Assembly: GCA_017651315.1 (NCBI GenBank)
Contig: JAGCDE010000030.1
Coordinates: forward strand, 62,001 to 126,000
Origin: Bacteroidaceae bacterium
GTDB lineage: Bacteria > Bacteroidota > Bacteroidia > Bacteroidales > Bacteroidaceae
Direction of reading: 5' to 3'
Length of the DNA: 64,000 nucleotides
This document shows positions 1-64,000 of this stretch, in pieces. Below the pieces are notes generated by a model. That model saw only the letters and a program-made list of their open reading frames with translations, searched no databases and was not told the origin of the DNA. The translations under genes were made by a program, and so were the position numbers. Positions within the stretch are counted from its first letter, which is position 1. Each line of letters starts with the position of its first letter.

Positions 1-1185
1 GAGGGTATGGACATCCGCTATTTCGGCCCCGTTGACGGTCACAACGTCCAGAACCTGGTACGCATACTCTCCAACATCAAGAACATGCACGGTCCTAAAC
101 TGCTCCACATAAAAACCGTAAAGGGTAAGGGTTATGAACCTGCGGAAAAGGACTCAGAGCTCTGGCATGCGCCAGGACTGTTCGACAAGGAGACCGGTGA
201 ACGTATCATTAAATCGGACAACGGCATGCCGCCACTGCTTCAGGACGTGTTCGGTGAGACTTTGCTGGAACTCATGAAAGAGAACAGCCGCATAATAGGA
301 GTTACACCTGCCATGCCGATAGGCTGCAGCATGAACATTCCCATGAAAACATTCCCAAAACGCTGCTTTGATGTAGGCATTGCCGAAGGGCATGCCGTCA
401 CATTCTCAGCAGGACTTGCAAGCGAAGGAATGGTGCCTTTCTGCAACATATACTCATCCTTTCTCCAACGTGCCTATGACAATGTCATACACGATGTCGC
501 CATATCCCGCCTCAACGTGGTTCTCTGTCTTGACCGGGCCGGTCTGGTAGGTGAAGACGGGCCCACCCACCACGGGGCTTTTGACCTTGCTTTCCTAAGA
601 CCCATCCCCAACCTTACCATCGCCTCCCCGTACGATGAAATCCAGATGCGCAACCTTATGTACACTGCACAGCTGCCTGACCAGGGACCTTTTGTCATAA
701 GATACCCCCGCGGACGTGGCATTCTCACTGACTGGGAGAAACCCTTCGAGCCTGTTGTCGTAGGTACAGGCAGGAAACTCAAAGACGGTGAGGACGTGGC
801 GGTGCTTACCATAGGACCGATAGGAAATCTCGCCAGTCACGCCATCGGCCTATGGGAAGAACGGAATCCGGGCCGAAGCGCCGCCCACTATGACATGCGC
901 TTCCTAAAGCCCATAGATACCTCCATACTTCATGAAGTAGGTAAGAAATACAAGAGGGTAATTACCGTTGAAAACGGAGTAATCACAGGCGGGATGGGTT
1001 CCGCTGTAATGGAATTCATGGCCATGAACGGCTACACACCCTCTATCGTGCGTTTAGGACTTCCGGACCGGTTCGTGACACACGGTTCCGTCCCCCAACT
1101 GCTTCATCTGTGTAACCTCGACGAGGATGCGGTCATTGCAGCCCTCAACGGGGATAATTTCAACCCTCAAACCCAGGAGACATGA
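1..1185 (+). CDS. dxs: 1-deoxy-D-xylulose-5-phosphate synthase, C-terminal part (5' end outside window)
   Basis: This thiamine-diphosphate enzyme condenses pyruvate and glyceraldehyde-3-phosphate to DXP, the first step of the MEP isoprenoid pathway. The frame is open from base 1, so the gene starts upstream; 394 residues are visible. The first visible stretch (YFGPVDGHN) ends the N-terminal TPP domain. It is followed by the transketolase-like pyrimidine-binding domain with the family signature [15 protein letters not shown] and by the C-terminal transketolase domain. The stop overlaps the trkA start by four bases (ATGA), so it is translationally coupled to the potassium-uptake genes, which have no metabolic link. 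No truncation or frameshift is seen in the visible part. Confidence 0.96.
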
Positions 1186-2519
1186 GAATAGTCATTGCAG
1201 GTGCCGGTAATGTAGGCACTCATCTGGCCAAACTCCTGTCAGGAGAGAACCAGGACATAACGCTCATTGATGAAAGTGAAGAGAAACTTGGACGCATGGA
1301 ATCCAACTTCGACCTTATGACAGTACAGGATTCACCTGTCACTTTCCGCGGTCTGAAGGAAGCCGGCACCGGCGATGCCGACCTGTTTGTGGCCGTCACT
1401 CCCGATGAGAGCCGCAATCTTATCGCATGTCAGCTCGCACACTATCTGGGAGCAAAAAAGACTGTCGCAAGAATTGACAACTACGAGTATCTTCTACCCA
1501 GGAACAAGGACTATTTCCTGAACACAGGCGTGGATTCACTCATCTACCCGGAGATGCTTGCAGCCAGTGAGATTGTGGCGGGTATGAGACTCAGTTGGAT
1601 CAGGCAGTGGTGGGAGTTCGCAGGAGGCGCCCTGGTCATGATGGGTGTCAAACTGCGCGAGAATGCCATGATTCTCGACAAGCCACTTTCCCTGCTCGGA
1701 AAAGAACTGCCATATCATATAGTGGCTATATTACGTGAAGGAGTGACCATAATTCCAAGCGGAAACGATACCATGCAAGCCGGTGACCTGGTCTATTTCA
1801 TGACCATGAAGAAACATATACCGCATATCAGGAAGATTGCAGGCAAGCAGCAACTGCCCGATGTCAGGGATGTAATCATAATGGGTGGCAGCAGGATAGC
1901 GGTACGTACAGCCCAGCTCATGCCGGACTACATGAACCTGAAGATAATCGAGAGCAACATGGACCGCTGCAACCGCCTCACCGAACTGGTGGATGACAGA
2001 GTGATGATAATAAACGGAGACGGTCGGGACCCGAGTCTGCTCACGAGCGAAGGTATCTCCCATACCGAGGCTTTCGTGGCATTGACTGACAATTCCGAAA
2101 CAAACATCCTGGCATGTCTTGCCGCCAAACGGTTCGGAGTGACCAAGACGATTGCAGAGGTGGAAAACATCGATTACATAAACATGGCCGAAAAGCTTGA
2201 TATAGGAACCGTCATAAACAAAAAGAAGATAGCGGCAAGCCATATCTACCAGATGATGCTTGACGCCGATGTGACAAACGTCAAGTGTCTTACCTTCGCC
2301 AATGCCGATGTTGCCGAATTCAATGTGAAGGAGGGTGCCCGCATAACACGCTATCCGGTCAAGGACATATCTCTTCCCCGCGGTGTTACTATCGGAGGAC
2401 TGATACGCGAAAAGGAAGCTGTGCTTGTAACAGGCAATACAACCATCCAGCCGGGAGACCATGTCGTTGTGTTCTGCCTTGAGGGAATGATAAAGACCAT
2501 AGAGAAGTTCTTCAATTGA
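1182..2519 (+). CDS. trkA: Trk potassium uptake system, NAD-binding regulatory subunit TrkA
   Basis: This is the cytoplasmic gating subunit of the Trk K+ transporter. At 445 residues it has the full double layout: a first RCK_N Rossmann domain with the dinucleotide motif GAGNVG at residues 7-12, a first TrkA_C domain near 140-220, a second RCK_N domain starting at about residue 230 (MGGSRIA 234-240), and a second TrkA_C domain at the end. The start overlaps the dxs stop by four bases and the stop overlaps the trkH start by four bases, so dxs-trkA-trkH form one coupled operon. Both nucleotide-binding halves look intact. Confidence 0.96.
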
Positions 2520-3979
2520 TACATCCAAGAATCATATACCGGATTTTAGGAATCCTGCTGTTGATTGAGGCAGGAATGCTTCTGAGTTGCTCATTGTTTC
2601 CTATATTCCTCGGTGAAAACGACCTTTTCGGATTTATCATGGGAGGTTTAGCCACTGCTGCCTCTGGTCTGGTTTTCCTTCTTTTCGGACAGAAGACTGA
2701 CCATAAAGAGTCAGGAATGACCCGACGGGACGGCTACATAGTGGTTGCGGCAAGTTGGCTGCTCTTTTCCGTATTCGGTTCCCTTCCTTATATGATAAGC
2801 GGATATATTACCGGTTTCACCGATGCTTTTTTCGAAACGATATCCGGATTCACCACGACCGGGGCAACCATAATCAAGGATGTGGAAACTCTTCCTCACG
2901 GACTTTTGTTCTGGCGCAGCCTGACCCAATGGATAGGAGGATTGGGAATCGTTTTCTTTACAGTCGTGGTACTTCCGGTATTCGGTGTCGGAGAGACACA
3001 ACTGTTCGCCGCAGAGGCTATAGGTCCCAGAAGACGGAAACTACACCCGAGAATAGGAATCAGCGGACGCTGGATACTTACTGTTTACCTCATAATAACA
3101 ATCCTCTGCACCATCGCTCTCAGATTATGCGGAATGGAACTGTTTGACAGTGTAAACCATGCCCTGTGTACAGCTGCCACAGGTGGTTTCTCCACCAAAA
3201 ACGCAAGCATTGCCTATTTCAATTCCCGCAGCATAGAATATGTTACAACATTTTTCATGTTCATCTCAGGCATAAATTACGGATTACTGTTTTTTGTGGC
3301 TTTTAAGGGAAAGGTACACAAGCTTCTGGAGGACACCGAATTCAAATGGTATCTGTTCGTTATTCTGCTCTTCACTGTTATAGTAGGTGTCAGCCTCTTC
3401 ATATCCACGCCATACGATGCTGCCGATGCCTTCCGCAATGCACTGTTCCATGTGACCGCCATCATAACGACTACGGGATTCACTACGACCGATTATACAC
3501 TGTGGCCACCCTTTATATGGATGATAATAGGGCTATGCATGTATCTTGGTGCCTGTGCCGGTTCCACATCGGGAGGAATGAAAGCTATAAGACTGGCAAT
3601 CCTGACAAAGACCATGCGCAATGAGTTCCATCGCATTCTGCATCCTAACGCTGTCATTCCCGTAAGAATAAACGGAAAGGTAATCCCCCAGTCCACAAGG
3701 CACAGCGTCCTTACATTCAGTCTGTTCTTTCTGGCACTGGTATTCTTCGGCTGGTTTTTCTATCTTGCCATCGGGGTTGACATCACCGATGCATACGGAA
3801 CCTCTCTCTCATGTCTGAGCAACATAGGATTGACCATCGGAAACCATGGTTGCAATATTCCCTGGGATAATATGCCGGTATTGGGCAAATGGTTCTCAGC
3901 CTTCCTTATGGTTGTCGGCCGGCTGGAGGTCTTTGCTGTCCTGCTGTTGCTCACCCCCTCTTTCTGGAAGCATAGATAA
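2516..3979 (+). CDS. trkH: Trk potassium uptake system, membrane subunit TrkH
   Basis: This is the inner-membrane K+-translocating subunit, 487 residues and very hydrophobic. Four pore-loop repeats typical of the TrkH/KtrB superfamily can be read: SGFTTTGAT, ATGGFSTKN, TTTGFTTTD and SNIGLTIGNHG. It acts with TrkA, encoded directly upstream with a four-base overlap. Its last 84 bases overlap, on the opposite strand, the 3' end of the DUF4435 gene, so the two transcripts converge and share antisense sequence. There is no hairpin terminator between them. Confidence 0.96.
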   Translation: MIHPRIIYRILGILLLIEAGMLLSCSLFPIFLGENDLFGFIMGGLATAASGLVFLLFGQKTDHKESGMTRRDGYIVVAASWLLFSVFGSLPYMISGYITGFTDAFFETISGFTTTGATIIKDVETLPHGLLFWRSLTQWIGGLGIVFFTVVVLPVFGVGETQLFAAEAIGPRRRKLHPRIGISGRWILTVYLIITILCTIALRLCGMELFDSVNHALCTAATGGFSTKNASIAYFNSRSIEYVTTFFMFISGINYGLLFFVAFKGKVHKLLEDTEFKWYLFVILLFTVIVGVSLFISTPYDAADAFRNALFHVTAIITTTGFTTTDYTLWPPFIWMIIGLCMYLGACAGSTSGGMKAIRLAILTKTMRNEFHRILHPNAVIPVRINGKVIPQSTRHSVLTFSLFFLALVFFGWFFYLAIGVDITDAYGTSLSCLSNIGLTIGNHGCNIPWDNMPVLGKWFSAFLMVVGRLEVFAVLLLLTPSFWKHR

Positions 3980-4960
3980 GAAGCGTCTCATATCTTCGCG
4001 CATCTTTTCATATAGCTCGCATTCCCTGTAATGCGTATTCTTCCGCAATGCTTCCATTATACCCATCTGACTGTGCTGGTAGGCACTTATCTCATTACGG
4101 TACTGCTGGTCATGCACCGCATAACGCCGGATATCCGATTCCCTTTCCTGCCTGAGCCTGGTGCAGACGGGTGTAAGTAGCTTAAGTATCACATTCTCCA
4201 CCAGGTGATGCCCTTGCAGATACAGATAAGTCTCCTTTTCCCTGACTCCCAGTCCGGACAACTCCTTACTTATAGCTTCAACTTCGGCTATAGCGTCCGG
4301 ATGGCTGGCCGCCAAGGAATTGATTTTGCGCCTTACCCTGTCCGATGTAGCAATAATCGCATTCTGCGGATGCTTTATATCCACAGTCTTGAGGCGTATG
4401 TCAACATTCAGGTCCTGCATACTGAACAAGTTGTGCAGTCTTTTCCGGTAGAACCAGATATTCCATACGAAAAGAGGATACACAGCTATCGAGTACATCT
4501 CCATGAAAGCTTCAAAATCAACTATCCTGCGGTCATTCAGAGTACACTGCACACAGATATTGTGAAGACTGCCGGAATAGCATTGATAGTTCTCTATTGC
4601 GTATGTATAGGTTTGTATTACGTACGGATTGGATAATATTTCCTTAGAGGCGTTGGTCGCGCCCTGAAGCAGCCAGTCATAATCACTGTCAACACAGGCT
4701 ATCATGTATTTCCCCAGGTTCCTGTGCTCTATACAGGAACGTAAGGCCGATTTCTTTCCTTTTGTCAGACCACCCTTATCCGGTAGCATTATCTGAAAAT
4801 ACCATGAGTCATTCTCAAATTCATCCAGCAGCAGACGCCAGAAGGCAACATCGTCATAGCTCTCTACAAAGGCTATGATTCTACCCCTTTTCCTGTCAGG
4901 AAGAAGCCGGTTGGCGGCCTCGACATAGCGTGAGTTTACATTGTCGATCAGTCTTTTCAT
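3896..4960 (-). CDS. DUF4435 (TOPRIM-like) protein, probable effector partner of the upstream ATPase
   Basis: The 354-residue protein matches the DUF4435 pattern, a family related to TOPRIM nucleases. An N-terminal beta strand ends in a conserved Glu within FVESYDD (E33), and a later strand carries DxD in CVDSDYDW (D91, D93), the expected metal-binding E...DxD set. DUF4435 is the domain of AriB, the toxic effector of the PARIS anti-phage system, which works with the ATPase AriA. The gene begins 22 bases after an AAA ATPase gene on the same strand, the ariA-ariB order. The C-terminal ~27 residues are read from sequence antisense to trkH and are low in complexity (ERGGEQQQDSKD). A defence role is inferred from family and pairing; a housekeeping DNA-metabolism role is possible. 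Confidence 0.75.
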   Translation of the reverse strand: MKRLIDNVNSRYVEAANRLLPDRKRGRIIAFVESYDDVAFWRLLLDEFENDSWYFQIMLPDKGGLTKGKKSALRSCIEHRNLGKYMIACVDSDYDWLLQGATNASKEILSNPYVIQTYTYAIENYQCYSGSLHNICVQCTLNDRRIVDFEAFMEMYSIAVYPLFVWNIWFYRKRLHNLFSMQDLNVDIRLKTVDIKHPQNAIIATSDRVRRKINSLAASHPDAIAEVEAISKELSGLGVREKETYLYLQGHHLVENVILKLLTPVCTRLRQERESDIRRYAVHDQQYRNEISAYQHSQMGIMEALRKNTHYRECELYEKMREDMRRFLSMLPERGGEQQQDSKDLQPADNHKEG

Positions 4961-4982
4961 AGTCTGATGCCTTCCGGGGAAC

Positions 4983-5804
4983 TCATTTTACGGTAATATC
5001 GTTCACCTCGGTCACAGCCTCCATCCAACCGTCCATAATGACAGCGGGAGAATGTGTAGTCATGATAATCTGCACATTCGGGTTCATATCCCTGACTCTC
5101 GACACCAGCTGCTGCTGCCATTCTATATGCAGTGATATCTCCGGCTCATCCATAAGCAGCACGTACGGCTGGTTATCCTGGACCAGAAGAGTGAGAAGAA
5201 TGACCAGAAGCTGTTTTTCACCGGAAGAGAGGCTGTACGGAAGAAGTCTCACCCCAAACTGGTCAAACAGGATTTCATTGCTTGACCTGACAATTTTCTT
5301 GCCGGTATCGGAAAACAGCTCATCAATGAAATCCATGAACTGGACTCTCGGTCTGGAAACCTTCTGGGCCTCCTCAATCTTTTCCGGCTCTCCGGATGTC
5401 AGCAGATTTATGGTACGGTTACCTATATTAACCTGATAATCAAGATAACGTCGTTGAAGTTTGTAGAGCTGCCAGTCCAGTTCGGAAACCACGCTCCTGT
5501 CCGACATCTTTTCAAGCAGATTACTGTGCATCAAAGGACGGTCAATGCTACGGATCACATCATAACGGATCTTTTTCCTTCCGTCGGGAAAATATTGGAT
5601 CGAAACCTCCGGAGCATCATCCTGGGATTCTCCGGAAAGATAATCTAAACGCGCAACAGTCTTGTTAAGGATTGTACTCTTTCCTGTACCGTTCAATCCA
5701 CTCAGAATATTGACATCAGGACGCAGATCCCATACTATATGCTTACGCCCCCAAAGAGAATCAATCTCTATTCGACTTATACCGTCAGCATACTCGTTCT
5801 CCAT
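4983..5804 (-). CDS. AAA/ABC-type ATPase (AAA_15/21-like), partner of DUF4435 protein
   Basis: This 273-residue ATPase has Walker A GLNGTGKST (36-44), ABC-type signature LSSGEKQ (192-198), Walker B YVLLMDEPE (214-222) and a switch histidine in TTHSP (249-253). That set is typical of the AAA_15/AAA_21 ATPases of OLD, Gabija and PARIS systems. It lacks its own TOPRIM domain, which is supplied by the next gene 22 bases downstream. It is shorter than the AriA proteins I know of, with only a small helical insertion between Walker A and the signature. I use the ATG at 5804 rather than the upstream ATG at 5879, because the extra 25 residues are Phe/Tyr-rich and come from AT-rich leader sequence. Seven of eight bases of a -7 box (TACTTTTA) lie at 5836-5843. 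Confidence 0.8.
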   Translation of the reverse strand: MENEYADGISRIEIDSLWGRKHIVWDLRPDVNILSGLNGTGKSTILNKTVARLDYLSGESQDDAPEVSIQYFPDGRKKIRYDVIRSIDRPLMHSNLLEKMSDRSVVSELDWQLYKLQRRYLDYQVNIGNRTINLLTSGEPEKIEEAQKVSRPRVQFMDFIDELFSDTGKKIVRSSNEILFDQFGVRLLPYSLSSGEKQLLVILLTLLVQDNQPYVLLMDEPEISLHIEWQQQLVSRVRDMNPNVQIIMTTHSPAVIMDGWMEAVTEVNDITVK

Positions 5805-6021
5805 ATGAAATAAGTAATCATCTGTTGATTTTCCGTAAAAGTACAAAAAATGAAAAAAGAGGTATACAAAAAAGTACACATTTTATGATATTGTGTCCCT
5901 GATAGCCTTGCCGGCTGTCCTGTTTTCACTTTATCAGCACGCTGACTGAAACCAACCCTACAGAACCTTGATAGGCTAATTCAAACTTCAATACGGTAAA
6001 GGAATGATTAATGACAGAATA
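5805..6021. other. Intergenic region between argE and the ATPase/DUF4435 pair
   Basis: No gene is visible. The part next to the ATPase gene is AT-rich and holds two imperfect TAnnTTTG-like boxes on the minus strand, so the pair probably has its own promoter rather than reading through from argE. I see no strong hairpin terminator for argE; only a weak CAGC/GCTG stem near 5936-5945. Confidence 0.5.
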
Positions 6022-7086
6022 TCAAAGAATGAAAGTCCCATCAAGAAGTTTCAGATAAGTAGGCAGTGCTTTCTTCAGTTCATTAACATGTATGAATTCA
6101 TCGGCTGAATGAGAACGGGATGATTCACCGGGGCCAAGCTTGAATGACGGGAAGTCCAAGACAGCCTGATCAGACAAAGTAGGTGATCCGTATGGTATCA
6201 TACCTAAACTGAGAGCTTTGATTATTAAAGGATGATGTATATCTATTCCCGATGAATTAAGATTGAAGGAACGCGCTTTTACCTCACACCATTCAGGCAA
6301 TTGGAAACTGATTATATCAAACACCTCATGATTTGAATAGAGTTCATTGGTGCGTATATCGGCAGTAAAATAACAGGTATCCGGAATAACATTGTGCTGT
6401 GTCCCTGCATTTATCATTGTAATGGTGAACTTGACAGGACCGAGCAAGTCCGACACTTTATCAAAACTGATTGTACGCAGTTTCTCAATCAGTTCAGTTG
6501 CGCGGTACAAGGCATTGATACCTTCGTTACGGGCTGCATGTCCTGCCTTGCCGTGTACCGTAAAGTCCAATACCATAAGCCCCTTCTCGGCAATGGCCGG
6601 CTGCATGCCGGTAGGTTCACCTATCAGTGCCACGTCAATATGAGGCAGTTTCTTCACAGCCAGCTTCATTCCACCCTGACCGTTCACCTCCTCCTCTGCT
6701 GTAGCGAGGAAAAGCGGATTATACGGCTGTTCCTTCTTATCCAGCTCATAGAACGTATAGAGCAGCGACACCAGTCCCGCCCCATCATCATTGCTGCCCA
6801 GACCGTAAAGCTTTCCCTCCTCCTCTACCGGAGTGAAAGGATCCCTCGTCCATCCGGCCACCGGCTTTACGGTATCCATGTGGCTGTTAAGCAGCAACGT
6901 GGGTTTGGAAGCATCATAGTGGTGCGGATAACACAGCAGGTTCAGCCCTAAGCACTCCGGCTCATAGCCGTGACGCTCCATATCGGCCTTCATTATTGCC
7001 GATACCTCATGCTCGCTCCGTGTAACTGACGGAGTGGATATAAGCTTCTTGAGCAATTCAAGCTGTTCCGTGTATGACTGTTCCAT
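6022..7086 (-). CDS. argE: M20 family N-acyl-ornithine deacylase (ArgE-like)
   Basis: This zinc-dependent amidohydrolase releases ornithine from its N-acyl form in arginine synthesis; Bacteroides enzymes of this type are known to use N-succinyl intermediates. The 354-residue protein keeps the M20 set: NSHMDTVKP (H69, D71), SNDDGAG (D100/D101), the catalytic EEE at 131-133, GEPT (E157) and a C-terminal SRSHSADE supplying the last metal His. A dimerisation domain lies between about 165 and 275. An exact -7 box (TATTTTTG, 7098-7091) sits just before the ATG, so it probably has its own promoter despite following the MATE gene by 18 bases. No other arginine genes are in the window. Confidence 0.88.
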   Translation of the reverse strand: MEQSYTEQLELLKKLISTPSVTRSEHEVSAIMKADMERHGYEPECLGLNLLCYPHHYDASKPTLLLNSHMDTVKPVAGWTRDPFTPVEEEGKLYGLGSNDDGAGLVSLLYTFYELDKKEQPYNPLFLATAEEEVNGQGGMKLAVKKLPHIDVALIGEPTGMQPAIAEKGLMVLDFTVHGKAGHAARNEGINALYRATELIEKLRTISFDKVSDLLGPVKFTITMINAGTQHNVIPDTCYFTADIRTNELYSNHEVFDIISFQLPEWCEVKARSFNLNSSGIDIHHPLIIKALSLGMIPYGSPTLSDQAVLDFPSFKLGPGESSRSHSADEFIHVNELKKALPTYLKLLDGTFIL

Positions 7087-7090
7087 GCTG

Positions 7091-7098
7091 CAAAAATA
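7091..7098 (-). promoter_or_regulatory. -7 box of argE (TATTTTTG)
   Basis: An exact match to the Bacteroidota -7 consensus TAnnTTTG on the minus strand, ending four bases before the ATG at 7086. With transcription starting about seven bases after the box, the mRNA would have no leader. A clear -33 TTTG is not seen at 19-20 bases. Confidence 0.5.
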
Positions 7099-7104
7099 GA
7101 GGTT

Positions 7105-8502
7105 TTATGTAAATTGACCTCTCTCACGGGCGGAAAGTTCCCGAATCATGCCTATTGCGAAAGGCAGAGCCAACGAGAATGTCAGCACATCGGCCGTAGC
7201 CATAGTAGCCTCAAGACCTTTAAGCCCCCAGATGGCCGGCAGTATGAAGAGAGTGGGATAGAACGCTATCCCGTGGCGTGTCATAGCCAGCAGGGTGGCC
7301 CGTCCGGTCCGGCGGATGTTCTGCAGCAGCATGTTTGTAGGAGTAGTCAGGCCCACCAGCGGGAAAGCCACGCACTGCCACCGCAGCACCACAGTACCAA
7401 TCCGAATAAGCTCCGGATCCTCATCACGGAAGAAAGCAATTATCTCCGGCGCAAATAACCAACCTGCCGCTGATGTCACAATCAGTATTACCACGCATAA
7501 CCCTATTGTAAACAGGTAGGACTCCCTTACGCGGCCATATAGACGTGCTCCCCAGTTGAATCCGCATACCGGTTGGAATCCCTGGCCCACACCCAGTATA
7601 ACCGCCATGGCAGTCTGCATTACGCGCGCCACCACAGTGAAGGCGGCTATTGTGGATGCTTCCTGTCCCTCAAGCGCATAGCTTGCAGCCGCCCAGTTCA
7701 TGCAGATGGCCGATATGCTGGAGAGTGACTGACGCATCAGCGACGGCAGTCCACCCGCCCCTATCTCACGGTAACGCTCCATTGACGGGGCAAAGTTACG
7801 CAGACTTATATGCACATTACCCGGCAATGTGGTAGTCCACAGCAGCAGGCACCATGATATGAACTGACTTACAAGTGTGGCCAGCGATGCGCCGCTCACC
7901 CCCATCCCCAACCGGTTTATCAGCAGCCAGTCAAAGAATATGTTCAGCACCATTCCCACCGCAATGCCAATCATGGCCAGCATGGCATTGCCCTGCAGAC
8001 GCAGCTGGTTGTTAAGCGTCATCTGCGATATCAGGAACGGGGTTGCAATCAGAATCCACCTGAGGTAGGCGTTGGAGTAAGGCACCACATCGGGAGTAGC
8101 ACCTAAAAGCCGTGACAGAGGTGTCACAAACAGAATGCCCAGCACCATGAACACCAGTCCCACCAGGAACGATGACAGAAATCCCGTAGCTGCCATCTTT
8201 CCTGCCCCTTCGGCATCACGGGCACCTAATGCACGTGACATATAGTTGCCCGACCCGTGCCCAAAAAAGAATCCCGTAGCCTGTATGAGTGACTGATATG
8301 CGAAAGCCACACCCACACCCGCCGTAGCGACAGTGCTGATGTGGCCCACAAACCATGAATCTACAATATTGTAGATGGCCGAAATGGACATACTTATGAT
8401 GGTGGGCACCGCCAGGCTTAGTACCAGCCGTGGAACCGGAGTCTCGGTGAGTCTGCGGTAACGCGCCTCACTCCTAAGTATGTCATTATTGTCGTTGTGC
8501 AC
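7105..8502 (-). CDS. MATE family multidrug/sodium antiporter
   Basis: A 465-residue inner-membrane exporter of the MATE family (DinF/NorM-like branch), with about twelve hydrophobic segments and the typical N-terminal stretch LVLSLAVPTIISMSISAIYN followed by VDSWFVG. The substrate cannot be told from sequence. Translation starts at GTG (8502-8500), preceded at ten bases by AGGAG, one of the few good Shine-Dalgarno sites here. An exact -7 box (TAATTTTG, 8529-8522) lies between the acyl-CoA dehydrogenase stop and this start, so it can be transcribed independently of the etf operon. argE follows 18 bases downstream. Confidence 0.93.
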   Translation of the reverse strand: MHNDNNDILRSEARYRRLTETPVPRLVLSLAVPTIISMSISAIYNIVDSWFVGHISTVATAGVGVAFAYQSLIQATGFFFGHGSGNYMSRALGARDAEGAGKMAATGFLSSFLVGLVFMVLGILFVTPLSRLLGATPDVVPYSNAYLRWILIATPFLISQMTLNNQLRLQGNAMLAMIGIAVGMVLNIFFDWLLINRLGMGVSGASLATLVSQFISWCLLLWTTTLPGNVHISLRNFAPSMERYREIGAGGLPSLMRQSLSSISAICMNWAAASYALEGQEASTIAAFTVVARVMQTAMAVILGVGQGFQPVCGFNWGARLYGRVRESYLFTIGLCVVILIVTSAAGWLFAPEIIAFFRDEDPELIRIGTVVLRWQCVAFPLVGLTTPTNMLLQNIRRTGRATLLAMTRHGIAFYPTLFILPAIWGLKGLEATMATADVLTFSLALPFAIGMIRELSARERGQFT

Positions 8503-8521
8503 CAGAATCGTTCTCCTGGTA

Positions 8522-8529
8522 CAAAATTA
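8522..8529 (-). promoter_or_regulatory. -7 box and Shine-Dalgarno of the MATE gene
   Basis: TAATTTTG on the minus strand matches TAnnTTTG exactly, 19 bases before the GTG start. The AGGAG downstream of it supports the GTG as the true start. Confidence 0.55.
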
Positions 8530-8533
8530 CTCA

Positions 8534-10225
8534 TTATTTGTAATACTCCATGCTTTCAGGAGTCCATGACATCACTACGGAGTAATGTCCCTCCACCTGT
8601 GAGCGGGAGTAGTCCAGGAATACCTTGAGCGGTTTGTCAAACATATCCGGAGTCTCTATGGAGTCACGCAGCAGCAGGGTGCACATTACGCAGTAGGCTG
8701 CACTCTCCATCAAGCGGCGGCCGCAGAAGTCATTCATCTCAGTCTCCTTCTGGTCAGTGACATGAGCTGTCATTGCATCCAGTTTCTCTACCATTGCGCT
8801 GATGGCTGCCTTGGCCTCTGAATCGGACAGTGTGGCAAGCATATCTTTTACATACTGTGAATATACGCCGCTGGTTACGTAACGCAGGGCTGCCACAACC
8901 TGAAGCTGTGTAGTGCCTTCATAGATAGAGGTGATACGTGCATCGCGGTACAGACGCTCGCAGGCGTAGTCACGCATGAATCCGGAGCCTCCGTGAATCT
9001 GAATGCTGTCGTACGTGTTCTGGTTAGCAAACTCACTGGTCATACCCTTCGATATGGGAGTGAGGGCATCGGCCAGACGGCTGTAACGCTTGCTCTCCTG
9101 ACGCTCCTCAGGGGTGAGGGCCCGGACCTTTGCAATTGCATCCAATGACTTGTAGATATCAACGTAGCGTGAAGTCTCGTACAGGAGTGAGCGTGATGCC
9201 TCAACCTTGGCTTTCATTAGGGCCAGCATCTGATATACTGCCGGGAATGTGCCGATGTTACGGCCGAACTGACGACGCTCTGCAGCGTATGCCACAGCCT
9301 CACGCCAGGCGGCATCCTGAATGCCGACGCTCTGGGTGGCAATACCCAGACGGGCACCGTTCATGAGTGACATAACGTACTTGATAAGACCCAGACGGCG
9401 GTCACCGCAAAGCTCTGCCTTTGCATTGTTGAACACAAGCTCGCAGGTGGGTGATCCGTGGATACCCATCTTATCCTCAATACGGCGAACGTTCACACCG
9501 CCGTTACGCTTATCGTATATAAAGAGTGACAGTCCGCGGCCATCGGTGGTACCCTCCTCGCTGCGGGCCAGAACCAGATGAATGTCGCTGTCACCGTTGG
9601 TGATGAAACGCTTCACACCGTTCAGGCGCCAGCAGCCGTTCTCCGCATCCTCGGTTGCCTTGAGCATTACGCTCTGCAGGTCACTTCCGGCATCAGGCTC
9701 GGTAAGGTCCATTGACATGGTGGCACCATCGCTGGCCATCTTGAGGTATTTCTCTTTCTGTTCAGGTGAGCCGAATTCGTTTATGGTATCAGCACATGAC
9801 TGCAGGCCCCATACGTTCTGGAACGATGCATCGGCCCTGGAGATCATCTCACACACTGCACTGAATACTGTTACAGGCATGTTCAGACCACCGTACTGAC
9901 GAGGCAGTCCGAATCCTGACAGACCGGCCTGGTGCATTACCTTGAGGTTCTGCGCAGTACCCTGAGAGTACTGTACGCGGCCACCGCTGCAGTGTGAGCC
10001 CTCGCGGTCAACAGACTCCGCGTTAGGTGCAATAACCTCATCGCATACGCTGCCGGTCAACTCCAGCACGCGGCTGTAATTATCCATAGCATCCTCAAAG
10101 TCCTGAGGTGCATAGTCATACTTGCCGGACTCGGCATAGAAGTTCTCCTTAAGCTCCACAATGCGCTCCATAAGGGGAGAGTGCATACGGGCTTCAAGTT
10201 CAGGGGTATCCTTATAGTTGTTCAT
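8534..10225 (-). CDS. acyl-CoA dehydrogenase family protein
   Basis: This FAD enzyme oxidises an acyl-CoA to the trans-2-enoyl-CoA and passes electrons to the electron-transfer flavoprotein encoded upstream. At 563 residues it is longer than the classic ~380-residue short-chain enzymes, with extra C-terminal sequence (about 460-563) as in the long bacterial AcdB/FadE12-like group. Motifs include DLTEPDAGSD, the FAD/substrate region GVKRFITNGD and the C-terminal IYEGTTQLQ. Its ATG overlaps the etfA stop by four bases, so etfB-etfA-acd is one coupled unit. The substrate chain length cannot be read; butyryl-CoA or a branched-chain acyl-CoA are likely. Confidence 0.92.
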   Translation of the reverse strand: MNNYKDTPELEARMHSPLMERIVELKENFYAESGKYDYAPQDFEDAMDNYSRVLELTGSVCDEVIAPNAESVDREGSHCSGGRVQYSQGTAQNLKVMHQAGLSGFGLPRQYGGLNMPVTVFSAVCEMISRADASFQNVWGLQSCADTINEFGSPEQKEKYLKMASDGATMSMDLTEPDAGSDLQSVMLKATEDAENGCWRLNGVKRFITNGDSDIHLVLARSEEGTTDGRGLSLFIYDKRNGGVNVRRIEDKMGIHGSPTCELVFNNAKAELCGDRRLGLIKYVMSLMNGARLGIATQSVGIQDAAWREAVAYAAERRQFGRNIGTFPAVYQMLALMKAKVEASRSLLYETSRYVDIYKSLDAIAKVRALTPEERQESKRYSRLADALTPISKGMTSEFANQNTYDSIQIHGGSGFMRDYACERLYRDARITSIYEGTTQLQVVAALRYVTSGVYSQYVKDMLATLSDSEAKAAISAMVEKLDAMTAHVTDQKETEMNDFCGRRLMESAAYCVMCTLLLRDSIETPDMFDKPLKVFLDYSRSQVEGHYSVVMSWTPESMEYYK

Positions 10226-11238
10226 TTTGAAATCTCCTTGTAGTGACGGATCAGTTTGGGAATCACATCCTCAACGCGGCCGGTTATCACGTAATCGGCA
10301 ATGGCGTTGATGGGAGCATCTGGATCCTGGTTGATAGACATGATAAGGCTGCTCTCACGCATGCCTGCTATATGCTGTATCTGGCCCGATATACCGCAGG
10401 CAATATAAAGCTTGGGTCTTACTGTGATACCGGTCTGGCCAATCTGACGGTCATGATCCACAAAACCGGCATCCACTGCGGCACGGCTTGCGCCCACCTC
10501 GGCATGCAGGGCATCGGCCAGCTTATAAAGCATATCAAAGCCCTCGCGGCTGCCCATTCCGTAACCGCCGGCAACTACTATGCTGGCGCTGTCTAAATGG
10601 TGTGACGGTTTCTGCATGTGGCGGTCAATCACGCTCACGGCCATATCGGCTGCGCTTACGTAATCGCTCACCTTGTGGTTCTTTATCTCACCCTTACCCT
10701 TTCCGCAAGGCTCATTCTTCATCACACCCTGACGTACGGTTGCCATCTGGGGACGATGATCGGGGTTGACTATGGTTGCTATGATGTTGCCACCAAATGC
10801 GGGACGTATCTGATAGAGCAGGTTCTCATATACCTTACCGCTTTTCTTGTCCTCATACTCACCTATCTCCAGGTTTGTGCAATCAGCTGTAAGTCCACTG
10901 CCCAGAGCCGATGATACACGCGGGCCCAGGTCACGGCCTATCACCGTTGCGCCCATGAGAGCAATCTGGGGCTTCTCCTCCTGAAACAGCTTGACCAATA
11001 TTGCTGAATGAGGTGCTGTGGTATAGGGTGCCAGGCACTTGTCATCAAAAATGTGCAGGACATCTACTCCGTACTGGAGTATCTGGTTCTCTATTCCCTT
11101 AAGGTCACTGCCAGCGGCGATTGCCTCAAGCTGAACGCCAAGCCGGTTAGCTAATGAACGGCCCTTTGTAAGCAGTTCCTGACTGACCGGTGCCACCTGC
11201 ACCCCTTCCAGTTCACAATATACAAATACGCTGTTCAT
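10222..11238 (-). CDS. etfA: electron transfer flavoprotein subunit alpha
   Basis: The large ETF subunit, 338 residues, carries the redox FAD that takes electrons from the acyl-CoA dehydrogenase. The N-terminal half is the ETF domain shared with EtfB. The C-terminal FAD-binding domain shows GASRAAVDAGF, QIGQTG and YIACGISGQIQH, with the conserved SINQDPDAPI near the end. It begins three bases after the etfB stop and overlaps the dehydrogenase start by four bases. No ferredoxin domain is fused, so electron bifurcation cannot be claimed from this sequence. Confidence 0.95.
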   Translation of the reverse strand: MNSVFVYCELEGVQVAPVSQELLTKGRSLANRLGVQLEAIAAGSDLKGIENQILQYGVDVLHIFDDKCLAPYTTAPHSAILVKLFQEEKPQIALMGATVIGRDLGPRVSSALGSGLTADCTNLEIGEYEDKKSGKVYENLLYQIRPAFGGNIIATIVNPDHRPQMATVRQGVMKNEPCGKGKGEIKNHKVSDYVSAADMAVSVIDRHMQKPSHHLDSASIVVAGGYGMGSREGFDMLYKLADALHAEVGASRAAVDAGFVDHDRQIGQTGITVRPKLYIACGISGQIQHIAGMRESSLIMSINQDPDAPINAIADYVITGRVEDVIPKLIRHYKEISK

Positions 11239-11241
11239 GGC

Positions 11242-12048
11242 TTATCCTATTATGTGGTTAACGGCCAGTTCATCAACAAGAGCGGCAATATCGGCATCAC
11301 TGTCACCGTAGCGCTTGCTCTCCTTGGCCTGGAATACTATGTTCTCTATCTTCTTTACCTTGGTGGGCGATCCTGACAGCCCGCACTTGGCGGGATCGGC
11401 ATCTACATCGGCCACAGTCCATGCAGGTACATCGTAATTCTTGCGGCCCATAAGCAGCTTGGCGTTGCGGGGACGGCAGGGTGCGGCGCTTCCGTTCACG
11501 GTGAGCACGCAGGGCAACGGGGCCTTTACGGTCTCAACGCCACCGGTAATGACGCGTTTTACGGTAACGCTACTGCTGTCCATCTCCAACACCTCCTCAA
11601 CGTATGTTATCTGGTTCAGGCCCAGCTTCTCGGCCACCTGGGGGCCTACCTGGGCGGTATCACCGTCAATTGCCTGACGACCGCCAATTATGATATCGTA
11701 CTTGCCGATCATGCGGATTGCGGTTGACAGGGCGTATGATGTGGCCAGGGTATCGGCACCTGCAAACAGTCGGTCTGTAAGCAGATAACCGCCGTCGGCT
11801 CCGCGATATACACCCTCCATCACTATCTCTTTTGCTCTCTCAGGACCCATTGTGAGCATTGTCACTGTACTGCCGGGAAAACGGTCCTTGATGGTAAGAG
11901 CCTGCTCCAGTGCATTGAGGTCCTCCGGGTTGAACACTGCCGGAAGTGCGGCACGATTTATCGTACCGTCGGCATTCATGGCGTCCTTACCCACCTGACG
12001 GGTATCGGGCACCTGCTTTGCCAATACAATAATATTGAATTTTTCCAT
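11242..12048 (-). CDS. etfB: electron transfer flavoprotein subunit beta
   Basis: The small ETF subunit (268 residues) dimerises with EtfA. The start is set at 12048, giving MEKFNIIVLAKQVPDT, the usual EtfB N-terminus. An upstream ATG at 12153 would add 35 residues read through the promoter and into an inverted-repeat element, so it is rejected. Family motifs include GGRQAIDGDTAQVGP, the AMP-binding loop. It is the first gene of etfB-etfA-acd; an exact -7 box (TATCTTTG) lies at 12064-12057, two or three bases of leader before the ATG. Confidence 0.95.
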   Translation of the reverse strand: MEKFNIIVLAKQVPDTRQVGKDAMNADGTINRAALPAVFNPEDLNALEQALTIKDRFPGSTVTMLTMGPERAKEIVMEGVYRGADGGYLLTDRLFAGADTLATSYALSTAIRMIGKYDIIIGGRQAIDGDTAQVGPQVAEKLGLNQITYVEEVLEMDSSSVTVKRVITGGVETVKAPLPCVLTVNGSAAPCRPRNAKLLMGRKNYDVPAWTVADVDADPAKCGLSGSPTKVKKIENIVFQAKESKRYGDSDADIAALVDELAVNHIIG

Positions 12049-12056
12049 AGGGGCAG

Positions 12057-12064
12057 CAAAGATA
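12057..12064 (-). promoter_or_regulatory. -7 box of the etfBA-acd operon (TATCTTTG)
   Basis: An exact TAnnTTTG on the minus strand, eight bases before the etfB ATG. It predicts an mRNA with a leader of only about two bases and also argues against the longer etfB start at 12153. Confidence 0.6.
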
Positions 12065-12145
12065 CGGATAAACCTCCCCTTAGTCTTTTGGGGGTGGTGA
12101 CAAAACGGGACGTTTTGCACAGTCATTCTCATTTTGTAAACTCCG

Positions 12146-12336
12146 CCGGACATGCGGTTTGGGGGAACAACGCTCCGAGGCTACTCCGCCTCCCCTCCGG
12201 ACCCTAAACGCCGAACGCCTCCCTTTTAATTCCCTTCGGGACTTAACGGTCGTTAAACAAAACGGCGTTCTTAACGGGATCCTCCAGGGGGCTACGCTTA
12301 CGCCTCTACACGATGCTCCCCAAACCGCATATCCGG
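12146..12336. repeat. Structured non-coding element with 19-bp terminal inverted repeats (MITE-like or RNA)
   Basis: The ends are imperfect inverted repeats, 18 of 19 bases: CCGGACATGCGGTTTGGGG (12146-12164) and, reversed, CCGGATATGCGGTTTGGGG (12318-12336). Inside lie further nested symmetries: GAGGC/GCCTC (12177-12181 with 12188-12192), AACGCCG/CGGCGTT (12207-12213 with 12263-12269) enclosing the palindrome TTAACG-gt-CGTTAA (12243-12256), and TCCC-ttc-GGGA at 12231-12240. No credible coding frame is seen. It fills most of the 329-base gap between the YARHG gene 3' end and the etfB promoter. It could be a non-autonomous mobile element, a structured RNA or a large terminator. I see no clear target-site duplication and no second copy in this window. 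Confidence 0.6.
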
Positions 12337-12377
12337 CTCCTGCAAAGGGAAAGACTTGCCGGCTATTATTTAAGGTG

Positions 12378-14078
12378 TTATTTTATGCTTGGTAGAAGGC
12401 CATCTTTTTTGCAGTCCTCCAGGGATTTTATGATCCCTTCGCGCCAGGAACTGGTTCCAATCATGTCATCTATGAACCAGTTGTCTCGTTCATAGGTCAG
12501 GACCAGTTTGTTCTTTGAGTCATGACCGCAGTTGTGGATATTGATTGAGACTTCGGCTTTTTTTTCATTAACCATTTCAACGCTGAGTACCTGAAAGGAG
12601 AGGTCGTCACCCCAGTCCTGGCCCCAAATCCAGTAATCAACGTCATGTACTATTGGCTCTTGAATCTGTTCTTCGATACTGCCTATCTGTCTGTGGAGAC
12701 GATAAAAGTCTTTAGAGAAATACTGCAAGTCAAAATTTCTTGATGGCGGATTATCAGACTTCAGATACTCCGTAAAGACGTGATTGTAAATATCATTTAC
12801 ACGCTTCTCTACGTCTTTGGACAACGTACTCAAGTCTGTCGGTGACCAGAACTCCACCCATCTCTGCTCTGCCTCTGGGAGTTGCTGCATATCGGGCTTG
12901 TAGGCGGGGTTGGGGATATACCAGGAGGTGGATTCGTAAAAGTCCTGCAACTCTTTTGAGTTGAATATGTAGCCTCTATAGGCAAAGGGAAGGTTCTTCA
13001 GGATCCGGCGCTGCTCCTGAGAGAACAAGTCATAATAGGTTTCATTTTTATCGATACCAGGATATGAGGCAATCGGTAAATATTGCTCCTTAAAGAAATT
13101 TACAAAGAAATCCAGATCCGAATGAGATTCGGGTATGTAGGAACTCGTACGGTCTACATTTTTATCAACAAACCAATACCAATATCCAAAAGGCAGATCC
13201 TGAGTGATTTGCAGCTCACCATTCGGATGGAAATTCATCTTACGGAATCTGATATTCCCCTGCTGAATATGGAAGAAAAGGCTGTCAGATTTCATCTGGT
13301 AGGGAACTGAACCAGTTACTTTTTTCCCGGAGCCCAGAATCTCCCATTCATCCAGACTCTTAAAGAACGTGGGGGAGATATGGAACGATGTATGGTCGCC
13401 CATATCCACGTAAAGCGTAAAGTCATCAATCTGGTGGTTGGCCCAGCGGTTAGCCGCTGTCAGGATATAGAAGAACTCTTTAGTGAATCCGTTACGTTCA
13501 TCCGACATGTCAAAGTCGTATGTGTGCTGTATAATATTCAATCCCGGACGGAACCTGGCATTGAAATGATATACATATAAAGGATGGCTAACAGCCTCCT
13601 GATAATCCTCAACACCATTCATCCAATAATCCAGTTCCAACTCCTCAACTGATGTACTCTGAATCTTTCCGTCAACATAATACTGCGGATTGATTATGTA
13701 TTTATAGTTTTCATCGTAACGGGATATATGTGCTACCTCATAGGTGAGAGGCTCGCCGTTCATCACCACCTTGAAATTGCGCATATATGGATGTTCCGGG
13801 AAAGCCTTTACCGATTCTTTGTTGAAATTCACATCCGGTTCCTTAGCCTCAAATCCTACCAGGACCTCCTTTTCACCAACCGGGTTAAAGAATTCATAAT
13901 AAACGGTAACCTCTATACGGTCATCCACGCGGTTCAGGGTGAGTACCTCCTTCTGAACACGGATATCAGTCTCGGCAATAGGAATCAGATGGTTACCCTC
14001 AGCGTAGAATGCGCCGTCATTGGCGTAAGCTAAGGCTACAGAAATCAGGCTAACAACAAAGGAAAAGACTTTTCTCAT
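12378..14078 (-). CDS. secreted YARHG-domain protein
   Basis: A 566-residue exported protein with a signal peptide at residues 1-19 (VVSLISVALAYA, cleavage before NDG). The middle holds a YARHG-type domain at roughly 360-410, readable as ILKNLPFAYRGYIFNSKEL followed by the conserved aromatic pair in STSWYIPNP. YARHG domains are thought to act in the periplasm or at the peptidoglycan; the function is unproved. The N-terminal ~300 residues look all-beta and resemble DUF4424-like regions. The C-terminal ~120 residues (VLSVEMVNEKKAEVSI, WFIDDM) look like a DUF3828/NTF2-like fold. It stands alone on the strand, 52 bases after the HAD gene, with an imperfect -7 box (TATATTCG) at 14112-14105. Confidence 0.7.
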   Translation of the reverse strand: MRKVFSFVVSLISVALAYANDGAFYAEGNHLIPIAETDIRVQKEVLTLNRVDDRIEVTVYYEFFNPVGEKEVLVGFEAKEPDVNFNKESVKAFPEHPYMRNFKVVMNGEPLTYEVAHISRYDENYKYIINPQYYVDGKIQSTSVEELELDYWMNGVEDYQEAVSHPLYVYHFNARFRPGLNIIQHTYDFDMSDERNGFTKEFFYILTAANRWANHQIDDFTLYVDMGDHTSFHISPTFFKSLDEWEILGSGKKVTGSVPYQMKSDSLFFHIQQGNIRFRKMNFHPNGELQITQDLPFGYWYWFVDKNVDRTSSYIPESHSDLDFFVNFFKEQYLPIASYPGIDKNETYYDLFSQEQRRILKNLPFAYRGYIFNSKELQDFYESTSWYIPNPAYKPDMQQLPEAEQRWVEFWSPTDLSTLSKDVEKRVNDIYNHVFTEYLKSDNPPSRNFDLQYFSKDFYRLHRQIGSIEEQIQEPIVHDVDYWIWGQDWGDDLSFQVLSVEMVNEKKAEVSINIHNCGHDSKNKLVLTYERDNWFIDDMIGTSSWREGIIKSLEDCKKDGLLPSIK

Positions 14079-14130
14079 AACAGGTAATTAATAGGGTTGT
14101 TCCGCGAATATACTAAAATATCGCTAAAAC

Positions 14131-14988
14131 TTACTCCTCAAGCATGGATTTCTGGTTCTGGCGCTCCAGATTGTGGAAATCGGAGCCGGTCTTTACCTTG
14201 GCTATGGTGGCTATTACGGCGTTGTAGAGCTCGCTGCCCTCACGGTAATCGCCCGGGCAGGCAAAGTTTACGCGGCCTCTCTGAACAAGATTGCGGGCCT
14301 GTGCGCGGCTGGAATCGTTGCCGGGTTTGTAAATGGCTATTGAGTGGCCTCCCTCGCTCTTGACTATGCGCATGCTGGGTATGTCGGTCTCCCCGTCACC
14401 CAGGTAAATCATGTTGTGGAACGGAACGGGACGGCCCTCGTCGGGCATGGAGTCATTTATCTGGGCATTGTTCCAGATTTCATGTATGCCCTTGTTTATC
14501 ATGAATATAAACTGTGTCTTGGAGGTGAAATCCACAGCCACGGCGGGCCAGACAGCCTTATCATCCTCATACATGAACGAGCAGGCGTATATCTGCTTAA
14601 AATATTTGGCTATCGATGTACCCTCAATGAGTTCCTTCAGGCCCGATGAGATTATGTAGTGCTCTAATTTCACTCCCAGTTCCGACGCCCTGCGGTTTAT
14701 AAGTTCAAACCACTGTTCCACCCCCGGAAAAAAACCTATTCCACGGCCAAACTCAACGAACTGCTGGCGGCGAATGCTTATGCCATTTTCCTTGGCCTTA
14801 TCCACCATGAGTTTCATGTAGGCCAGAATGGTACTTGACTGCTGCCTTTCGGCAAGGTCGTGACTCGCCTCCCAGAACTTGCCCTTGTCGGTTAGCCCTA
14901 TGGCATCCATAAAGTCATACTCCTGCATGTATGACGGCGACAGGGTTCCGTCAAAATCATACATCAGGGCTACCGTGGATTTGTCCAT
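14131..14988 (-). CDS. HAD-superfamily hydrolase
   Basis: A cytoplasmic phosphatase-like protein of 285 residues. HAD motif I is DFDGT (11-15), motif II is the Ser in IISSGL, and the acidic motif IV is YLGDGETDIPS around residue 208. The cap is an insertion between motifs I and II (about 20-110), as in the phosphoserine-phosphatase branch. The substrate is not evident; Bacteroidales homologues are usually left as generic haloacid-dehalogenase-like hydrolases. It follows queA by 24 bases on the same strand and may be cotranscribed with it. Confidence 0.82.
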   Translation of the reverse strand: MDKSTVALMYDFDGTLSPSYMQEYDFMDAIGLTDKGKFWEASHDLAERQQSSTILAYMKLMVDKAKENGISIRRQQFVEFGRGIGFFPGVEQWFELINRRASELGVKLEHYIISSGLKELIEGTSIAKYFKQIYACSFMYEDDKAVWPAVAVDFTSKTQFIFMINKGIHEIWNNAQINDSMPDEGRPVPFHNMIYLGDGETDIPSMRIVKSEGGHSIAIYKPGNDSSRAQARNLVQRGRVNFACPGDYREGSELYNAVIATIAKVKTGSDFHNLERQNQKSMLEE

Positions 14989-15012
14989 ATTGTTCTGTTT
15001 TATGTATTTGTA

Positions 15013-16257
15013 TTAAGGAATAAGCAGAGAAGAGTCACCGTAGCTCAAAAAACGGAAGTCATGGCTCAGGGCATAACGGTAGATGGTTTTCCAGTCACCG
15101 TTCACAAAGGCCGACACCAACAGGAGCAGGGTGCTCTGTGGCTGATGGAAGTTTGTTACCATCATCCAGACTATGTGATACTTGTAGCCCGGGACAATGA
15201 TTATCTGTGTGCTGGTCTTGAGTACATCCAGATGGTAACGGTCCAGATAATCCAGAATGTACCGGAGCGACTCTACCGATGACATAGTGGGATCGGTCTC
15301 GTAGGGAGTCCACTGGTTTACATGCATCTCCTCCTCAGTAGCATCGGGATGCGTACTCAGATAGACACCGATATAATAGAGACTCTCTACAGTGCGGACC
15401 GATGTGGTACCCACGGCAATGGTCTGACCGCCGTGAGCAATCAACTTCTCAATGGTGGAGCGTTTTACGGCTATGAACTCGGTATGCATATCATGTCCGC
15501 TTATCTCCTCCGACTTGACCGGACGGAATGTTCCGGCACCCACATGCAGCGTCAGCTCCTCACGGTCAATACCATGAGCATCCAGATCACGGAGCACACG
15601 CTCCGTAAAGTGCAAGCCTGCAGTAGGAGCGGCAACACTACCCTTGATCTTGGAATAAACGGTCTGGTATGTAGTTTTGTCGCTATCCTGCGATGCTCGG
15701 TTCAGGTATGGCGGAATGGGAATCTCACCCGCAGCCTCAAGCAGTTCCGCCCAGCTGACGCCGCCGTCCCAACTGAAGTCAATCCTATGGCTGGTACCGT
15801 GAACCGGTCCGCGCCGAGCGGCAAGAGTGATAGTCTTTCCGCCCATTTCAACGGTAGTTTTCAGCACCGGAGTATCATTCTTCCACCGCTTAAGATTACC
15901 CACCAGGCAATACCAGCTGCATGATGAGGTCTGCGTAAACATAACCTGATAATCTGAAGGATCTGCAGGCTCAAGCAAAAAAATCTCAATCAAAGCCCCG
16001 GTAGATTTAGGCCCGCCGGCAGGCTCCTTCCGGAAATGCAATCGGGCCTGAATAACCTTTGTGTTATTGAACACCATCATAGCCCCCGCAGGCAGATAAA
16101 GAGGCAGATTCCGGAACACATCCTCACCAATATCCCCATGACGGTAAATCAAAAGCCTGGAACTGTCCCTTTCGGCCAAAGGGAACTTAGCGATCCGTTC
16201 ATCATTCAAGTCATAACTATAATCGCTGATTCTGATATGTTTTACGCTCTCCTCCAT
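15013..16257 (-). CDS. queA: S-adenosylmethionine:tRNA ribosyltransferase-isomerase family protein (long form)
   Basis: QueA moves the ribosyl group of SAM onto preQ1 in tRNA to make epoxyqueuosine. Family motifs are clear: SDYSYDLNDERIAKFP at the start, VFNNTKVIQAR, IPIPPYLNR, TYQTVYSKIKGSVAAPTAGLHF, LHVGAGTFRPV, GTTSVRTVES and VTNFHQPQSTLLLLVSAF. At 414 residues it is about 60 longer than standard QueA (~350), with inserts around 80-120 and 300-330. It may therefore be the long QueA-like paralogue found in Bacteroidales rather than the housekeeping enzyme. The start at 16257 lies nine bases after a perfect -7 box; the longer frame from 16323 would run through the promoter. Confidence 0.82.
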   Translation of the reverse strand: MEESVKHIRISDYSYDLNDERIAKFPLAERDSSRLLIYRHGDIGEDVFRNLPLYLPAGAMMVFNNTKVIQARLHFRKEPAGGPKSTGALIEIFLLEPADPSDYQVMFTQTSSCSWYCLVGNLKRWKNDTPVLKTTVEMGGKTITLAARRGPVHGTSHRIDFSWDGGVSWAELLEAAGEIPIPPYLNRASQDSDKTTYQTVYSKIKGSVAAPTAGLHFTERVLRDLDAHGIDREELTLHVGAGTFRPVKSEEISGHDMHTEFIAVKRSTIEKLIAHGGQTIAVGTTSVRTVESLYYIGVYLSTHPDATEEEMHVNQWTPYETDPTMSSVESLRYILDYLDRYHLDVLKTSTQIIIVPGYKYHIVWMMVTNFHQPQSTLLLLVSAFVNGDWKTIYRYALSHDFRFLSYGDSSLLIP

Positions 16258-16266
16258 TTCAGTCCG

Positions 16267-16274
16267 CAAAGGTA
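16267..16274 (-). promoter_or_regulatory. -7 box of queA (TACCTTTG)
   Basis: An exact TAnnTTTG, followed by CGG, on the minus strand; it predicts a leader of about three bases. About 38 bases further upstream lies the 20-mer at 16313-16332 that also occurs near gyrB. Confidence 0.6.
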
Positions 16275-16312
16275 AGAATAAAACCGGATATCGGGACGAA
16301 TCATTTTTTAGT

Positions 16313-16332
16313 GAACAAATCAAAACAGATTC
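16313..16332 (-). repeat. Shared 20-bp intergenic motif, copy A
   Basis: On the minus strand this reads GAATCTGTTTTGATTTGTTC, identical to the sequence at 49030-49049 on the plus strand. It lies in the 78-base gap between comF and queA, upstream of the queA -7 box. Confidence 0.65.
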
Positions 16333-16335
16333 AAG

Positions 16336-17028
16336 TCAGATGGTGATTGCGAGTGTGAATACACTGACCCGAATGTCAGGGACACTCTGATTCAAGGTGC
16401 CGATAAGGGAACATAGAGTAGAACCGGTAGTCAACACATCATCAACCAAAAGTATGTGTTTCCCTCTCAACGGCTCAGGGTCAATGACCTGGAAGATGCC
16501 CTGAGCATTGGACCAGCGCTGGAAAAGGCCCAATCCCGCCTGGTGGCTCCGGTTATCTTCATGCCGGATTACCGCGTGCTCAACAACAGGCAAACCTGTA
16601 ACTTTTCTAATCCCATTGGCTATATACATACATTGGTTATACCCCCTTTTCCTTAATCGTCTTCTCGTCAGAGGAAGCGGAATGATAAAATCAACATCAA
16701 CGAAAAAGCCTGCGTCACCAAGTTTTCTCGCACCTATAGTTGCCATCCATGAACCCACTTCAGGATGCCCCCAATATTTGAGATGGAAAAGTATCTTGCG
16801 GTAATCGCTTTCCTTGTCGTACTGGAGCAGGGAAGAGGCCCTGACTATATTCCTTTCGCTCAGCAAAAGAGTCTCAGTCCTGCTCAAAGTCCTGAAATCA
16901 TACTCTACTATAGGAAGGCCGATGTAGCAGCCTATACACAGATGTTCCTCTGAAACACTAAGTCTTCTGCCGCAAACCTTGCAATAACGGGGCAGCAGGA
17001 AATCAGTAACGGATGACAGGATTTTCAT
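16336..17028 (-). CDS. comF: ComF family phosphoribosyltransferase-like protein
   Basis: A 230-residue ComF-family protein. The N-terminus has a zinc-finger-like pair of cysteine motifs (CKVCGRRL and, further on, HLCIGC), then the typical RKRGYNQ motif, and a PRTase-like loop LLVDDVLTTGSTLCSL at about 190-206. ComF homologues support DNA uptake or recombination in other bacteria; the biochemical role is not settled. It follows recX by eight bases on the same strand, so comF-recX-prmC form a compact group that may be linked to DNA metabolism. Confidence 0.9.
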   Translation of the reverse strand: MKILSSVTDFLLPRYCKVCGRRLSVSEEHLCIGCYIGLPIVEYDFRTLSRTETLLLSERNIVRASSLLQYDKESDYRKILFHLKYWGHPEVGSWMATIGARKLGDAGFFVDVDFIIPLPLTRRRLRKRGYNQCMYIANGIRKVTGLPVVEHAVIRHEDNRSHQAGLGLFQRWSNAQGIFQVIDPEPLRGKHILLVDDVLTTGSTLCSLIGTLNQSVPDIRVSVFTLAITI

Positions 17029-17036
17029 AGTCTTGA

Positions 17037-17504
17037 CTACTGATTATCCGGACTGTCAGAGAGCCTGAGGAACTTAAAGACAAGCGAAGGCTCAAATCCC
17101 CTGCTGCATATCCGTTTCATGAGATACATGTTCCGCTCGTAATCAGTGGAGCCTTTTACCGAACGTCGGAAAGAATCAGCCAAGTCACTGAGTACAGCTT
17201 CATAATCATCCTGATCTATTGATGAAATGGCCTCTTCTATAATCTCTTCAGGAATCCGTTTCTGCCGGAGCGCATAAGATATCCTGATGCGTCCCCATCT
17301 GGCGAAAAACAATTTGTCATGAACGAAAGCTCTGGCATACCTTTTCTCATCAATATATTTTTCCTTCTCAAGCTGATCAAGTATATGACAGATTGAAACT
17401 TCATCCGTCTGATGCCTCTCAAGCATCGCTTTAACCTCACTTCGGCAGTGTTCTGCAGCTGTACAGTATCTGTAAGCCCGCTCAAATCCTTCATTTTCAG
17501 TCAT
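17037..17504 (-). CDS. recX: RecX-family regulatory protein
   Basis: RecX binds and modulates RecA filaments. The 155-residue protein shows the three-helix RecX repeats: the CRSEVKAML region, then LDQLEKEKYIDEKRYARAFV and WGRIRISYALRQKRIPEEII. I place the start at 17504 (MTENEGFERAYRYC), 16 bases after the prmC stop. The upstream ATG at 17576 would overlap prmC by 56 bases and adds a stretch unlike RecX. recA itself is not in the window. Confidence 0.85.
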   Translation of the reverse strand: MTENEGFERAYRYCTAAEHCRSEVKAMLERHQTDEVSICHILDQLEKEKYIDEKRYARAFVHDKLFFARWGRIRISYALRQKRIPEEIIEEAISSIDQDDYEAVLSDLADSFRRSVKGSTDYERNMYLMKRICSRGFEPSLVFKFLRLSDSPDNQ

Positions 17505-17520
17505 AAGTATCAGATTTAAT

Positions 17521-18366
17521 TCACAACAGACATTTGATAAAACGGTGTTTTCCGGAAATATCATTACACAATTCAACCTTCCTATACCCTTTGAATTTTA
17601 GCATAGGCACCATTTCATCGGCATATAGTGGATTAATCTCGAAATATAGAGCACCATCCGGCCGCAAGTGTTCAAGTCCGAATCCGGCAATGACCCTATA
17701 AAAAAGCAAAGGATCATCATCGGGAACGAACAAGGCGGCATGAGGTTCATAATCAAGAACAGTACGCTCCATTTCAGTGCTTTCAGACTCAGCAATATAA
17801 GGAGGATTGCTTACAATGACATCATAACCTTCAATATCCTTCTCTGCCATATCACCAAGAATATCAACCATCCGGAAAGTTACTCCAGTACCATTCAGCC
17901 TGTTATTGGACTCTGCAAGTTCAAGTGCATCCTGGCTTACATCCCACCCTTCAATAATCCAATCCGGCAAAAGATGAGAGAGAACGATGGCTATACAACC
18001 ACTGCCGGTACCTATGTCCAGAAGTCTTCCAGTCTTCTTCCTTTTCAAGTCCGAAGCAATCCGCTCCACAAGCTCTGACGTTTCAGGACGGGGAATAAGC
18101 ACTCTTCTGTCAACTTGAAAGGTAAGACCGCACATGGGTGTTTTTCCAAGGACATATTGTAATGGTTCACCGGAAGATAGTTTAAACAAAGCATCATCAA
18201 GCCGACGCTTCATTCCGGTGCTTAGTCTTACGACCTCTTCAGTATAATACGATATCTCTTTGATTCCCAGAAGTTCTATGCAAAGAGCCCTTCGGACATA
18301 CTCCAGTTCCGATGGGCTGAAAATGCCTTTGAGCGAATGGTCTATCTGTTCCTTGACTGTTTTCAT
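17521..18366 (-). CDS. prmC: peptide chain release factor N5-glutamine methyltransferase
   Basis: PrmC methylates the Gln of the GGQ motif in release factors RF1 and RF2. The 281-residue protein has an N-terminal helical domain (1-75), a SAM-binding Rossmann domain with DIGTGSGC (117-124), and the substrate-binding NPPY (187-190) that marks N5-glutamine methyltransferases. It sits between the lipoprotein gene (12-base gap) and recX on the same strand. The length is normal and all motifs are present. Confidence 0.95.
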   Translation of the reverse strand: MKTVKEQIDHSLKGIFSPSELEYVRRALCIELLGIKEISYYTEEVVRLSTGMKRRLDDALFKLSSGEPLQYVLGKTPMCGLTFQVDRRVLIPRPETSELVERIASDLKRKKTGRLLDIGTGSGCIAIVLSHLLPDWIIEGWDVSQDALELAESNNRLNGTGVTFRMVDILGDMAEKDIEGYDVIVSNPPYIAESESTEMERTVLDYEPHAALFVPDDDPLLFYRVIAGFGLEHLRPDGALYFEINPLYADEMVPMLKFKGYRKVELCNDISGKHRFIKCLL

Positions 18367-18379
18367 GGTATGCTGTTCA

Positions 18380-18886
18380 TCATTTTGCCCTGACGGTAAC
18401 AGAACCCTTTAGTGTAGGATCGGCTACACCGGGTATCACAGAGGCGCCTCCAACCTGATAAGTCATATAGCCTTCTTTAGTGGGCATACTCATGTTGAGA
18501 GTCATCCGGAACTCAATATTGTAAGTTCCTGCAGATTTCGGGACAAAACGTACCGAAGGAAGAAACTGTTCCGGATCGACTACAGTCATGCTCGCCGTAT
18601 TCCTGTTCACCGAGAAATCCCTGTAATAACCCACTGGAATGGGAGGTTCCAAAAACGAAAGAGAACCTCCTGTTATACTCCAGTCACACTTGGCACGGTA
18701 GTAATAACTCCCAAGTGATTTTGCTCTCACCTGAAGGGTCAATGTGTCACCGGCAACAGGATTACCCTCCAGACAGATGATGGAATCGTATTGTGGAGGA
18801 ACGGAATATTCTTCCTCTTCACATGAACTGAATGCCACCATCATGGCTACAACGGCCAATGAAAATAAAAAACCGGATTTATTCAT
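18380..18886 (-). CDS. small lipoprotein, probably surface-exposed
   Basis: A 168-residue protein of unknown function. The N-terminus is a lipoprotein signal with a lipobox ending in FSSC at about residue 22, followed at once by EEEE. Acidic residues right after the lipidated Cys act as a lipoprotein export signal to the cell surface in Bacteroidota. The remainder looks all-beta, with PKSAGTYNIEFRM suggesting an Ig-like or PKD-like fold. It starts four bases after deoD and is placed between deoD and prmC in one apparent transcript. No homologue is recognised. Confidence 0.75.
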   Translation of the reverse strand: MNKSGFLFSLAVVAMMVAFSSCEEEEYSVPPQYDSIICLEGNPVAGDTLTLQVRAKSLGSYYYRAKCDWSITGGSLSFLEPPIPVGYYRDFSVNRNTASMTVVDPEQFLPSVRFVPKSAGTYNIEFRMTLNMSMPTKEGYMTYQVGGASVIPGVADPTLKGSVTVRAK

Positions 18887-18890
18887 ATAG

Positions 18891-19604
18891 TTATGCTATT
18901 TCAAGTGCAACCTTCATCATATTGGTAAAGCTGGTCCGACGCTGTTCGGTCGTAGCATATTCCTTACGCACAAGCTGGTCGGATATAGTACATATCGTAA
19001 GAGCCTTCTTGCCTGCTGCGGCAGCATTGATATATAGTCCGGAAGACTCCATTTCAACGGCTTTTACGCCAAACTTACCCCATTTCATCTGTTTGGATGA
19101 TTCATCATAGAACACATCCGCACTGTATATATTTCCAACCTGGAACGGGAACCTGTTCTCCCGAGCCACATGTACTGCATCCTCAAGCAGACCGAAATCA
19201 GCTATAGGTGCAAACCTTGCAGGGAAGCCATACTGGTGTCCGTAATCCGAATCCGTACAGGCTGCCTGCGCGAACAGCATGTCTCCAATGTTCATGTCAT
19301 CGGTCAGGGCACCGGCGGTTCCAATCCTTATAATGCGCTCTACATCATAGAAATTGAACAATTCATAAGAATATATCCCGATGGACGGAATACCCATCCC
19401 ATGACCTTGAACCGAAACCCTTTTGCCTCTATATGTACCGGTGAAACCGAGCATTCCACGTATCTCGTTATAGAGCACAGGATTGTCTAAATATCTCTCT
19501 GCTATGAACTTTGCACGGAGCGGGTCTCCGCACATTATCACTGTCTTGGCTATATCGCCGTATTCGGCAGATATATGTGCCGACGGGGTCTGTTCCTTAC
19601 TCAT
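18891..19604 (-). CDS. deoD: purine-nucleoside phosphorylase, DeoD type
   Basis: This cytoplasmic hexameric enzyme splits purine (deoxy)nucleosides with phosphate. The 237-residue protein has the DeoD N-terminus PSAHISAEYGDIAKTVIMCGDPLRAKFIAE, with phosphate-binding GDPLRAK, RIGTAGAL, and the substrate-binding VEMESSGLY; catalytic Asp lies in TICTISDQL. The start at 19604 gives MSKEQTPSAHI, one base after the purN stop; the ATG at 19658 would run through purN. With purN it links purine synthesis and salvage in one transcript. Confidence 0.94.
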   Translation of the reverse strand: MSKEQTPSAHISAEYGDIAKTVIMCGDPLRAKFIAERYLDNPVLYNEIRGMLGFTGTYRGKRVSVQGHGMGIPSIGIYSYELFNFYDVERIIRIGTAGALTDDMNIGDMLFAQAACTDSDYGHQYGFPARFAPIADFGLLEDAVHVARENRFPFQVGNIYSADVFYDESSKQMKWGKFGVKAVEMESSGLYINAAAAGKKALTICTISDQLVRKEYATTEQRRTSFTNMMKVALEIA

Positions 19605-19605
19605 A

Positions 19606-20277
19606 TCAAACCTTTGTTTCAAGTGCCGGTGATACCAGGCAACCTTCCATGTAATCAATCTTTTTGACCTTATGCCGTGCGGGAGCTACAATTACCTTAT
19701 GCCCATCCACGTCTATACGTCCCTCGGCAAACCACTGGAGAGCCTGCGGGAATATGCGGTGTTCCATGCGGTGTATCTGAGCCTCAAGTTCATCAATAGT
19801 TCCGTTTACCGGTACCGCAGCCTGGATAATGACAGGTCCGGCATCCAGCTCAGGAGTGACAAGATGCACCGAGCAACCCGTTATCCTCACCCCGTGCCCG
19901 TATGCATCGGATATTGCAGTAGCACCCTTGAAGCTGGGAAGAAGAGCAGGATGCAGATTCAGGATCCTTCCTTCAAACGCACTGACGAACACCTCACTCA
20001 GAATTCTCATCCATCCTGCAAGAGCCACTGTATCGACATCATATCTCCTGAGAGTTTCCACCACCAGGGCATCATACTCTGCACGGTCCTTATGTCCTTT
20101 TGATGGAATCACCTCTACAGGTATGCCGTATTTCCGTGCACGGGCTATCACTCCCGCGTCCTCCCTGTTCGTGAACACCAAGGCCACCCTGGCATCAAGC
20201 GATCCGTCACGAACCGCTTCGATTATCGCCTGGGCGTTGGTCCCGTTGGCCGAAGCCAGTATTGCAAGTGTAATCAT
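19606..20277 (-). CDS. purN: phosphoribosylglycinamide formyltransferase
   Basis: PurN transfers formyl from 10-formyl-THF to GAR in purine synthesis. The 223-residue protein has ILASANGTNAQAI at the N-terminus (phosphate loop) and the catalytic region with NLHPALLPSFKG, the His in the HGVRITGCSVH segment and the Asp in LDAGPVI. It is the first gene after the groEL terminator and heads a run purN-deoD-lipoprotein-prmC-recX-comF with almost no gaps. I did not find a convincing TAnnTTTG before it. Confidence 0.93.
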   Translation of the reverse strand: MITLAILASANGTNAQAIIEAVRDGSLDARVALVFTNREDAGVIARARKYGIPVEVIPSKGHKDRAEYDALVVETLRRYDVDTVALAGWMRILSEVFVSAFEGRILNLHPALLPSFKGATAISDAYGHGVRITGCSVHLVTPELDAGPVIIQAAVPVNGTIDELEAQIHRMEHRIFPQALQWFAEGRIDVDGHKVIVAPARHKVKKIDYMEGCLVSPALETKV

Positions 20278-20346
20278 CGTTCAAAACTGTTTCATAAGTC
20301 AACCGCGAACTTACAAAAAATCCTCCATAGCACAAAAGGTGAAAAA

Positions 20347-20375
20347 GAAATGGCGATCTGTCAGACCGCCATTTC
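20347..20375 (-). terminator. Terminator of groES-groEL
   Basis: Inverted repeat GAAATGGCG / CGCCATTTC with a further short inner stem (TCTG/CAGA), about 25 bases after the groEL stop. On the minus strand the stem runs into TTTCTTTTT, a Rho-independent pattern. Confidence 0.8.
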
Positions 20376-20400
20376 TCAATTCCCGGTTTCAGGATATCAT

Positions 20401-22053
<1,653 letters not shown>

Positions 22054-22059
22054 TTATTA

Positions 22060-22332
22060 TTATTCAACCACGGCCAGAACATCGCTCTGGCGCATAATCA
22101 AGTATTTCTCACCTTCAATTTCAAGCTCTGTGCCTGAATACTTGCCATACAGGACCTTGTCACCTTTCTTGAGAACCATGGTCTCATCCTTGGTGCCGTT
22201 TCCTACTGCAATAACTTCTCCTTTCAGGGGTTTCTCCTTCGCTGTGTCCGGGATAATGATTCCGCCCACAGTCTTCTCCTCGGCTGCTGCCGGAAGAATC
22301 AGAACGCGATCTGCTAATGGTTTGATGTTCAT
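22060..22332 (-). CDS. groES: co-chaperonin GroES (10 kDa)
   Basis: GroES is the heptameric lid of the GroEL cage. The start at 22332 gives [14 protein letters not shown], the usual N-terminus, and a 90-residue protein. The mobile loop is [18 protein letters not shown] and the GxxVxYGKYSG region follows. The ATG at 22398 would add 22 residues unlike GroES. Upstream are two direct repeats, one of which fits the sigma-54 promoter spacing (see the site at 22405-22424). Confidence 0.97.
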
Positions 22333-22404
22333 TTCCGTATATATTAAAGTTTTGTCATTCAGACATGCCAAAATCCATGCTCTCCTGTGCACGGACACTC
22401 TCTA

Positions 22405-22424
22405 ACATGCCAAAACCATGCCAA
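22405..22424 (-). promoter_or_regulatory. Possible sigma-54 promoter or repeat-type operator upstream of groES
   Basis: On the minus strand the sequence TTGGCATGGTTTTGGCATGT has GG and GC exactly ten bases apart, as in the sigma-54 -24/-12 consensus (TGGCAC-N5-TTGCA), with one departure in the -12 half. A degenerate copy lies at 22363-22380 on the same strand. It could instead be a direct-repeat operator. Confidence 0.4.
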
Positions 22425-22440
22425 TCCGGACTTCAGGGGC

Positions 22441-22466
22441 AAACTGTCACCTATCACTGACAGTTT
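22441..22466 (-). terminator. Hairpin after dacA
   Basis: Inverted repeat AAACTGTC / GACAGTTT with a ten-base loop, 17 bases past the dacA stop. It lacks a long T run on the minus strand, so it may be a Rho-independent-like terminator or an RNA 3'-end stabiliser. Confidence 0.45.
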
Positions 22467-22482
22467 GACACTCTGGAACTAT

Positions 22483-23256
22483 TCATCTGACATGTTCCGA
22501 GAGGAACACCCTGAGAGTTGACGCGTCAAGGTCACTTTGGAATGAAGAGTTGTGGAATGCCGTTATCTTGCCTGTCTCTTCCGACACTACCACCGCCACG
22601 GCATTTGTTCTCTCAGCTATCCCCATAGCGGCACGGTGACGCAGTCCGAAGCTCTTGGGCAGTGTTTCCGATGCGGAGACAGGCAATATGCAGGCAGCGG
22701 AATCTATACGCTCACCGATAATAATCATAGCTCCGTCATGCAGAGGGCTGTTCTTGAAGAAAATGTTTTCTATGAGCAACTGGTTCATGTCTGCATTGAC
22801 CGGTTCTCCCGTTTTCCTGATGTCACGGAGTTCATCATTGCTTCCTATTACAATCAGGGCACCCTCCCTTCTGCTCCCCATGTCTTCACAGGCATTTACG
22901 AGAGGAAGCCACTTGGAGGAATCATCCTCATGCTTGCGTCGCGTGAGCCATTCAAATACCTTGCGTGTGCTTCTGGTCGTTCCTAATTCACGGAAGAACT
23001 GGCGGATGTCATCAGCAAAAAGGATTATGATAGCCAATACACCTACATCGACAAGCTTGTTAAGGATAGCCCCAAGAAGCTGCATCTTCAACACCTGGGA
23101 CACCACCATCCAGACAAAGATGAACACAAGGATCCCCACAAACATATTGAGAGAGCCCGTCCTCTTCATCATCTTGTAGAAATAGAACAGAAGCAGAGCT
23201 ACACAAAAGATGTCGATCAGGTCCTTGATTCCGAAATTGATCAGATAATCATTCAT
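22483..23256 (-). CDS. dacA: diadenylate cyclase CdaA/DacA
   Basis: This membrane-bound enzyme makes the second messenger c-di-AMP from two ATP. The 257-residue protein has three N-terminal membrane segments (about 10-80) and a DAC (DisA_N) domain with the catalytic DGA in SPLHDGAMIIIGERI and the RHR in LRHRAAMGIAE. It follows folP by 118 bases. c-di-AMP controls K+ uptake in many bacteria, and the Trk genes are elsewhere in this window, but no direct link is visible. The regulator CdaR is not seen nearby. Confidence 0.95.
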   Translation of the reverse strand: MNDYLINFGIKDLIDIFCVALLLFYFYKMMKRTGSLNMFVGILVFIFVWMVVSQVLKMQLLGAILNKLVDVGVLAIIILFADDIRQFFRELGTTRSTRKVFEWLTRRKHEDDSSKWLPLVNACEDMGSRREGALIVIGSNDELRDIRKTGEPVNADMNQLLIENIFFKNSPLHDGAMIIIGERIDSAACILPVSASETLPKSFGLRHRAAMGIAERTNAVAVVVSEETGKITAFHNSSFQSDLDASTLRVFLSEHVR

Positions 23257-23374
23257 AGATCAGTTAAGATTTGAGATGAGAGGTTTGTAGCAACGAGGGC
23301 CATCGGGCTTGCCCGCTTGACAGTGTCGCGACATAAATCAACGGCATAGGCTTTGATTGGGAAAAACCCCGGCA

Positions 23375-24154
23375 TCATCTCAGTTTGTTGTTTTTTAATG
23401 TCTGTATTATCATCACCGTTTGGACAGCCTCCCTGACATCATGCACACGAAGCCAATCAGCCCCTTCCAAAAGTGCTACAGTATTCAACGTGACAGTCGC
23501 CGGCAATGCCTCATCGGGAGTGATGCCGAGCAATTTCCACGCCAATGACTTGCGCGACAGCCCTGACAGCACAGGAAGGGCGAACCTGTGCAGCTCTGCC
23601 TGATGGGACAGGACCGTATAATTCTGTTCCAACGTTTTGCCGAACCCATACCCGGGGTCAAGAACAATTTTCTCCCTTACATCAACTCCCGCTCTCTCAA
23701 TCAGCTCCAATTTATGCTCAAAGAAAGAGATCATCTCACCTACGGGATCACTCCGTACCGGTTCAGCCCATGTCAGCACATACTGTGCACCGGTCTCAGC
23801 CACAACATCGTACATTTCAGGGGTACCGCCGTGTACATCATTTATAATATCGGCATTCCACTCCCTGACACAGCGTTCCGCAATTTGAGGACGATAGGTA
23901 TCGATCGACAGCAGCAAATCAGGAAAACTCTCACGGATTGCATCCAGCCCCCACCTAAGGCGTTCCATCTCCTCCTGTTCCGTAGGCTGAATACCTCCAG
24001 GCCTGGTGGAGCAACCGCCAATATCTATAGCATCGGCACCTTGGGAAACCATCATTCGGACACGCTCCAGGAGTGAAGCCTTGTCCTGCACACGCGAACC
24101 GCTCCAGAACGAGTCAGGCGTCACGTTGACTATTCCCATTATCCTGGCTATCAC
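23375..24154 (-). CDS. folP: dihydropteroate synthase
   Basis: FolP joins p-aminobenzoate to the pterin pyrophosphate in folate synthesis and is the target of sulfonamides. The 259-residue protein has MGIVNVTPDSFWSGSR near the start, the DIGGCSTRPG motif, SIDTYRP, NDVHGG, DPGYGFGKTLEQN and the C-terminal RVHDVRE. The start overlaps the stop of the SGNH hydrolase gene by four bases. A later Met (MGIVN, five residues in) is an alternative start. Confidence 0.95.
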   Translation of the reverse strand: MIARIMGIVNVTPDSFWSGSRVQDKASLLERVRMMVSQGADAIDIGGCSTRPGGIQPTEQEEMERLRWGLDAIRESFPDLLLSIDTYRPQIAERCVREWNADIINDVHGGTPEMYDVVAETGAQYVLTWAEPVRSDPVGEMISFFEHKLELIERAGVDVREKIVLDPGYGFGKTLEQNYTVLSHQAELHRFALPVLSGLSRKSLAWKLLGITPDEALPATVTLNTVALLEGADWLRVHDVREAVQTVMIIQTLKNNKLR

Positions 24155-24819
24155 TTCTTCTCAGCGTCCAGGAAGGTTTGAATCTGCTCGGCAATCTTGG
24201 TCATGCCGGCTGCTGTAGGATGATTCATGCGTTTCTCAATACCTTCAACGGCAATCACGGGCACGCCATAGTGCTTGCATATCTCCCTCATGGACTCACC
24301 CAGATTCTCTGACATACCGTCATTCAGGATTGAATAGATTTTCATTTTGGGATAGAGCTTCTTGAGGTTATCCAGCAGATAAGCCATTGCTGGACGATAT
24401 CCGTAAAGGTCCTCCTTGGTCCAGCCTGAATACTTGTAGTCACCGAAAGGCTCGTGTGTCCAGTCGTCATTCGTTCCGCCGAATATGAACAGGATATCGG
24501 GGTTGCCGATGCAGTTCAGGCGTGTCACAAAGGCACGGTCCGAATAGTCATCATGGTTGTATCCGCGGCAGCATACGGTACTGCCGGACCAGGAGTCATT
24601 CTTCTCCAGCACCCATCCGTTCTTTTCAATCACCTGTGCCCACCACTGCTGGCTCTGCTCGGTAACACCGCAGAACTGGTTGGGATAGAAAGTGTCATAA
24701 TACCTGGGCATGGAACCCGTAAAGGTTGAATATGAATCACCCATGATGGAGACCTTCAACTGTGCGGACATAATCCCGCATACAAGAACACATACAAAAA
24801 CAGCTGTTAACTTTTTCAT
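24151..24819 (-). CDS. secreted SGNH/GDSL-type esterase
   Basis: A 222-residue exported hydrolase. A signal peptide spans residues 1-19 (VFVCVLVCGIMSAQ). The SGNH blocks are present: GDSYSTFTG (nucleophile Ser), FGGTNDDW (oxyanion Asn) and a C-terminal NHPTAAGM with the catalytic His. The substrate is unknown; this family removes acyl or acetyl groups from lipids, glycans or cell-wall polymers. It is wedged between murF (two-base gap) and folP (four-base overlap), so it is translated from the same message as a peptidoglycan ligase, which hints at an envelope role. Confidence 0.85.
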   Translation of the reverse strand: MKKLTAVFVCVLVCGIMSAQLKVSIMGDSYSTFTGSMPRYYDTFYPNQFCGVTEQSQQWWAQVIEKNGWVLEKNDSWSGSTVCCRGYNHDDYSDRAFVTRLNCIGNPDILFIFGGTNDDWTHEPFGDYKYSGWTKEDLYGYRPAMAYLLDNLKKLYPKMKIYSILNDGMSENLGESMREICKHYGVPVIAVEGIEKRMNHPTAAGMTKIAEQIQTFLDAEKK

Positions 24820-24821
24820 AA

Positions 24822-26126
24822 TTATAAATTTGTTAATATTCTGGTCAATCCTATACTGTTGGAGCCCTTGATAAGTATTGTCTTCCCATTCACCGTTTCC
24901 TGCTCCAGCTGCCTGATCACCTGGTCAACATCGGCAAAAAGACGGAATCCGCATCCTTCCGCCACAGCAGAAAACTCCCTTCCCACGAGCCACACCGAAG
25001 AAAACCCTTTCTCCTTAAGCAGCTTCACAATATGAGCGTGTTCCTGACGGGATGCTTCACCAAGTTCTCTCATATCACCCAGGATCAGCATCTTGTCTGA
25101 CGCCTTCATGATGCAGAAGTTCTCAATTGCCGCAGCCATGCTGGTAGGATTTGCATTATATGCATCCACAACCAGGACATTACGGCTGGTCACGGTCAGC
25201 TGAGAGCGGTTGTTCTGCGGAACATATCCCGCCACAGCCTCTGAGGCTCTCTCTTCAGGAACACCGAACCTGAGTCCGACAGCTATGGCAGCAAGTGCAT
25301 TATCCACGTTGTATGCTCCTATAAGCCTGGTCTGTACATCATGCCATCCACCTCTGCCACAACGCCAACGGAATCTTACGAAAGGATTGCATTCCATAAT
25401 CTCACCTTCCACGAAAAGGCCGTCCTGGCAAGGCCTGCCATACTCAACCAAAGGCAGACCGGCTGACATCTGCAGCAGGTGTTCATTGTCACGGTTGACG
25501 AACGCTGTGCCGTCATGCCCACGAAGCCAGTCATATAGTTCACCCTTTGTGCGTTTGACACCCTCAAACGATCCGAAGCCTGAAAGGTGCGCCTTCCCCA
25601 CATTCGTAATAAGTCCATAATCCGGCTGGCACACCTCGACCAGCTCTTTAATATCACCGGGATGGCTGGCACCCATCTCTACTATTGCATATTGATGTTC
25701 GGGTTTAAGGCCAAGCACCGTTACAGGCACACCTATTGAATTATTCAGGTTTCCCTGGGTACACAACACGTTGAAAGTGGTTGACATCACCGCATTGGTC
25801 AGTTCCTTGGTAGTGGTCTTCCCGTTAGTACCGGTTATACCGATGACCGTTGTCCCTATTTTCCTACGATGTAATGCAGCAAGCTGTTGAAGTGTTGCCA
25901 GTACATTATCGACAAGTATCATCCTGTTGTCGGATGGATCGGACAGAGATGAATCGTCCATCACAGCAAACGGACAACCCTGTTCCAAAGCATCATGAAC
26001 GAAACGGTTCCCGTCAAAACGTTCTCCTTTAAGGGCGAAAAACATCAATCCGGCATTAATCCTGCGACTGTCAGTTGTAACACCCTTACACTCCACGAAT
26101 CTGCTGTAGATTTCATCAATCTTCAT
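24822..26126 (-). CDS. murF: UDP-N-acetylmuramoyl-tripeptide--D-alanyl-D-alanine ligase
   Basis: MurF adds D-Ala-D-Ala to the UDP-MurNAc-tripeptide, the last cytoplasmic peptide step of peptidoglycan synthesis. From the ATG at 26126 the protein has 434 residues: an N-terminal uridine-binding domain with VTTDSRRINAG, the ATP loop [13 protein letters not shown], and a C-terminal domain with VVDAYNANPTSM and ILGDMRELGE. The ATG at 26192 is rejected since its extension crosses the -7 box at 26141-26134. It is encoded far from the dcw cluster, as in other Bacteroidales, and leads into the SGNH and folP genes. Confidence 0.95.
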   Translation of the reverse strand: MKIDEIYSRFVECKGVTTDSRRINAGLMFFALKGERFDGNRFVHDALEQGCPFAVMDDSSLSDPSDNRMILVDNVLATLQQLAALHRRKIGTTVIGITGTNGKTTTKELTNAVMSTTFNVLCTQGNLNNSIGVPVTVLGLKPEHQYAIVEMGASHPGDIKELVEVCQPDYGLITNVGKAHLSGFGSFEGVKRTKGELYDWLRGHDGTAFVNRDNEHLLQMSAGLPLVEYGRPCQDGLFVEGEIMECNPFVRFRWRCGRGGWHDVQTRLIGAYNVDNALAAIAVGLRFGVPEERASEAVAGYVPQNNRSQLTVTSRNVLVVDAYNANPTSMAAAIENFCIMKASDKMLILGDMRELGEASRQEHAHIVKLLKEKGFSSVWLVGREFSAVAEGCGFRLFADVDQVIRQLEQETVNGKTILIKGSNSIGLTRILTNL

Positions 26127-26133
26127 AGTACCG

Positions 26134-26141
26134 CAAAAATA
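26134..26141 (-). promoter_or_regulatory. -7 box of murF (TATTTTTG)
   Basis: An exact TAnnTTTG on the minus strand seven bases before the ATG, implying an almost leaderless murF mRNA. Confidence 0.55.
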
Positions 26142-26310
26142 AGAAAAAAAGGAATCAGTATATCCAATCATCCTAACGAAATAGGATGGCAAGAAGACAT
26201 CCGGAACGGGTATGTCCGCATATCGGTAGCTGCAGGGAACCGTAAGTTCCGGAAACAGGCCGGACAGCGGCTCATCCGGCTACAGAAAACTTCTCCGTAC
26301 AATATACAAA

Positions 26311-26334
26311 ACAGGTGGCTTTCGTGCCACCTGT
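26311..26334 (-). terminator. Terminator of tRNA-Leu
   Basis: Perfect 9-bp stem ACAGGTGGC / GCCACCTGT with a six-base loop, seven bases after the tRNA 3' end. On the minus strand it is followed by TTTTGTATATTG. Confidence 0.85.
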
Positions 26335-26341
26335 CTCCCTG

Positions 26342-26423
26342 TACGGGCGATAGGACTTGAACCTACACATCGTGAGATACCAGATCCTAAGTCTGGCGCG
26401 TCTGCCAATTCCGCCACGCCCGC
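26342..26423 (-). tRNA. tRNA-Leu (anticodon TAG)
   Basis: The minus strand folds as a class II tRNA: acceptor GCGGGCG with CGCCCGT (a G1-U72 pair) and discriminator A, D-arm with TGGCGGAATTGGCAGACGC, anticodon stem CCAGA/TCTGG around loop CTTAGGA giving anticodon TAG, a variable arm, and T-arm with GTTCAAGTC. The 3' CCA is not encoded. It has its own promoter (26457-26488) and terminator. Confidence 0.95.
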
Positions 26424-26429
26424 AATCAA

Positions 26430-26455
26430 AGCGCGCTCCTGATCCGGAACGCGCT
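26430..26455 (-). repeat. Inverted repeat between the tRNA-Leu -7 box and the tRNA
   Basis: AGCGCG (26430-26435) and CGCGCT (26450-26455) with an inner CC/GG pair form a symmetric site that covers the expected transcription start (about 26450). It could be an operator or part of a pre-tRNA leader structure. Confidence 0.45.
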
Positions 26456-26456
26456 G

Positions 26457-26488
26457 CAAAAGTAGTTGTTTTAGCCGTAACCGCCAAA
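26457..26488 (-). promoter_or_regulatory. Promoter of tRNA-Leu
   Basis: On the minus strand, TTTG (26488-26485), 20 bases, then TACTTTTG (26464-26457): both halves of the Bacteroidota consensus TTTG-N19/20-TAnnTTTG. Transcription should start near 26450. Confidence 0.75.
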
Positions 26489-26490
26489 CA

Positions 26491-28212
26491 TCATTTTATT
26501 TCAATCACATTCTCCATACGGAGCATCAGAGTGGCGCTTCCCAGTTCACGCATCCTTGCAATGGACGGGAACAGTCCTGCGAGCGACGGATTCTGGTCCA
26601 CACTGGTGGTCAGGTTCTCATCCGGGTCATCGGAACCGTTTCCTGAGAGGATCTGGAGCAGCGAAACATCCTTTTTTTCAGGATACTCACTGATACGGTA
26701 TGCGCTCTTGTCAAGACCCACCTTACCGGCAGCATAGTCGATTGCATCCTGGAGACCTCCCTTACAATCCACCAGACCTATCTTCATCGCATCTGCCCCA
26801 GACCAGACACGTCCCTGCCCTATAGCATCGACACTGTCCCTTGAAATTCCACGGCCATTCGACACCAGACCTGTGAAATCGTCATAAATCTTCTCTATCT
26901 GTCTCTGGACATATTCCACCTCGGCATCATTGAGTTTCCGCATACCACTCATCATGTCACTGTGTGACGAAGTACCCAGTGTCTCTATATTCACCTTCAG
27001 GTTCTTTCTGATGGCATTCCCTAAACTTGGAACCATACCGAACACACCTATTGAACCGGTAATCGTGTTACAGTCAGAGAAAATACGGTCGGACTCGGCC
27101 GATATCCAATAACCGCCCGAAGCAGCATAGTCGCCGAAACTTACAATAACCGGTTTCTCTGCCCGAAGCAGCTGGATCTCATGCCTGATAGCCTCGGCAG
27201 CCTGTGCACTGCCGCCCGGAGAGTTCACCCGGAACACTACAGCCTTTATCTTCTTGTCCTCACGCACCTTCTTGAGGGTATTGGCCATACTTGAACCCAC
27301 AATGTCGGCATTCGTTCCGCTGTTTACAATCTCGCCGTCGGCATAGACAACCGCGATCCTGTTCCTTCGGCTTCCCTTCTTTACCTTTGATGCATACTTG
27401 CTGATCTTCACGAAGTCCACCTCTCCGATTTCCTTAACTCCGTTCTGCTCACAAAGATACTTCTCCACCTCATCCTTGTACCAGGTCTCGTCAATAAGGC
27501 CTTTGGCCTTGAAATCATCAGGAGTACACAGGTCCAGATTCTCCACCCAGCCATTGAACTGCTCCTCTGAGAATCCCCGTGAACCGGCAATCTCACTGGA
27601 CATCGTGTTCCAGATAGAGTTGATGAGCGCTTCATTCTGAAGGCGGTTTTCCGGACTTGAACTGCTGCGGGTAAACATTTCTCCAGCCGATTTATACTTG
27701 CCGTGACGTATCAGCTGCACATCAACACCCAAAGCATCGAACAGGTCCTTGAGAAATATCATCTGGCTGCCTACACCTGTTATCATACTCTCCGACGCAG
27801 GGTCAAGTATAACCTTGTCCGCCACCGACGCGATATAATAGGAAGCGTTGTCCAGGTTCCCGCAATATGCCACAACCGGCTTTCCGGATTTCCTGAAACG
27901 GGCGAGAGCAGCCCTGAGCTCCTCCAGCTGGGCAGTCCCGGCCGAGATATTCTCAGGAGTCATGTAAATCATACTGATATTCTTGTCCCCGGCCGCTGCA
28001 TCAATGGCATTGACATAGCTCAGCAAAGTGACAGATCCGGGGGTGCCCTGGACTAAAGACATGATGTCAATCGACGAACCGCCCACATTCCTCTCGGCTA
28101 TGGGATTCTTGAAATCGATCTTCAGAACTTTCCCTTTCCTGGCGGAGCCGCAGGAGGGCATCATCAGCAAAACGGCCAGGAGGGCCGCACATAATTTTAT
28201 CTTCTTCATCAT
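26491..28212 (-). CDS. sppA: signal peptide peptidase SppA (67K type), lipoprotein-like N-terminus
   Basis: SppA degrades cleaved signal peptides. The 573-residue protein has the tandem S49 layout: an N-terminal domain with the general-base Lys in IRHGKYKSAGE and a C-terminal domain with the nucleophile Ser in GDYAASGGYWIS. The N-terminus ends in MMPSC (Cys about residue 21), which reads as a lipobox, in place of the usual transmembrane anchor. No acidic residues follow the Cys (GSARKGK), so a periplasmic-facing lipoprotein is expected. It is the last gene of topoIV-A - DUF3316 - S41 - sppA. Confidence 0.92.
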   Translation of the reverse strand: MMKKIKLCAALLAVLLMMPSCGSARKGKVLKIDFKNPIAERNVGGSSIDIMSLVQGTPGSVTLLSYVNAIDAAAGDKNISMIYMTPENISAGTAQLEELRAALARFRKSGKPVVAYCGNLDNASYYIASVADKVILDPASESMITGVGSQMIFLKDLFDALGVDVQLIRHGKYKSAGEMFTRSSSSPENRLQNEALINSIWNTMSSEIAGSRGFSEEQFNGWVENLDLCTPDDFKAKGLIDETWYKDEVEKYLCEQNGVKEIGEVDFVKISKYASKVKKGSRRNRIAVVYADGEIVNSGTNADIVGSSMANTLKKVREDKKIKAVVFRVNSPGGSAQAAEAIRHEIQLLRAEKPVIVSFGDYAASGGYWISAESDRIFSDCNTITGSIGVFGMVPSLGNAIRKNLKVNIETLGTSSHSDMMSGMRKLNDAEVEYVQRQIEKIYDDFTGLVSNGRGISRDSVDAIGQGRVWSGADAMKIGLVDCKGGLQDAIDYAAGKVGLDKSAYRISEYPEKKDVSLLQILSGNGSDDPDENLTTSVDQNPSLAGLFPSIARMRELGSATLMLRMENVIEIK

Positions 28213-28221
28213 TAAGTTGAT

Positions 28222-29274
28222 TTAAGGATTTATTATCATACCGTTAATCCACCTTCTGGCAGACTCGATCAATGTATCCATACCTTTTGCAAGGTCGCTT
28301 TCCGACATGCTTACCGGAACATCCGGGTCTATTCCACTCTCTATTTCGTTCATGTTGGCATCGTACATTGGAGCAGAGGAAAACCTGACAGACCATCCGT
28401 TAGGAAGTTCCGATGAAAAGGGTAATCCCCCACCACCGCCTGTCCTGTCTCCGAACAGGACCACTCCGGGAAGAGTCTTCATCCTGACGGCAAAGTCATT
28501 GGCACTGCTGAAACACCCGCGATTCACCAGTACCGCCACTGGCTTATGCCATCTGAGACGGGTCAGGGCCGGTTCCACATAAACCGGTTCCGGTTTTGAA
28601 AAATCATTCCTCCCGGGACCGTCCTTATATCTTATATATCCGCAAAGAACCTTTTCATCGGTGAATCTGGAAGCCACTTTCTCCGCTTCAGTCAGCAATC
28701 CCCCTCCATTGTCCCTGATATCGATGATCAAGCCGTTACACACCCCGAACCAACTCAGGACGGCATCAAGCTTGGAATCGGGAATAGTGTTGGAGAAAGA
28801 TTCTATCACCAGATATCCTATGTTGTCCGGCAAAATCCTGTAAAAACAACCGGAGGCAGCTATATTGTAGTCATTTCCGAGATACGCTTTCCTAATATCG
28901 TTTGACAGATTAGGAGGATAATCGGTTTTCCACGTCCAGTTGCGCCCCACATCATATTTCCCGTAAAGGTTTACATGTCCGTCCTTAAGTTCTCCAAGCA
29001 TCTTTGTCAGGACCTCAAAAAGGGAAAAATCACCCATTCCATCGTCAATAAGGGCTTTGTATCTGTCATGGACGGCATCCCAGTCAACTCCAAGTTCACG
29101 TTGCTTAAGGTCAAAGAAACAGTAATGGGTGTCCATAATGTTCCAGAGGGCCTCAAAATTGCCGCTTGGAGTGTCGGGATAACCATCCGCAGCATCCCGT
29201 AATTGACACGAGCCGGAACTGAAGCAGAGCAGGACCACTAAAATCAGTGTATATTTGGAGTCAAATCTTTTCAT
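28222..29274 (-). CDS. S41 family (C-terminal processing) peptidase, lipoprotein
   Basis: A 350-residue S41 peptidase. The signal ends in a lipobox-like SSGSC (Cys about residue 23). An N-terminal helical region is followed by a short linker and the catalytic core: GLIIDIRDNGGG, the Ser in NRGCFSSANDFA, and the DRTGGGGG loop followed by DPDVPV, all usual for tail-specific-protease relatives without a clear PDZ domain. The start overlaps the DUF3316 stop by four bases (ATGA). It ends nine bases before sppA, so two surface or periplasmic peptidases are cotranscribed. The substrate is unknown. Confidence 0.88.
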   Translation of the reverse strand: MKRFDSKYTLILVVLLCFSSGSCQLRDAADGYPDTPSGNFEALWNIMDTHYCFFDLKQRELGVDWDAVHDRYKALIDDGMGDFSLFEVLTKMLGELKDGHVNLYGKYDVGRNWTWKTDYPPNLSNDIRKAYLGNDYNIAASGCFYRILPDNIGYLVIESFSNTIPDSKLDAVLSWFGVCNGLIIDIRDNGGGLLTEAEKVASRFTDEKVLCGYIRYKDGPGRNDFSKPEPVYVEPALTRLRWHKPVAVLVNRGCFSSANDFAVRMKTLPGVVLFGDRTGGGGGLPFSSELPNGWSVRFSSAPMYDANMNEIESGIDPDVPVSMSESDLAKGMDTLIESARRWINGMIINP

Positions 29275-30137
29275 CGGCCGTTGTATTTGCGTTCGAACCG
29301 GTGAACATAACCCAAGTTGAAACGGGAATGACAGATTCCCGAATCATTACCGCCAAGCCTGTGAGACATGATGTCAAAAGAGAAGGATAGTGACAGCTGA
29401 TTCCTGCCCATGGGAACGAAAAGAGCCAGGTCATGGCTAAGGACAGTCACATTGAAAGGGTGCATGAAATGCAAAGCCTTGCCATAAAGTCTCTCTTCAT
29501 AAAGCAGATAATATGGTAAATTGTATTCCGGTACAAAGAAGAGACCCATGAGAGGCATACTGACTGAAGCGTCAAGAGCCAGCTGACGTTTCCAAAGCCT
29601 GAAACGGAACATACTGTCTGCCCCCGCTCCGGCAGCAATCCAACCATGCACATTGGCTGGGTTGTTGGAATTCCTCAGATTATATATTGCATCCAGGCCA
29701 CCCGTAACCGAAGGTCCAAGCAACAGGTCGTAATATTTGTAATGCAGCAACTGCCTTTCCCAGACACGGGTCATAACCGCAGCAGCTTCAATCTGGACGC
29801 CGTTACCGGTGCTGTTCCCAAGATGACTGGCTGACAGCGAAGAACTGGTCCGGTAATATTGGAACAGTTTCTCACTGCCACGGTAACCCATCCTGTCCTG
29901 TCTTGTCACAACTGAAAGACCTGAATAAAGATTCGGTGAAAGGTACTCATCCACTACAGCCGAATGTCCCACACCGACAGACAGGCATTCCACTACCTCA
30001 TTCACCGAAGGAAGGACTCCGGCCATCGGTGATGTCTGGGCATTCAGGATAAAGGGATGCCCCAGGACCATGACGGCAGCGGTAATCCTGAAAACCGGTT
30101 CAGAAAAGCGACAGCTGCCTGTCTTCCTGTTTGTCAT
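29271..30137 (-). CDS. DUF3316-like exported protein
   Basis: A protein of about 288 residues with a signal peptide ending near LNAQ (FRITAAVMVLGHPFILNAQ). It is probably a DUF3316 family member; the many aromatic and alternating residues (SLSFSFDIMS, FNLGYVHRFERKY at the end) suggest an outer-membrane beta barrel. I chose the ATG at 30137, which overlaps the topoisomerase IV gene by 38 bases and keeps a full signal peptide. ATGs at 30161 and 30146 are possible; the one at 30071 would cut the signal peptide. Its stop overlaps the S41 peptidase start. Confidence 0.65.
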   Translation of the reverse strand: MTNRKTGSCRFSEPVFRITAAVMVLGHPFILNAQTSPMAGVLPSVNEVVECLSVGVGHSAVVDEYLSPNLYSGLSVVTRQDRMGYRGSEKLFQYYRTSSSLSASHLGNSTGNGVQIEAAAVMTRVWERQLLHYKYYDLLLGPSVTGGLDAIYNLRNSNNPANVHGWIAAGAGADSMFRFRLWKRQLALDASVSMPLMGLFFVPEYNLPYYLLYEERLYGKALHFMHPFNVTVLSHDLALFVPMGRNQLSLSFSFDIMSHRLGGNDSGICHSRFNLGYVHRFERKYNGR

Positions 30138-32787
30138 TGTCTTCATAGGATCCAGATTCATTATTTATATCAGTATCACTGAAAGGCGCTTCAGGAATAT
30201 TCTCTGCATCAGCGTCAGGGAAGCGCAAAGGCTCCAGTTCCTCCACCTTCTCAACCTTGTACGATGTGACACGGCGGCCTCGGGCTTTCATGCCCTTAAC
30301 TCCAACATACTGTTCCGCATCTATTTCAATCGGATCACGGAAACTGTCATTCCCGCCCAGAGTCACAAGAAAACGTGGGAACCATGTATCAGTAAGGAGT
30401 ACAAGCCTGCTCCCCTTGTCTTCCCCGAGAAAACCCAACCTCTTGGAAGAAGGATCGAAAACAAACCTCTTTATGTATAAATAATTATTCTGAGAAGCAT
30501 CGTACAGTAGGGCTGTCCAGACCTTACCCCGCTCAAACTTCTCTATTTTCATGATTTTTCCGTCAAAATGGCAGTTCGGATCAGGGGCGGTAGTATAATA
30601 CTCTCCATTCTGCAGAATAACGAGTAAAAGGTCTTCATTGTCGAATTCACCGATATATTCACCGTGTCCGTCAAAATCAAGGCGCATAATGTCCCTGTCA
30701 TACCAGACCTTACGTCCGCCAAGCGTAGAGGTTCCGTGGGACTTGAGTCCGATTCTCTGTACCTCATTCCTCGTGAGCAGATTTCCCATAGACTGTCGGC
30801 CTTTTATGTTGATTTCCCGGAAATCCTTGTCAAAGACCTGCTTGCGCAATTTGGGATTGGGTTTGAGCGTCACCTTGACCACCTCGGCCTCTCCGTTCTG
30901 GTTAGCCGAGAAATAAAGGATCCTGGAACCGGGCTTTCCCTGGGTCAGATCATACTCCTTGTCACGTGTAAGGCCTGTTGCGGCGAACCTCTTGACAAAA
31001 CATGCCCCATTCTTGCCGTCCCGATAGGCTACGTTGTAGATGGTGCGCCTGTCATTTTTCTTGAAGACATTCAGAAACAGTACATTCTGTCCCACAAAGA
31101 GTTTGTCAGCCACCTTGACCACCTTGTAGCGACCATCCTTGTAGAACAGGATGACATCGTCTATTTCGGAACAGTTGCAGACATATTCATCCTTTTTCAG
31201 TTCAGTACCGATAAAACCGTCAGCACGGTTTATATAAAGCTTAAGATTAGCCTCTATCACCTTGGTTGCCACTATCGTGTCAAAGTTCTTGATTTCAGTC
31301 CTGCGCGGATAATCGCCTCCATATTTGTCCTTCAGCATCCGGAACCATTTTATGGTCACACCCACCATATCGGAAAGATCCCGGTTAATCCTTGCTATTT
31401 CGGACTTCATCTTCGCCATTGCCTCCTCAGCTTTATCCTTGTTGAATTTGAGAATACGGGCCATCTTTATCTCCATGAGCTTGAGGATGTCATCCTTGGT
31501 GACCTCACGTATCATCTGCGGATAATAGGGAGTGAGACGTTCATCAATATGTTCACAAGCCGCATCCATATTCTCTGCCTGCTCGAATTCAATATCCTTG
31601 TAGATACGCTCTTCTATGAAAATCTCCTCCAGCGAGGCAAAATGCAGCTGTTCAAGCAACTCACCCTTGGCAATCTCAAGTTCGCGGCGCAGCAGCTCCT
31701 TAGTGTTATCCACCGATTTACGGAGCACATCGCTCACCGTCAGGAAATGAGGCTTGTTTTCATCGATCACGCAACAGTTGGGCGATATGCTGACCTCACA
31801 GTTTGTGAAGGCATACAGAGCGTCAATAGTCTTGTCCGATGATACTCCGGGTGCAAGGGATATGCGGATCTCAACCTTGTCCGCGGTCAGGTTCTCAACC
31901 TTACGGATCTTTATTTTCCCCTTTTCACCGGCCTTTACGATAGAATCACACAGTGTCATCACGTTCTCTCCGTAAGGAATCTCTGTTATGACAAGAGTCT
32001 TGTTGTCCGCCTCCTTGGATATCTTGGCGCGGATTCGTATCATTCCACCCCGTTCGCCGTCATTGTAACGTGACACGTCCACCGCCCCGCCGGTCTGGAA
32101 GTCAGGATACAGATGGAACTCCTCATTGTTGAGATATGAAACCGCAGCGTCACAAAGTTCATTGAAGTTATGAGGGATTATCTTACATGAAAGACCCACC
32201 GCAATACCTTCGGCACCCTGAGCCAGCAGCAAAGGAAACTTGACCGGCAGCGTGACAGGCTCCTTGTTACGGCCGTCGTATGAGGCTTTCCACTCTGTTG
32301 TCTTGGGGTTGAACAGGGTTTCGAGAGCGAATTTCGAAAGGCGGGCTTCGATATATCTTGGAGCTGCGGCTTTATGACCTGTAAGAATATTTCCCCAGTT
32401 TCCCTGGCATTCGATCAGAAGGTTCTTCTGTCCCATCTGAACCAATGCGTCGCCTATTGACACATCTCCATGGGGGTGAAATTGCATCGTATGTCCCACA
32501 ATATTCGCCACCTTGTTGAAGCGCCCGTCATCAAGGCGTTTCATGGAGTGAAGGATACGCCTCTGCACAGGTTTGAGACCATCTACGAAATGAGGGACAG
32601 CACGGTCAAGAATCGTTGAAGAGGCATAATCCAGGAACCAGCCCTGGTACATGCCGGAGAGCTGATGCCGGATCATCCCCGTATCATCCTTCAACGGAGT
32701 GTAAGCGGAATGGGCGATAGTCTGTCCGCTTTCCGTTTCAATTCCGGATTCAAGACCTTCGCCGGAAAACCCGTTGTCATCGTCCAT
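30100..32787 (-). CDS. parC: DNA topoisomerase IV / gyrase-type subunit A (ParC-like)
   Basis: The 895-residue protein is a type IIA topoisomerase A subunit: winged-helix region with VDGLKPVQRRILHSM, the catalytic Tyr in AAPRYIEARLS, and a C-terminal beta-propeller (about 560-850) with a short acidic tail. Its N-terminus (SGMYQGWFLDYASSTILDRAVPHFVDG) and the lack of a GyrA box (QRRGG) in the C-terminal domain favour topoisomerase IV. It is transcribed away from glyS. An imperfect -7 box (TAATTTCG) lies at 32820-32813. The matching ParE is not in the window. Confidence 0.9.
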   Translation of the reverse strand: MDDDNGFSGEGLESGIETESGQTIAHSAYTPLKDDTGMIRHQLSGMYQGWFLDYASSTILDRAVPHFVDGLKPVQRRILHSMKRLDDGRFNKVANIVGHTMQFHPHGDVSIGDALVQMGQKNLLIECQGNWGNILTGHKAAAPRYIEARLSKFALETLFNPKTTEWKASYDGRNKEPVTLPVKFPLLLAQGAEGIAVGLSCKIIPHNFNELCDAAVSYLNNEEFHLYPDFQTGGAVDVSRYNDGERGGMIRIRAKISKEADNKTLVITEIPYGENVMTLCDSIVKAGEKGKIKIRKVENLTADKVEIRISLAPGVSSDKTIDALYAFTNCEVSISPNCCVIDENKPHFLTVSDVLRKSVDNTKELLRRELEIAKGELLEQLHFASLEEIFIEERIYKDIEFEQAENMDAACEHIDERLTPYYPQMIREVTKDDILKLMEIKMARILKFNKDKAEEAMAKMKSEIARINRDLSDMVGVTIKWFRMLKDKYGGDYPRRTEIKNFDTIVATKVIEANLKLYINRADGFIGTELKKDEYVCNCSEIDDVILFYKDGRYKVVKVADKLFVGQNVLFLNVFKKNDRRTIYNVAYRDGKNGACFVKRFAATGLTRDKEYDLTQGKPGSRILYFSANQNGEAEVVKVTLKPNPKLRKQVFDKDFREINIKGRQSMGNLLTRNEVQRIGLKSHGTSTLGGRKVWYDRDIMRLDFDGHGEYIGEFDNEDLLLVILQNGEYYTTAPDPNCHFDGKIMKIEKFERGKVWTALLYDASQNNYLYIKRFVFDPSSKRLGFLGEDKGSRLVLLTDTWFPRFLVTLGGNDSFRDPIEIDAEQYVGVKGMKARGRRVTSYKVEKVEELEPLRFPDADAENIPEAPFSDTDINNESGSYEDNDKQEDRQLSLF

Positions 32788-32904
32788 ATTCTGTCCTTTG
32801 TTTTTCCCGATGCGAAATTAATGCTTTTCAACGGATTTTCCCAGTACGTGACATTCTGAATTGGGCTGAATCCCACAAGACTTTTCAACAATCCCGGTTT
32901 CTGG

Positions 32905-32940
32905 GAATCCGTTTTGATTATCACGGAACAAATCAAAACA
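32905..32940. repeat. Shared intergenic motif, inverted double copy
   Basis: GAATCCGTTTTGATT on the plus strand and TGTTTTGATTTGTTC on the minus strand (32926-32940) face each other across six bases, giving TTTTGATT / AATCAAAA symmetry. They are variants of the 20-mer at 16313-16332 and 49030-49049. Confidence 0.6.
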
Positions 32941-33019
32941 TATCAAAACATATTCTTAATTATTACAAACACACGACCGTTATTTCAGGTCAGTTGCCAC
33001 CTTTATGAAATAAAAGGAT

Positions 33020-33027
33020 TACCTTTG
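33020..33027 (+). promoter_or_regulatory. -7 box of glyS (TACCTTTG)
   Basis: An exact TAnnTTTG followed by CGG, 27 bases before the glyS ATG. A -33 TTG at 32994-32996 is a little too far (23 bases) to be sure. Confidence 0.6.
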
Positions 33028-33054
33028 CGGAAATTTTTCCGGAACAATTTACAA

Positions 33055-34593
33055 ATGGCACAAGAAGACATTTTCAAAAAGATTGTTGCACACTGCAAAG
33101 AGTACGGGTTCGTTTTCCCGTCAAGTGAGATTTACGACGGACTCGGTGCTGTCTATGACTACGGACAGCTGGGAGTCGAGATGAAAAACAACATCAAGAA
33201 CTACTGGTGGCAGAGCATGGTCCTGTTGCATGACAACATAGTGGGTATAGATTCCGCCATTTTCATGCATCCTACCATCTGGAAGGCCTCAGGTCATGTG
33301 GATGCCTTCAATGACCCTCTGATCGACAACCGCGACTCCAAGAAGCGTTACCGTGCAGACGTGCTGATTGAGGACCAGATCGCCAAGTATGACGAAAAGA
33401 TAGAGAAAGAGGTTGCCAAGGCCCGCAAACGTTTCGGAGACTCTTTCGATGAGGCCAAGTATCGCGCCACATCAGCCAACGTGCTGGAGCATGCAGCAAA
33501 ACGCGAGGCTTTGCATGAGCGTTACAGGAAGGCCATGAACGACGGCAATCTTGACGAGCTCAAGCAGATAATCCTGGACGAAGGCATTGTCTGTCCCATA
33601 AGCGGCACCCGCAACTGGACCGATGTCCGCCAGTTCAACCTTATGTTCCAGACCGAAATGGGTTCTACTGCCGACGGTGCCATGAAGATATACCTGCGGC
33701 CTGAAACTGCACAAGGCATATTCGTGAACTATCTGAATGTCCAGAAAACCGGCCGCATGAAGATACCATTCGGAATAGCCCAGATTGGTAAGGCCTTCCG
33801 TAACGAGATAGTGGCCCGACAGTTCATCTTCCGCATGCGTGAGTTCGAGCAGATGGAGATGCAGTTCTTCATCAAGCCCGGCACCGAGCTTGACTGGTTT
33901 GCCAAGTGGAAGGAGACCCGTATGAAATGGCACCAGGCACTTGGATTCGGCGCAGACCACTACCGTTTCCATGACCACGACAAACTGGCCCACTACGCCA
34001 ACGCCGCAACCGACATAGAGTTCCTCATGCCTTTCGGATTCAAGGAGGTGGAGGGTATCCACAGTCGCACCAACTTTGACCTCTCACAGCATGAAAAGTT
34101 CAGCGGCAAGAGCATCAAGTACTTCGATCCCGAAACAAACGAAAGCTATACTCCGTTCGTGATTGAAACATCAATAGGAGTTGACCGCATGTTCCTGAGC
34201 GTGATGTGTGCCTCATACGAGGAGCAGGCCCTTGAGAACGGCGAGACCCGCACAGTGCTTCATCTGCCTGCACCGCTTGCCCCGATCAAACTGGCCATAC
34301 TGCCGCTCGTAAAGAAAGACGGACTTCCCGAACTGGCACGCACCATCCAGAACGACCTCAAGTTCCACTTCAACTGCCAGTATGACGAAAAGGATTCCAT
34401 CGGCAAGCGCTACCGCCGCCAGGATGCCATAGGCACACCGTTCTGCGTTACCGTCGATCACCAGTCCCTTGAGGACAGGACAGTAACCCTGCGTAACCGC
34501 GACACAATGGAGCAGCAGAGAGTGAACATTGCAGACCTTTGCAACATCCTTTCCGACACGGTTTCGATAACGAGCGTGCTCAAAACCCTTTGA
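33055..34593 (+). CDS. glyS: glycyl-tRNA synthetase (single-chain, alpha2 type)
   Basis: This class II synthetase charges tRNA-Gly. The 512-residue protein is the eukaryote/archaea-like single-chain form (glyQS), not the alpha2beta2 enzyme. The catalytic core shows YDYGQLGVEMKNN, YLRPETAQGIFVNY (motif 2 region), FRNEI, and the motif 3 SIGVDRMFL. The anticodon-binding domain begins with PAPLAPIKLAILPL. The start at 33055 follows a perfect -7 box; the ATG at 32914 would read through the promoter. The FKBP gene follows after two bases. Confidence 0.96.
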   Translation: MAQEDIFKKIVAHCKEYGFVFPSSEIYDGLGAVYDYGQLGVEMKNNIKNYWWQSMVLLHDNIVGIDSAIFMHPTIWKASGHVDAFNDPLIDNRDSKKRYRADVLIEDQIAKYDEKIEKEVAKARKRFGDSFDEAKYRATSANVLEHAAKREALHERYRKAMNDGNLDELKQIILDEGIVCPISGTRNWTDVRQFNLMFQTEMGSTADGAMKIYLRPETAQGIFVNYLNVQKTGRMKIPFGIAQIGKAFRNEIVARQFIFRMREFEQMEMQFFIKPGTELDWFAKWKETRMKWHQALGFGADHYRFHDHDKLAHYANAATDIEFLMPFGFKEVEGIHSRTNFDLSQHEKFSGKSIKYFDPETNESYTPFVIETSIGVDRMFLSVMCASYEEQALENGETRTVLHLPAPLAPIKLAILPLVKKDGLPELARTIQNDLKFHFNCQYDEKDSIGKRYRRQDAIGTPFCVTVDHQSLEDRTVTLRNRDTMEQQRVNIADLCNILSDTVSITSVLKTL

Positions 34594-34595
34594 CC

Positions 34596-35216
34596 ATGAA
34601 GAGAGTCCCGGTAATATGCCTTGCACTCGCACTTGCATCTGTCTGTCTCAGTTCATGCAAGGAGTCGGAGGAATATGACGACCACCACGATTGGAAAGAG
34701 CGAAACCTTGCCTATATCGATGATATGGCGGCAAGGTGTGACAACAAGCTTACAGAGAAGGATGCCGGTCCCGGCAAAATCTTCAGACTTGCCTCTTACA
34801 GGCTGGATCCCAAAGCTGAAAAAGGGAACACTGACTTCATATACTGTCAGATACTCTCCAAGAGTGACGGTAACGGCTCCCCGCTCTATACGGACAGCAT
34901 AAGGATTAACTATCGTCTCCGTCTTATTCCTACAGACAATTACCCGAACGGCCAGGTATTGGACCAGTCCTACACCACTCCAGATCTTGAACCGGAGGTG
35001 AACAAACCGTCCTCCTTCGTCGTTTCAGGACTTGTTGACGGTGTCGTCACGGCACTCCAGCACATGCATGTGGGTGACAGATGGAGGATATGCATACCCT
35101 ATACTCTCGGCTACGGCAAGTCTGACGTCAACAAGGTACCCGGCTACTCCACCCTGATTTTCGATATAAATCTGGTAGAATACGCACGTACCGGAAACAA
35201 GTTGTCACCAAAGTAA
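34596..35216 (+). CDS. FKBP-type peptidyl-prolyl cis-trans isomerase, lipoprotein
   Basis: A 206-residue lipoprotein isomerase. The signal is LALALASVCLSSC (Cys about residue 21) followed by KESEEYDDHHD, an acidic stretch that may export it to the surface. The C-terminal ~120 residues are an FKBP domain with VLDQSYTT, GLVDGVVTALQHMHVGDRWRICIPYTLGYG and YSTLIFDINLVEY. The ATG at 34596 lies two bases after glyS; the ATG at 34539 lies inside glyS. It is probably cotranscribed with glyS. Confidence 0.9.
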   Translation: MKRVPVICLALALASVCLSSCKESEEYDDHHDWKERNLAYIDDMAARCDNKLTEKDAGPGKIFRLASYRLDPKAEKGNTDFIYCQILSKSDGNGSPLYTDSIRINYRLRLIPTDNYPNGQVLDQSYTTPDLEPEVNKPSSFVVSGLVDGVVTALQHMHVGDRWRICIPYTLGYGKSDVNKVPGYSTLIFDINLVEYARTGNKLSPK

Positions 35217-35255
35217 TCGCGATACCCCGAACATACCAAAACAATCAATATTATC

Positions 35256-35486
35256 ATGGCTAGAATCCAAGGTGCTATCACAGTTGACAGTGAAAGATGC
35301 AAGGGTTGCGAACTGTGTGTACATACCTGTGACAAGGGAGTCATAGGCATGTCAACAGCAGTGAACAGCAAGGGTTACCACTACGCATATATGGTGAATC
35401 CCGAATCATGCATAGGTTGTACCAACTGTGGCATTATCTGCCCTGACGGAGTTATCTCCGTCTATAGGGTAAAAGTAGAGGAGTAA
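35256..35486 (+). CDS. 2-oxoacid:ferredoxin oxidoreductase, ferredoxin (delta) subunit
   Basis: A 76-residue protein with two [4Fe-4S] motifs, CKGCELCVHTC and CIGCTNCGIIC, each followed later by Pro or Gly as in bacterial 2[4Fe-4S] ferredoxins. It is the electron-transfer subunit of the oxidoreductase encoded by the next three genes, and starts the unit 39 bases after the FKBP gene. The next gene starts two bases after its stop. Confidence 0.93.
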   Translation: MARIQGAITVDSERCKGCELCVHTCDKGVIGMSTAVNSKGYHYAYMVNPESCIGCTNCGIICPDGVISVYRVKVEE

Positions 35487-35488
35487 TT

Positions 35489-36568
35489 ATGAAAGAAAGA
35501 GAAATGAGACTTATGAAAGGCAACGAGGCGATTGCCGAGGCTGCTATACGCGCCGGTGCCGATGCCTTTTACGGATATCCCATCACGCCCCAGACAGAGG
35601 TGATGGAATATCTCATGGAGACCGATGCCACAGCCCGCACAGGCATGGCTGTCCTCCAGGCTGAGAGTGAAGTCTCCGCCATCAATATGGTCTATGGCGG
35701 AGCATCGACAGGACACAGGGTCATGACATCATCGTCAAGTCCCGGTATAAGCCTTATGAGTGAAGGCATTTCATTCATTGCCGGTGCTGAACTGCCCTGC
35801 CTCCTCATAAACGTGTCACGTGGAGGCCCCGGATTAGGCACTATCCAGCCCAGTCAGGCCGACTATTTCCAGACCGTCAAGGGCGGTGGTCACGGAGACT
35901 ACAAACTTCTTACCCTTGCCCCTTCATCCGTTCAGGAACTTGCCGATTTCATAGCACTCGGCTTTGACCTCGCTTTCAAATACCGTAACCCCACCATGAT
36001 CCTGGCAGACGGTGCCCTTGGACAGATGATGGAGAAAATATACCTTCCGGAACAGCGTCCCCGTCTTACCGAGTATCCAGAATGGGCGACCAACGGCACT
36101 CCCGAAGGAAAGGAACGCCGCTTCGTTACATCTCTCAACCTGCTTCCCCAGGAACATGAACTGGTGAATATCCGTCTCCAGAAGAAGTACCGCGAAATGG
36201 AGAAGAACGAGGTTCGCTACGAGATGATCCAGTGCGACGATGCCGAGTATGTGATTGTGGCATTCGGCATAATTGCCCGCATTGCACAGAAGAGCATAGA
36301 GCTTGCCCGCGCCAAAGGTCATAAGATAGGCCTTTTCCGCCCCATAACCCTCTATCCCTTCCCTTACGGTGAGATACGCGCTCTTGCCGATGAGAAGCGT
36401 GTCAAGGGTCTCATGTCAGTGGAGCTCAGCGCCGGACAGATGATTGAGGATATACGCCTCGCAGTGGAAGGCCGCAAGCCTGTAGGTTTCTTCGGCCGTC
36501 TTGGCGGTATGGTTCCCACTCCGGAGGAGATAGAGAACGCACTCTATGATTATTTTAATATCAAATAA
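35489..36568 (+). CDS. vorB: 2-oxoacid:ferredoxin oxidoreductase alpha subunit (VorB/KorA type)
   Basis: The alpha subunit (359 residues) has the pyruvate-ferredoxin-oxidoreductase domain I (GNEAIAEAAIRAGADAFYGYPITPQTE, with SSSSPGISLMSEGISF) and the domain II transketolase-like end. The complex oxidatively decarboxylates a 2-oxoacid to acyl-CoA with ferredoxin as acceptor. The delta-alpha-beta-gamma order and the sequence fit the 3-methyl-2-oxobutanoate (VOR) or 2-oxoglutarate (KOR) enzyme; I cannot tell which from motifs alone. The branched-chain option would fit with the acyl-CoA dehydrogenase and synthetases in this window. The name vorB is used by analogy. Confidence 0.85.
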   Translation: MKEREMRLMKGNEAIAEAAIRAGADAFYGYPITPQTEVMEYLMETDATARTGMAVLQAESEVSAINMVYGGASTGHRVMTSSSSPGISLMSEGISFIAGAELPCLLINVSRGGPGLGTIQPSQADYFQTVKGGGHGDYKLLTLAPSSVQELADFIALGFDLAFKYRNPTMILADGALGQMMEKIYLPEQRPRLTEYPEWATNGTPEGKERRFVTSLNLLPQEHELVNIRLQKKYREMEKNEVRYEMIQCDDAEYVIVAFGIIARIAQKSIELARAKGHKIGLFRPITLYPFPYGEIRALADEKRVKGLMSVELSAGQMIEDIRLAVEGRKPVGFFGRLGGMVPTPEEIENALYDYFNIK

Positions 36569-36576
36569 ACACGGTA

Positions 36577-37371
36577 ATGGAAGTAAAAGATATAATCAAA
36601 CCTGAGAATCTGGTATATCAGAAAAGCCGTCTCATGGCCGAAAAGCAGTTCAACTTCTGCCCCGGATGCGGTCACGGTGTTGTCGTACGCACCATTGCCG
36701 AAGTAATTGAAGAGATGGGAATAGAGCATGATGTAATCGGTATCTCACCTGTAGGATGCTCTGTATTCCTCTATGACTTCTATAAGTTCGACGTCGTGGA
36801 GGCAGCCCACGGACGCGCCTGTGCCGTAGCTACCGGCATCAAGCGTGTCCAGCCGGACAAATATGTGTTCACCTATCAGGGTGACGGTGACCTGGCGGCC
36901 ATCGGAACCGGAGAGACCATCCATGCCTGCAACCGTGGCGAGAACATAGTGATTGTTTTCATCAACAACGGCATATACGGTATGACCGGAGGTCAGATGG
37001 CCCCTACCACACTTGAGGGGATGAAGACCACCACATGCCCGCGCGGACGTGATGTGAAGACAATGGGGTACCCACTCAATATAACCCCTTTGCTGGCTCA
37101 GCTTGACGGAGTATGCTATGTGACGCGCCACTCTGTCCACACTCCGGCCAATGTACGTAAGCTCAAGAAAGCTCTGCGTACGGCTTTCGAGAACCAGCGT
37201 GACAAGAAAGGCACCTCAGTTGTGGAAGTCGTGTCAAACTGCAATTCCGGCTGGGGTCTGACACCGAAGGCTGCAAATGACTGGATGGTGGAAAACATGT
37301 TCAAGAAATATCCTCTCGGTGACATGAAAGTCGATGGCAGGCTTGTCATGGACATGAACGCACCGAGATAA
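36577..37371 (+). CDS. 2-oxoacid:ferredoxin oxidoreductase beta (TPP-binding) subunit
   Basis: The 264-residue beta subunit binds thiamine diphosphate. It has FCPGCGHG near residue 28, the TPP motif GDGDLAAIGTGETIHACNRG with VIVFINNGIYGMTGGQ, and the TPP fold continues to about 200. It starts eight bases after the alpha subunit and is followed 14 bases later by the gamma subunit. With the ferredoxin, alpha and gamma subunits it forms one oxygen-sensitive complex in the cytoplasm. Confidence 0.93.
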   Translation: MEVKDIIKPENLVYQKSRLMAEKQFNFCPGCGHGVVVRTIAEVIEEMGIEHDVIGISPVGCSVFLYDFYKFDVVEAAHGRACAVATGIKRVQPDKYVFTYQGDGDLAAIGTGETIHACNRGENIVIVFINNGIYGMTGGQMAPTTLEGMKTTTCPRGRDVKTMGYPLNITPLLAQLDGVCYVTRHSVHTPANVRKLKKALRTAFENQRDKKGTSVVEVVSNCNSGWGLTPKAANDWMVENMFKKYPLGDMKVDGRLVMDMNAPR

Positions 37372-37385
37372 ACAAGGGCAATATC

Positions 37386-37922
37386 ATGACAGAAGAGATA
37401 ATAATAGCAGGTTTCGGAGGACAGGGTGTCCTCTCCATGGGAAAAATAATCGCCTATTCCGGTCTCATGCAAGGACTGGAAGTATCCTGGATGCCGTCAT
37501 ACGGTCCTGAAATCCGCGGTGGTACAGCCAATGTCACGGTCATCCTTAGCGACAGCCGCATAAGCTCCCCTATCCTGCAGAAGTTCAGCACCGCAATCAT
37601 CCTGAATCAGCAGTCTATGGACAAGTTCGAGCCTATGGTAAAACCGGGTGGAGTACTTATCTACACACCCAGTACCATCACCCGCAAGCCTGTCCGTACC
37701 GATATCACCATTTACCCGATAAAGGCCATAGAGGAAGCCGCCAAGATCAACGCCACCAAGGTTGCCAATATGTTCCTTCTTGGCGCCTTCATGAAAATCC
37801 GTCCCATTCTGGATGTGGAATATGTCATGGAGGGCATCAAGCACTCAGTATCAGAGCGTAACTGGAAATACCTTCCCCTTAATGAAAAAGCCATCAAAGC
37901 GGGAATGGAACTTGTCAAATAA
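37386..37922 (+). CDS. 2-oxoacid:ferredoxin oxidoreductase gamma subunit
   Basis: The 178-residue gamma subunit has the family N-terminus IIIAGFGGQGVLSMGKIIAY, with SWMPSYGPEIRGGTANVTVI and SPILQKFSTAIILN. It completes the four-subunit enzyme. It is followed, seven bases past its stop, by an unrelated outer-membrane gene on the same strand. Confidence 0.93.
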   Translation: MTEEIIIAGFGGQGVLSMGKIIAYSGLMQGLEVSWMPSYGPEIRGGTANVTVILSDSRISSPILQKFSTAIILNQQSMDKFEPMVKPGGVLIYTPSTITRKPVRTDITIYPIKAIEEAAKINATKVANMFLLGAFMKIRPILDVEYVMEGIKHSVSERNWKYLPLNEKAIKAGMELVK

Positions 37923-37929
37923 CAACAGA

Positions 37930-38946
37930 ATGAAATATTCCAGACTTATATCAGCAGTTCTGGCAGCGGTACTTGTCTCAGGCAGAGCCGCCGCCGGACC
38001 TTTTGATTTTGTCAAGAACCTGGATTTCAAAAGTTTCTTTCAGGATATTAACCCGAACCTGAATCCTGACCTTAATCTGTCGGTCGAGACCGGCTCCACA
38101 GGATTAGGATTCGGAGTGGAATCACGGCTTAATCACCAGTTCAGGGTTCGCACGGGATTCGACTGGATACCCCGTTTCCGGAAGACCCTCCATTTTGAAA
38201 TCCAGGTCGGCGAGGATGGTGATCCGGGCTATGACAGCGAAGGCAGATCACATTTTGACCGCATGGCGGACTATCTCTATGAGATGACAGGATTCGGGAT
38301 TGACCAGAACGTGGATATGTTTGCTGAGCCCCGTTTCCACAATTTCAGGATGCTTGTCGATGTCTTTCCCTTTCGCGATGACCGATGGTATTTCACAGCC
38401 GGTTTCTATACAGGGCCGTCAACAGTCGGTATAGCCTATAACAAGACAGAAGAGATGACCACACTCATCTCCGTCTCGATGTACAACAACATCTATGAGA
38501 AGGTTTACGACATCGAGTACAACGATGAAAGCGAACTTGACGGAGTTTTCATGGGATTGGAGCTGCCACCGTTTGTAAATGAAAAGATTCTTGAAGCCGG
38601 CCGCATGGGTATGCATATCGGAGACTTCAAGGATGGCACTCCATACATTATGGAACCGGATGCCGACAATATGGTCAAGGCCAGGATGAAAGTGAACGCC
38701 TTCCGTCCCTATATCGGGGCTGGATATGAAGGGGTGCTTGACCCGCGCAATGACCGTCTGCATTTCAACGCATACTGCGGGATGATGTTCTGGGGAGGCA
38801 CTCCAAGAGTCTATACCCATGATGGCACAGAGATTGTCCGCGGACTGGACAACGTCATGGGTCAGGTAGGACATTACGTGGACCTTGTCAAACCACTCAA
38901 AGTTTACCCGGTCATCAACATAAGCATTTCCTACCGGTTGTTCTGA
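37930..38946 (+). CDS. predicted outer-membrane beta-barrel protein
   Basis: A 338-residue exported protein of unknown function. The start at 37930 gives a signal peptide MKYSRLISAVLAAVLVSGRAA cleaved before GPFDF. The rest has alternating aromatic/polar strands and ends in NISISYRLF, a terminal Phe as in BamA-recognised barrels. Segments such as FRPYIGAGYEG and LNLSVETGSTGLGFGVESRL resemble OMP-family barrel strands. It is the last gene of the glyS-FKBP-oxidoreductase run, before a strong bidirectional terminator. I do not recognise a specific family. Confidence 0.72.
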   Translation: MKYSRLISAVLAAVLVSGRAAAGPFDFVKNLDFKSFFQDINPNLNPDLNLSVETGSTGLGFGVESRLNHQFRVRTGFDWIPRFRKTLHFEIQVGEDGDPGYDSEGRSHFDRMADYLYEMTGFGIDQNVDMFAEPRFHNFRMLVDVFPFRDDRWYFTAGFYTGPSTVGIAYNKTEEMTTLISVSMYNNIYEKVYDIEYNDESELDGVFMGLELPPFVNEKILEAGRMGMHIGDFKDGTPYIMEPDADNMVKARMKVNAFRPYIGAGYEGVLDPRNDRLHFNAYCGMMFWGGTPRVYTHDGTEIVRGLDNVMGQVGHYVDLVKPLKVYPVINISISYRLF

Positions 38947-38957
38947 CCACACAAAAA

Positions 38958-38989
38958 AATCAAAGGGAGCCGCAAAGCTCCCTTTGATT
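38958..38989. terminator. Bidirectional Rho-independent terminator
   Basis: A perfect 13-bp stem, AATCAAAGGGAGC and GCTCCCTTTGATT, with loop CGCAAA, flanked by A-rich and T-rich runs. It separates the convergent outer-membrane gene and the 39010-40173 gene. Confidence 0.93.
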
Positions 38990-39009
38990 ATATATCGGGG
39001 AAGTTACTC

Positions 39010-40173
39010 TTATCTTCCCACAACGAATTTCCTGTTATTGACGATATAGATACCATCAGGCAGGGCATTAAGCTGTTTCTCGTCAAGCTCTCCCACCTTG
39101 CGTCCTGAAATCATATATACGGTGTATTTCATGTCATCTGCCGTCTTCCTTGCCGAAGCTATAACACGCTCCTGCAGAATCAGTTCATACTCCTCTTCAG
39201 TCACTATAGGCAGTTCCTCTGCCATATTCTCACCCACGACAAGATAAGACTGGTTAGCCTCCAGATACTGCTTACCGTTCTTTTTGTCTGGTTTTACAGT
39301 GGAGAGGATATAACCCAGCTTGCCTTCGGCTGTTATACCAAGCACACGCATAGTAGCAGGATCAAACTCCGTTCGGGAATCTTTTGACTTCGGCCTGTCA
39401 GGGTTATTGAAATAGACACCCTTAAGCCGGTTGTCTGCAGGACCCGACGCATACGAATATTTCAGGTCAAGCCTGTTGTTCGTAGGATATTTGGAGGAAC
39501 ACTCAATAATGACAGGAGTCCTTGCCGGAATGACCTTACTCTTCAGTTCGCTGATAACCACACATTCAGGATCGGTTTTCGAGATATACCACACCTTGAT
39601 TCCCTCCGAATACGGCGTGAAACCGAAATCGGCATAGAAAGGATGGTAGTATCTGCTGCCGGATTTTACAGAGGGGGAAATTCCGAAATACTCATCACCT
39701 GTAACATCAACGTAGGTAGCAACCCAACGGCGGTAATCACCTGAACGGTCCATACCTAACCAACCCTGCTCTATCTCTGTAGTCTCATTGTCACAAAGAT
39801 ATTTACCCTCGGCATAAAGCTGATAAGTACCTTTGGATTCATGCAGATAAACATAATAGTTTATTATATCATGGACTCCGGTACTCTGACACTTGAGGTC
39901 ATAATATTTTCCTCCGGAACCCTCTCCCTTATACTGGAGATAAATCACCGATGCCGGATCCGAAATGGTCCTGTCATGATTCTTCCACAACTGTATGGCT
40001 TTCATATCAGCATCCATAGCCTGGTAGTTTATCCTTCCGGTATTGTCTGTTACATAGACATACCTTTCAGTCTTAAGGTTGTGTACCCTGTAATAGCCAT
40101 CAACAGGATCCGCAGAATAGACTGCTGTCCATGCTGACAGGAAGAATGAGACAATAAGTAGTAGTTTCCTCAT
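39010..40173 (-). CDS. secreted protein with a sorting-like C-terminal domain
   Basis: A 387-residue exported protein of unknown function. The signal peptide is MRKLLLIVSFFLSAWTAVYS, cleaved before ADPVDG; the start at 40173 is preferred over 40233 for this reason. The N-terminal half looks like a beta-rich lectin or trefoil-type module (DGYYRVHNLKTERYVYVTD). The end, YTVYMISGRKVGELDE ... LPDGIYIVNNRKFVVGR, matches the short C-terminal beta domain seen on many Bacteroidales/Prevotella surface proteins and resembles the type IX sorting signal. It is 78 bases after ompA with a strong hairpin between. Confidence 0.7.
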   Translation of the reverse strand: MRKLLLIVSFFLSAWTAVYSADPVDGYYRVHNLKTERYVYVTDNTGRINYQAMDADMKAIQLWKNHDRTISDPASVIYLQYKGEGSGGKYYDLKCQSTGVHDIINYYVYLHESKGTYQLYAEGKYLCDNETTEIEQGWLGMDRSGDYRRWVATYVDVTGDEYFGISPSVKSGSRYYHPFYADFGFTPYSEGIKVWYISKTDPECVVISELKSKVIPARTPVIIECSSKYPTNNRLDLKYSYASGPADNRLKGVYFNNPDRPKSKDSRTEFDPATMRVLGITAEGKLGYILSTVKPDKKNGKQYLEANQSYLVVGENMAEELPIVTEEEYELILQERVIASARKTADDMKYTVYMISGRKVGELDEKQLNALPDGIYIVNNRKFVVGR

Positions 40174-40187
40174 AAAGTGTTTTAAGA

Positions 40188-40230
40188 AATCATGCCTGTT
40201 GCCTGACAATACCAGGTAACAGGCATGATT
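40188..40230 (-). terminator. Long hairpin between ompA and the downstream gene
   Basis: Arms of 18 bases (40188-40205 and 40213-40230) pair with one G-U mismatch around a seven-base loop. It begins about 22 bases after the ompA stop, and on the minus strand it is followed by TTTCTTAAAA. It may terminate ompA or attenuate the 39010-40173 gene, whose ATG lies 15 bases beyond it. Confidence 0.75.
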
Positions 40231-40251
40231 CAATGAATAAGTAGTATCAAA

Positions 40252-41460
40252 TTACTTACCTATGCAGACGCATACACGGTTCAGCTCATAGTTGCTGCCG
40301 CTGTAGAAGTTAGCGGTGTCACCCTTGGCATCGGTAGAGATGCGTGAGCTGCTGATTCCGTACTGCTCGGTAAGAACCTTGGCCACCTCAGCGGCACGCT
40401 TCTCTGACAGAGTCTGGTTGATTGACTTTGTACCGGTGTTGCTGTCAGCATGACCAGTGATTGAAACCTTTGCGTCAGGATTCTGCTTCAGGAAGTCAGC
40501 GATGTGACGGACCTTGTATTCCTCACTCTTGTTGATGTTGTACTTGTTGATTGTGAAGTAGATCTCCTCATAGAGATAAGGAACCTCCTTCTCAATGGTC
40601 TTCTCAATGATTCTCTCAACAGGCTGCTGAGGAGCAACATTCTGGGCAGCGGCTACTGCGGCAAGAGCAGCTGCAAGAGGATCGCTGGCAGGCCTCTTTG
40701 AATAGGTCTGGCCGAAGCAGTACTTTACACCACCAAGGATATTGAAATACCAGTCGGCATTGGCAGCCTTCTTTGAGTTGTAGTGGTCGTTCACGATGTT
40801 GGCATTGGCCTCAAGACCGATTGACCAGTTGTCGTTCAGATGATAGTCGAAGTCACCTCCGAAACGTACCAGACCGGACCAGCCCTTCTCACCGAGAGGA
40901 CCTTCCTCAAAAGGACCCTCCCAAAGGAGCTGGAGCTGAGTGTCTGTACGACCATAGCGGGTCTTCAGTTCAGCATCGGCATCCTTTGCTTCATCATTAG
41001 CAAACGGGAAGTTGGCACCTATACCGCCGAAAACGCTTACTGAAAGTTTACGCTCGGGATTGAAACCACCAAGGAAGTTGGTCATGTCAAACATCACATC
41101 GATTGATGGAGCCACATAGTTCCATTTCCACTTCAGTTCCTGACCGACATTACCAAGATCAGCCCACTTTCCGGCTATACCGGCCTTACTCTGCCAAGCA
41201 TCAACTGACAGACGGGCAGCTACCACGGGAGTGAACTCATAACCTAATGATAACTGAACGTTAGGTGAAAGCAGTTTCTTCAATTCAATCTCGCCCAAAG
41301 TGTATTGTCCACCGCCCTGGAGCTGAATGAACCAATGGGGATTGAAATCATAATCATACTTCTGACTACCGGCATTCTGAGCCTTGGTAGGCAAAACAGC
41401 ACATACAGACATCAGCAGTATGGCCGAGACAAATTTTGATATTCTTTTCATATTGTTCAA
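40252..41460 (-). CDS. OmpA-family outer-membrane protein
   Basis: A 402-residue outer-membrane protein. After a signal peptide (LLMSVCAVLPTKAQ) comes an N-terminal eight-stranded-barrel-like region (to about 255), an Ala/Pro-rich hinge (AAALAAVAAAQNVAPQQP) and a C-terminal OmpA peptidoglycan-binding domain with FTINKYNINKSEEYKV, VSITGHADSNTGT and NQTLSEKRAAEV. It anchors the outer membrane to peptidoglycan. Two cysteines near the end (VCVCIGK) are unusual. It starts 13 bases after the coiled-coil lipoprotein stop and is likely cotranscribed with it. Confidence 0.9.
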   Translation of the reverse strand: MNNMKRISKFVSAILLMSVCAVLPTKAQNAGSQKYDYDFNPHWFIQLQGGGQYTLGEIELKKLLSPNVQLSLGYEFTPVVAARLSVDAWQSKAGIAGKWADLGNVGQELKWKWNYVAPSIDVMFDMTNFLGGFNPERKLSVSVFGGIGANFPFANDEAKDADAELKTRYGRTDTQLQLLWEGPFEEGPLGEKGWSGLVRFGGDFDYHLNDNWSIGLEANANIVNDHYNSKKAANADWYFNILGGVKYCFGQTYSKRPASDPLAAALAAVAAAQNVAPQQPVERIIEKTIEKEVPYLYEEIYFTINKYNINKSEEYKVRHIADFLKQNPDAKVSITGHADSNTGTKSINQTLSEKRAAEVAKVLTEQYGISSSRISTDAKGDTANFYSGSNYELNRVCVCIGK

Positions 41461-41473
41461 TTGTTTTACAAGG

Positions 41474-44164
41474 TTACTTTACGGTTACATAGAACCTGCG
41501 TGTTGAAATCTTGCCATGATAGTCAAGAGCAGAATAAACTATCTCATAGGTGTAACCGATGTTCTGCGGATGGAATGTAACAGATGCAACATTTCCCTCA
41601 AGGACTTTGATGAAGCCTTCGCTGTTGCTGTTGGTCAGGTTCATCACAGACTTGGCTGCCGTGTCGCCACCCTTTGCACTTATTGAAGGATCGTCTGTCT
41701 TATAGACATTTGTCACAGCAATGTACTTCTTGAAGGCAGGAGTAAGCAGTTCCGCATTGTAGCTGGTAGGATAGATCGTGTAGTCACCCAGGCCGTTGAA
41801 CAATGAAGGAACAGCCTTGCTGGCACTTGCCGGGTGGAACTCGTCATCAGCACCATTATATAATAAGGTAATGTCAAACAGGTTGTCGGCATTGTCAACG
41901 AACCTGTTGACTCGTTTGAGAACCTTGTTGATCCTCTTTGTCAAATCGCTGGAACCTACCTCAGTAAGCACCTTGTTGACGATCTTGTCAATCTCTCTCT
42001 CAACCTCGGCCTCGATAGTAGCAAGGCGTGCATTCACCTGAGACTCGATTTTTGCCACAGTCGCCTTAATATCATCATTGTATTTATCGTTTGCACCGTT
42101 TATGTTGGCTGCCAGTGAAGCGATTTCAGCCTGCATGCTGGCATAGGGAACGGTTGCTGTGCCAGTGACGTTGCCGAGTAGATCCCTGGTCTCAACCACG
42201 ACGGAAGAAACACCCTTGTCGTATGTGACGGCAGGGAAATTGAGTGAAGCGTCACCGAGATTGATAGGAGAAACTTCAATATCCACAGCAGAGATATTCA
42301 GAGATGCAAGCATGTCACCTATAGGATCGACAGGAAGTTTGCGTGAGCTCAGACCGCTGAGTGAAGTGTGGAATGAGAGAGGCTGTACAGCAGCCACAGC
42401 CACATCATAACCGGACCTGACCTTGTGTTCACCAAGGCTGTCCTCCCATGTAACCAGTACAGCGTTTGCCTCAAGCAGACCGTCCAATGACTCAAGGAGA
42501 GACCTTGTGACATCGGTCAGGTTGACCTTGGTCTTGTCTTCGATGATTTTCTTTGCAATTGACTTGAGTTCATCGGTATTGGGCTCCAGAGCCTTGACAT
42601 CCTCCTTGTTGATCTTCACGTCGGCCTCATAGAAACCGTTCTCAGTGTCAGCTGCATCGACAGTAGCCCTGGTGTAACCGAATGTGAGAAGGTCGGTAGA
42701 AGGCCTCAGGTTACCAAGGACAGCCTTGTTTTCAACACCCTTGCTGTTCACGAGAGTGAATTCGTATGTATTGTCAAGAGCCACATTGTTGGGGTTCACC
42801 GTCAGATAGAGCTTACCGGCATTGTCATCGGCATCAGCCACGTTATAGCCGGCCTCGAAACTCTGGGCGATTCTATTGAACCTGAGAGCATCGGCCTCAT
42901 CACTCTGGAACTGGTCAGCAACGTTACCCACGAAGTTGGCGGTAGCGGTGGTCGGGAACTCAACTGTACTGCCGAATTCGCCGAAGTAAGCCATGAGGAT
43001 ATTTGACCTGATGCCTACGGGCAGAGAGAATGAACCGAAGGCAGGAGTCTTGGCACCCTGGACGAGCAGGCTGACGATACGCTTCTCCTCAGCATTCTTG
43101 AGTTTCTCCACATCCTTGATCTTATCTTCAAGGTCAGAAACCCTTTTGTCAAGTTTCTCTATATCCTCAATGTTCTTCTGTACCTTCTCATTGAGATCCT
43201 TGAGATTCTCCCTGATGGGCTTGAGTTTCTCCTCCATCATATCCTTGAGTTCCTTGCTCAGGTCCTTAATCATCTTCTTGTACTCCTTCTTCATGTCCTT
43301 GAGCACATCGGCAAGAGAATCAGCCAGCTGATCCGTATATGCCTTTGCCTCGGCAAGGTTCTTCTCAGCGATTGCCTTTACGGTATCAATGGTAGCGTAC
43401 TTGGCAAGCGAATCAGAAAGGGCGTCGATTCTTATGGAATCCCTCTTGGCCAAAGCCAAAGCGTATTCCGCATTTGAATAGGCAGTGGTAATCTGGTCAC
43501 CCCAACCGAGGATTGCACCCCTGATGCTGTCGGCCAGTTCCCATGCAGAATCTGTAGCCTGGACGTTTCCGGCAGCGGCAGCAATCTTCTGGTTGACCCT
43601 GTTCATGAGGGCAGCCAGTGAATCGGCGAACTCATCCCTCAGATTATCCAGACTGTCAGCAAGTGCGTTCTCAAGGTCATTGTTGGCACTCTGCAATGCG
43701 CGGATGGCCTTCCAGAGCTGTGCTGTGTCAGCCTTGTGCTTTCCCTCGTCAACACGGATCTGGGCCCAGATGGCAGCGGTGTCATTCTGGAGAGCTTTCA
43801 TGATAGTGGCGGAGTCAGCCTTCTCCTTACCCTGGAGAGCGGTCATCTGACCCTCAAGCTTCTTGATACGGGCCACGTAGTCATTAAGCTCTTTCCACTG
43901 ATTGACTGAATCAGCCTTGTACCTCTTTTCAAGGTTGCTGAGTTTTTTGTCCAATTCGGCCTTATTAGCCTTAATCTGGTCTCTGTTAGCCTTAATAGCG
44001 TTCCTGAGGCTCTTCAAACTGTCATTGAAGTCCTTACTGTTCTTGTCCTGTGTAAGCTCCAGGTCACGAACCATGTCATCTGCATAGTCCTTGCAGGAGC
44101 CAACCAAACCTATGCTCACTATTGCACAGGCCAGAATCAGAAAACTGACAAATTTCTTTTTCAT
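41474..44164 (-). CDS. large coiled-coil surface lipoprotein
   Basis: An 896-residue lipoprotein of unknown function. The signal ends in LVGSC (Cys about residue 24), followed by KDYADD, an acidic export signal. Residues about 30-350 are heptad-rich coiled coil (Lys/Glu/Asp/Leu). Repeated blocks such as ADSATIMKAL, ADTAQLWKAI and ADSVNQWKEL show about 35-residue periodicity. The remaining part (about 370-896) is beta-rich, with a further helical stretch near 690-760 (VNARLATIEAEVEREIDKIV). The N-terminal architecture resembles proteins annotated as PL29-family N-terminal domains, but I see no lyase signature. It heads a transcript with ompA; an exact -7 box lies at 44297-44290. Confidence 0.75.
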   Translation of the reverse strand: MKKKFVSFLILACAIVSIGLVGSCKDYADDMVRDLELTQDKNSKDFNDSLKSLRNAIKANRDQIKANKAELDKKLSNLEKRYKADSVNQWKELNDYVARIKKLEGQMTALQGKEKADSATIMKALQNDTAAIWAQIRVDEGKHKADTAQLWKAIRALQSANNDLENALADSLDNLRDEFADSLAALMNRVNQKIAAAAGNVQATDSAWELADSIRGAILGWGDQITTAYSNAEYALALAKRDSIRIDALSDSLAKYATIDTVKAIAEKNLAEAKAYTDQLADSLADVLKDMKKEYKKMIKDLSKELKDMMEEKLKPIRENLKDLNEKVQKNIEDIEKLDKRVSDLEDKIKDVEKLKNAEEKRIVSLLVQGAKTPAFGSFSLPVGIRSNILMAYFGEFGSTVEFPTTATANFVGNVADQFQSDEADALRFNRIAQSFEAGYNVADADDNAGKLYLTVNPNNVALDNTYEFTLVNSKGVENKAVLGNLRPSTDLLTFGYTRATVDAADTENGFYEADVKINKEDVKALEPNTDELKSIAKKIIEDKTKVNLTDVTRSLLESLDGLLEANAVLVTWEDSLGEHKVRSGYDVAVAAVQPLSFHTSLSGLSSRKLPVDPIGDMLASLNISAVDIEVSPINLGDASLNFPAVTYDKGVSSVVVETRDLLGNVTGTATVPYASMQAEIASLAANINGANDKYNDDIKATVAKIESQVNARLATIEAEVEREIDKIVNKVLTEVGSSDLTKRINKVLKRVNRFVDNADNLFDITLLYNGADDEFHPASASKAVPSLFNGLGDYTIYPTSYNAELLTPAFKKYIAVTNVYKTDDPSISAKGGDTAAKSVMNLTNSNSEGFIKVLEGNVASVTFHPQNIGYTYEIVYSALDYHGKISTRRFYVTVK

Positions 44165-44480
44165 TTGTTGTTCAATTAGTTAATATAAAGATTAAAAACT
44201 CATTCTCCACTTGGAATTACTTCTGTTTTCCGACTTTCGCATCACGAGGATCTGAAAAAAACCGAAAAAGGATAGTACAATCCAGTCCGCAAATTTATCA
44301 CCTTTTTTGATACGCGCGCACATTTTTTCAAAAAAAAACCATAAAAAAGCTATTTTTAGGGCACTTAGCGCAGTTTTTCACCCCGAATCGGCCCGATTTC
44401 GCCATAGTCGGTGTGAAAAAATGTCAAAAAAGCATTAACCAGAGCGGAAAAAAGGAAAAAGGCCCGTTTACATAGCCCCA
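44165..44480. other. AT-rich region between the acyl-CoA synthetase and the coiled-coil lipoprotein
   Basis: A 316-base stretch with no gene. It holds the promoter of the lipoprotein-ompA transcript on the minus strand (box at 44290-44297) and a leader of about 120 bases. Homopolymer A/T runs near 44300-44350 and 44420-44460 may include the terminator of genes on the other side. I see no hairpin strong enough to call. Confidence 0.6.
44290..44297 (-). promoter_or_regulatory. -7 box of the lipoprotein-ompA transcript (TAAATTTG)
   Basis: An exact TAnnTTTG followed by CGG on the minus strand, about 125 bases before the ATG at 44164, giving a leader of about 120 bases, longer than most in this window. 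Confidence 0.6.
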
Positions 44481-46142
44481 TCACTTAGCCGCGTCCCTGT
44501 CCCTTATCTCTACGCGCCTTATCTTGCCGCTGATAGTCTTGGGCAGTTCATCCACGAACTCAATCACCCTCGGGTATTTGTACGGAGCGGACACCTTTTT
44601 TACATGGTTCTGGATTTCCTTCACGAGAGCCTCCTTGTCCGGAAAGTCCCTGTACTCTGCGGACAGGATGATGGTGGCCTTCACTATCTGTCCCCTCACC
44701 TCGTCGGGAACTCCTGTCACGGCGCACTCCACAACGGCAGGATGCGTCATGAGCGCGCTCTCCACCTCGAACGGCCCTATCCTGTATCCGGAACTCTTTA
44801 TCACGTCATCCGTCCTGCCCACGAACCAGAAATACCCGTCGCTGTCGCGCCAGGCCACGTCGCCGGTATGGTATATCCCGTCATAATGGACTGTCCTGGT
44901 CAACTCCGGATCATGGTAGTACTCCTCAAAGAGACCCAATGGTCTGCGGACGTCTGTATGTAAAATTATTTCACCACTTTCACCATCCTCTGCAGAGCGG
45001 CCGTCATTGGTCAGCAGATCCATGTCATAAGCCGGATTGGGAACACCGAGGGAACCCGGTTTCGGCTTCATCCAGGGGAATGTTCCGATTGTCATGGTGG
45101 TCTCGGTCTGGCCGAACCCCTCATGTATGTCAAGCCCCGTATGCTGTTTCCAGAATTCGAAGACACTGGGATTCAGAGGTTCACCGGCTGTAGTGCAGTA
45201 TTCCAGTGCACTCAGGTCATATCGGGAAAGGTCCTCGCGGATGAGATAACGGTATATTGTGGGAGGTGCGCAGAACGATGTCACACGGTATCTGGACATT
45301 GCTTCCAATATATCCGACGGAGTGAATTTCTCATGGTCATACACGAAGACTGCGGCACCGCAGAGCCACTGTCCGTACAGTTTGCCCCACACAGCCTTTC
45401 CCCATCCTGTGTCAGCTACTGTCAGATGGAGGCTCCTCTCATTAAGGTTATGCCAGTATTTCGCCGTCACGATATGTCCCAAAGGGTACAGGAAATTATG
45501 AGCCACCATCTTGGGATTCCCCGACGACCCGGATGTGAAATAGAGGAGTGATATATCCCTGTTGGTGTTCACCTCCGCCGGCCTCACGAAGTCAGGCGCC
45601 GATGCCATCCCCTTGTCCAGACTCAGCCATCCGTCCTCATTGTAGGAGCCTGTTGCCACTAAACGGCAGACTGTAGGTGAATGCGGCAAGGCCTCGTTCA
45701 CATGTTGGATCATAACCGGCTCGCTTGCGCACACTATCATCTTGATCCTGGCGGAATTGGCTCTGTATATTATATCCTTTGCGGTAAGAAGATGTGTTGC
45801 AGGGATGGCTACCGCACCGATTTTATGGAGAGCTATTATGGAGAACCAGAACTCTATGCGACGTTTAAGCATCATCATCACGGTGTCGCCGCGACCTATC
45901 CCCAATGAAAGGAAGAACGAGGCCACACGGTCGGACATACGCTTCATGTCGGCAAAAGTATAACGATGTTCCTCACCCTGGTCATTTGTCCAGAGCAAAG
46001 CCAGTTTATCCGGGGCCGAAGCGGCCCATTCATCCACGACATCATACCCGAAATTGAAATTCCCGGGTACCTTTATCTTGAAATTCCGTTGGAAATCCTC
46101 AAGGGAGTCAAACTCTACCTTTTGTAAGTATTTTTCTAACAT
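44481..46142 (-). CDS. AMP-dependent acyl-CoA synthetase (medium-chain/acetyl-CoA-synthetase-like)
   Basis: The 553-residue adenylate-forming enzyme activates a carboxylic acid to its CoA thioester. The P-loop is YFTSGSSGNPKM, the A5 motif YCTTAGEPL, A7 YHTGDVAWRD and A10 ending PKTISGKIRR with the catalytic Lys. The N-terminus (FNFGYDVVDEWAAS) is like the medium-chain ACSM/benzoate ligase group, so an aryl or medium-chain acid is possible. It follows an XRE-cupin regulator gene on the same strand by six bases, and forms the second of two such modules. Confidence 0.9.
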   Translation of the reverse strand: MLEKYLQKVEFDSLEDFQRNFKIKVPGNFNFGYDVVDEWAASAPDKLALLWTNDQGEEHRYTFADMKRMSDRVASFFLSLGIGRGDTVMMMLKRRIEFWFSIIALHKIGAVAIPATHLLTAKDIIYRANSARIKMIVCASEPVMIQHVNEALPHSPTVCRLVATGSYNEDGWLSLDKGMASAPDFVRPAEVNTNRDISLLYFTSGSSGNPKMVAHNFLYPLGHIVTAKYWHNLNERSLHLTVADTGWGKAVWGKLYGQWLCGAAVFVYDHEKFTPSDILEAMSRYRVTSFCAPPTIYRYLIREDLSRYDLSALEYCTTAGEPLNPSVFEFWKQHTGLDIHEGFGQTETTMTIGTFPWMKPKPGSLGVPNPAYDMDLLTNDGRSAEDGESGEIILHTDVRRPLGLFEEYYHDPELTRTVHYDGIYHTGDVAWRDSDGYFWFVGRTDDVIKSSGYRIGPFEVESALMTHPAVVECAVTGVPDEVRGQIVKATIILSAEYRDFPDKEALVKEIQNHVKKVSAPYKYPRVIEFVDELPKTISGKIRRVEIRDRDAAK

Positions 46143-46148
46143 TTATCC

Positions 46149-46706
46149 CTAAATGATTATTGCAAGGAAACGAGCCGGCTCACCATTTAAAGCCTTCATT
46201 CCATGAGGCTGGGTAGAGTCAAAATAGATACTGTCTCCGGGGTTAAGCACCAGCTCCTTGCCCCCGATGCTCAACAGCAGTGTCCCTTTGAGCACCAGGT
46301 TGAACTCCTGGCCTTCATGTGAGTTAAGATGCATGTGCTCCTCCATCTTGGGATCGACCGTCACAATGAAAGGGGAAGCCTTGGCATGCTTGAACCCCAT
46401 GGCAAGGGCCTGATACTTGTATGCCTTCTGTCTCTCGATGACCGGTCCTTTGCCTTTGCGCACCAGCCAGTAGCTGCTCATGGTAGGAGCATCGCCTGCA
46501 AACAGTTCCAAGGGTTCCACGCCAAGGACGTTTGCAGCGTTGCATAGGAAGTTCATCGGGATGTCCGATTCTCCGGATTCGTACCGGACCAACTCCTCAG
46601 GAGTGACACCGCACCTGGATGCCACCTCCCCGACAGTCATTTCCAGGTCTTCGCGGAGTCCGCGCAGGCGCATGGCCATCTGTTTTATCTGTTCATTAAT
46701 TTCCAT
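46149..46706 (-). CDS. XRE-family regulator with C-terminal cupin domain
   Basis: A 185-residue DNA-binding regulator. An N-terminal helix-turn-helix (MAMRLRGLREDLEMTVGEVASRCGVTPEELVRYESGESD) is followed by a cupin_2 sensor domain (HLNSHEGQEFNLVLKGTLLLSIGGKELVLNPGDSIYFDSTQPHGM). Such proteins often sense a small metabolite and control neighbouring genes; the ligand is not known. It lies between two acyl-CoA synthetase genes: its start is two bases after the upstream one and its stop six bases before the downstream one. It may control these synthetases. Confidence 0.9.
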   Translation of the reverse strand: MEINEQIKQMAMRLRGLREDLEMTVGEVASRCGVTPEELVRYESGESDIPMNFLCNAANVLGVEPLELFAGDAPTMSSYWLVRKGKGPVIERQKAYKYQALAMGFKHAKASPFIVTVDPKMEEHMHLNSHEGQEFNLVLKGTLLLSIGGKELVLNPGDSIYFDSTQPHGMKALNGEPARFLAIII

Positions 46707-46707
46707 A

Positions 46708-48360
46708 TCAAATCACTTCTATCCCTTTTTCCTCACATAATTTAAGACTCAGCTCACGGAGCTTGAATTTCTGTATTTTGCCGCTCCCGGTGAGCGGATA
46801 TTCCTTCACAAAGAACACATACTTGGGTATCTTGTAGCGGGCAATCTTGCCGCGGCACCAGTCACGCACCTCCTCCTCGGTCAGGCTTGCACCCTCATCC
46901 AGTATGATGAATGCGCCGACCTCCTCACCGTATTTCCTGGATGGAACGCCTGCCACCTGAACGTCACGTACGCCGGGCAGATGGTAGAGGAACTCCTCTA
47001 TCTCACGCGGATAGATGTTCTCGCCGCCGCGTATGATCATATCCTTGATACGGCCGGTGATACGGTAATTGCCGTTCTCGTCCTTAACTCCCAGGTCACC
47101 TGAGTGCAGATAACCGTTCTCGTCAATCACCTCGGCTGTCGCCTCAGGATTCTTGTAGTAACCCTTCATCACATTGAACCCCTTGCAGCACATCTCGCCC
47201 TGGACACCTACCGGAACCTCCTTGTTTGTCTCGGGATCCAGCACCTTGACATCCACGAACTCATAGTCCCTGCCAACGGTTGTGTAACGGACCTCATCTG
47301 GATCGTCTATACGGGTCTGGCTCATACCGGGAGAAGACTCAGTCAGACCATAGACACTTGTCACATGCAGATACATCTTCTCTTCCACCCTGCGCATCAG
47401 TTCTATCGGGCAAAGGGAACCTGCCATAATTCCGGTACGCAGGCAGGAAAGGTCAAACATATCGAACATGGGATGGTTCAGTTCGGCTATGAACATGGTT
47501 GGCACGCCGTATAGAGCGGTACAGCGTTCCCTATGTACGGATGCGAGCGTGACCAACGGATCAAAACGCTCCACCACGACTTCGGTACATCCGTGCGTGA
47601 GACAGTTCATAGTGGCCAGCACCACACCGAAGCAGTGGAACAGCGGAACGCATACACAGAGTTTGTCCTCCTGGGTGAATTTCATGTGCTCTCCGGTCAG
47701 GAAGCCGTCATTGGCAATGTTGTAGTGGGTAAGCATCACCCCCTTGGGGAATCCCGTGGTACCCGAAGTATATTGCATATTCACCACGTCATGACAATTC
47801 ACCGATCTGCGCAGGCGCAGGAACTCGTCATCGTCGGTATTCTCCCCGAGAAGCAGTATCTCAGCAGTGTTGTACATGCCGCGGTATTTCTCCTGGCCGA
47901 TATACACCACGTTCTTGAGCATCGGGAAACGACTGCTCTCAAGGTGTCCGCGCTGACACTGGCGCAACTCCGGCAGCATGGTATATGTCATATCCACATA
48001 ATTACTCTCCCATGTGCCGTCAGTAAGGCAAAGGGTATGCATGTCGGAATCCTTGACAAGGTACTCCAGCTCATTCTGCTTGTAGTTGGTATTGACAGTT
48101 ATGCACACAGCCCCTATCTTGGCGCAGGCATACAGGAAGGTGAGCCAGTCAGGCACGTTCTGCGCCCAGAGCCCCACATGCGTACCTTTAGTAACCCCTA
48201 TAGCTATCAGTCCACGGGCCATATCGTCCACCCTCTCGTTGAAGCGTTTCCAGGTAAACCTCAGGTCGCGGTCCGAATAAACTATATATTCGCGGTCAGG
48301 AGAGACCTCAGCCCAATGCTCGAGCCAGTCTCCCAGCGTTCTTTCAGATAACTGGTACAT
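46708..48360 (-). CDS. AMP-dependent acyl-CoA synthetase (long-chain/FadD-like)
   Basis: The 550-residue ligase has the P-loop [17 protein letters not shown]5 [11 protein letters not shown]7 [27 protein letters not shown], and A10 [15 protein letters not shown]. The N-terminus ([32 protein letters not shown]) is usual for FadD-type ligases. The acid substrate cannot be given with certainty. It follows the upstream XRE-cupin gene by eight bases, and the second XRE-cupin gene follows two bases after it. It could supply acyl-CoA for the Etf-linked dehydrogenase elsewhere in the window. Confidence 0.92.
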
Positions 48361-48368
48361 AAGTTATG

Positions 48369-48944
48369 TCAGATAGGAGTATATACAACCGCAAGGATGC
48401 GGGCTTTCTGGCCGTTGTAGCCGTGAACATGATGCTTGACTATGGAATCGTAGTATATGCTGTCACCCTTCTCCAGGACATAGCTTTTCTTGCCATAGTT
48501 GATCTCCACTTCACCGTCAAGGACATAAATGAACTCCTCTCCTTCATGGGTAGAAAGATCGAACCTTGGGTCCTGCTGAGGCAGTATGTCTATTACGAAG
48601 GGTTCGAGATGGCGGTTATCCTTTCCCTCGGACAAGGAATGGTAAATCATGTTCTCATGACCCTCGGAGCCGTGGTTGGAGAACCTTACGCTCTCACGCT
48701 CCTCTTCATGGCGGCTGACCACCGCCCCCACACTCTGCTGGTCATCAAGGAATGTACCCAAACGTACACCTAAGACACGTGCAATCTTGATAAGAGGGGC
48801 CAGACCCGGCAGGGGGCCATCGTCCTCAATTGATTTCACCTGCTCCAAAGGAAGCTGGGCACGTTCGGCCAGCACCTCAATCTCCATCATTTTCGACTCT
48901 CTAAGGGAACGGATTTTCTTCCCCACAGAAATATTGGTATCCAT
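48369..48944 (-). CDS. XRE-family regulator with C-terminal cupin domain
   Basis: The 191-residue protein has an N-terminal HTH (VGKKIRSLRESKMMEIEVLAERAQLPLEQVKSIEDDG) and a cupin sensor (DLSTHEGEEFIYVLDGEVEINYGKKSYVLEKGDSIYYDSIVKHHVHG). The start is set at 48944, since the ATG at 49052 would run through the promoter, a palindrome and part of the shared 20-mer. It heads the four-gene run of two XRE-cupin/acyl-CoA synthetase pairs. The GGAACA/TGTTCC palindrome at its start site is a good candidate for its own operator. Confidence 0.9.
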   Translation of the reverse strand: MDTNISVGKKIRSLRESKMMEIEVLAERAQLPLEQVKSIEDDGPLPGLAPLIKIARVLGVRLGTFLDDQQSVGAVVSRHEEERESVRFSNHGSEGHENMIYHSLSEGKDNRHLEPFVIDILPQQDPRFDLSTHEGEEFIYVLDGEVEINYGKKSYVLEKGDSIYYDSIVKHHVHGYNGQKARILAVVYTPI

Positions 48945-48964
48945 AAAAAATGTATAAATATACT

Positions 48965-48981
48965 GGAACAAGGCCTGTTCC
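48965..48981 (-). promoter_or_regulatory. Palindrome GGAACA-N5-TGTTCC at the XRE-cupin start site; candidate operator
   Basis: Six-base arms GGAACA (48965-48970) and TGTTCC (48976-48981) around a five-base centre. It covers the predicted transcription start (about 48979) of the XRE-cupin/acyl-CoA synthetase run, a common place for an autoregulatory repressor site. Confidence 0.55.
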
Positions 48982-48985
48982 GGCA

Positions 48986-48993
48986 CAAAATTA
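48986..48993 (-). promoter_or_regulatory. -7 box of the XRE-cupin/acyl-CoA synthetase run (TAATTTTG)
   Basis: An exact TAnnTTTG on the minus strand, 41 bases before the ATG at 48944, directly upstream of the palindrome. Confidence 0.6.
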
Positions 48994-49029
48994 CAAAAAA
49001 AAGGCATTAGAATCCGTATTGGACTCCTG

Positions 49030-49049
49030 GAATCTGTTTTGATTTGTTC
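49030..49049 (+). repeat. Shared 20-bp intergenic motif, copy C (GAATCTGTTTTGATTTGTTC)
   Basis: Identical to the reverse complement of 16313-16332. A related but shorter copy (GAATCTGTTTTGG) is at 49078-49090 and a weaker one at 49011. It lies between the divergent XRE-cupin and gyrB promoters. Confidence 0.65.
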
Positions 49050-49145
49050 CATGAAATTTATTATGGTCTCTCATTAAGAATCTGTTTTGGATACAGGCAG
49101 CAGGAAAAACATGGAAACAATCAAAAGAATCTTATTTTTAAATAA

Positions 49146-51185
<2,040 letters not shown>

Positions 51186-51233
51186 AATCTCATTATAGAG
51201 CTCTACAGAACTATTATTACCGGCGCAAAAAAT

Positions 51234-51249
51234 CGGCAGGATTCTGCCG
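51234..51249 (+). terminator. Short hairpin after gyrB
   Basis: CGGCAG-gatt-CTGCCG about 50 bases after the gyrB stop. With the larger hairpin at 51260-51291 it makes a double stem-loop between convergent genes. Confidence 0.5.
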
Positions 51250-51259
51250 TTCGCCTTAT

Positions 51260-51291
51260 GCAAGAACTCCGGCAGTTGCCGGAGTTCTTGC
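51260..51291. terminator. Strong hairpin between gyrB and rpsT
   Basis: A perfect 14-bp stem, GCAAGAACTCCGGC and GCCGGAGTTCTTGC, with loop AGTT. It lies between gyrB and rpsT, which converge, and can serve both. It has no long T run on either side. Confidence 0.75.
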
Positions 51292-51386
51292 CTTACCCTA
51301 TGATGGAAACACTGTCTGTATGCCGGAACAAAAAAAGGTCGGAAATACTTCCAACCTGTAAATGATTCGAACCTCAAAGGGAATCC

Positions 51387-51641
51387 TTACGCCAATTTTG
51401 CGATGTGGGCGCAGAGCTTTGACTTGAGGTTAGCTGCCTTATTCTTGTGGATAAGCTTAGTCTTGGCAAGCTTGTCAAGAAGCTTCTGTACCTTAGGATA
51501 GTTAGCAAGAGCCTCCTCCTTGTCAGTCATTGCACGAAGATTACGGACAGCATTACGCATGGTTTTCGCATAGTAACGGTTGTGCAGTCTTCTCTTCTCG
51601 CTCTTTCTGATAGCCTTCAGTGCTGATTTGTGGTTTGCCAT
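51387..51641 (-). CDS. rpsT: 30S ribosomal protein S20
   Basis: S20 binds 16S rRNA early in 30S assembly. The 84-residue basic helical protein starts [21 protein letters not shown] and has the typical [14 protein letters not shown]-like and [12 protein letters not shown] segments. It lies 29 bases after tRNA-Glu on the same strand and has no promoter of its own that I can see, so it is probably transcribed with the tRNA from the promoter at 51786-51816. Confidence 0.97.
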
Positions 51642-51670
51642 TATAAATCAATTATTTATTGTTTAATTTG

Positions 51671-51742
51671 TAGCGCGTATGAGAGTCGAACTCATCTTGC
51701 AAGAATGAAAATCTTGAGTACTAGCCGATATACGAACGCGCC
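51671..51742 (-). tRNA. tRNA-Glu (anticodon TTC)
   Basis: The minus strand forms a 72-base cloverleaf: acceptor GGCGCGT with ACGCGCT (G1-U72) and discriminator A, D-stem GTAT/GTAC with GG in the loop, anticodon stem CAAGA/TCTTG around TTTTCAT (anticodon TTC), and T-stem ATGAG/CTCAT with TTCGACT. CCA is not encoded. It heads a transcript with rpsT. Confidence 0.95.
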
Positions 51743-51785
51743 TTCCTTCCCGGTATGGCCCGGGTTGCCGCCTATAAAGCGGATG

Positions 51786-51816
51786 CAAAAGTAGCCACAT
51801 TTTCCCAAACAGCAAA
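51786..51816 (-). promoter_or_regulatory. Promoter of tRNA-Glu/rpsT
   Basis: On the minus strand, TTTG (51816-51813), 19 bases, then TACTTTTG (51793-51786): the full Bacteroidota TTTG-N19-TAnnTTTG pattern. Transcription should start near 51779, giving a 37-base leader before the tRNA. Confidence 0.82.
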
Positions 51817-51876
51817 AAATCTTGGAAAAAATTTTCTATCTTGACCAAAACCAACCGAATGTATCAGGAAACTGAT

Positions 51877-51884
51877 TACTTTTG
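51877..51884 (+). promoter_or_regulatory. -7 box upstream of recO (TACTTTTG)
   Basis: An exact TAnnTTTG on the plus strand, 137 bases before the recO ATG, implying a leader of about 130 bases. The nearer ATG at 51899 is not favoured by the protein sequence. The region between this box and recO holds no other feature I can support. Confidence 0.45.
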
Positions 51885-52021
51885 CTCCACGAAAAAACAT
51901 GGTCTGTTCTCCCTTGGCATGGCAGTCAGATAATAGTTGGTATTCAATTATTACTGAAAGGCAGAGGAAGCAGAAACAGGCAGCAAACAATTCACGGCAA
52001 CATTACAAACAGGTTCTGAGA

Positions 52022-52750
52022 ATGTGGCGTTCTGAAAAAGGGATAGTGACCGGAGCCGTAAGGCACAATGACGGGACATCCGTCGTGAAGGTGTTTACGG
52101 AATCACACGGAATGATACCGTTTATCTTCCACCTGTCAAAGACCGGGAAGAAAGCATCACGGAATACACTGATCCAACCTCTCACCCAGATAGAGTTCCA
52201 GACTGACTATGTCCCTACGGCCACATTCATGCATTTGAAGGAACCTAAGAACGCATTTCCCTACAGGAGTATCCCCTTCAATGTGACAAAAAGCGCAATC
52301 GCTATCTTCATGGGGGAGTTCCTTACCCACGCCCTCGGACAGGAGCAGGCGAACCCCGGGCTATACAGGTATATTACTGACTCTATCAGCTGGTTAGATG
52401 GCGCAGATAGCGGACAATGCGCTAATTTTCACATACTTTTCGTGTTGGGGATAACATCCCATATCGGTATCTGCCCCAACAAGGACAACTATTCGCCCGG
52501 AAGCTGTCTTGACCTGAGGGAAGGGACTTTCACAGCCCTGACTCCTGAACATCAGGAATTCTCCGATGCGCAGACCTCATACAAGATCGCCTCACTGATG
52601 GAGTGCGGCTTCGATGACATGTCCGGCGTACCGTTAACCGGTACGGAGAGAAGGGCTATCCTGAACGACCTTAATCTCTACTTCAGGCTGCATATCCCCC
52701 TGTTCCCTCAGCTGAAATCAATCGAAGTCCTACAAGCCATTTTCTGCTGA
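52022..52750 (+). CDS. recO: DNA repair protein RecO
   Basis: RecO helps load RecA onto single-stranded DNA in the RecFOR pathway. From the ATG at 52022 the 242-residue protein begins MWRSEKGIVTGAVRHNDGTSVVKVFTESHG, a typical RecO OB-fold N-terminus, and continues with a helical domain with GLYRYITDSISWLD. The zinc-binding cysteines of some RecO proteins are not clearly kept. The upstream ATG at 51899 adds 41 residues from the promoter region. The last 21 bases overlap the 3' end of ftsZ on the other strand. Confidence 0.88.
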   Translation: MWRSEKGIVTGAVRHNDGTSVVKVFTESHGMIPFIFHLSKTGKKASRNTLIQPLTQIEFQTDYVPTATFMHLKEPKNAFPYRSIPFNVTKSAIAIFMGEFLTHALGQEQANPGLYRYITDSISWLDGADSGQCANFHILFVLGITSHIGICPNKDNYSPGSCLDLREGTFTALTPEHQEFSDAQTSYKIASLMECGFDDMSGVPLTGTERRAILNDLNLYFRLHIPLFPQLKSIEVLQAIFC

Positions 52751-53995
52751 CACATGGTCAGGACTGCCTGTGGAAGCATCTTTCCTTAACGCCTTTATTG
52801 CAGAAAGATCCTCTCTGGTCCTCTGACATGCCGGTGAGGACTCAATCGCGTCTATCAGTGCGTCATTGTCCAGATCCTCATCGGTAAGTTCGAACAGGCA
52901 CAGGAATTTCTTGTTGACACCCCCACCGTATATCTTCTGTATTACAGTGTCTGTATTCTCGTCAGAATCATCTTCCATCAGCGGCACACTCTCCATACCG
53001 AATCCGGTGGCAAGGACAGTGATCTTGACTTCATCCTCAAGGGTATCGTCATTGGCCAGTCCCCATATAACCTCTATGTTCTTATCCTCGAACTTGTCCA
53101 TGAAATGCCTGATCTCATTCATCTCGTCGAGAATGAGCTGTTTTCCGGGCTTGGAGCTCTGATATATGTTGAAGAGCAGTTTCTTGGACTTGTAAATGTC
53201 ATTGTTGTAAAGCAATGGAGAATTGAGAGCCGATTCGAACGCCTTGTTGACACGGCTCTCGCCTTTAGAGGTACCGGTACTCATGATCGCCACACCTCCG
53301 TTGCTGAGAATCTTCTTCACATCCCTGAAGTCAAGGTTGATTATTCCCCGGCATGTAATCAGTTCGGCAATACTTTTAGTGGCCGTGGTAAGAGTCTCGT
53401 CGGCCCTTTTGAAACCGTCCGACACATTCCAGTCCGGATATATCTCAAGCAGCTTCTCGTTGCTTATGACAAGCAGGGCATCGACATACTGCGACATCTC
53501 CCTGACACCTTTCAAGGCCTGCTTGATTTTGGGCCTCATCTCAAACTTGAAGGGAATTGTGACAATGCCCACAGTCAGCATTCCCATTTCACGGGCACAG
53601 CGTGCTATCACAGGAGCGGCACCGGTTCCTGTACCGCCACCCATGCCCGCTGTTATGAAAACCATCTTGGTTTCATCCTTGAACTGGGCTTTGATCTCCT
53701 CTATGCTCTCTTCGGCAGCCTTACGCGCAACTTCGGGATCATTACCGGCTCCGAGACCGTTCGTCGTCTGCCGCCCCAACTGGAGTTTAATGGGGATTTC
53801 CGAGTTCATCAAAGCCTGCTGATCAGTGTTGGCTATAACGAAAACGACATCATGAATACCTTCGCGGTACATGTTCCTGACGGCATTACCGCCTCCACCG
53901 CCTACGCCTATAACCTTGATAATCTTCCTGGACTCGGTAGGAAACTCGAAAGGAAGGACCTCTGTCTCTTCGAATGCTTTTATCTCTTCGTTCAT
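52730..53995 (-). CDS. ftsZ: cell division protein FtsZ
   Basis: FtsZ is the tubulin-like GTPase of the division ring. The 421-residue protein has IKVIGVGGGGGNAVRNM, the tubulin signature GGGTGTGAAP, and the T7 loop region NLDFRDVKKIL with the catalytic Asp. The C-terminal tail after about residue 390 (ALRKDASTGSPDHVSAENGL) lacks the usual conserved peptide (D-x-P-x-F-L-R type) that binds FtsA and other partners. The gene ends the dcw run and overlaps the recO 3' end by 21 bases. ftsA lies 18 bases upstream. Confidence 0.96.
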   Translation of the reverse strand: MNEEIKAFEETEVLPFEFPTESRKIIKVIGVGGGGGNAVRNMYREGIHDVVFVIANTDQQALMNSEIPIKLQLGRQTTNGLGAGNDPEVARKAAEESIEEIKAQFKDETKMVFITAGMGGGTGTGAAPVIARCAREMGMLTVGIVTIPFKFEMRPKIKQALKGVREMSQYVDALLVISNEKLLEIYPDWNVSDGFKRADETLTTATKSIAELITCRGIINLDFRDVKKILSNGGVAIMSTGTSKGESRVNKAFESALNSPLLYNNDIYKSKKLLFNIYQSSKPGKQLILDEMNEIRHFMDKFEDKNIEVIWGLANDDTLEDEVKITVLATGFGMESVPLMEDDSDENTDTVIQKIYGGGVNKKFLCLFELTDEDLDNDALIDAIESSPACQRTREDLSAIKALRKDASTGSPDHVSAENGL

Positions 53996-54013
53996 AGTTC
54001 CGTAGTTTTAAGG

Positions 54014-55459
54014 TTAAGACTTGAAATCCTGATCGCTGTCAAAGAACTTTTCGCCGGTATTCAATATGTTGTCGAATATCCTCTTGAAATAATTCTTCCG
54101 CTTTTTGCCGCCCGGTTCCTTTACTTCGGTTCCATCGTTGCCGGACGGAACTGTCTTGCCGCTTTCCGGCGTGTCTGCCCTGAGCAACTGTTCCCTGTCT
54201 CTGTCCGCCTGGGCACTCTCTCCATAGGAATTGAATAACGGATTCATTTCCATCTTGTCAAAATCAGCTGTAGAGACACCTTCTATCTCATCCATTTTAG
54301 GTACCTCACAGCAATTCTCCGTTCCTTTGGACATGACGGAAAGCAACGATACCTGCGAACCGTCACCCTTCTTCCACAGAGGTTCGTTCCATATAACCCC
54401 GCAAGATGGCTCAACCACAAAACGCGGACTCCTGAGATCCGGCATGACGGAATAGAACACCTGGTCAAGCTGGCGCAGTTTGGAGCCACCGCCTGTGACT
54501 ATCAGTCCCGAATAGAGCAGGTCATAATAGCCGGAGGCCTTTATCACGGCAGCCACGTTCTTGACAATCTCCTCATTACGCGCCTCTATGATATCCCCTA
54601 TCTCCTTGAGAGTGATATTATGTCCGCCTGCAATAACAGTCTCCTCCATATCCTGGCCTCCGATCAGAGTGCAGAGTCCGTATGTACACTTCAGTTTCTC
54701 CGCCTGTTCCTCGTCAATCTTGAGAACCGCTGCCAGATCCCTTGTAATCAGATTACTGCCAAGGGGTATTACTCTAAGATAACGAAGAAGGCCGTTTTTA
54801 TAGACCGAGACAGTGGTGGTGTCGGCACCATAGTCAACAAAAGCGCATCCCTGATGCTTCTCCTCTTCGGTCAGGATGGCGTCGGCCTCCACTACCGGAG
54901 TCACGAAACCATCAAGTATGGTTATGCCCGCCATCGAGAAGCACTGGGCCATATAGTCCGAAATCTGCTTTTTGAGAAGTATGCTCAGATAATTGCCCGA
55001 CAGGGAAGTGCAGGCCACACCCATCGGGTCGGTCTCTGTACCCCGTTTATGGTCAACGACATACTCCAGGGATTCCTGCATCAGAATCTGGAATCCGGTA
55101 TGTTCCTTGCTCTCGCACTCCCCGAACATACTGTCAATTATCTCCTGGTTGATTACCGTTTCAACAGTGAACGACCTCTCAACAGTGTTGATTTCAGAGC
55201 GCAGACTCTTGCTGTTGTACCCGATATAGACTTTGGTAATCTTGGCAGACAGCATAGCATCCAGACGGCTTATCACCTCCGCTATCGCGTTGGCAGTCTT
55301 GTCAAGGTTATAGACTGCACCATGCCTTATGCACGATGACGAAGGCCTGAAGGCGTAAGCCATTACCTTGAGCGTGCCGTCATAGAGGATCTGTCCGGCT
55401 ACGCCCGAAATCTTGGACGAGCCAAGTTCAATTGCGACAATCAGTTTTTCGGTTTCCAT
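54014..55459 (-). CDS. ftsA: cell division protein FtsA
   Basis: FtsA is an actin-like ATPase that ties FtsZ to the membrane. The 481-residue protein has the N-terminal AIELGSSKISGVAG (phosphate 1), a SHS2/1C insertion, CAFVDYGADTTTVSVY (phosphate 2) and LIVTGGGSKLRQLD (adenosine). After about residue 395 there is a linker of polar residues and then a C-terminal amphipathic helix (KNYFKRIFDNILNTGEKFFD), the membrane-targeting sequence. It starts six bases after ftsQ. Confidence 0.95.
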   Translation of the reverse strand: METEKLIVAIELGSSKISGVAGQILYDGTLKVMAYAFRPSSSCIRHGAVYNLDKTANAIAEVISRLDAMLSAKITKVYIGYNSKSLRSEINTVERSFTVETVINQEIIDSMFGECESKEHTGFQILMQESLEYVVDHKRGTETDPMGVACTSLSGNYLSILLKKQISDYMAQCFSMAGITILDGFVTPVVEADAILTEEEKHQGCAFVDYGADTTTVSVYKNGLLRYLRVIPLGSNLITRDLAAVLKIDEEQAEKLKCTYGLCTLIGGQDMEETVIAGGHNITLKEIGDIIEARNEEIVKNVAAVIKASGYYDLLYSGLIVTGGGSKLRQLDQVFYSVMPDLRSPRFVVEPSCGVIWNEPLWKKGDGSQVSLLSVMSKGTENCCEVPKMDEIEGVSTADFDKMEMNPLFNSYGESAQADRDREQLLRADTPESGKTVPSGNDGTEVKEPGGKKRKNYFKRIFDNILNTGEKFFDSDQDFKS

Positions 55460-55465
55460 ATATTG

Positions 55466-56200
55466 TTATCGTTTCTTGCATACTACCTGATTCTCATAAG
55501 CCACACTGACAGAGCTATATTTGTTCCACCCTATCCTGGACAGTCCTGTCTCATAGAAAGAGTATAGCCTTTCGAGTTTGGTATCCGCATTCTCAGCCGA
55601 ACCGAGTATCAGAAGATGTCCGCCTACACGCGGGACCAGTTCTATCTGACGGTCCTTGTTCACATTAATCTGGACTACCTGCGCCCTCCAGAAATCGGAA
55701 CGGTCAATAGCCAGAACCACCCTTCTCAGGTCATCGGCGGCAAACTTGCGGTCTATATACCCTGTAGCCACCGGCAGATGAAGTGACAGCATCCTGTTAG
55801 TCAGGATATCACCTTTGCTATCCACATAGTAGTCCTCCCCACTGTTGCTGCGCACCCTGAGCAGAGGAGTCTTGCCATATACAATTATCTTCACCTTGCC
55901 GCCCGAAGTCTTGTAACATTGGGCAGACTCTATCAGCGGATAGTGTGAAAGCATCTCCTCCATGGCCTTTGTATCGACCGATGCCAACGCCACCCCTTCC
56001 GGATCCATGCCTTCAGAGTCGAGCAAGCCAAGGATCATTTCACTGTCAACCAGCGAAATGTCCGAGCTGTCCTTCAAAACGATCTCAACCCCTTTGCACA
56101 GACGGGTATCCTCATGGCTTCCTGACATGAACATCATGGAGAAAACCAGATAACCTGTCAGTATCAGAACGGCTGTTATGGAGAGAATCTTCTTCATCAC
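55466..56200 (-). CDS. ftsQ: cell division protein FtsQ
   Basis: FtsQ is a single-pass inner-membrane divisome protein with a periplasmic POTRA domain. The 244-residue protein has one N-terminal membrane segment (ILSITAVLILTGYLVFSMMF), then a POTRA-like region (about 65-115, with PLIESAQCYKTSGGKVKIIVYGKTPLLRV) and a beta domain (about 120-220). Its start overlaps the murG-murC fusion stop by four bases, so it is coupled to cell-wall synthesis. Confidence 0.88.
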   Translation of the reverse strand: MMKKILSITAVLILTGYLVFSMMFMSGSHEDTRLCKGVEIVLKDSSDISLVDSEMILGLLDSEGMDPEGVALASVDTKAMEEMLSHYPLIESAQCYKTSGGKVKIIVYGKTPLLRVRSNSGEDYYVDSKGDILTNRMLSLHLPVATGYIDRKFAADDLRRVVLAIDRSDFWRAQVVQINVNKDRQIELVPRVGGHLLILGSAENADTKLERLYSFYETGLSRIGWNKYSSVSVAYENQVVCKKR

Positions 56201-58719
56201 TTTGTCTCGAGTATTGCGGTTATCCTGTCAGCATAATCCTCCAGGTCGCCCGCTCCGACAGTCACAAGCACCTGGATATCGTCCTTCATGGAACGGACAA
56301 GTTCCTCCACACGGTCCTTGGCGACAATCCCCTTGCAGACTCCAGGTTTCATATTGTCGGCTATCAGGCTGCTTGATACGCCAGGCAAAGGTTCCTCGCG
56401 TGCGGGATATATTTCAGTGAGCCACACCTCATCGAAAAGCGACAGGCTCTCTGCAAACTCGTTGTAGAAATCCCTTGTCCTGGAGTAGAGATGCGGCTGG
56501 AATATTGCGGTAATCCGGCGGCCATCATACAGTTTCCGGAGTGAAAGCGCACACTGTCTGAGCTCTGCCGGATGATGCGCATAGTCTGTCAGGAAGACCT
56601 TTTCGCCCTTGAGCCTGAAGTCGAATCTGCGGTCACACCCCCTGAAACTCTTCATTGCCTCACGAATCACCTTGTCTTCGGCACCGCTCAGCTGGGCCAA
56701 TGCAATCGCGGCCACAGCATTCTCCACATTCACGGGAACAGGCACTCCAAGCTCTATGTCCGATATACACCCTAACGGTGAAATAAGGTCGAATCTGAGC
56801 TCCCCATCCTTTATCTTAATACCGGAAGCATGGAAGTCGCCCTTCTCAACTCCGTATGTATAGAGCGACACCCCATCCTGCAGGTCGGGCTTGAATGTCT
56901 CCTCAAGCGAGCTGTTCAACACCAATGCGCCACCCGGTTTTATCAGTGAGGTATATTTCCTGAAACTCTCCACATAATTCCCATAAGTACCGTAAATGTC
57001 CAGATGGTCTGCGTCAATGGCCGTAATCACACTCCTCAATGGCCTCAAATGGTGGAAAGAACGGTCATATTCATCGGCTTCTATGACCACATACCTGCTG
57101 GCGGGACTCGTCAGGAGGTTACTGTTGTAGTTCTTGAGGATACCGCCAAGAAAAGCATTGCAGCCATCTGGCATCCCATGCATAATATGTGCGGTCATGG
57201 CCGATGTCGTGGTCTTTCCGTGGGTTCCCGCCACACACAGTCCGTCTAAGCTGCGTGTCAGCGTCCCGAGGACCTGTGCACGTTTCTGCACGTCAAAACC
57301 GTTGCTCCGGAACCACCTGAGTTCCCTGTTGTCCGATGGTTTTATGGCCGGGGTATAGACAACGAGTGTCTTTTCCCTCTCCTTGAATCCTTCAGGAATC
57401 AGATTCAGGTTATCCTCAAAATGAATCAAGGCCCCTTCGGTCATCAGTTCCGATGTCAGCTCCGTGGGAGTACGGTCATAGCCTGCTACCGCACATCCGC
57501 GCGAAAGGAAATAACGCTCAAGCGCACTCATCCCTATCCCTCCGGCACCTATGAAATAGACAGACTTTATATCCTGCAGGTCCACCTTTCCGGTTTTGAA
57601 ACCTGCCAGGTCAAGCACTTCACGGGCGATAGTCACTGCCGAATCGTCAATTCCAAGTTTGAGAATATTCTCCCTGAGCGACTTAAGCCTGTCCTTGTCC
57701 TTCACCAGATCCACGGCGGCAGGAATCAGTTCCTTTCCGGCATCTGCATCGGCTATATGGACTGCGGCATTCTTGTCGGCAAGTGCCATGGCGTTCCTGG
57801 TCTGATGGTCCTCAGCCACATTAGGTGAGGGCACCAGTATCACCGCCTTGCCCAACAGACAGAGTTCAGAGATGGTTCCTGCACCGGCACGTGAAATCAC
57901 CAGGTCTGCGGCAGCATACGCCACATCCATGTCCTGGACGAAATCCGTCGGAAACAGGTTGCGGACAGGAACCGTACCGGACAGCCGCTTCTTCATCTCG
58001 TCGAAATAGTACTTGCCTGTCTGCCAAACGAACTGGATATCATCTGACATGCGTATCAGTTCCAGATTGCCCATAACGCTCTCGTTCAAAGAGCGCGCTC
58101 CCAGACTTCCGCCGATAATAAGTATTATCCGCTTGGCGGGATCAAGTCCCATACTGCGTGCAGCCTGATCCCTGTCTGTCATGTTTTCCGTCAGGCTGGG
58201 ACGCACGGGATTACCCGTCAGCAGAATCTTGTCCGCAGGAAAGAACCGCTCCATTCCATCGTACGCCACACAAATCCTGCGTGCTTTCTTCGCCAGTATC
58301 TTGTTAGTTACACCGGCGTATGAGTTCTGTTCCTGGAGCAGGGTGGGCACCCCCATCCTTCCGGCCATCCTCAAGGTCGGTCCGCTTGCATATCCGCCCA
58401 CGCCCACAGCAACCATAGGCTTGAACTCCCTTATAATCCTGCGGGCCATCCTCTGGCTGTGCATTATCTTGAAGAGCACCGATATATTCTTCAGAGGATT
58501 CTTCCTGTCAAAACCGCATATAGGCAGTCCTTTTATTTCAAACCCGGCAGCAGGAACACGCTGCATCTCCATCCTGCCTTCCGCACCCACAAACAGGATT
58601 TCAGCTTCCGGACAGAGAGATTTCACAGCGAGGGCTATCGAAACAGCGGGAAAGATATGTCCCCCCGTTCCTCCTCCGCTGATAATTATACGCGGTCTCT
58701 TATCATTCTCCTTATCCAT
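56197..58719 (-). CDS. murG-murC: MurG-MurC fusion: UDP-GlcNAc transferase and UDP-MurNAc--L-Ala ligase in one reading frame
   Basis: One uninterrupted 840-codon frame holds two complete enzymes that are separate genes in most bacteria. Residues 1 to about 374 are MurG: glycine loop GGGTGGH (15-21), GGSLGAR (203-209), RAGAGTISE (277-285) and HQTRNA (305-310); it adds GlcNAc to lipid I. Residues about 379-840 are MurC: SVYFIGAGGIGMS (386-398), ATP loop GTHGKTTT (498-505), and HHPAEL (715-720); it adds L-Ala to UDP-MurNAc. The join is short, with no stop, at residues 375-379 (KTGKV); codon 379 is GTG (57585-57583), where a separate murC might once have begun or might still start. Both halves keep normal length. 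It follows ftsW by 14 bases and overlaps ftsQ by four. Confidence 0.9.
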   Translation of the reverse strand: MDKENDKRPRIIISGGGTGGHIFPAVSIALAVKSLCPEAEILFVGAEGRMEMQRVPAAGFEIKGLPICGFDRKNPLKNISVLFKIMHSQRMARRIIREFKPMVAVGVGGYASGPTLRMAGRMGVPTLLQEQNSYAGVTNKILAKKARRICVAYDGMERFFPADKILLTGNPVRPSLTENMTDRDQAARSMGLDPAKRIILIIGGSLGARSLNESVMGNLELIRMSDDIQFVWQTGKYYFDEMKKRLSGTVPVRNLFPTDFVQDMDVAYAAADLVISRAGAGTISELCLLGKAVILVPSPNVAEDHQTRNAMALADKNAAVHIADADAGKELIPAAVDLVKDKDRLKSLRENILKLGIDDSAVTIAREVLDLAGFKTGKVDLQDIKSVYFIGAGGIGMSALERYFLSRGCAVAGYDRTPTELTSELMTEGALIHFEDNLNLIPEGFKEREKTLVVYTPAIKPSDNRELRWFRSNGFDVQKRAQVLGTLTRSLDGLCVAGTHGKTTTSAMTAHIMHGMPDGCNAFLGGILKNYNSNLLTSPASRYVVIEADEYDRSFHHLRPLRSVITAIDADHLDIYGTYGNYVESFRKYTSLIKPGGALVLNSSLEETFKPDLQDGVSLYTYGVEKGDFHASGIKIKDGELRFDLISPLGCISDIELGVPVPVNVENAVAAIALAQLSGAEDKVIREAMKSFRGCDRRFDFRLKGEKVFLTDYAHHPAELRQCALSLRKLYDGRRITAIFQPHLYSRTRDFYNEFAESLSLFDEVWLTEIYPAREEPLPGVSSSLIADNMKPGVCKGIVAKDRVEELVRSMKDDIQVLVTVGAGDLEDYADRITAILETK

Positions 58720-58733
58720 TGTCTAATATAGGA

Positions 58734-60023
58734 TTAAATATCATCAACCATTTCATTCCCCGTATCTCCATCCACCTCTTCCATCCTGACAGGTTCATCG
58801 GCAGGCAGATGGTTCTCCTCCGCGGCCTCCCTGTCAAGCGTATTGCTTATGCCAATAAGCATCCCTATCGAGAAGCTTGCCATAAGTACCGATGTGCCGC
58901 CCTTACTGATAAGAGGCAACGGCTGTCCCGTTACCGGAAAAAGCCCTACAGCCACGGACATGTTTATGAAAGCCTGCAACCCCAGCATCATCCCGAGCCC
59001 CATGGCGAGGAATGCCGGATACTTGTCGGTACACCTCATGGCAATCTTCCCTATCCTGAACAGCAGGACTATATAGACAATAAGGACAAATATGGCACCC
59101 ACCATACCCAGTTCCTCTATAATGATGGCATATATGAAGTCACAGCTGGCCTCCTGAAGATAATCGCGCTCATAGGAATTTCCAGGCCCCTTGCCAAGAA
59201 AATGGCTGGATGCTATCGCTATATTGGCATGGGTCTCCTGAGGCTTCTCAGGAGCTGTGTTCCTCGCATACTCGTAGGCCGTCTCCTTGGATTCAGAGCC
59301 TGAGTTAGTAAAATCCAGTATCCTCGCCTGCCAAGTCAGAGCTCTCTCGGGAATGAAACGTGAATCACCCAGAGTCTTGGGCGGCACAAGTACCAGGAGC
59401 AGCACCGCAGTCAGGCCTATAGCAAACAGCACCCCGGTGAGCCCCAGCATCCTGCGCCAAGAGATTCCACCCAGAATCATCATTATATAGACCACAGCGC
59501 CAAGCAATATGGCTGTGGAAAGGTTCTCCGTGAATATAAGCATACAGAAAGCTCCTGTCACCACAAGAATCTTCATGAAGACATTGGACTGGCTCTGCTC
59601 ATCGTCTGGCTTGAGTTTGGCCAGCAAGGCTGCGACAGTCATCACGGCTGCCACCTTGCCGAGCTCCGAAGGCTGAAGCTTGAAGAAACCCAGGTCAATC
59701 CACCGTTCGGCTCCCGCCGACTGTTTGCTCAGGAATGAGAGGTAAGCCAGAAGAGCCAGAGAAACAGGCACCAGCAGAACCGGGAACAACTTATACCATC
59801 TGTAATGGAGAAGATGAAGCACATACATCACCACTATACCCATACCGAGATGTATCACATGCGACAGTATGGGAGTAAGAAAACTGCTCTTACCGAACGT
59901 GAGGCGGCTGCTTGCGCTGAACACCTCCACAAGGGATATACTGCAGAGAAGAAGCACTGATATCCATATATATATGTCACCCCTGAATAGAGGCCCCTTA
60001 ATCTTGTCTTTTGCTGGTTCCAT
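58734..60023 (-). CDS. ftsW: lipid II polymerase FtsW (SEDS family)
   Basis: FtsW polymerises lipid II at the septum with a partner penicillin-binding protein. The 429-residue protein has ten or so membrane segments and the SEDS motifs: GAERWIDLGFFKLQPSELGK, the extracellular loop with the conserved Asp region, and the C-terminal GQPLPLISKGGTSVLM. The hydrophilic C-terminal tail (about 400-429) is acidic. It lies between murD (15-base gap) and murG-murC (14-base gap) in the normal dcw order. Confidence 0.95.
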   Translation of the reverse strand: MEPAKDKIKGPLFRGDIYIWISVLLLCSISLVEVFSASSRLTFGKSSFLTPILSHVIHLGMGIVVMYVLHLLHYRWYKLFPVLLVPVSLALLAYLSFLSKQSAGAERWIDLGFFKLQPSELGKVAAVMTVAALLAKLKPDDEQSQSNVFMKILVVTGAFCMLIFTENLSTAILLGAVVYIMMILGGISWRRMLGLTGVLFAIGLTAVLLLVLVPPKTLGDSRFIPERALTWQARILDFTNSGSESKETAYEYARNTAPEKPQETHANIAIASSHFLGKGPGNSYERDYLQEASCDFIYAIIIEELGMVGAIFVLIVYIVLLFRIGKIAMRCTDKYPAFLAMGLGMMLGLQAFINMSVAVGLFPVTGQPLPLISKGGTSVLMASFSIGMLIGISNTLDREAAEENHLPADEPVRMEEVDGDTGNEMVDDI

Positions 60024-60038
60024 AATCCGTTCCTTTCG

Positions 60039-61385
60039 TTAAAGCGCTTTGACACATGCCTTGAACTGGTCACCACGGTCCTCATAGCTCCTGAAGAGAT
60101 CGAAACTCGCGCAGCACGGACTCAGCAGTACGATCTCGCCCTTCTTTGCCATTCGATAGGCAGCATCCACGGCATCCTTCATTGACTGCACATCGGCTAC
60201 CGGAAGGCCGAAACCGTCAAAGAAGCCATGCAGTTTCTCATTATGCAGGCCAAGATAGACCAGTCCGCAACACTTCTCCTTCACCAGATCCGCTATCTCG
60301 CTGTAGTCATTTCCCTTATCCTTGCCACCCAGGATCAGTACGCACTTGACAGGCATACTCTGGAGAGCGTACCAGCAACTGTTCACATTGGTAGCCTTGG
60401 AGTCGTTGATGAAATCAATTCCGTTCACCCTGGCCACACGTTCCAGCCTGTGTTCCACACCCTGGAAACTCTGCAAGGCCTTGCGTATTGTCTCGGACTT
60501 GATGCCGGCTATGTTAGCCGATATACCGGCGGCCATGGAGTTGTACAGATTATGCTTTCCTCTCAGAGCCAGGGACTCCTGCTCCATGTTGAACGCATAC
60601 GGCTTGTTGAAATAGAGCGTGCCATCCTCCACGTATGCGGCCAGATCCTCTCTCTTAGCCTCGGCAAATGGATATAGAGTCGCCTTGAGACCGTATCTCT
60701 TCAGTTCCCGGGTTATTATCGGGTCATCGCTCCAATATACGAAAGCGTCATCACTCGTCTGGTTTCTGATAACCCTCATCTTGGCATCCACATAATTCTG
60801 CATCTCATGGTCATAACGGTCCAGATGGTCTGGTGTTATGTTCATCAGGATGGCTATGTCGGCTTTGAAATCATACATGTTGTCTAACTGGAAACTGCTC
60901 AGTTCGATCACATAATAATCATAATTCTTCTCTGCAACCTGCCATGCCAGACTGCTGCCGATGTTTCCGGCCAGTCCCACATTCATTCCGGCCATCCTGA
61001 AAATATGGTAAATAAGCGACGTGGTGGTGGTCTTGCCGTTCGATCCTGTTATACATATCATCTTTGCATTGGTATAACGTCCGGCGAACTCTATCTCGGA
61101 GATTATAGGCGTACCCTGTGCCATCAGTTTCTGTATTATCGGAGCCTCCTTAGGTATTCCGGGACTCTTGATAACCTCATCCGCCTCGAGGATACGCTCT
61201 TCAGTATGATGCCCCTGTTCCCACTCTATCCTACGGGCATCCAGCGCATTACGGTAGTAATCCTTTATCGCCGAAAGGTCCGAGACAAAGACATCGAAAC
61301 CTTTTGCCTTGGCCAATATGGCGGCACCCGTACCACTCTCTCCGGCCCCTAAAACGACAATTTTCTTCTGTGACATAGCATTCAT
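60039..61385 (-). CDS. murD: UDP-N-acetylmuramoyl-L-alanine--D-glutamate ligase
   Basis: MurD adds D-Glu to UDP-MurNAc-L-Ala. The 448-residue protein has the N-terminal loop VVLGAGESGTGAA, ATP loop CITGSNGKTTTTSL, and the C-terminal GVEHRLERV and FINDSKATN. The start overlaps the mraY stop by four bases (ATGA); a Met three codons later (MSQKKI) is an alternative. All Mur-ligase motifs are present. Confidence 0.96.
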   Translation of the reverse strand: MNAMSQKKIVVLGAGESGTGAAILAKAKGFDVFVSDLSAIKDYYRNALDARRIEWEQGHHTEERILEADEVIKSPGIPKEAPIIQKLMAQGTPIISEIEFAGRYTNAKMICITGSNGKTTTTSLIYHIFRMAGMNVGLAGNIGSSLAWQVAEKNYDYYVIELSSFQLDNMYDFKADIAILMNITPDHLDRYDHEMQNYVDAKMRVIRNQTSDDAFVYWSDDPIITRELKRYGLKATLYPFAEAKREDLAAYVEDGTLYFNKPYAFNMEQESLALRGKHNLYNSMAAGISANIAGIKSETIRKALQSFQGVEHRLERVARVNGIDFINDSKATNVNSCWYALQSMPVKCVLILGGKDKGNDYSEIADLVKEKCCGLVYLGLHNEKLHGFFDGFGLPVADVQSMKDAVDAAYRMAKKGEIVLLSPCCASFDLFRSYEDRGDQFKACVKAL

Positions 61386-62668
61386 CTGATTTTCAAGGTC
61401 AATATTGTTAATGCTGCAAGACCTATGCTTATGATCCAGGTCCTGAGTGTTATTTTAGTCTCGAACTGAAGTTTGGAATCATTGCCAGCAAACCTGACGG
61501 TACTGCCCGGGTCACACTTCTGCACCTGTTCCATGCTGGTGCGGAAATGGTCATGGATGGGAGTACGTTTCCATAGCCGGCGGTGCACTCCTTTCTTCTT
61601 ACCGCTCTTGTAATACATTCTCTGGCAGATTACAGACAGGCTCTCCACGAGGAACACACCACATAATATGGGCAGCAGGAGCTCCTTGTGGATACACAGG
61701 GCGGCGACAGCTATTATGCCTCCTATGGTAAGGCTTCCCGTATCACCCATGAAAATCTGGGCCGGGTATGAGTTGTACCACAGGAATCCCACCAGAGCAC
61801 CCACAAAGGCGCTAAGATAGACCACCACCTCCTGGCTGCCCGGAATATACATCAGGTCAAAATGGCTTGCGGCAATCACGTTGCTGGATACATAAGCCAA
61901 CACCCCCAATGTTATACCAACGATTGCAGAATTACCCGCCGCCATACCGTCCATACCGTCATTCAGGTTTGAGCCATTGGATACCGCAGTCACAATGAAC
62001 AGCGTGAGGAGCACGAAAAAGATCCATCCCGCCTTGTATTTGTTGTTCTCCCCTAACCAACCGAAAGCATCGGCATAGTTCAGGTTATGGTTCTTCAGGA
62101 AAGGGATGGTGGTACGGGTCGATTTCACATCAGGAGTCTTGATCACCATCTCAGTATTGTTCTCTATCCGGATATCCACTTTCTCGTTGATCACCACCTG
62201 GGGGCTGTAACGCAAAGTGAGGCCGACTATCAGGCCGAGAGCGAGCTGTCCCGCCACCTTGATCCATCCGTTCAAGCCATCCTTGTTACCTCGGAAGGTC
62301 TTGATATAGTCATCGGCAAAACCTATTGTACCAAGTAAAAGAGTGGTGACAAGCATGAGCAGCATATAGACATTACGGAGATCGCCTATCAGAATACATG
62401 GTACCAGTATGGCCACTATTATGATGACTCCACCCATTGTAGGCACCCCTTTCTTCCCCACTCCGAACGGATCCAGCTTGGGATCCCGCTGGGTTTCGGA
62501 GATGTTACGCCTCTTCAGCATGTCTATGAAATGGCTGCCGAACCAGCTTGCCATGAATATCGACACTACAAGCGCGAATATCGACCTGAAGGTAATGTAC
62601 TGGAACATTCCTCCGCCGGGAATGTCTATCCCCCTGCTCCTGATATAATCTATCAGACCGTAAAGCAT
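61382..62668 (-). CDS. mraY: phospho-N-acetylmuramoyl-pentapeptide-transferase
   Basis: MraY moves phospho-MurNAc-pentapeptide onto undecaprenyl phosphate, giving lipid I. The 428-residue membrane protein has ten hydrophobic segments and the family motifs KKGVPTMGG, FADDYIK, NGSNLNDGMDG (catalytic DD/N region) and MGDTGSL, and a His-rich loop HRRLWKRTPIHDHF. The length is somewhat above that of E. coli MraY (360), as is usual in Bacteroidota, with an insertion near 170-215. It lies seven bases after murE. Confidence 0.96.
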   Translation of the reverse strand: MLYGLIDYIRSRGIDIPGGGMFQYITFRSIFALVVSIFMASWFGSHFIDMLKRRNISETQRDPKLDPFGVGKKGVPTMGGVIIIVAILVPCILIGDLRNVYMLLMLVTTLLLGTIGFADDYIKTFRGNKDGLNGWIKVAGQLALGLIVGLTLRYSPQVVINEKVDIRIENNTEMVIKTPDVKSTRTTIPFLKNHNLNYADAFGWLGENNKYKAGWIFFVLLTLFIVTAVSNGSNLNDGMDGMAAGNSAIVGITLGVLAYVSSNVIAASHFDLMYIPGSQEVVVYLSAFVGALVGFLWYNSYPAQIFMGDTGSLTIGGIIAVAALCIHKELLLPILCGVFLVESLSVICQRMYYKSGKKKGVHRRLWKRTPIHDHFRTSMEQVQKCDPGSTVRFAGNDSKLQFETKITLRTWIISIGLAALTILTLKIR

Positions 62669-62675
62669 ATCTGTT

Positions 62676-64000
62676 TCAGTTCAAAAAAGATTCCCTGACA
62701 ACCTCATGGTCGTCAAAATGATGTTTTACTCCCTTTATCTCCTGATAATCCTCATGTCCCTTTCCCGCAATGAGAACCACATCGCCGGCCTCGGCCATCA
62801 TGCAGGCTGTACGTATGGCCTCACGGCGATCCACGATGGTTATCACCTTCTGCATATCCTCCCTTGTAAGACCTGCAAGCATGTCATTGATTATGTCACC
62901 CGGCTCCTCAAACCTCGGGTTGTCCGATGTTATTATCACCTTGTCACTGTATTTCACACACTCCTGCGCCATCAGCGGACGCTTCCCTTTGTCACGGTTA
63001 CCTCCGGCACCGGCGACCGTGATTATCCGCCCCTTGCCTCCCGACACATCCGCTATGGTGGTAAGCACGTTCGCAAGGGCATCGGGAGTGTGGGCATAAT
63101 CCACGATGGCGGTGAATCCCTTAGGGGAACGGATGGCATCGAAACGCCCGTTCACCGGAGTAAGGGTACTCATGACAGTCAGCACCTCCATCGGGTCACG
63201 CCCCAGCATACATGCAGTCCCATATACCGCCAGCAAGTTGCTCGCGTTGAACCTACCTATGAAACGGAAGAAAGCTTCGCGGCCGTTTATCTCAAGCAGC
63301 ATACCATCAAACCCGGATTCCATAAGCCTGCCCTTGAAATCGCTCATGCTCCTTAGTGAGTATGTCATCACCTTGGCCTTAGTGTTCTGGGCCATGACAA
63401 GTCCGTTGCGGTCATCAAGATTGGTCACCATGAAAGCATCCTTCCCGAGAGAGTCGAAGAACATCTTCTTTGCCTTGAGATAGTTTTCAAAGGTCTTATG
63501 GTAATCCATGTGGTCACGGGTAAGGTTCGTGAAAACCCCTCCGGCAAACTTGAGTCCGCCTATGCGTTTCTGCACAATAGCGTGGGAGCTGCACTCCATG
63601 AATACATATTTGCATCCCTCATCGGCCATGCGTCCCAACAGCCTGTTGAGTGTCACTGCATCGGGAGTGGTATGGTCGGCAGGTACCGGCTCACCGTCTA
63701 TGTAGTTGCAAACCGTGGAGAGCAGGCCGCATTTGTATCCCATCTTGCGGAACATATCATACAGTAAAGTGGCAGTCGTGGTCTTTCCGTTCGTTCCGGT
63801 AACACCAACCAGCCTGACCTTGTCAGTCGGGTTTCCGAAGAAACGTGTCGATACCGGCCCCACTGCATCCTCGCAGTCCGGTACCTGGATAAATGTCACG
63901 CCCTCTGCCGGCTCCTCCGGCAGTTGCTCGCAAAGGATAGCCACAGCGCCGGCATTCACAGCCTTGGGAATAAACTGATGCCCGTCAACCGTGTTTCCCC
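62676..64000 (-). CDS. murE: UDP-N-acetylmuramoyl-L-alanyl-D-glutamate--2,6-diaminopimelate ligase, C-terminal part (5' end outside window)
   Basis: MurE adds the third peptide residue of peptidoglycan. The frame stays open to the window end ([11 protein letters not shown] upstream of residue 1 of the longest internal start), so the gene continues past 64000; 440 residues are visible. The ATP loop is [12 protein letters not shown], and DNPRFEEP (SDNPR motif) points to meso-diaminopimelate as substrate rather than lysine. The GTG at 63959 is internal, not a start. It leads into mraY seven bases on. The gene is complete at its 3' end. Confidence 0.95.

Follow-up and report, generated by a model that had tools for sequence, protein, structure and literature searches.

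We identified murG and murC joined in a single uninterrupted reading frame of 840 codons in a genome of the Bacteroidaceae, within the stretch of 64,000 nucleotides analysed here (the window). A first-pass annotation of the sequence had described this frame, and it is borne out by five Pfam domains scoring above their cut-offs and by the presence of the joined frame in 31 of 37 species of the genus. The comparative data suggest that the gene encodes a single bifunctional MurG-MurC enzyme, in which MurC would be held by membrane-bound MurG at a 1:1 ratio, a reading to which we assign a probability of roughly 0.6.

Structure of the fused gene

The fused gene and its direct neighbours all lie on the minus strand:

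58734..60023, minus strand: ftsW, a separate gene, upstream neighbour (247.1 bits, below the cut-off of 337.5)
56197..58719, minus strand: murG-murC fusion gene of 840 codons and a stop, beginning with ATG at 58719
57604..58719, minus strand: MurG half, residues 1-372 (PF03033 and PF04101; TIGR01133)
57574..57603, minus strand: linker GFKTGKVDLQ, residues 373-382, between the MurG and MurC halves
57583..57585, minus strand: GTG codon 379, at the site of the MurC start codon in relatives with separate genes
56200..57573, minus strand: MurC half, residues 383-840 (PF01225, PF08245 and PF02875; TIGR01082)
55466..56200, minus strand: ftsQ-like gene, downstream neighbour, named by its position in the cluster; it begins with a GTG that overlaps the stop of murC, and it has no NCBIfam match

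The order of the cluster is presumably murE-mraY-murD-ftsW-(murG-murC)-ftsQ-ftsA-ftsZ, in which all names except ftsW, murG and murC are assigned from position. No stop codon interrupts the frame between the ATG at 58719 and the stop at 56197-56199, and the plus-strand frame that was read contains stops, the first-pass annotation having named no strand. The encoded protein shows PF03033 (residues 11-150) and PF04101 (198-351) in the MurG half and PF01225 (387-489), PF08245 (496-675) and PF02875 (697-813) in the MurC half. The two halves are joined by 10 residues rather than the about five given in the first-pass annotation, which had placed the GTG at codon 379 correctly.

The MurG half belongs to TIGR01133 with 271.8 bits against a cut-off of 250.25 (residues 9-366, model positions 6-351 of 353). 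The MurC half covers positions 2-446 of the 449 of TIGR01082 and reaches 325.2 bits, below the cut-off of 335.1. This shortfall is unrelated to the fusion, since separate and fused MurC sequences both fall on either side of the cut-off: among four separate MurC, G011 (306.4) and L108 (328) score below and L106 (343.1) and L116 (357.6) above, and among three further fused MurC, L099 (321.7) and L020 (327.7) score below and L031 (346.3) above. The best relatives of the window protein among solved structures are MurC (1.1e-67) and MurG (6.6e-48). In its own genome the fused query finds one full-length location. A second copy of murG or murC was rejected, the sole extra match lying inside murD (24% identity, 1.1e-9), in a draft in which a copy could be missed.

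Distribution and origin of the fusion within the genus

Among the 37 species sampled in the genus, the own genome of the window included, the 31 fused ones carry the joined frame at 67-100% identity, and six (G011, G014, G015, G016, G021 and G023) have separate genes with murC out of frame with murG. In these six the matched part of murC starts 1-26 nt past the murG stop. The first-pass annotation had described two separate genes in the dcw cluster of Bacteroides and had named separate genes in all related genomes as an outcome speaking against a fusion; separate genes do occur in the genus, in only 6 of the 37 species. Each of the 31 fused genomes gives one match at E <= 1e-20, all being drafts in which a copy could be missed. 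A TAA is shown in two of the 31 fused rows, neither at the junction: the checked frame of G026 is free of stops, and the TAA of G028 marks the end of the gene, being codon 457 of a MurC match 458 codons long.

Outside the genus all loci of the window's family that were checked have separate genes. In a scan of 251 genomes of the wider family, all full-length joined rows outside the genus carry a stop among the matches listed, sorted by score, and all 22 loci of the family outside the genus that were checked directly (17 plus 5 doubtful) are separate. Long open-frame values beside family rows matching only murC were considered as extra fusions and rejected, as these five doubtful loci all have a stop after murG.

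A tree of MurG and MurC places 29 of the fused species in one clade at 100/100, whereas all 31 are held together at only 49/46, the ambiguous placement of G008 and G013 allowing one or two origins. In a tree of six neighbouring genes (mraY, murD, ftsW, ftsQ, ftsA and ftsZ) the 31 fused species form one clade with an SH-aLRT value of 98, obtained by a quick method without bootstrap and with a long-branch warning, long branches meeting there. Taken together, the two trees favour one fusion without later split, and the genes probably fused once, in the ancestor of the 31 species, and stayed fused among all species sampled.

Purifying selection, linker and internal start codons

Both the MurG and the MurC half are under strong purifying selection. 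Over ten species pairs synonymous changes are many and other changes few, resulting in a pooled pN/pS of 0.09 for MurG and the same value over the initial 230 codons of MurC. The linker has a pooled pN/pS of 0.26 over nine pairs, one pair of unequal length being left out of this set of chosen species pairs. Its length is nearly constant in the 31 fused species (10 codons in 27, 9 in three and 11 in one), and its conservation is 0.65 compared to 0.88 and 0.87 for the halves. Thirteen motif patterns, six of MurG and seven of MurC including the P-loop GTHGKT and DYAHHP, are each present in all 31 fusions of the genus. Some of these patterns, possibly too strict, are less frequent among 20 fused loci from other lineages, i.e. 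GGY[AV]SGP in 14, E[DN]HQ[TY].NA in 15, SRAGA in 17, EQN in 19 and one MurC pattern in 19 of the 20.

The codon homologous to GTG 379 is CTG in seven, CTC in six, CTA in five, CTT in five and GTG in three of the fused species, and in the remaining ones TTT (two), TTG (one), TTA (one) and AAC (one). At the same offset the six separate genes carry ATG in four species, and ATG lies three codons (G014) and one codon (G021) downstream in the others. GTG 379 is thus a relic position and no conserved start, as it aligns with the start of the separate relatives, yet start codons are rare there in the 31 fused species.

Other junctions of the dcw cluster as a control

Most dcw neighbours of murG and murC are membrane proteins, some with ends across the membrane. 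Seven other dcw junctions of the genus are fused in 0 of 258 cases compared to 31 of 37 for murG-murC. The same junctions are fused in 0 of 122 cases in 20 genomes of family f91, hand-picked for both states, of which 11 have murG-murC fused and 9 separate. From the window's family, three additional genomes show 0 of 21 other junctions fused, murG-murC being separate there too. The control covers the genus, f91 and these three family genomes; two f91 murE-mraY pairs that are not adjacent were left out, and pairs extending beyond the fetched stretch are uncounted. Several of the other junctions have spacers as short as that of murG-murC. The control is limited in its reach because just ftsA-ftsZ joins two soluble proteins.

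Recurrence in other families

Fusions are also present in the coded families f91, f96, f51, f86, f169 and f182 and in the metagenome-assembled genome RUG14315, so that with the window's own family the fusion is known from seven coded families. Besides the own genome, a scan of the order (393 genomes) gave full-length frames without stop in G462, G466, G321, G457 and G356, and a scan of the class (395 genomes) gave them in G814, G1016, G933, G803 and, cut off, in G979. A scan of the phylum (296 genomes) gave no fusion beyond the own genome among the matches listed. These counts are lower bounds, as score cut-offs differed and divergent fusions could fall below them.

Frame classification shows 12 of 33 loci fused in f91 (from 32 of 45 genomes searched), 3 of 8 in f169 (17 genomes), 1 of 2 in f96 (3 genomes), 2 of 2 in f86, 2 of 2 in f182 and the single locus of f51; RUG14315 is fused as well, its contig ending within MurC. 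Four loci, each lacking one half, were left out of the frame check (L278 of f96; L289, L290 and L292 of f91), L140 and L230 (G814) represent one locus, counted once, and L159 is truncated by a contig end.

On a tree of 78 chosen rows, built by a quick method and with uneven composition in some rows, the fused and separate states change 13 times, nine of these changes being forced by starred branches. A tree of f91 with seven outgroup rows (40 rows) gives nine changes, five of them forced, and 98 of 500 shuffles are as low; the state is scattered in f91, not clustered. Such change counts do not separate gain from loss. Linkers across the lineages are unlike each other, their lengths spanning about -1 to 27 residues when measured against fixed points, and these differences between lineages favour repeated gain.

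Two f91 linkers are built from repeats. The murG-murC linker of L266 (G1310:C139, 2126-2227) is a translated palindromic repeat with arms of 29 nt at 2135-2163 and 2188-2216 that are 93% complementary, and the linker of L267 (G1294:C10) consists of 72 nt of heptamers resembling TTCACTC or TTCACCC, translated in frame.

Relation to known Mur fusions

Other Mur fusions are known, as the first-pass annotation had correctly stated with MurC-Ddl as its example; they include MurE-MurF, MurB/C and MurC-Ddl. A fusion written murG/murC, joining the same two genes in the dcw cluster, is in print for Cellulomonas gilvus in the legend of Figure 3 of PMC4929429, and MurG/MurC fusions are mentioned also in PMC6420597, a precedent absent from the first-pass annotation. 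The window's gene belongs with the MurG-MurC fusion proteins of PMC4929429, having an uninterrupted frame of MurG followed by MurC. That source names C. gilvus, and other such fusions may have been seen; the likeness is one of description, its passages on the fusion giving no distribution, linker or tree (PMC4929429). Cellulomonas gilvus is an actinomycete, and on the 78-row tree the fusions reported here group with relatives whose genes are separate, which suggests an origin independent of the actinomycete fusion.

MurE-MurF of Bordetella pertussis likewise combines two Mur enzymes in one polypeptide and interacts with MurG as a proposed scaffold, but joins two sequential ligases, whereas MurG and MurC are non-sequential (PMC6420597). 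MurB/C of Verrucomicrobium spinosum joins MurC, with its activity shown, to another Mur enzyme in certain lineages only; its partner MurB catalyses the preceding step, unlike MurG (PMC4803751). In Chlamydia MurC is likewise part of a bifunctional protein, with Ddl as partner (cited in PMC4803751; NF011171). The window protein does not belong to NF011171, scoring 202.7 bits against a cut-off of 1015 through its MurC part only. The literature searched contained no report of a MurG-MurC fusion for Bacteroidetes, and as far as searched three points are new: the retention of the fusion across most of a genus, its presence in six additional families and the comparison with other dcw junctions.

A model for the fused enzyme and its rivals

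We propose a model in which the closely packed murG and murC would have lost the stop and start codons between them through a minor change at their junction and so come to lie in one frame. The product would be a single uncleaved protein with a mass of about 92 kDa and, judging from the draft genome, the only MurG and the only MurC of the cell, with both enzymes acting in their usual way. Through the short linker MurC would be fixed 1:1 beside MurG. The association of MurG with the membrane would bring MurC along, and the first Mur ligase would probably become part of a membrane cluster scaffolded by MurG, with a possible benefit from clustering or from equal dosage. Direct channelling from MurC to MurG was rejected on pathway order: the product of MurC passes MurD, MurE, MurF and MraY before MurG, and with four further enzymes in between direct passage is unlikely, which leaves the UDP-sugar channelling between both active sites proposed in the first-pass annotation a weak idea.

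That MurG may hold MurC at the membrane, as the first-pass annotation had proposed, is plausible. MurG associates with the membrane, and its oligomers bind MurE-MurF and were proposed as a scaffold (PMC6420597). The steps of MurG and MurC are not sequential (PMC6420597, PMC4929429), and such fusions have been taken as pointing to a multi-enzyme complex (PMC4929429). The literature leaves open whether the soluble Mur ligases assemble with MurG into a membrane cluster (PMC4929429, PMC6420597). The presence of the fusion across most of a genus and in several families, with the other dcw junctions tested being separate, provides comparative evidence that both enzymes can work side by side.

The best-surviving rival is a near-neutral accident, according to which a tight pair of genes for soluble proteins tolerated the loss of stop and start and was hard to split again, with no benefit from tethering. 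We consider this rival still strong, falling somewhat short of an even chance. The narrow spacing of the six separate relatives, the differences between the linkers and the scattered state in f91 all speak for it, and it is also fitted by the two repeat-made f91 linkers, which look like tolerated accidents. Retention in the genus may merely reflect that a split needs a new stop as well as a new start. Against it stand the occurrence in seven coded families and the lack of any fusion at the other junctions of the genus and f91, several of them equally tight, albeit with ftsA-ftsZ as the only soluble pair. The further step, that the fusion is selectively favoured in these Bacteroidia as a covalent, MurG-scaffolded Mur cluster linking entry ligase and exit enzyme at the membrane and arising convergently in several families, is a tentative proposal that we hold to be clearly less probable than the single bifunctional enzyme itself. 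If true, each fused lineage would be a natural test of Mur enzymes forming a membrane cluster.

It is improbable that two proteins are made, either by MurC initiating in frame at GTG 379 or by cleavage of the linker. The GTG occupies the site of the start codon of separate relatives, and the linker is less conserved than both halves; on the other side, an in-frame ATG, GTG or TTG occurs anywhere in the linker in only 9 of the 31 fused species and in none of the other 22. As a conserved feature, the separate MurC start at this codon that the first-pass annotation had considered was rejected, the site being GTG in 3, TTG in 1 and ATG in 0 of 31, although in the window's own gene MurC initiation at GTG 379 may occur. 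A sequencing or assembly error that removed a stop, the main alternative of the first-pass annotation and conceivable in a draft of 59 contigs and 83% completeness, is excluded because the assemblies of 30 other species, including G007 (97% complete) and G018 (100%), carry the same joined frame in different codons.

Returning to the single bifunctional enzyme, the fused genes offer natural proteins for probing co-localisation, stoichiometry and inhibitor access, and would represent one target of which both halves are expected to be essential.

Additional observations

In L265 (G1297:C1) of f91 an in-frame palindrome, which we take to recall the Rickettsia palindromic elements, lies in a loop of murC, with arms of 33 nt at 1426-1458 and 1488-1520 that are 94% complementary; the same loop bears inserts of varying sequence in several f91 loci. 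The draft G1310 contains both a separate (L255) and a fused (L266) murG-murC, and as its listed contamination is 6% it may represent two organisms. The murG-murC fusion L140 (VHAX01000025.1) comes from a metagenome-assembled genome titled Sphingomonadales, a title that looks wrong, the match values being equal to those of G814, which is coded in the window's class. Elsewhere in the window the minus strand encodes tRNA-Leu(TAG) at 26341-26423 and tRNA-Glu(TTC) at 51670-51742, which are the sole ARAGORN hits and the sole Rfam hits at the gathering threshold.
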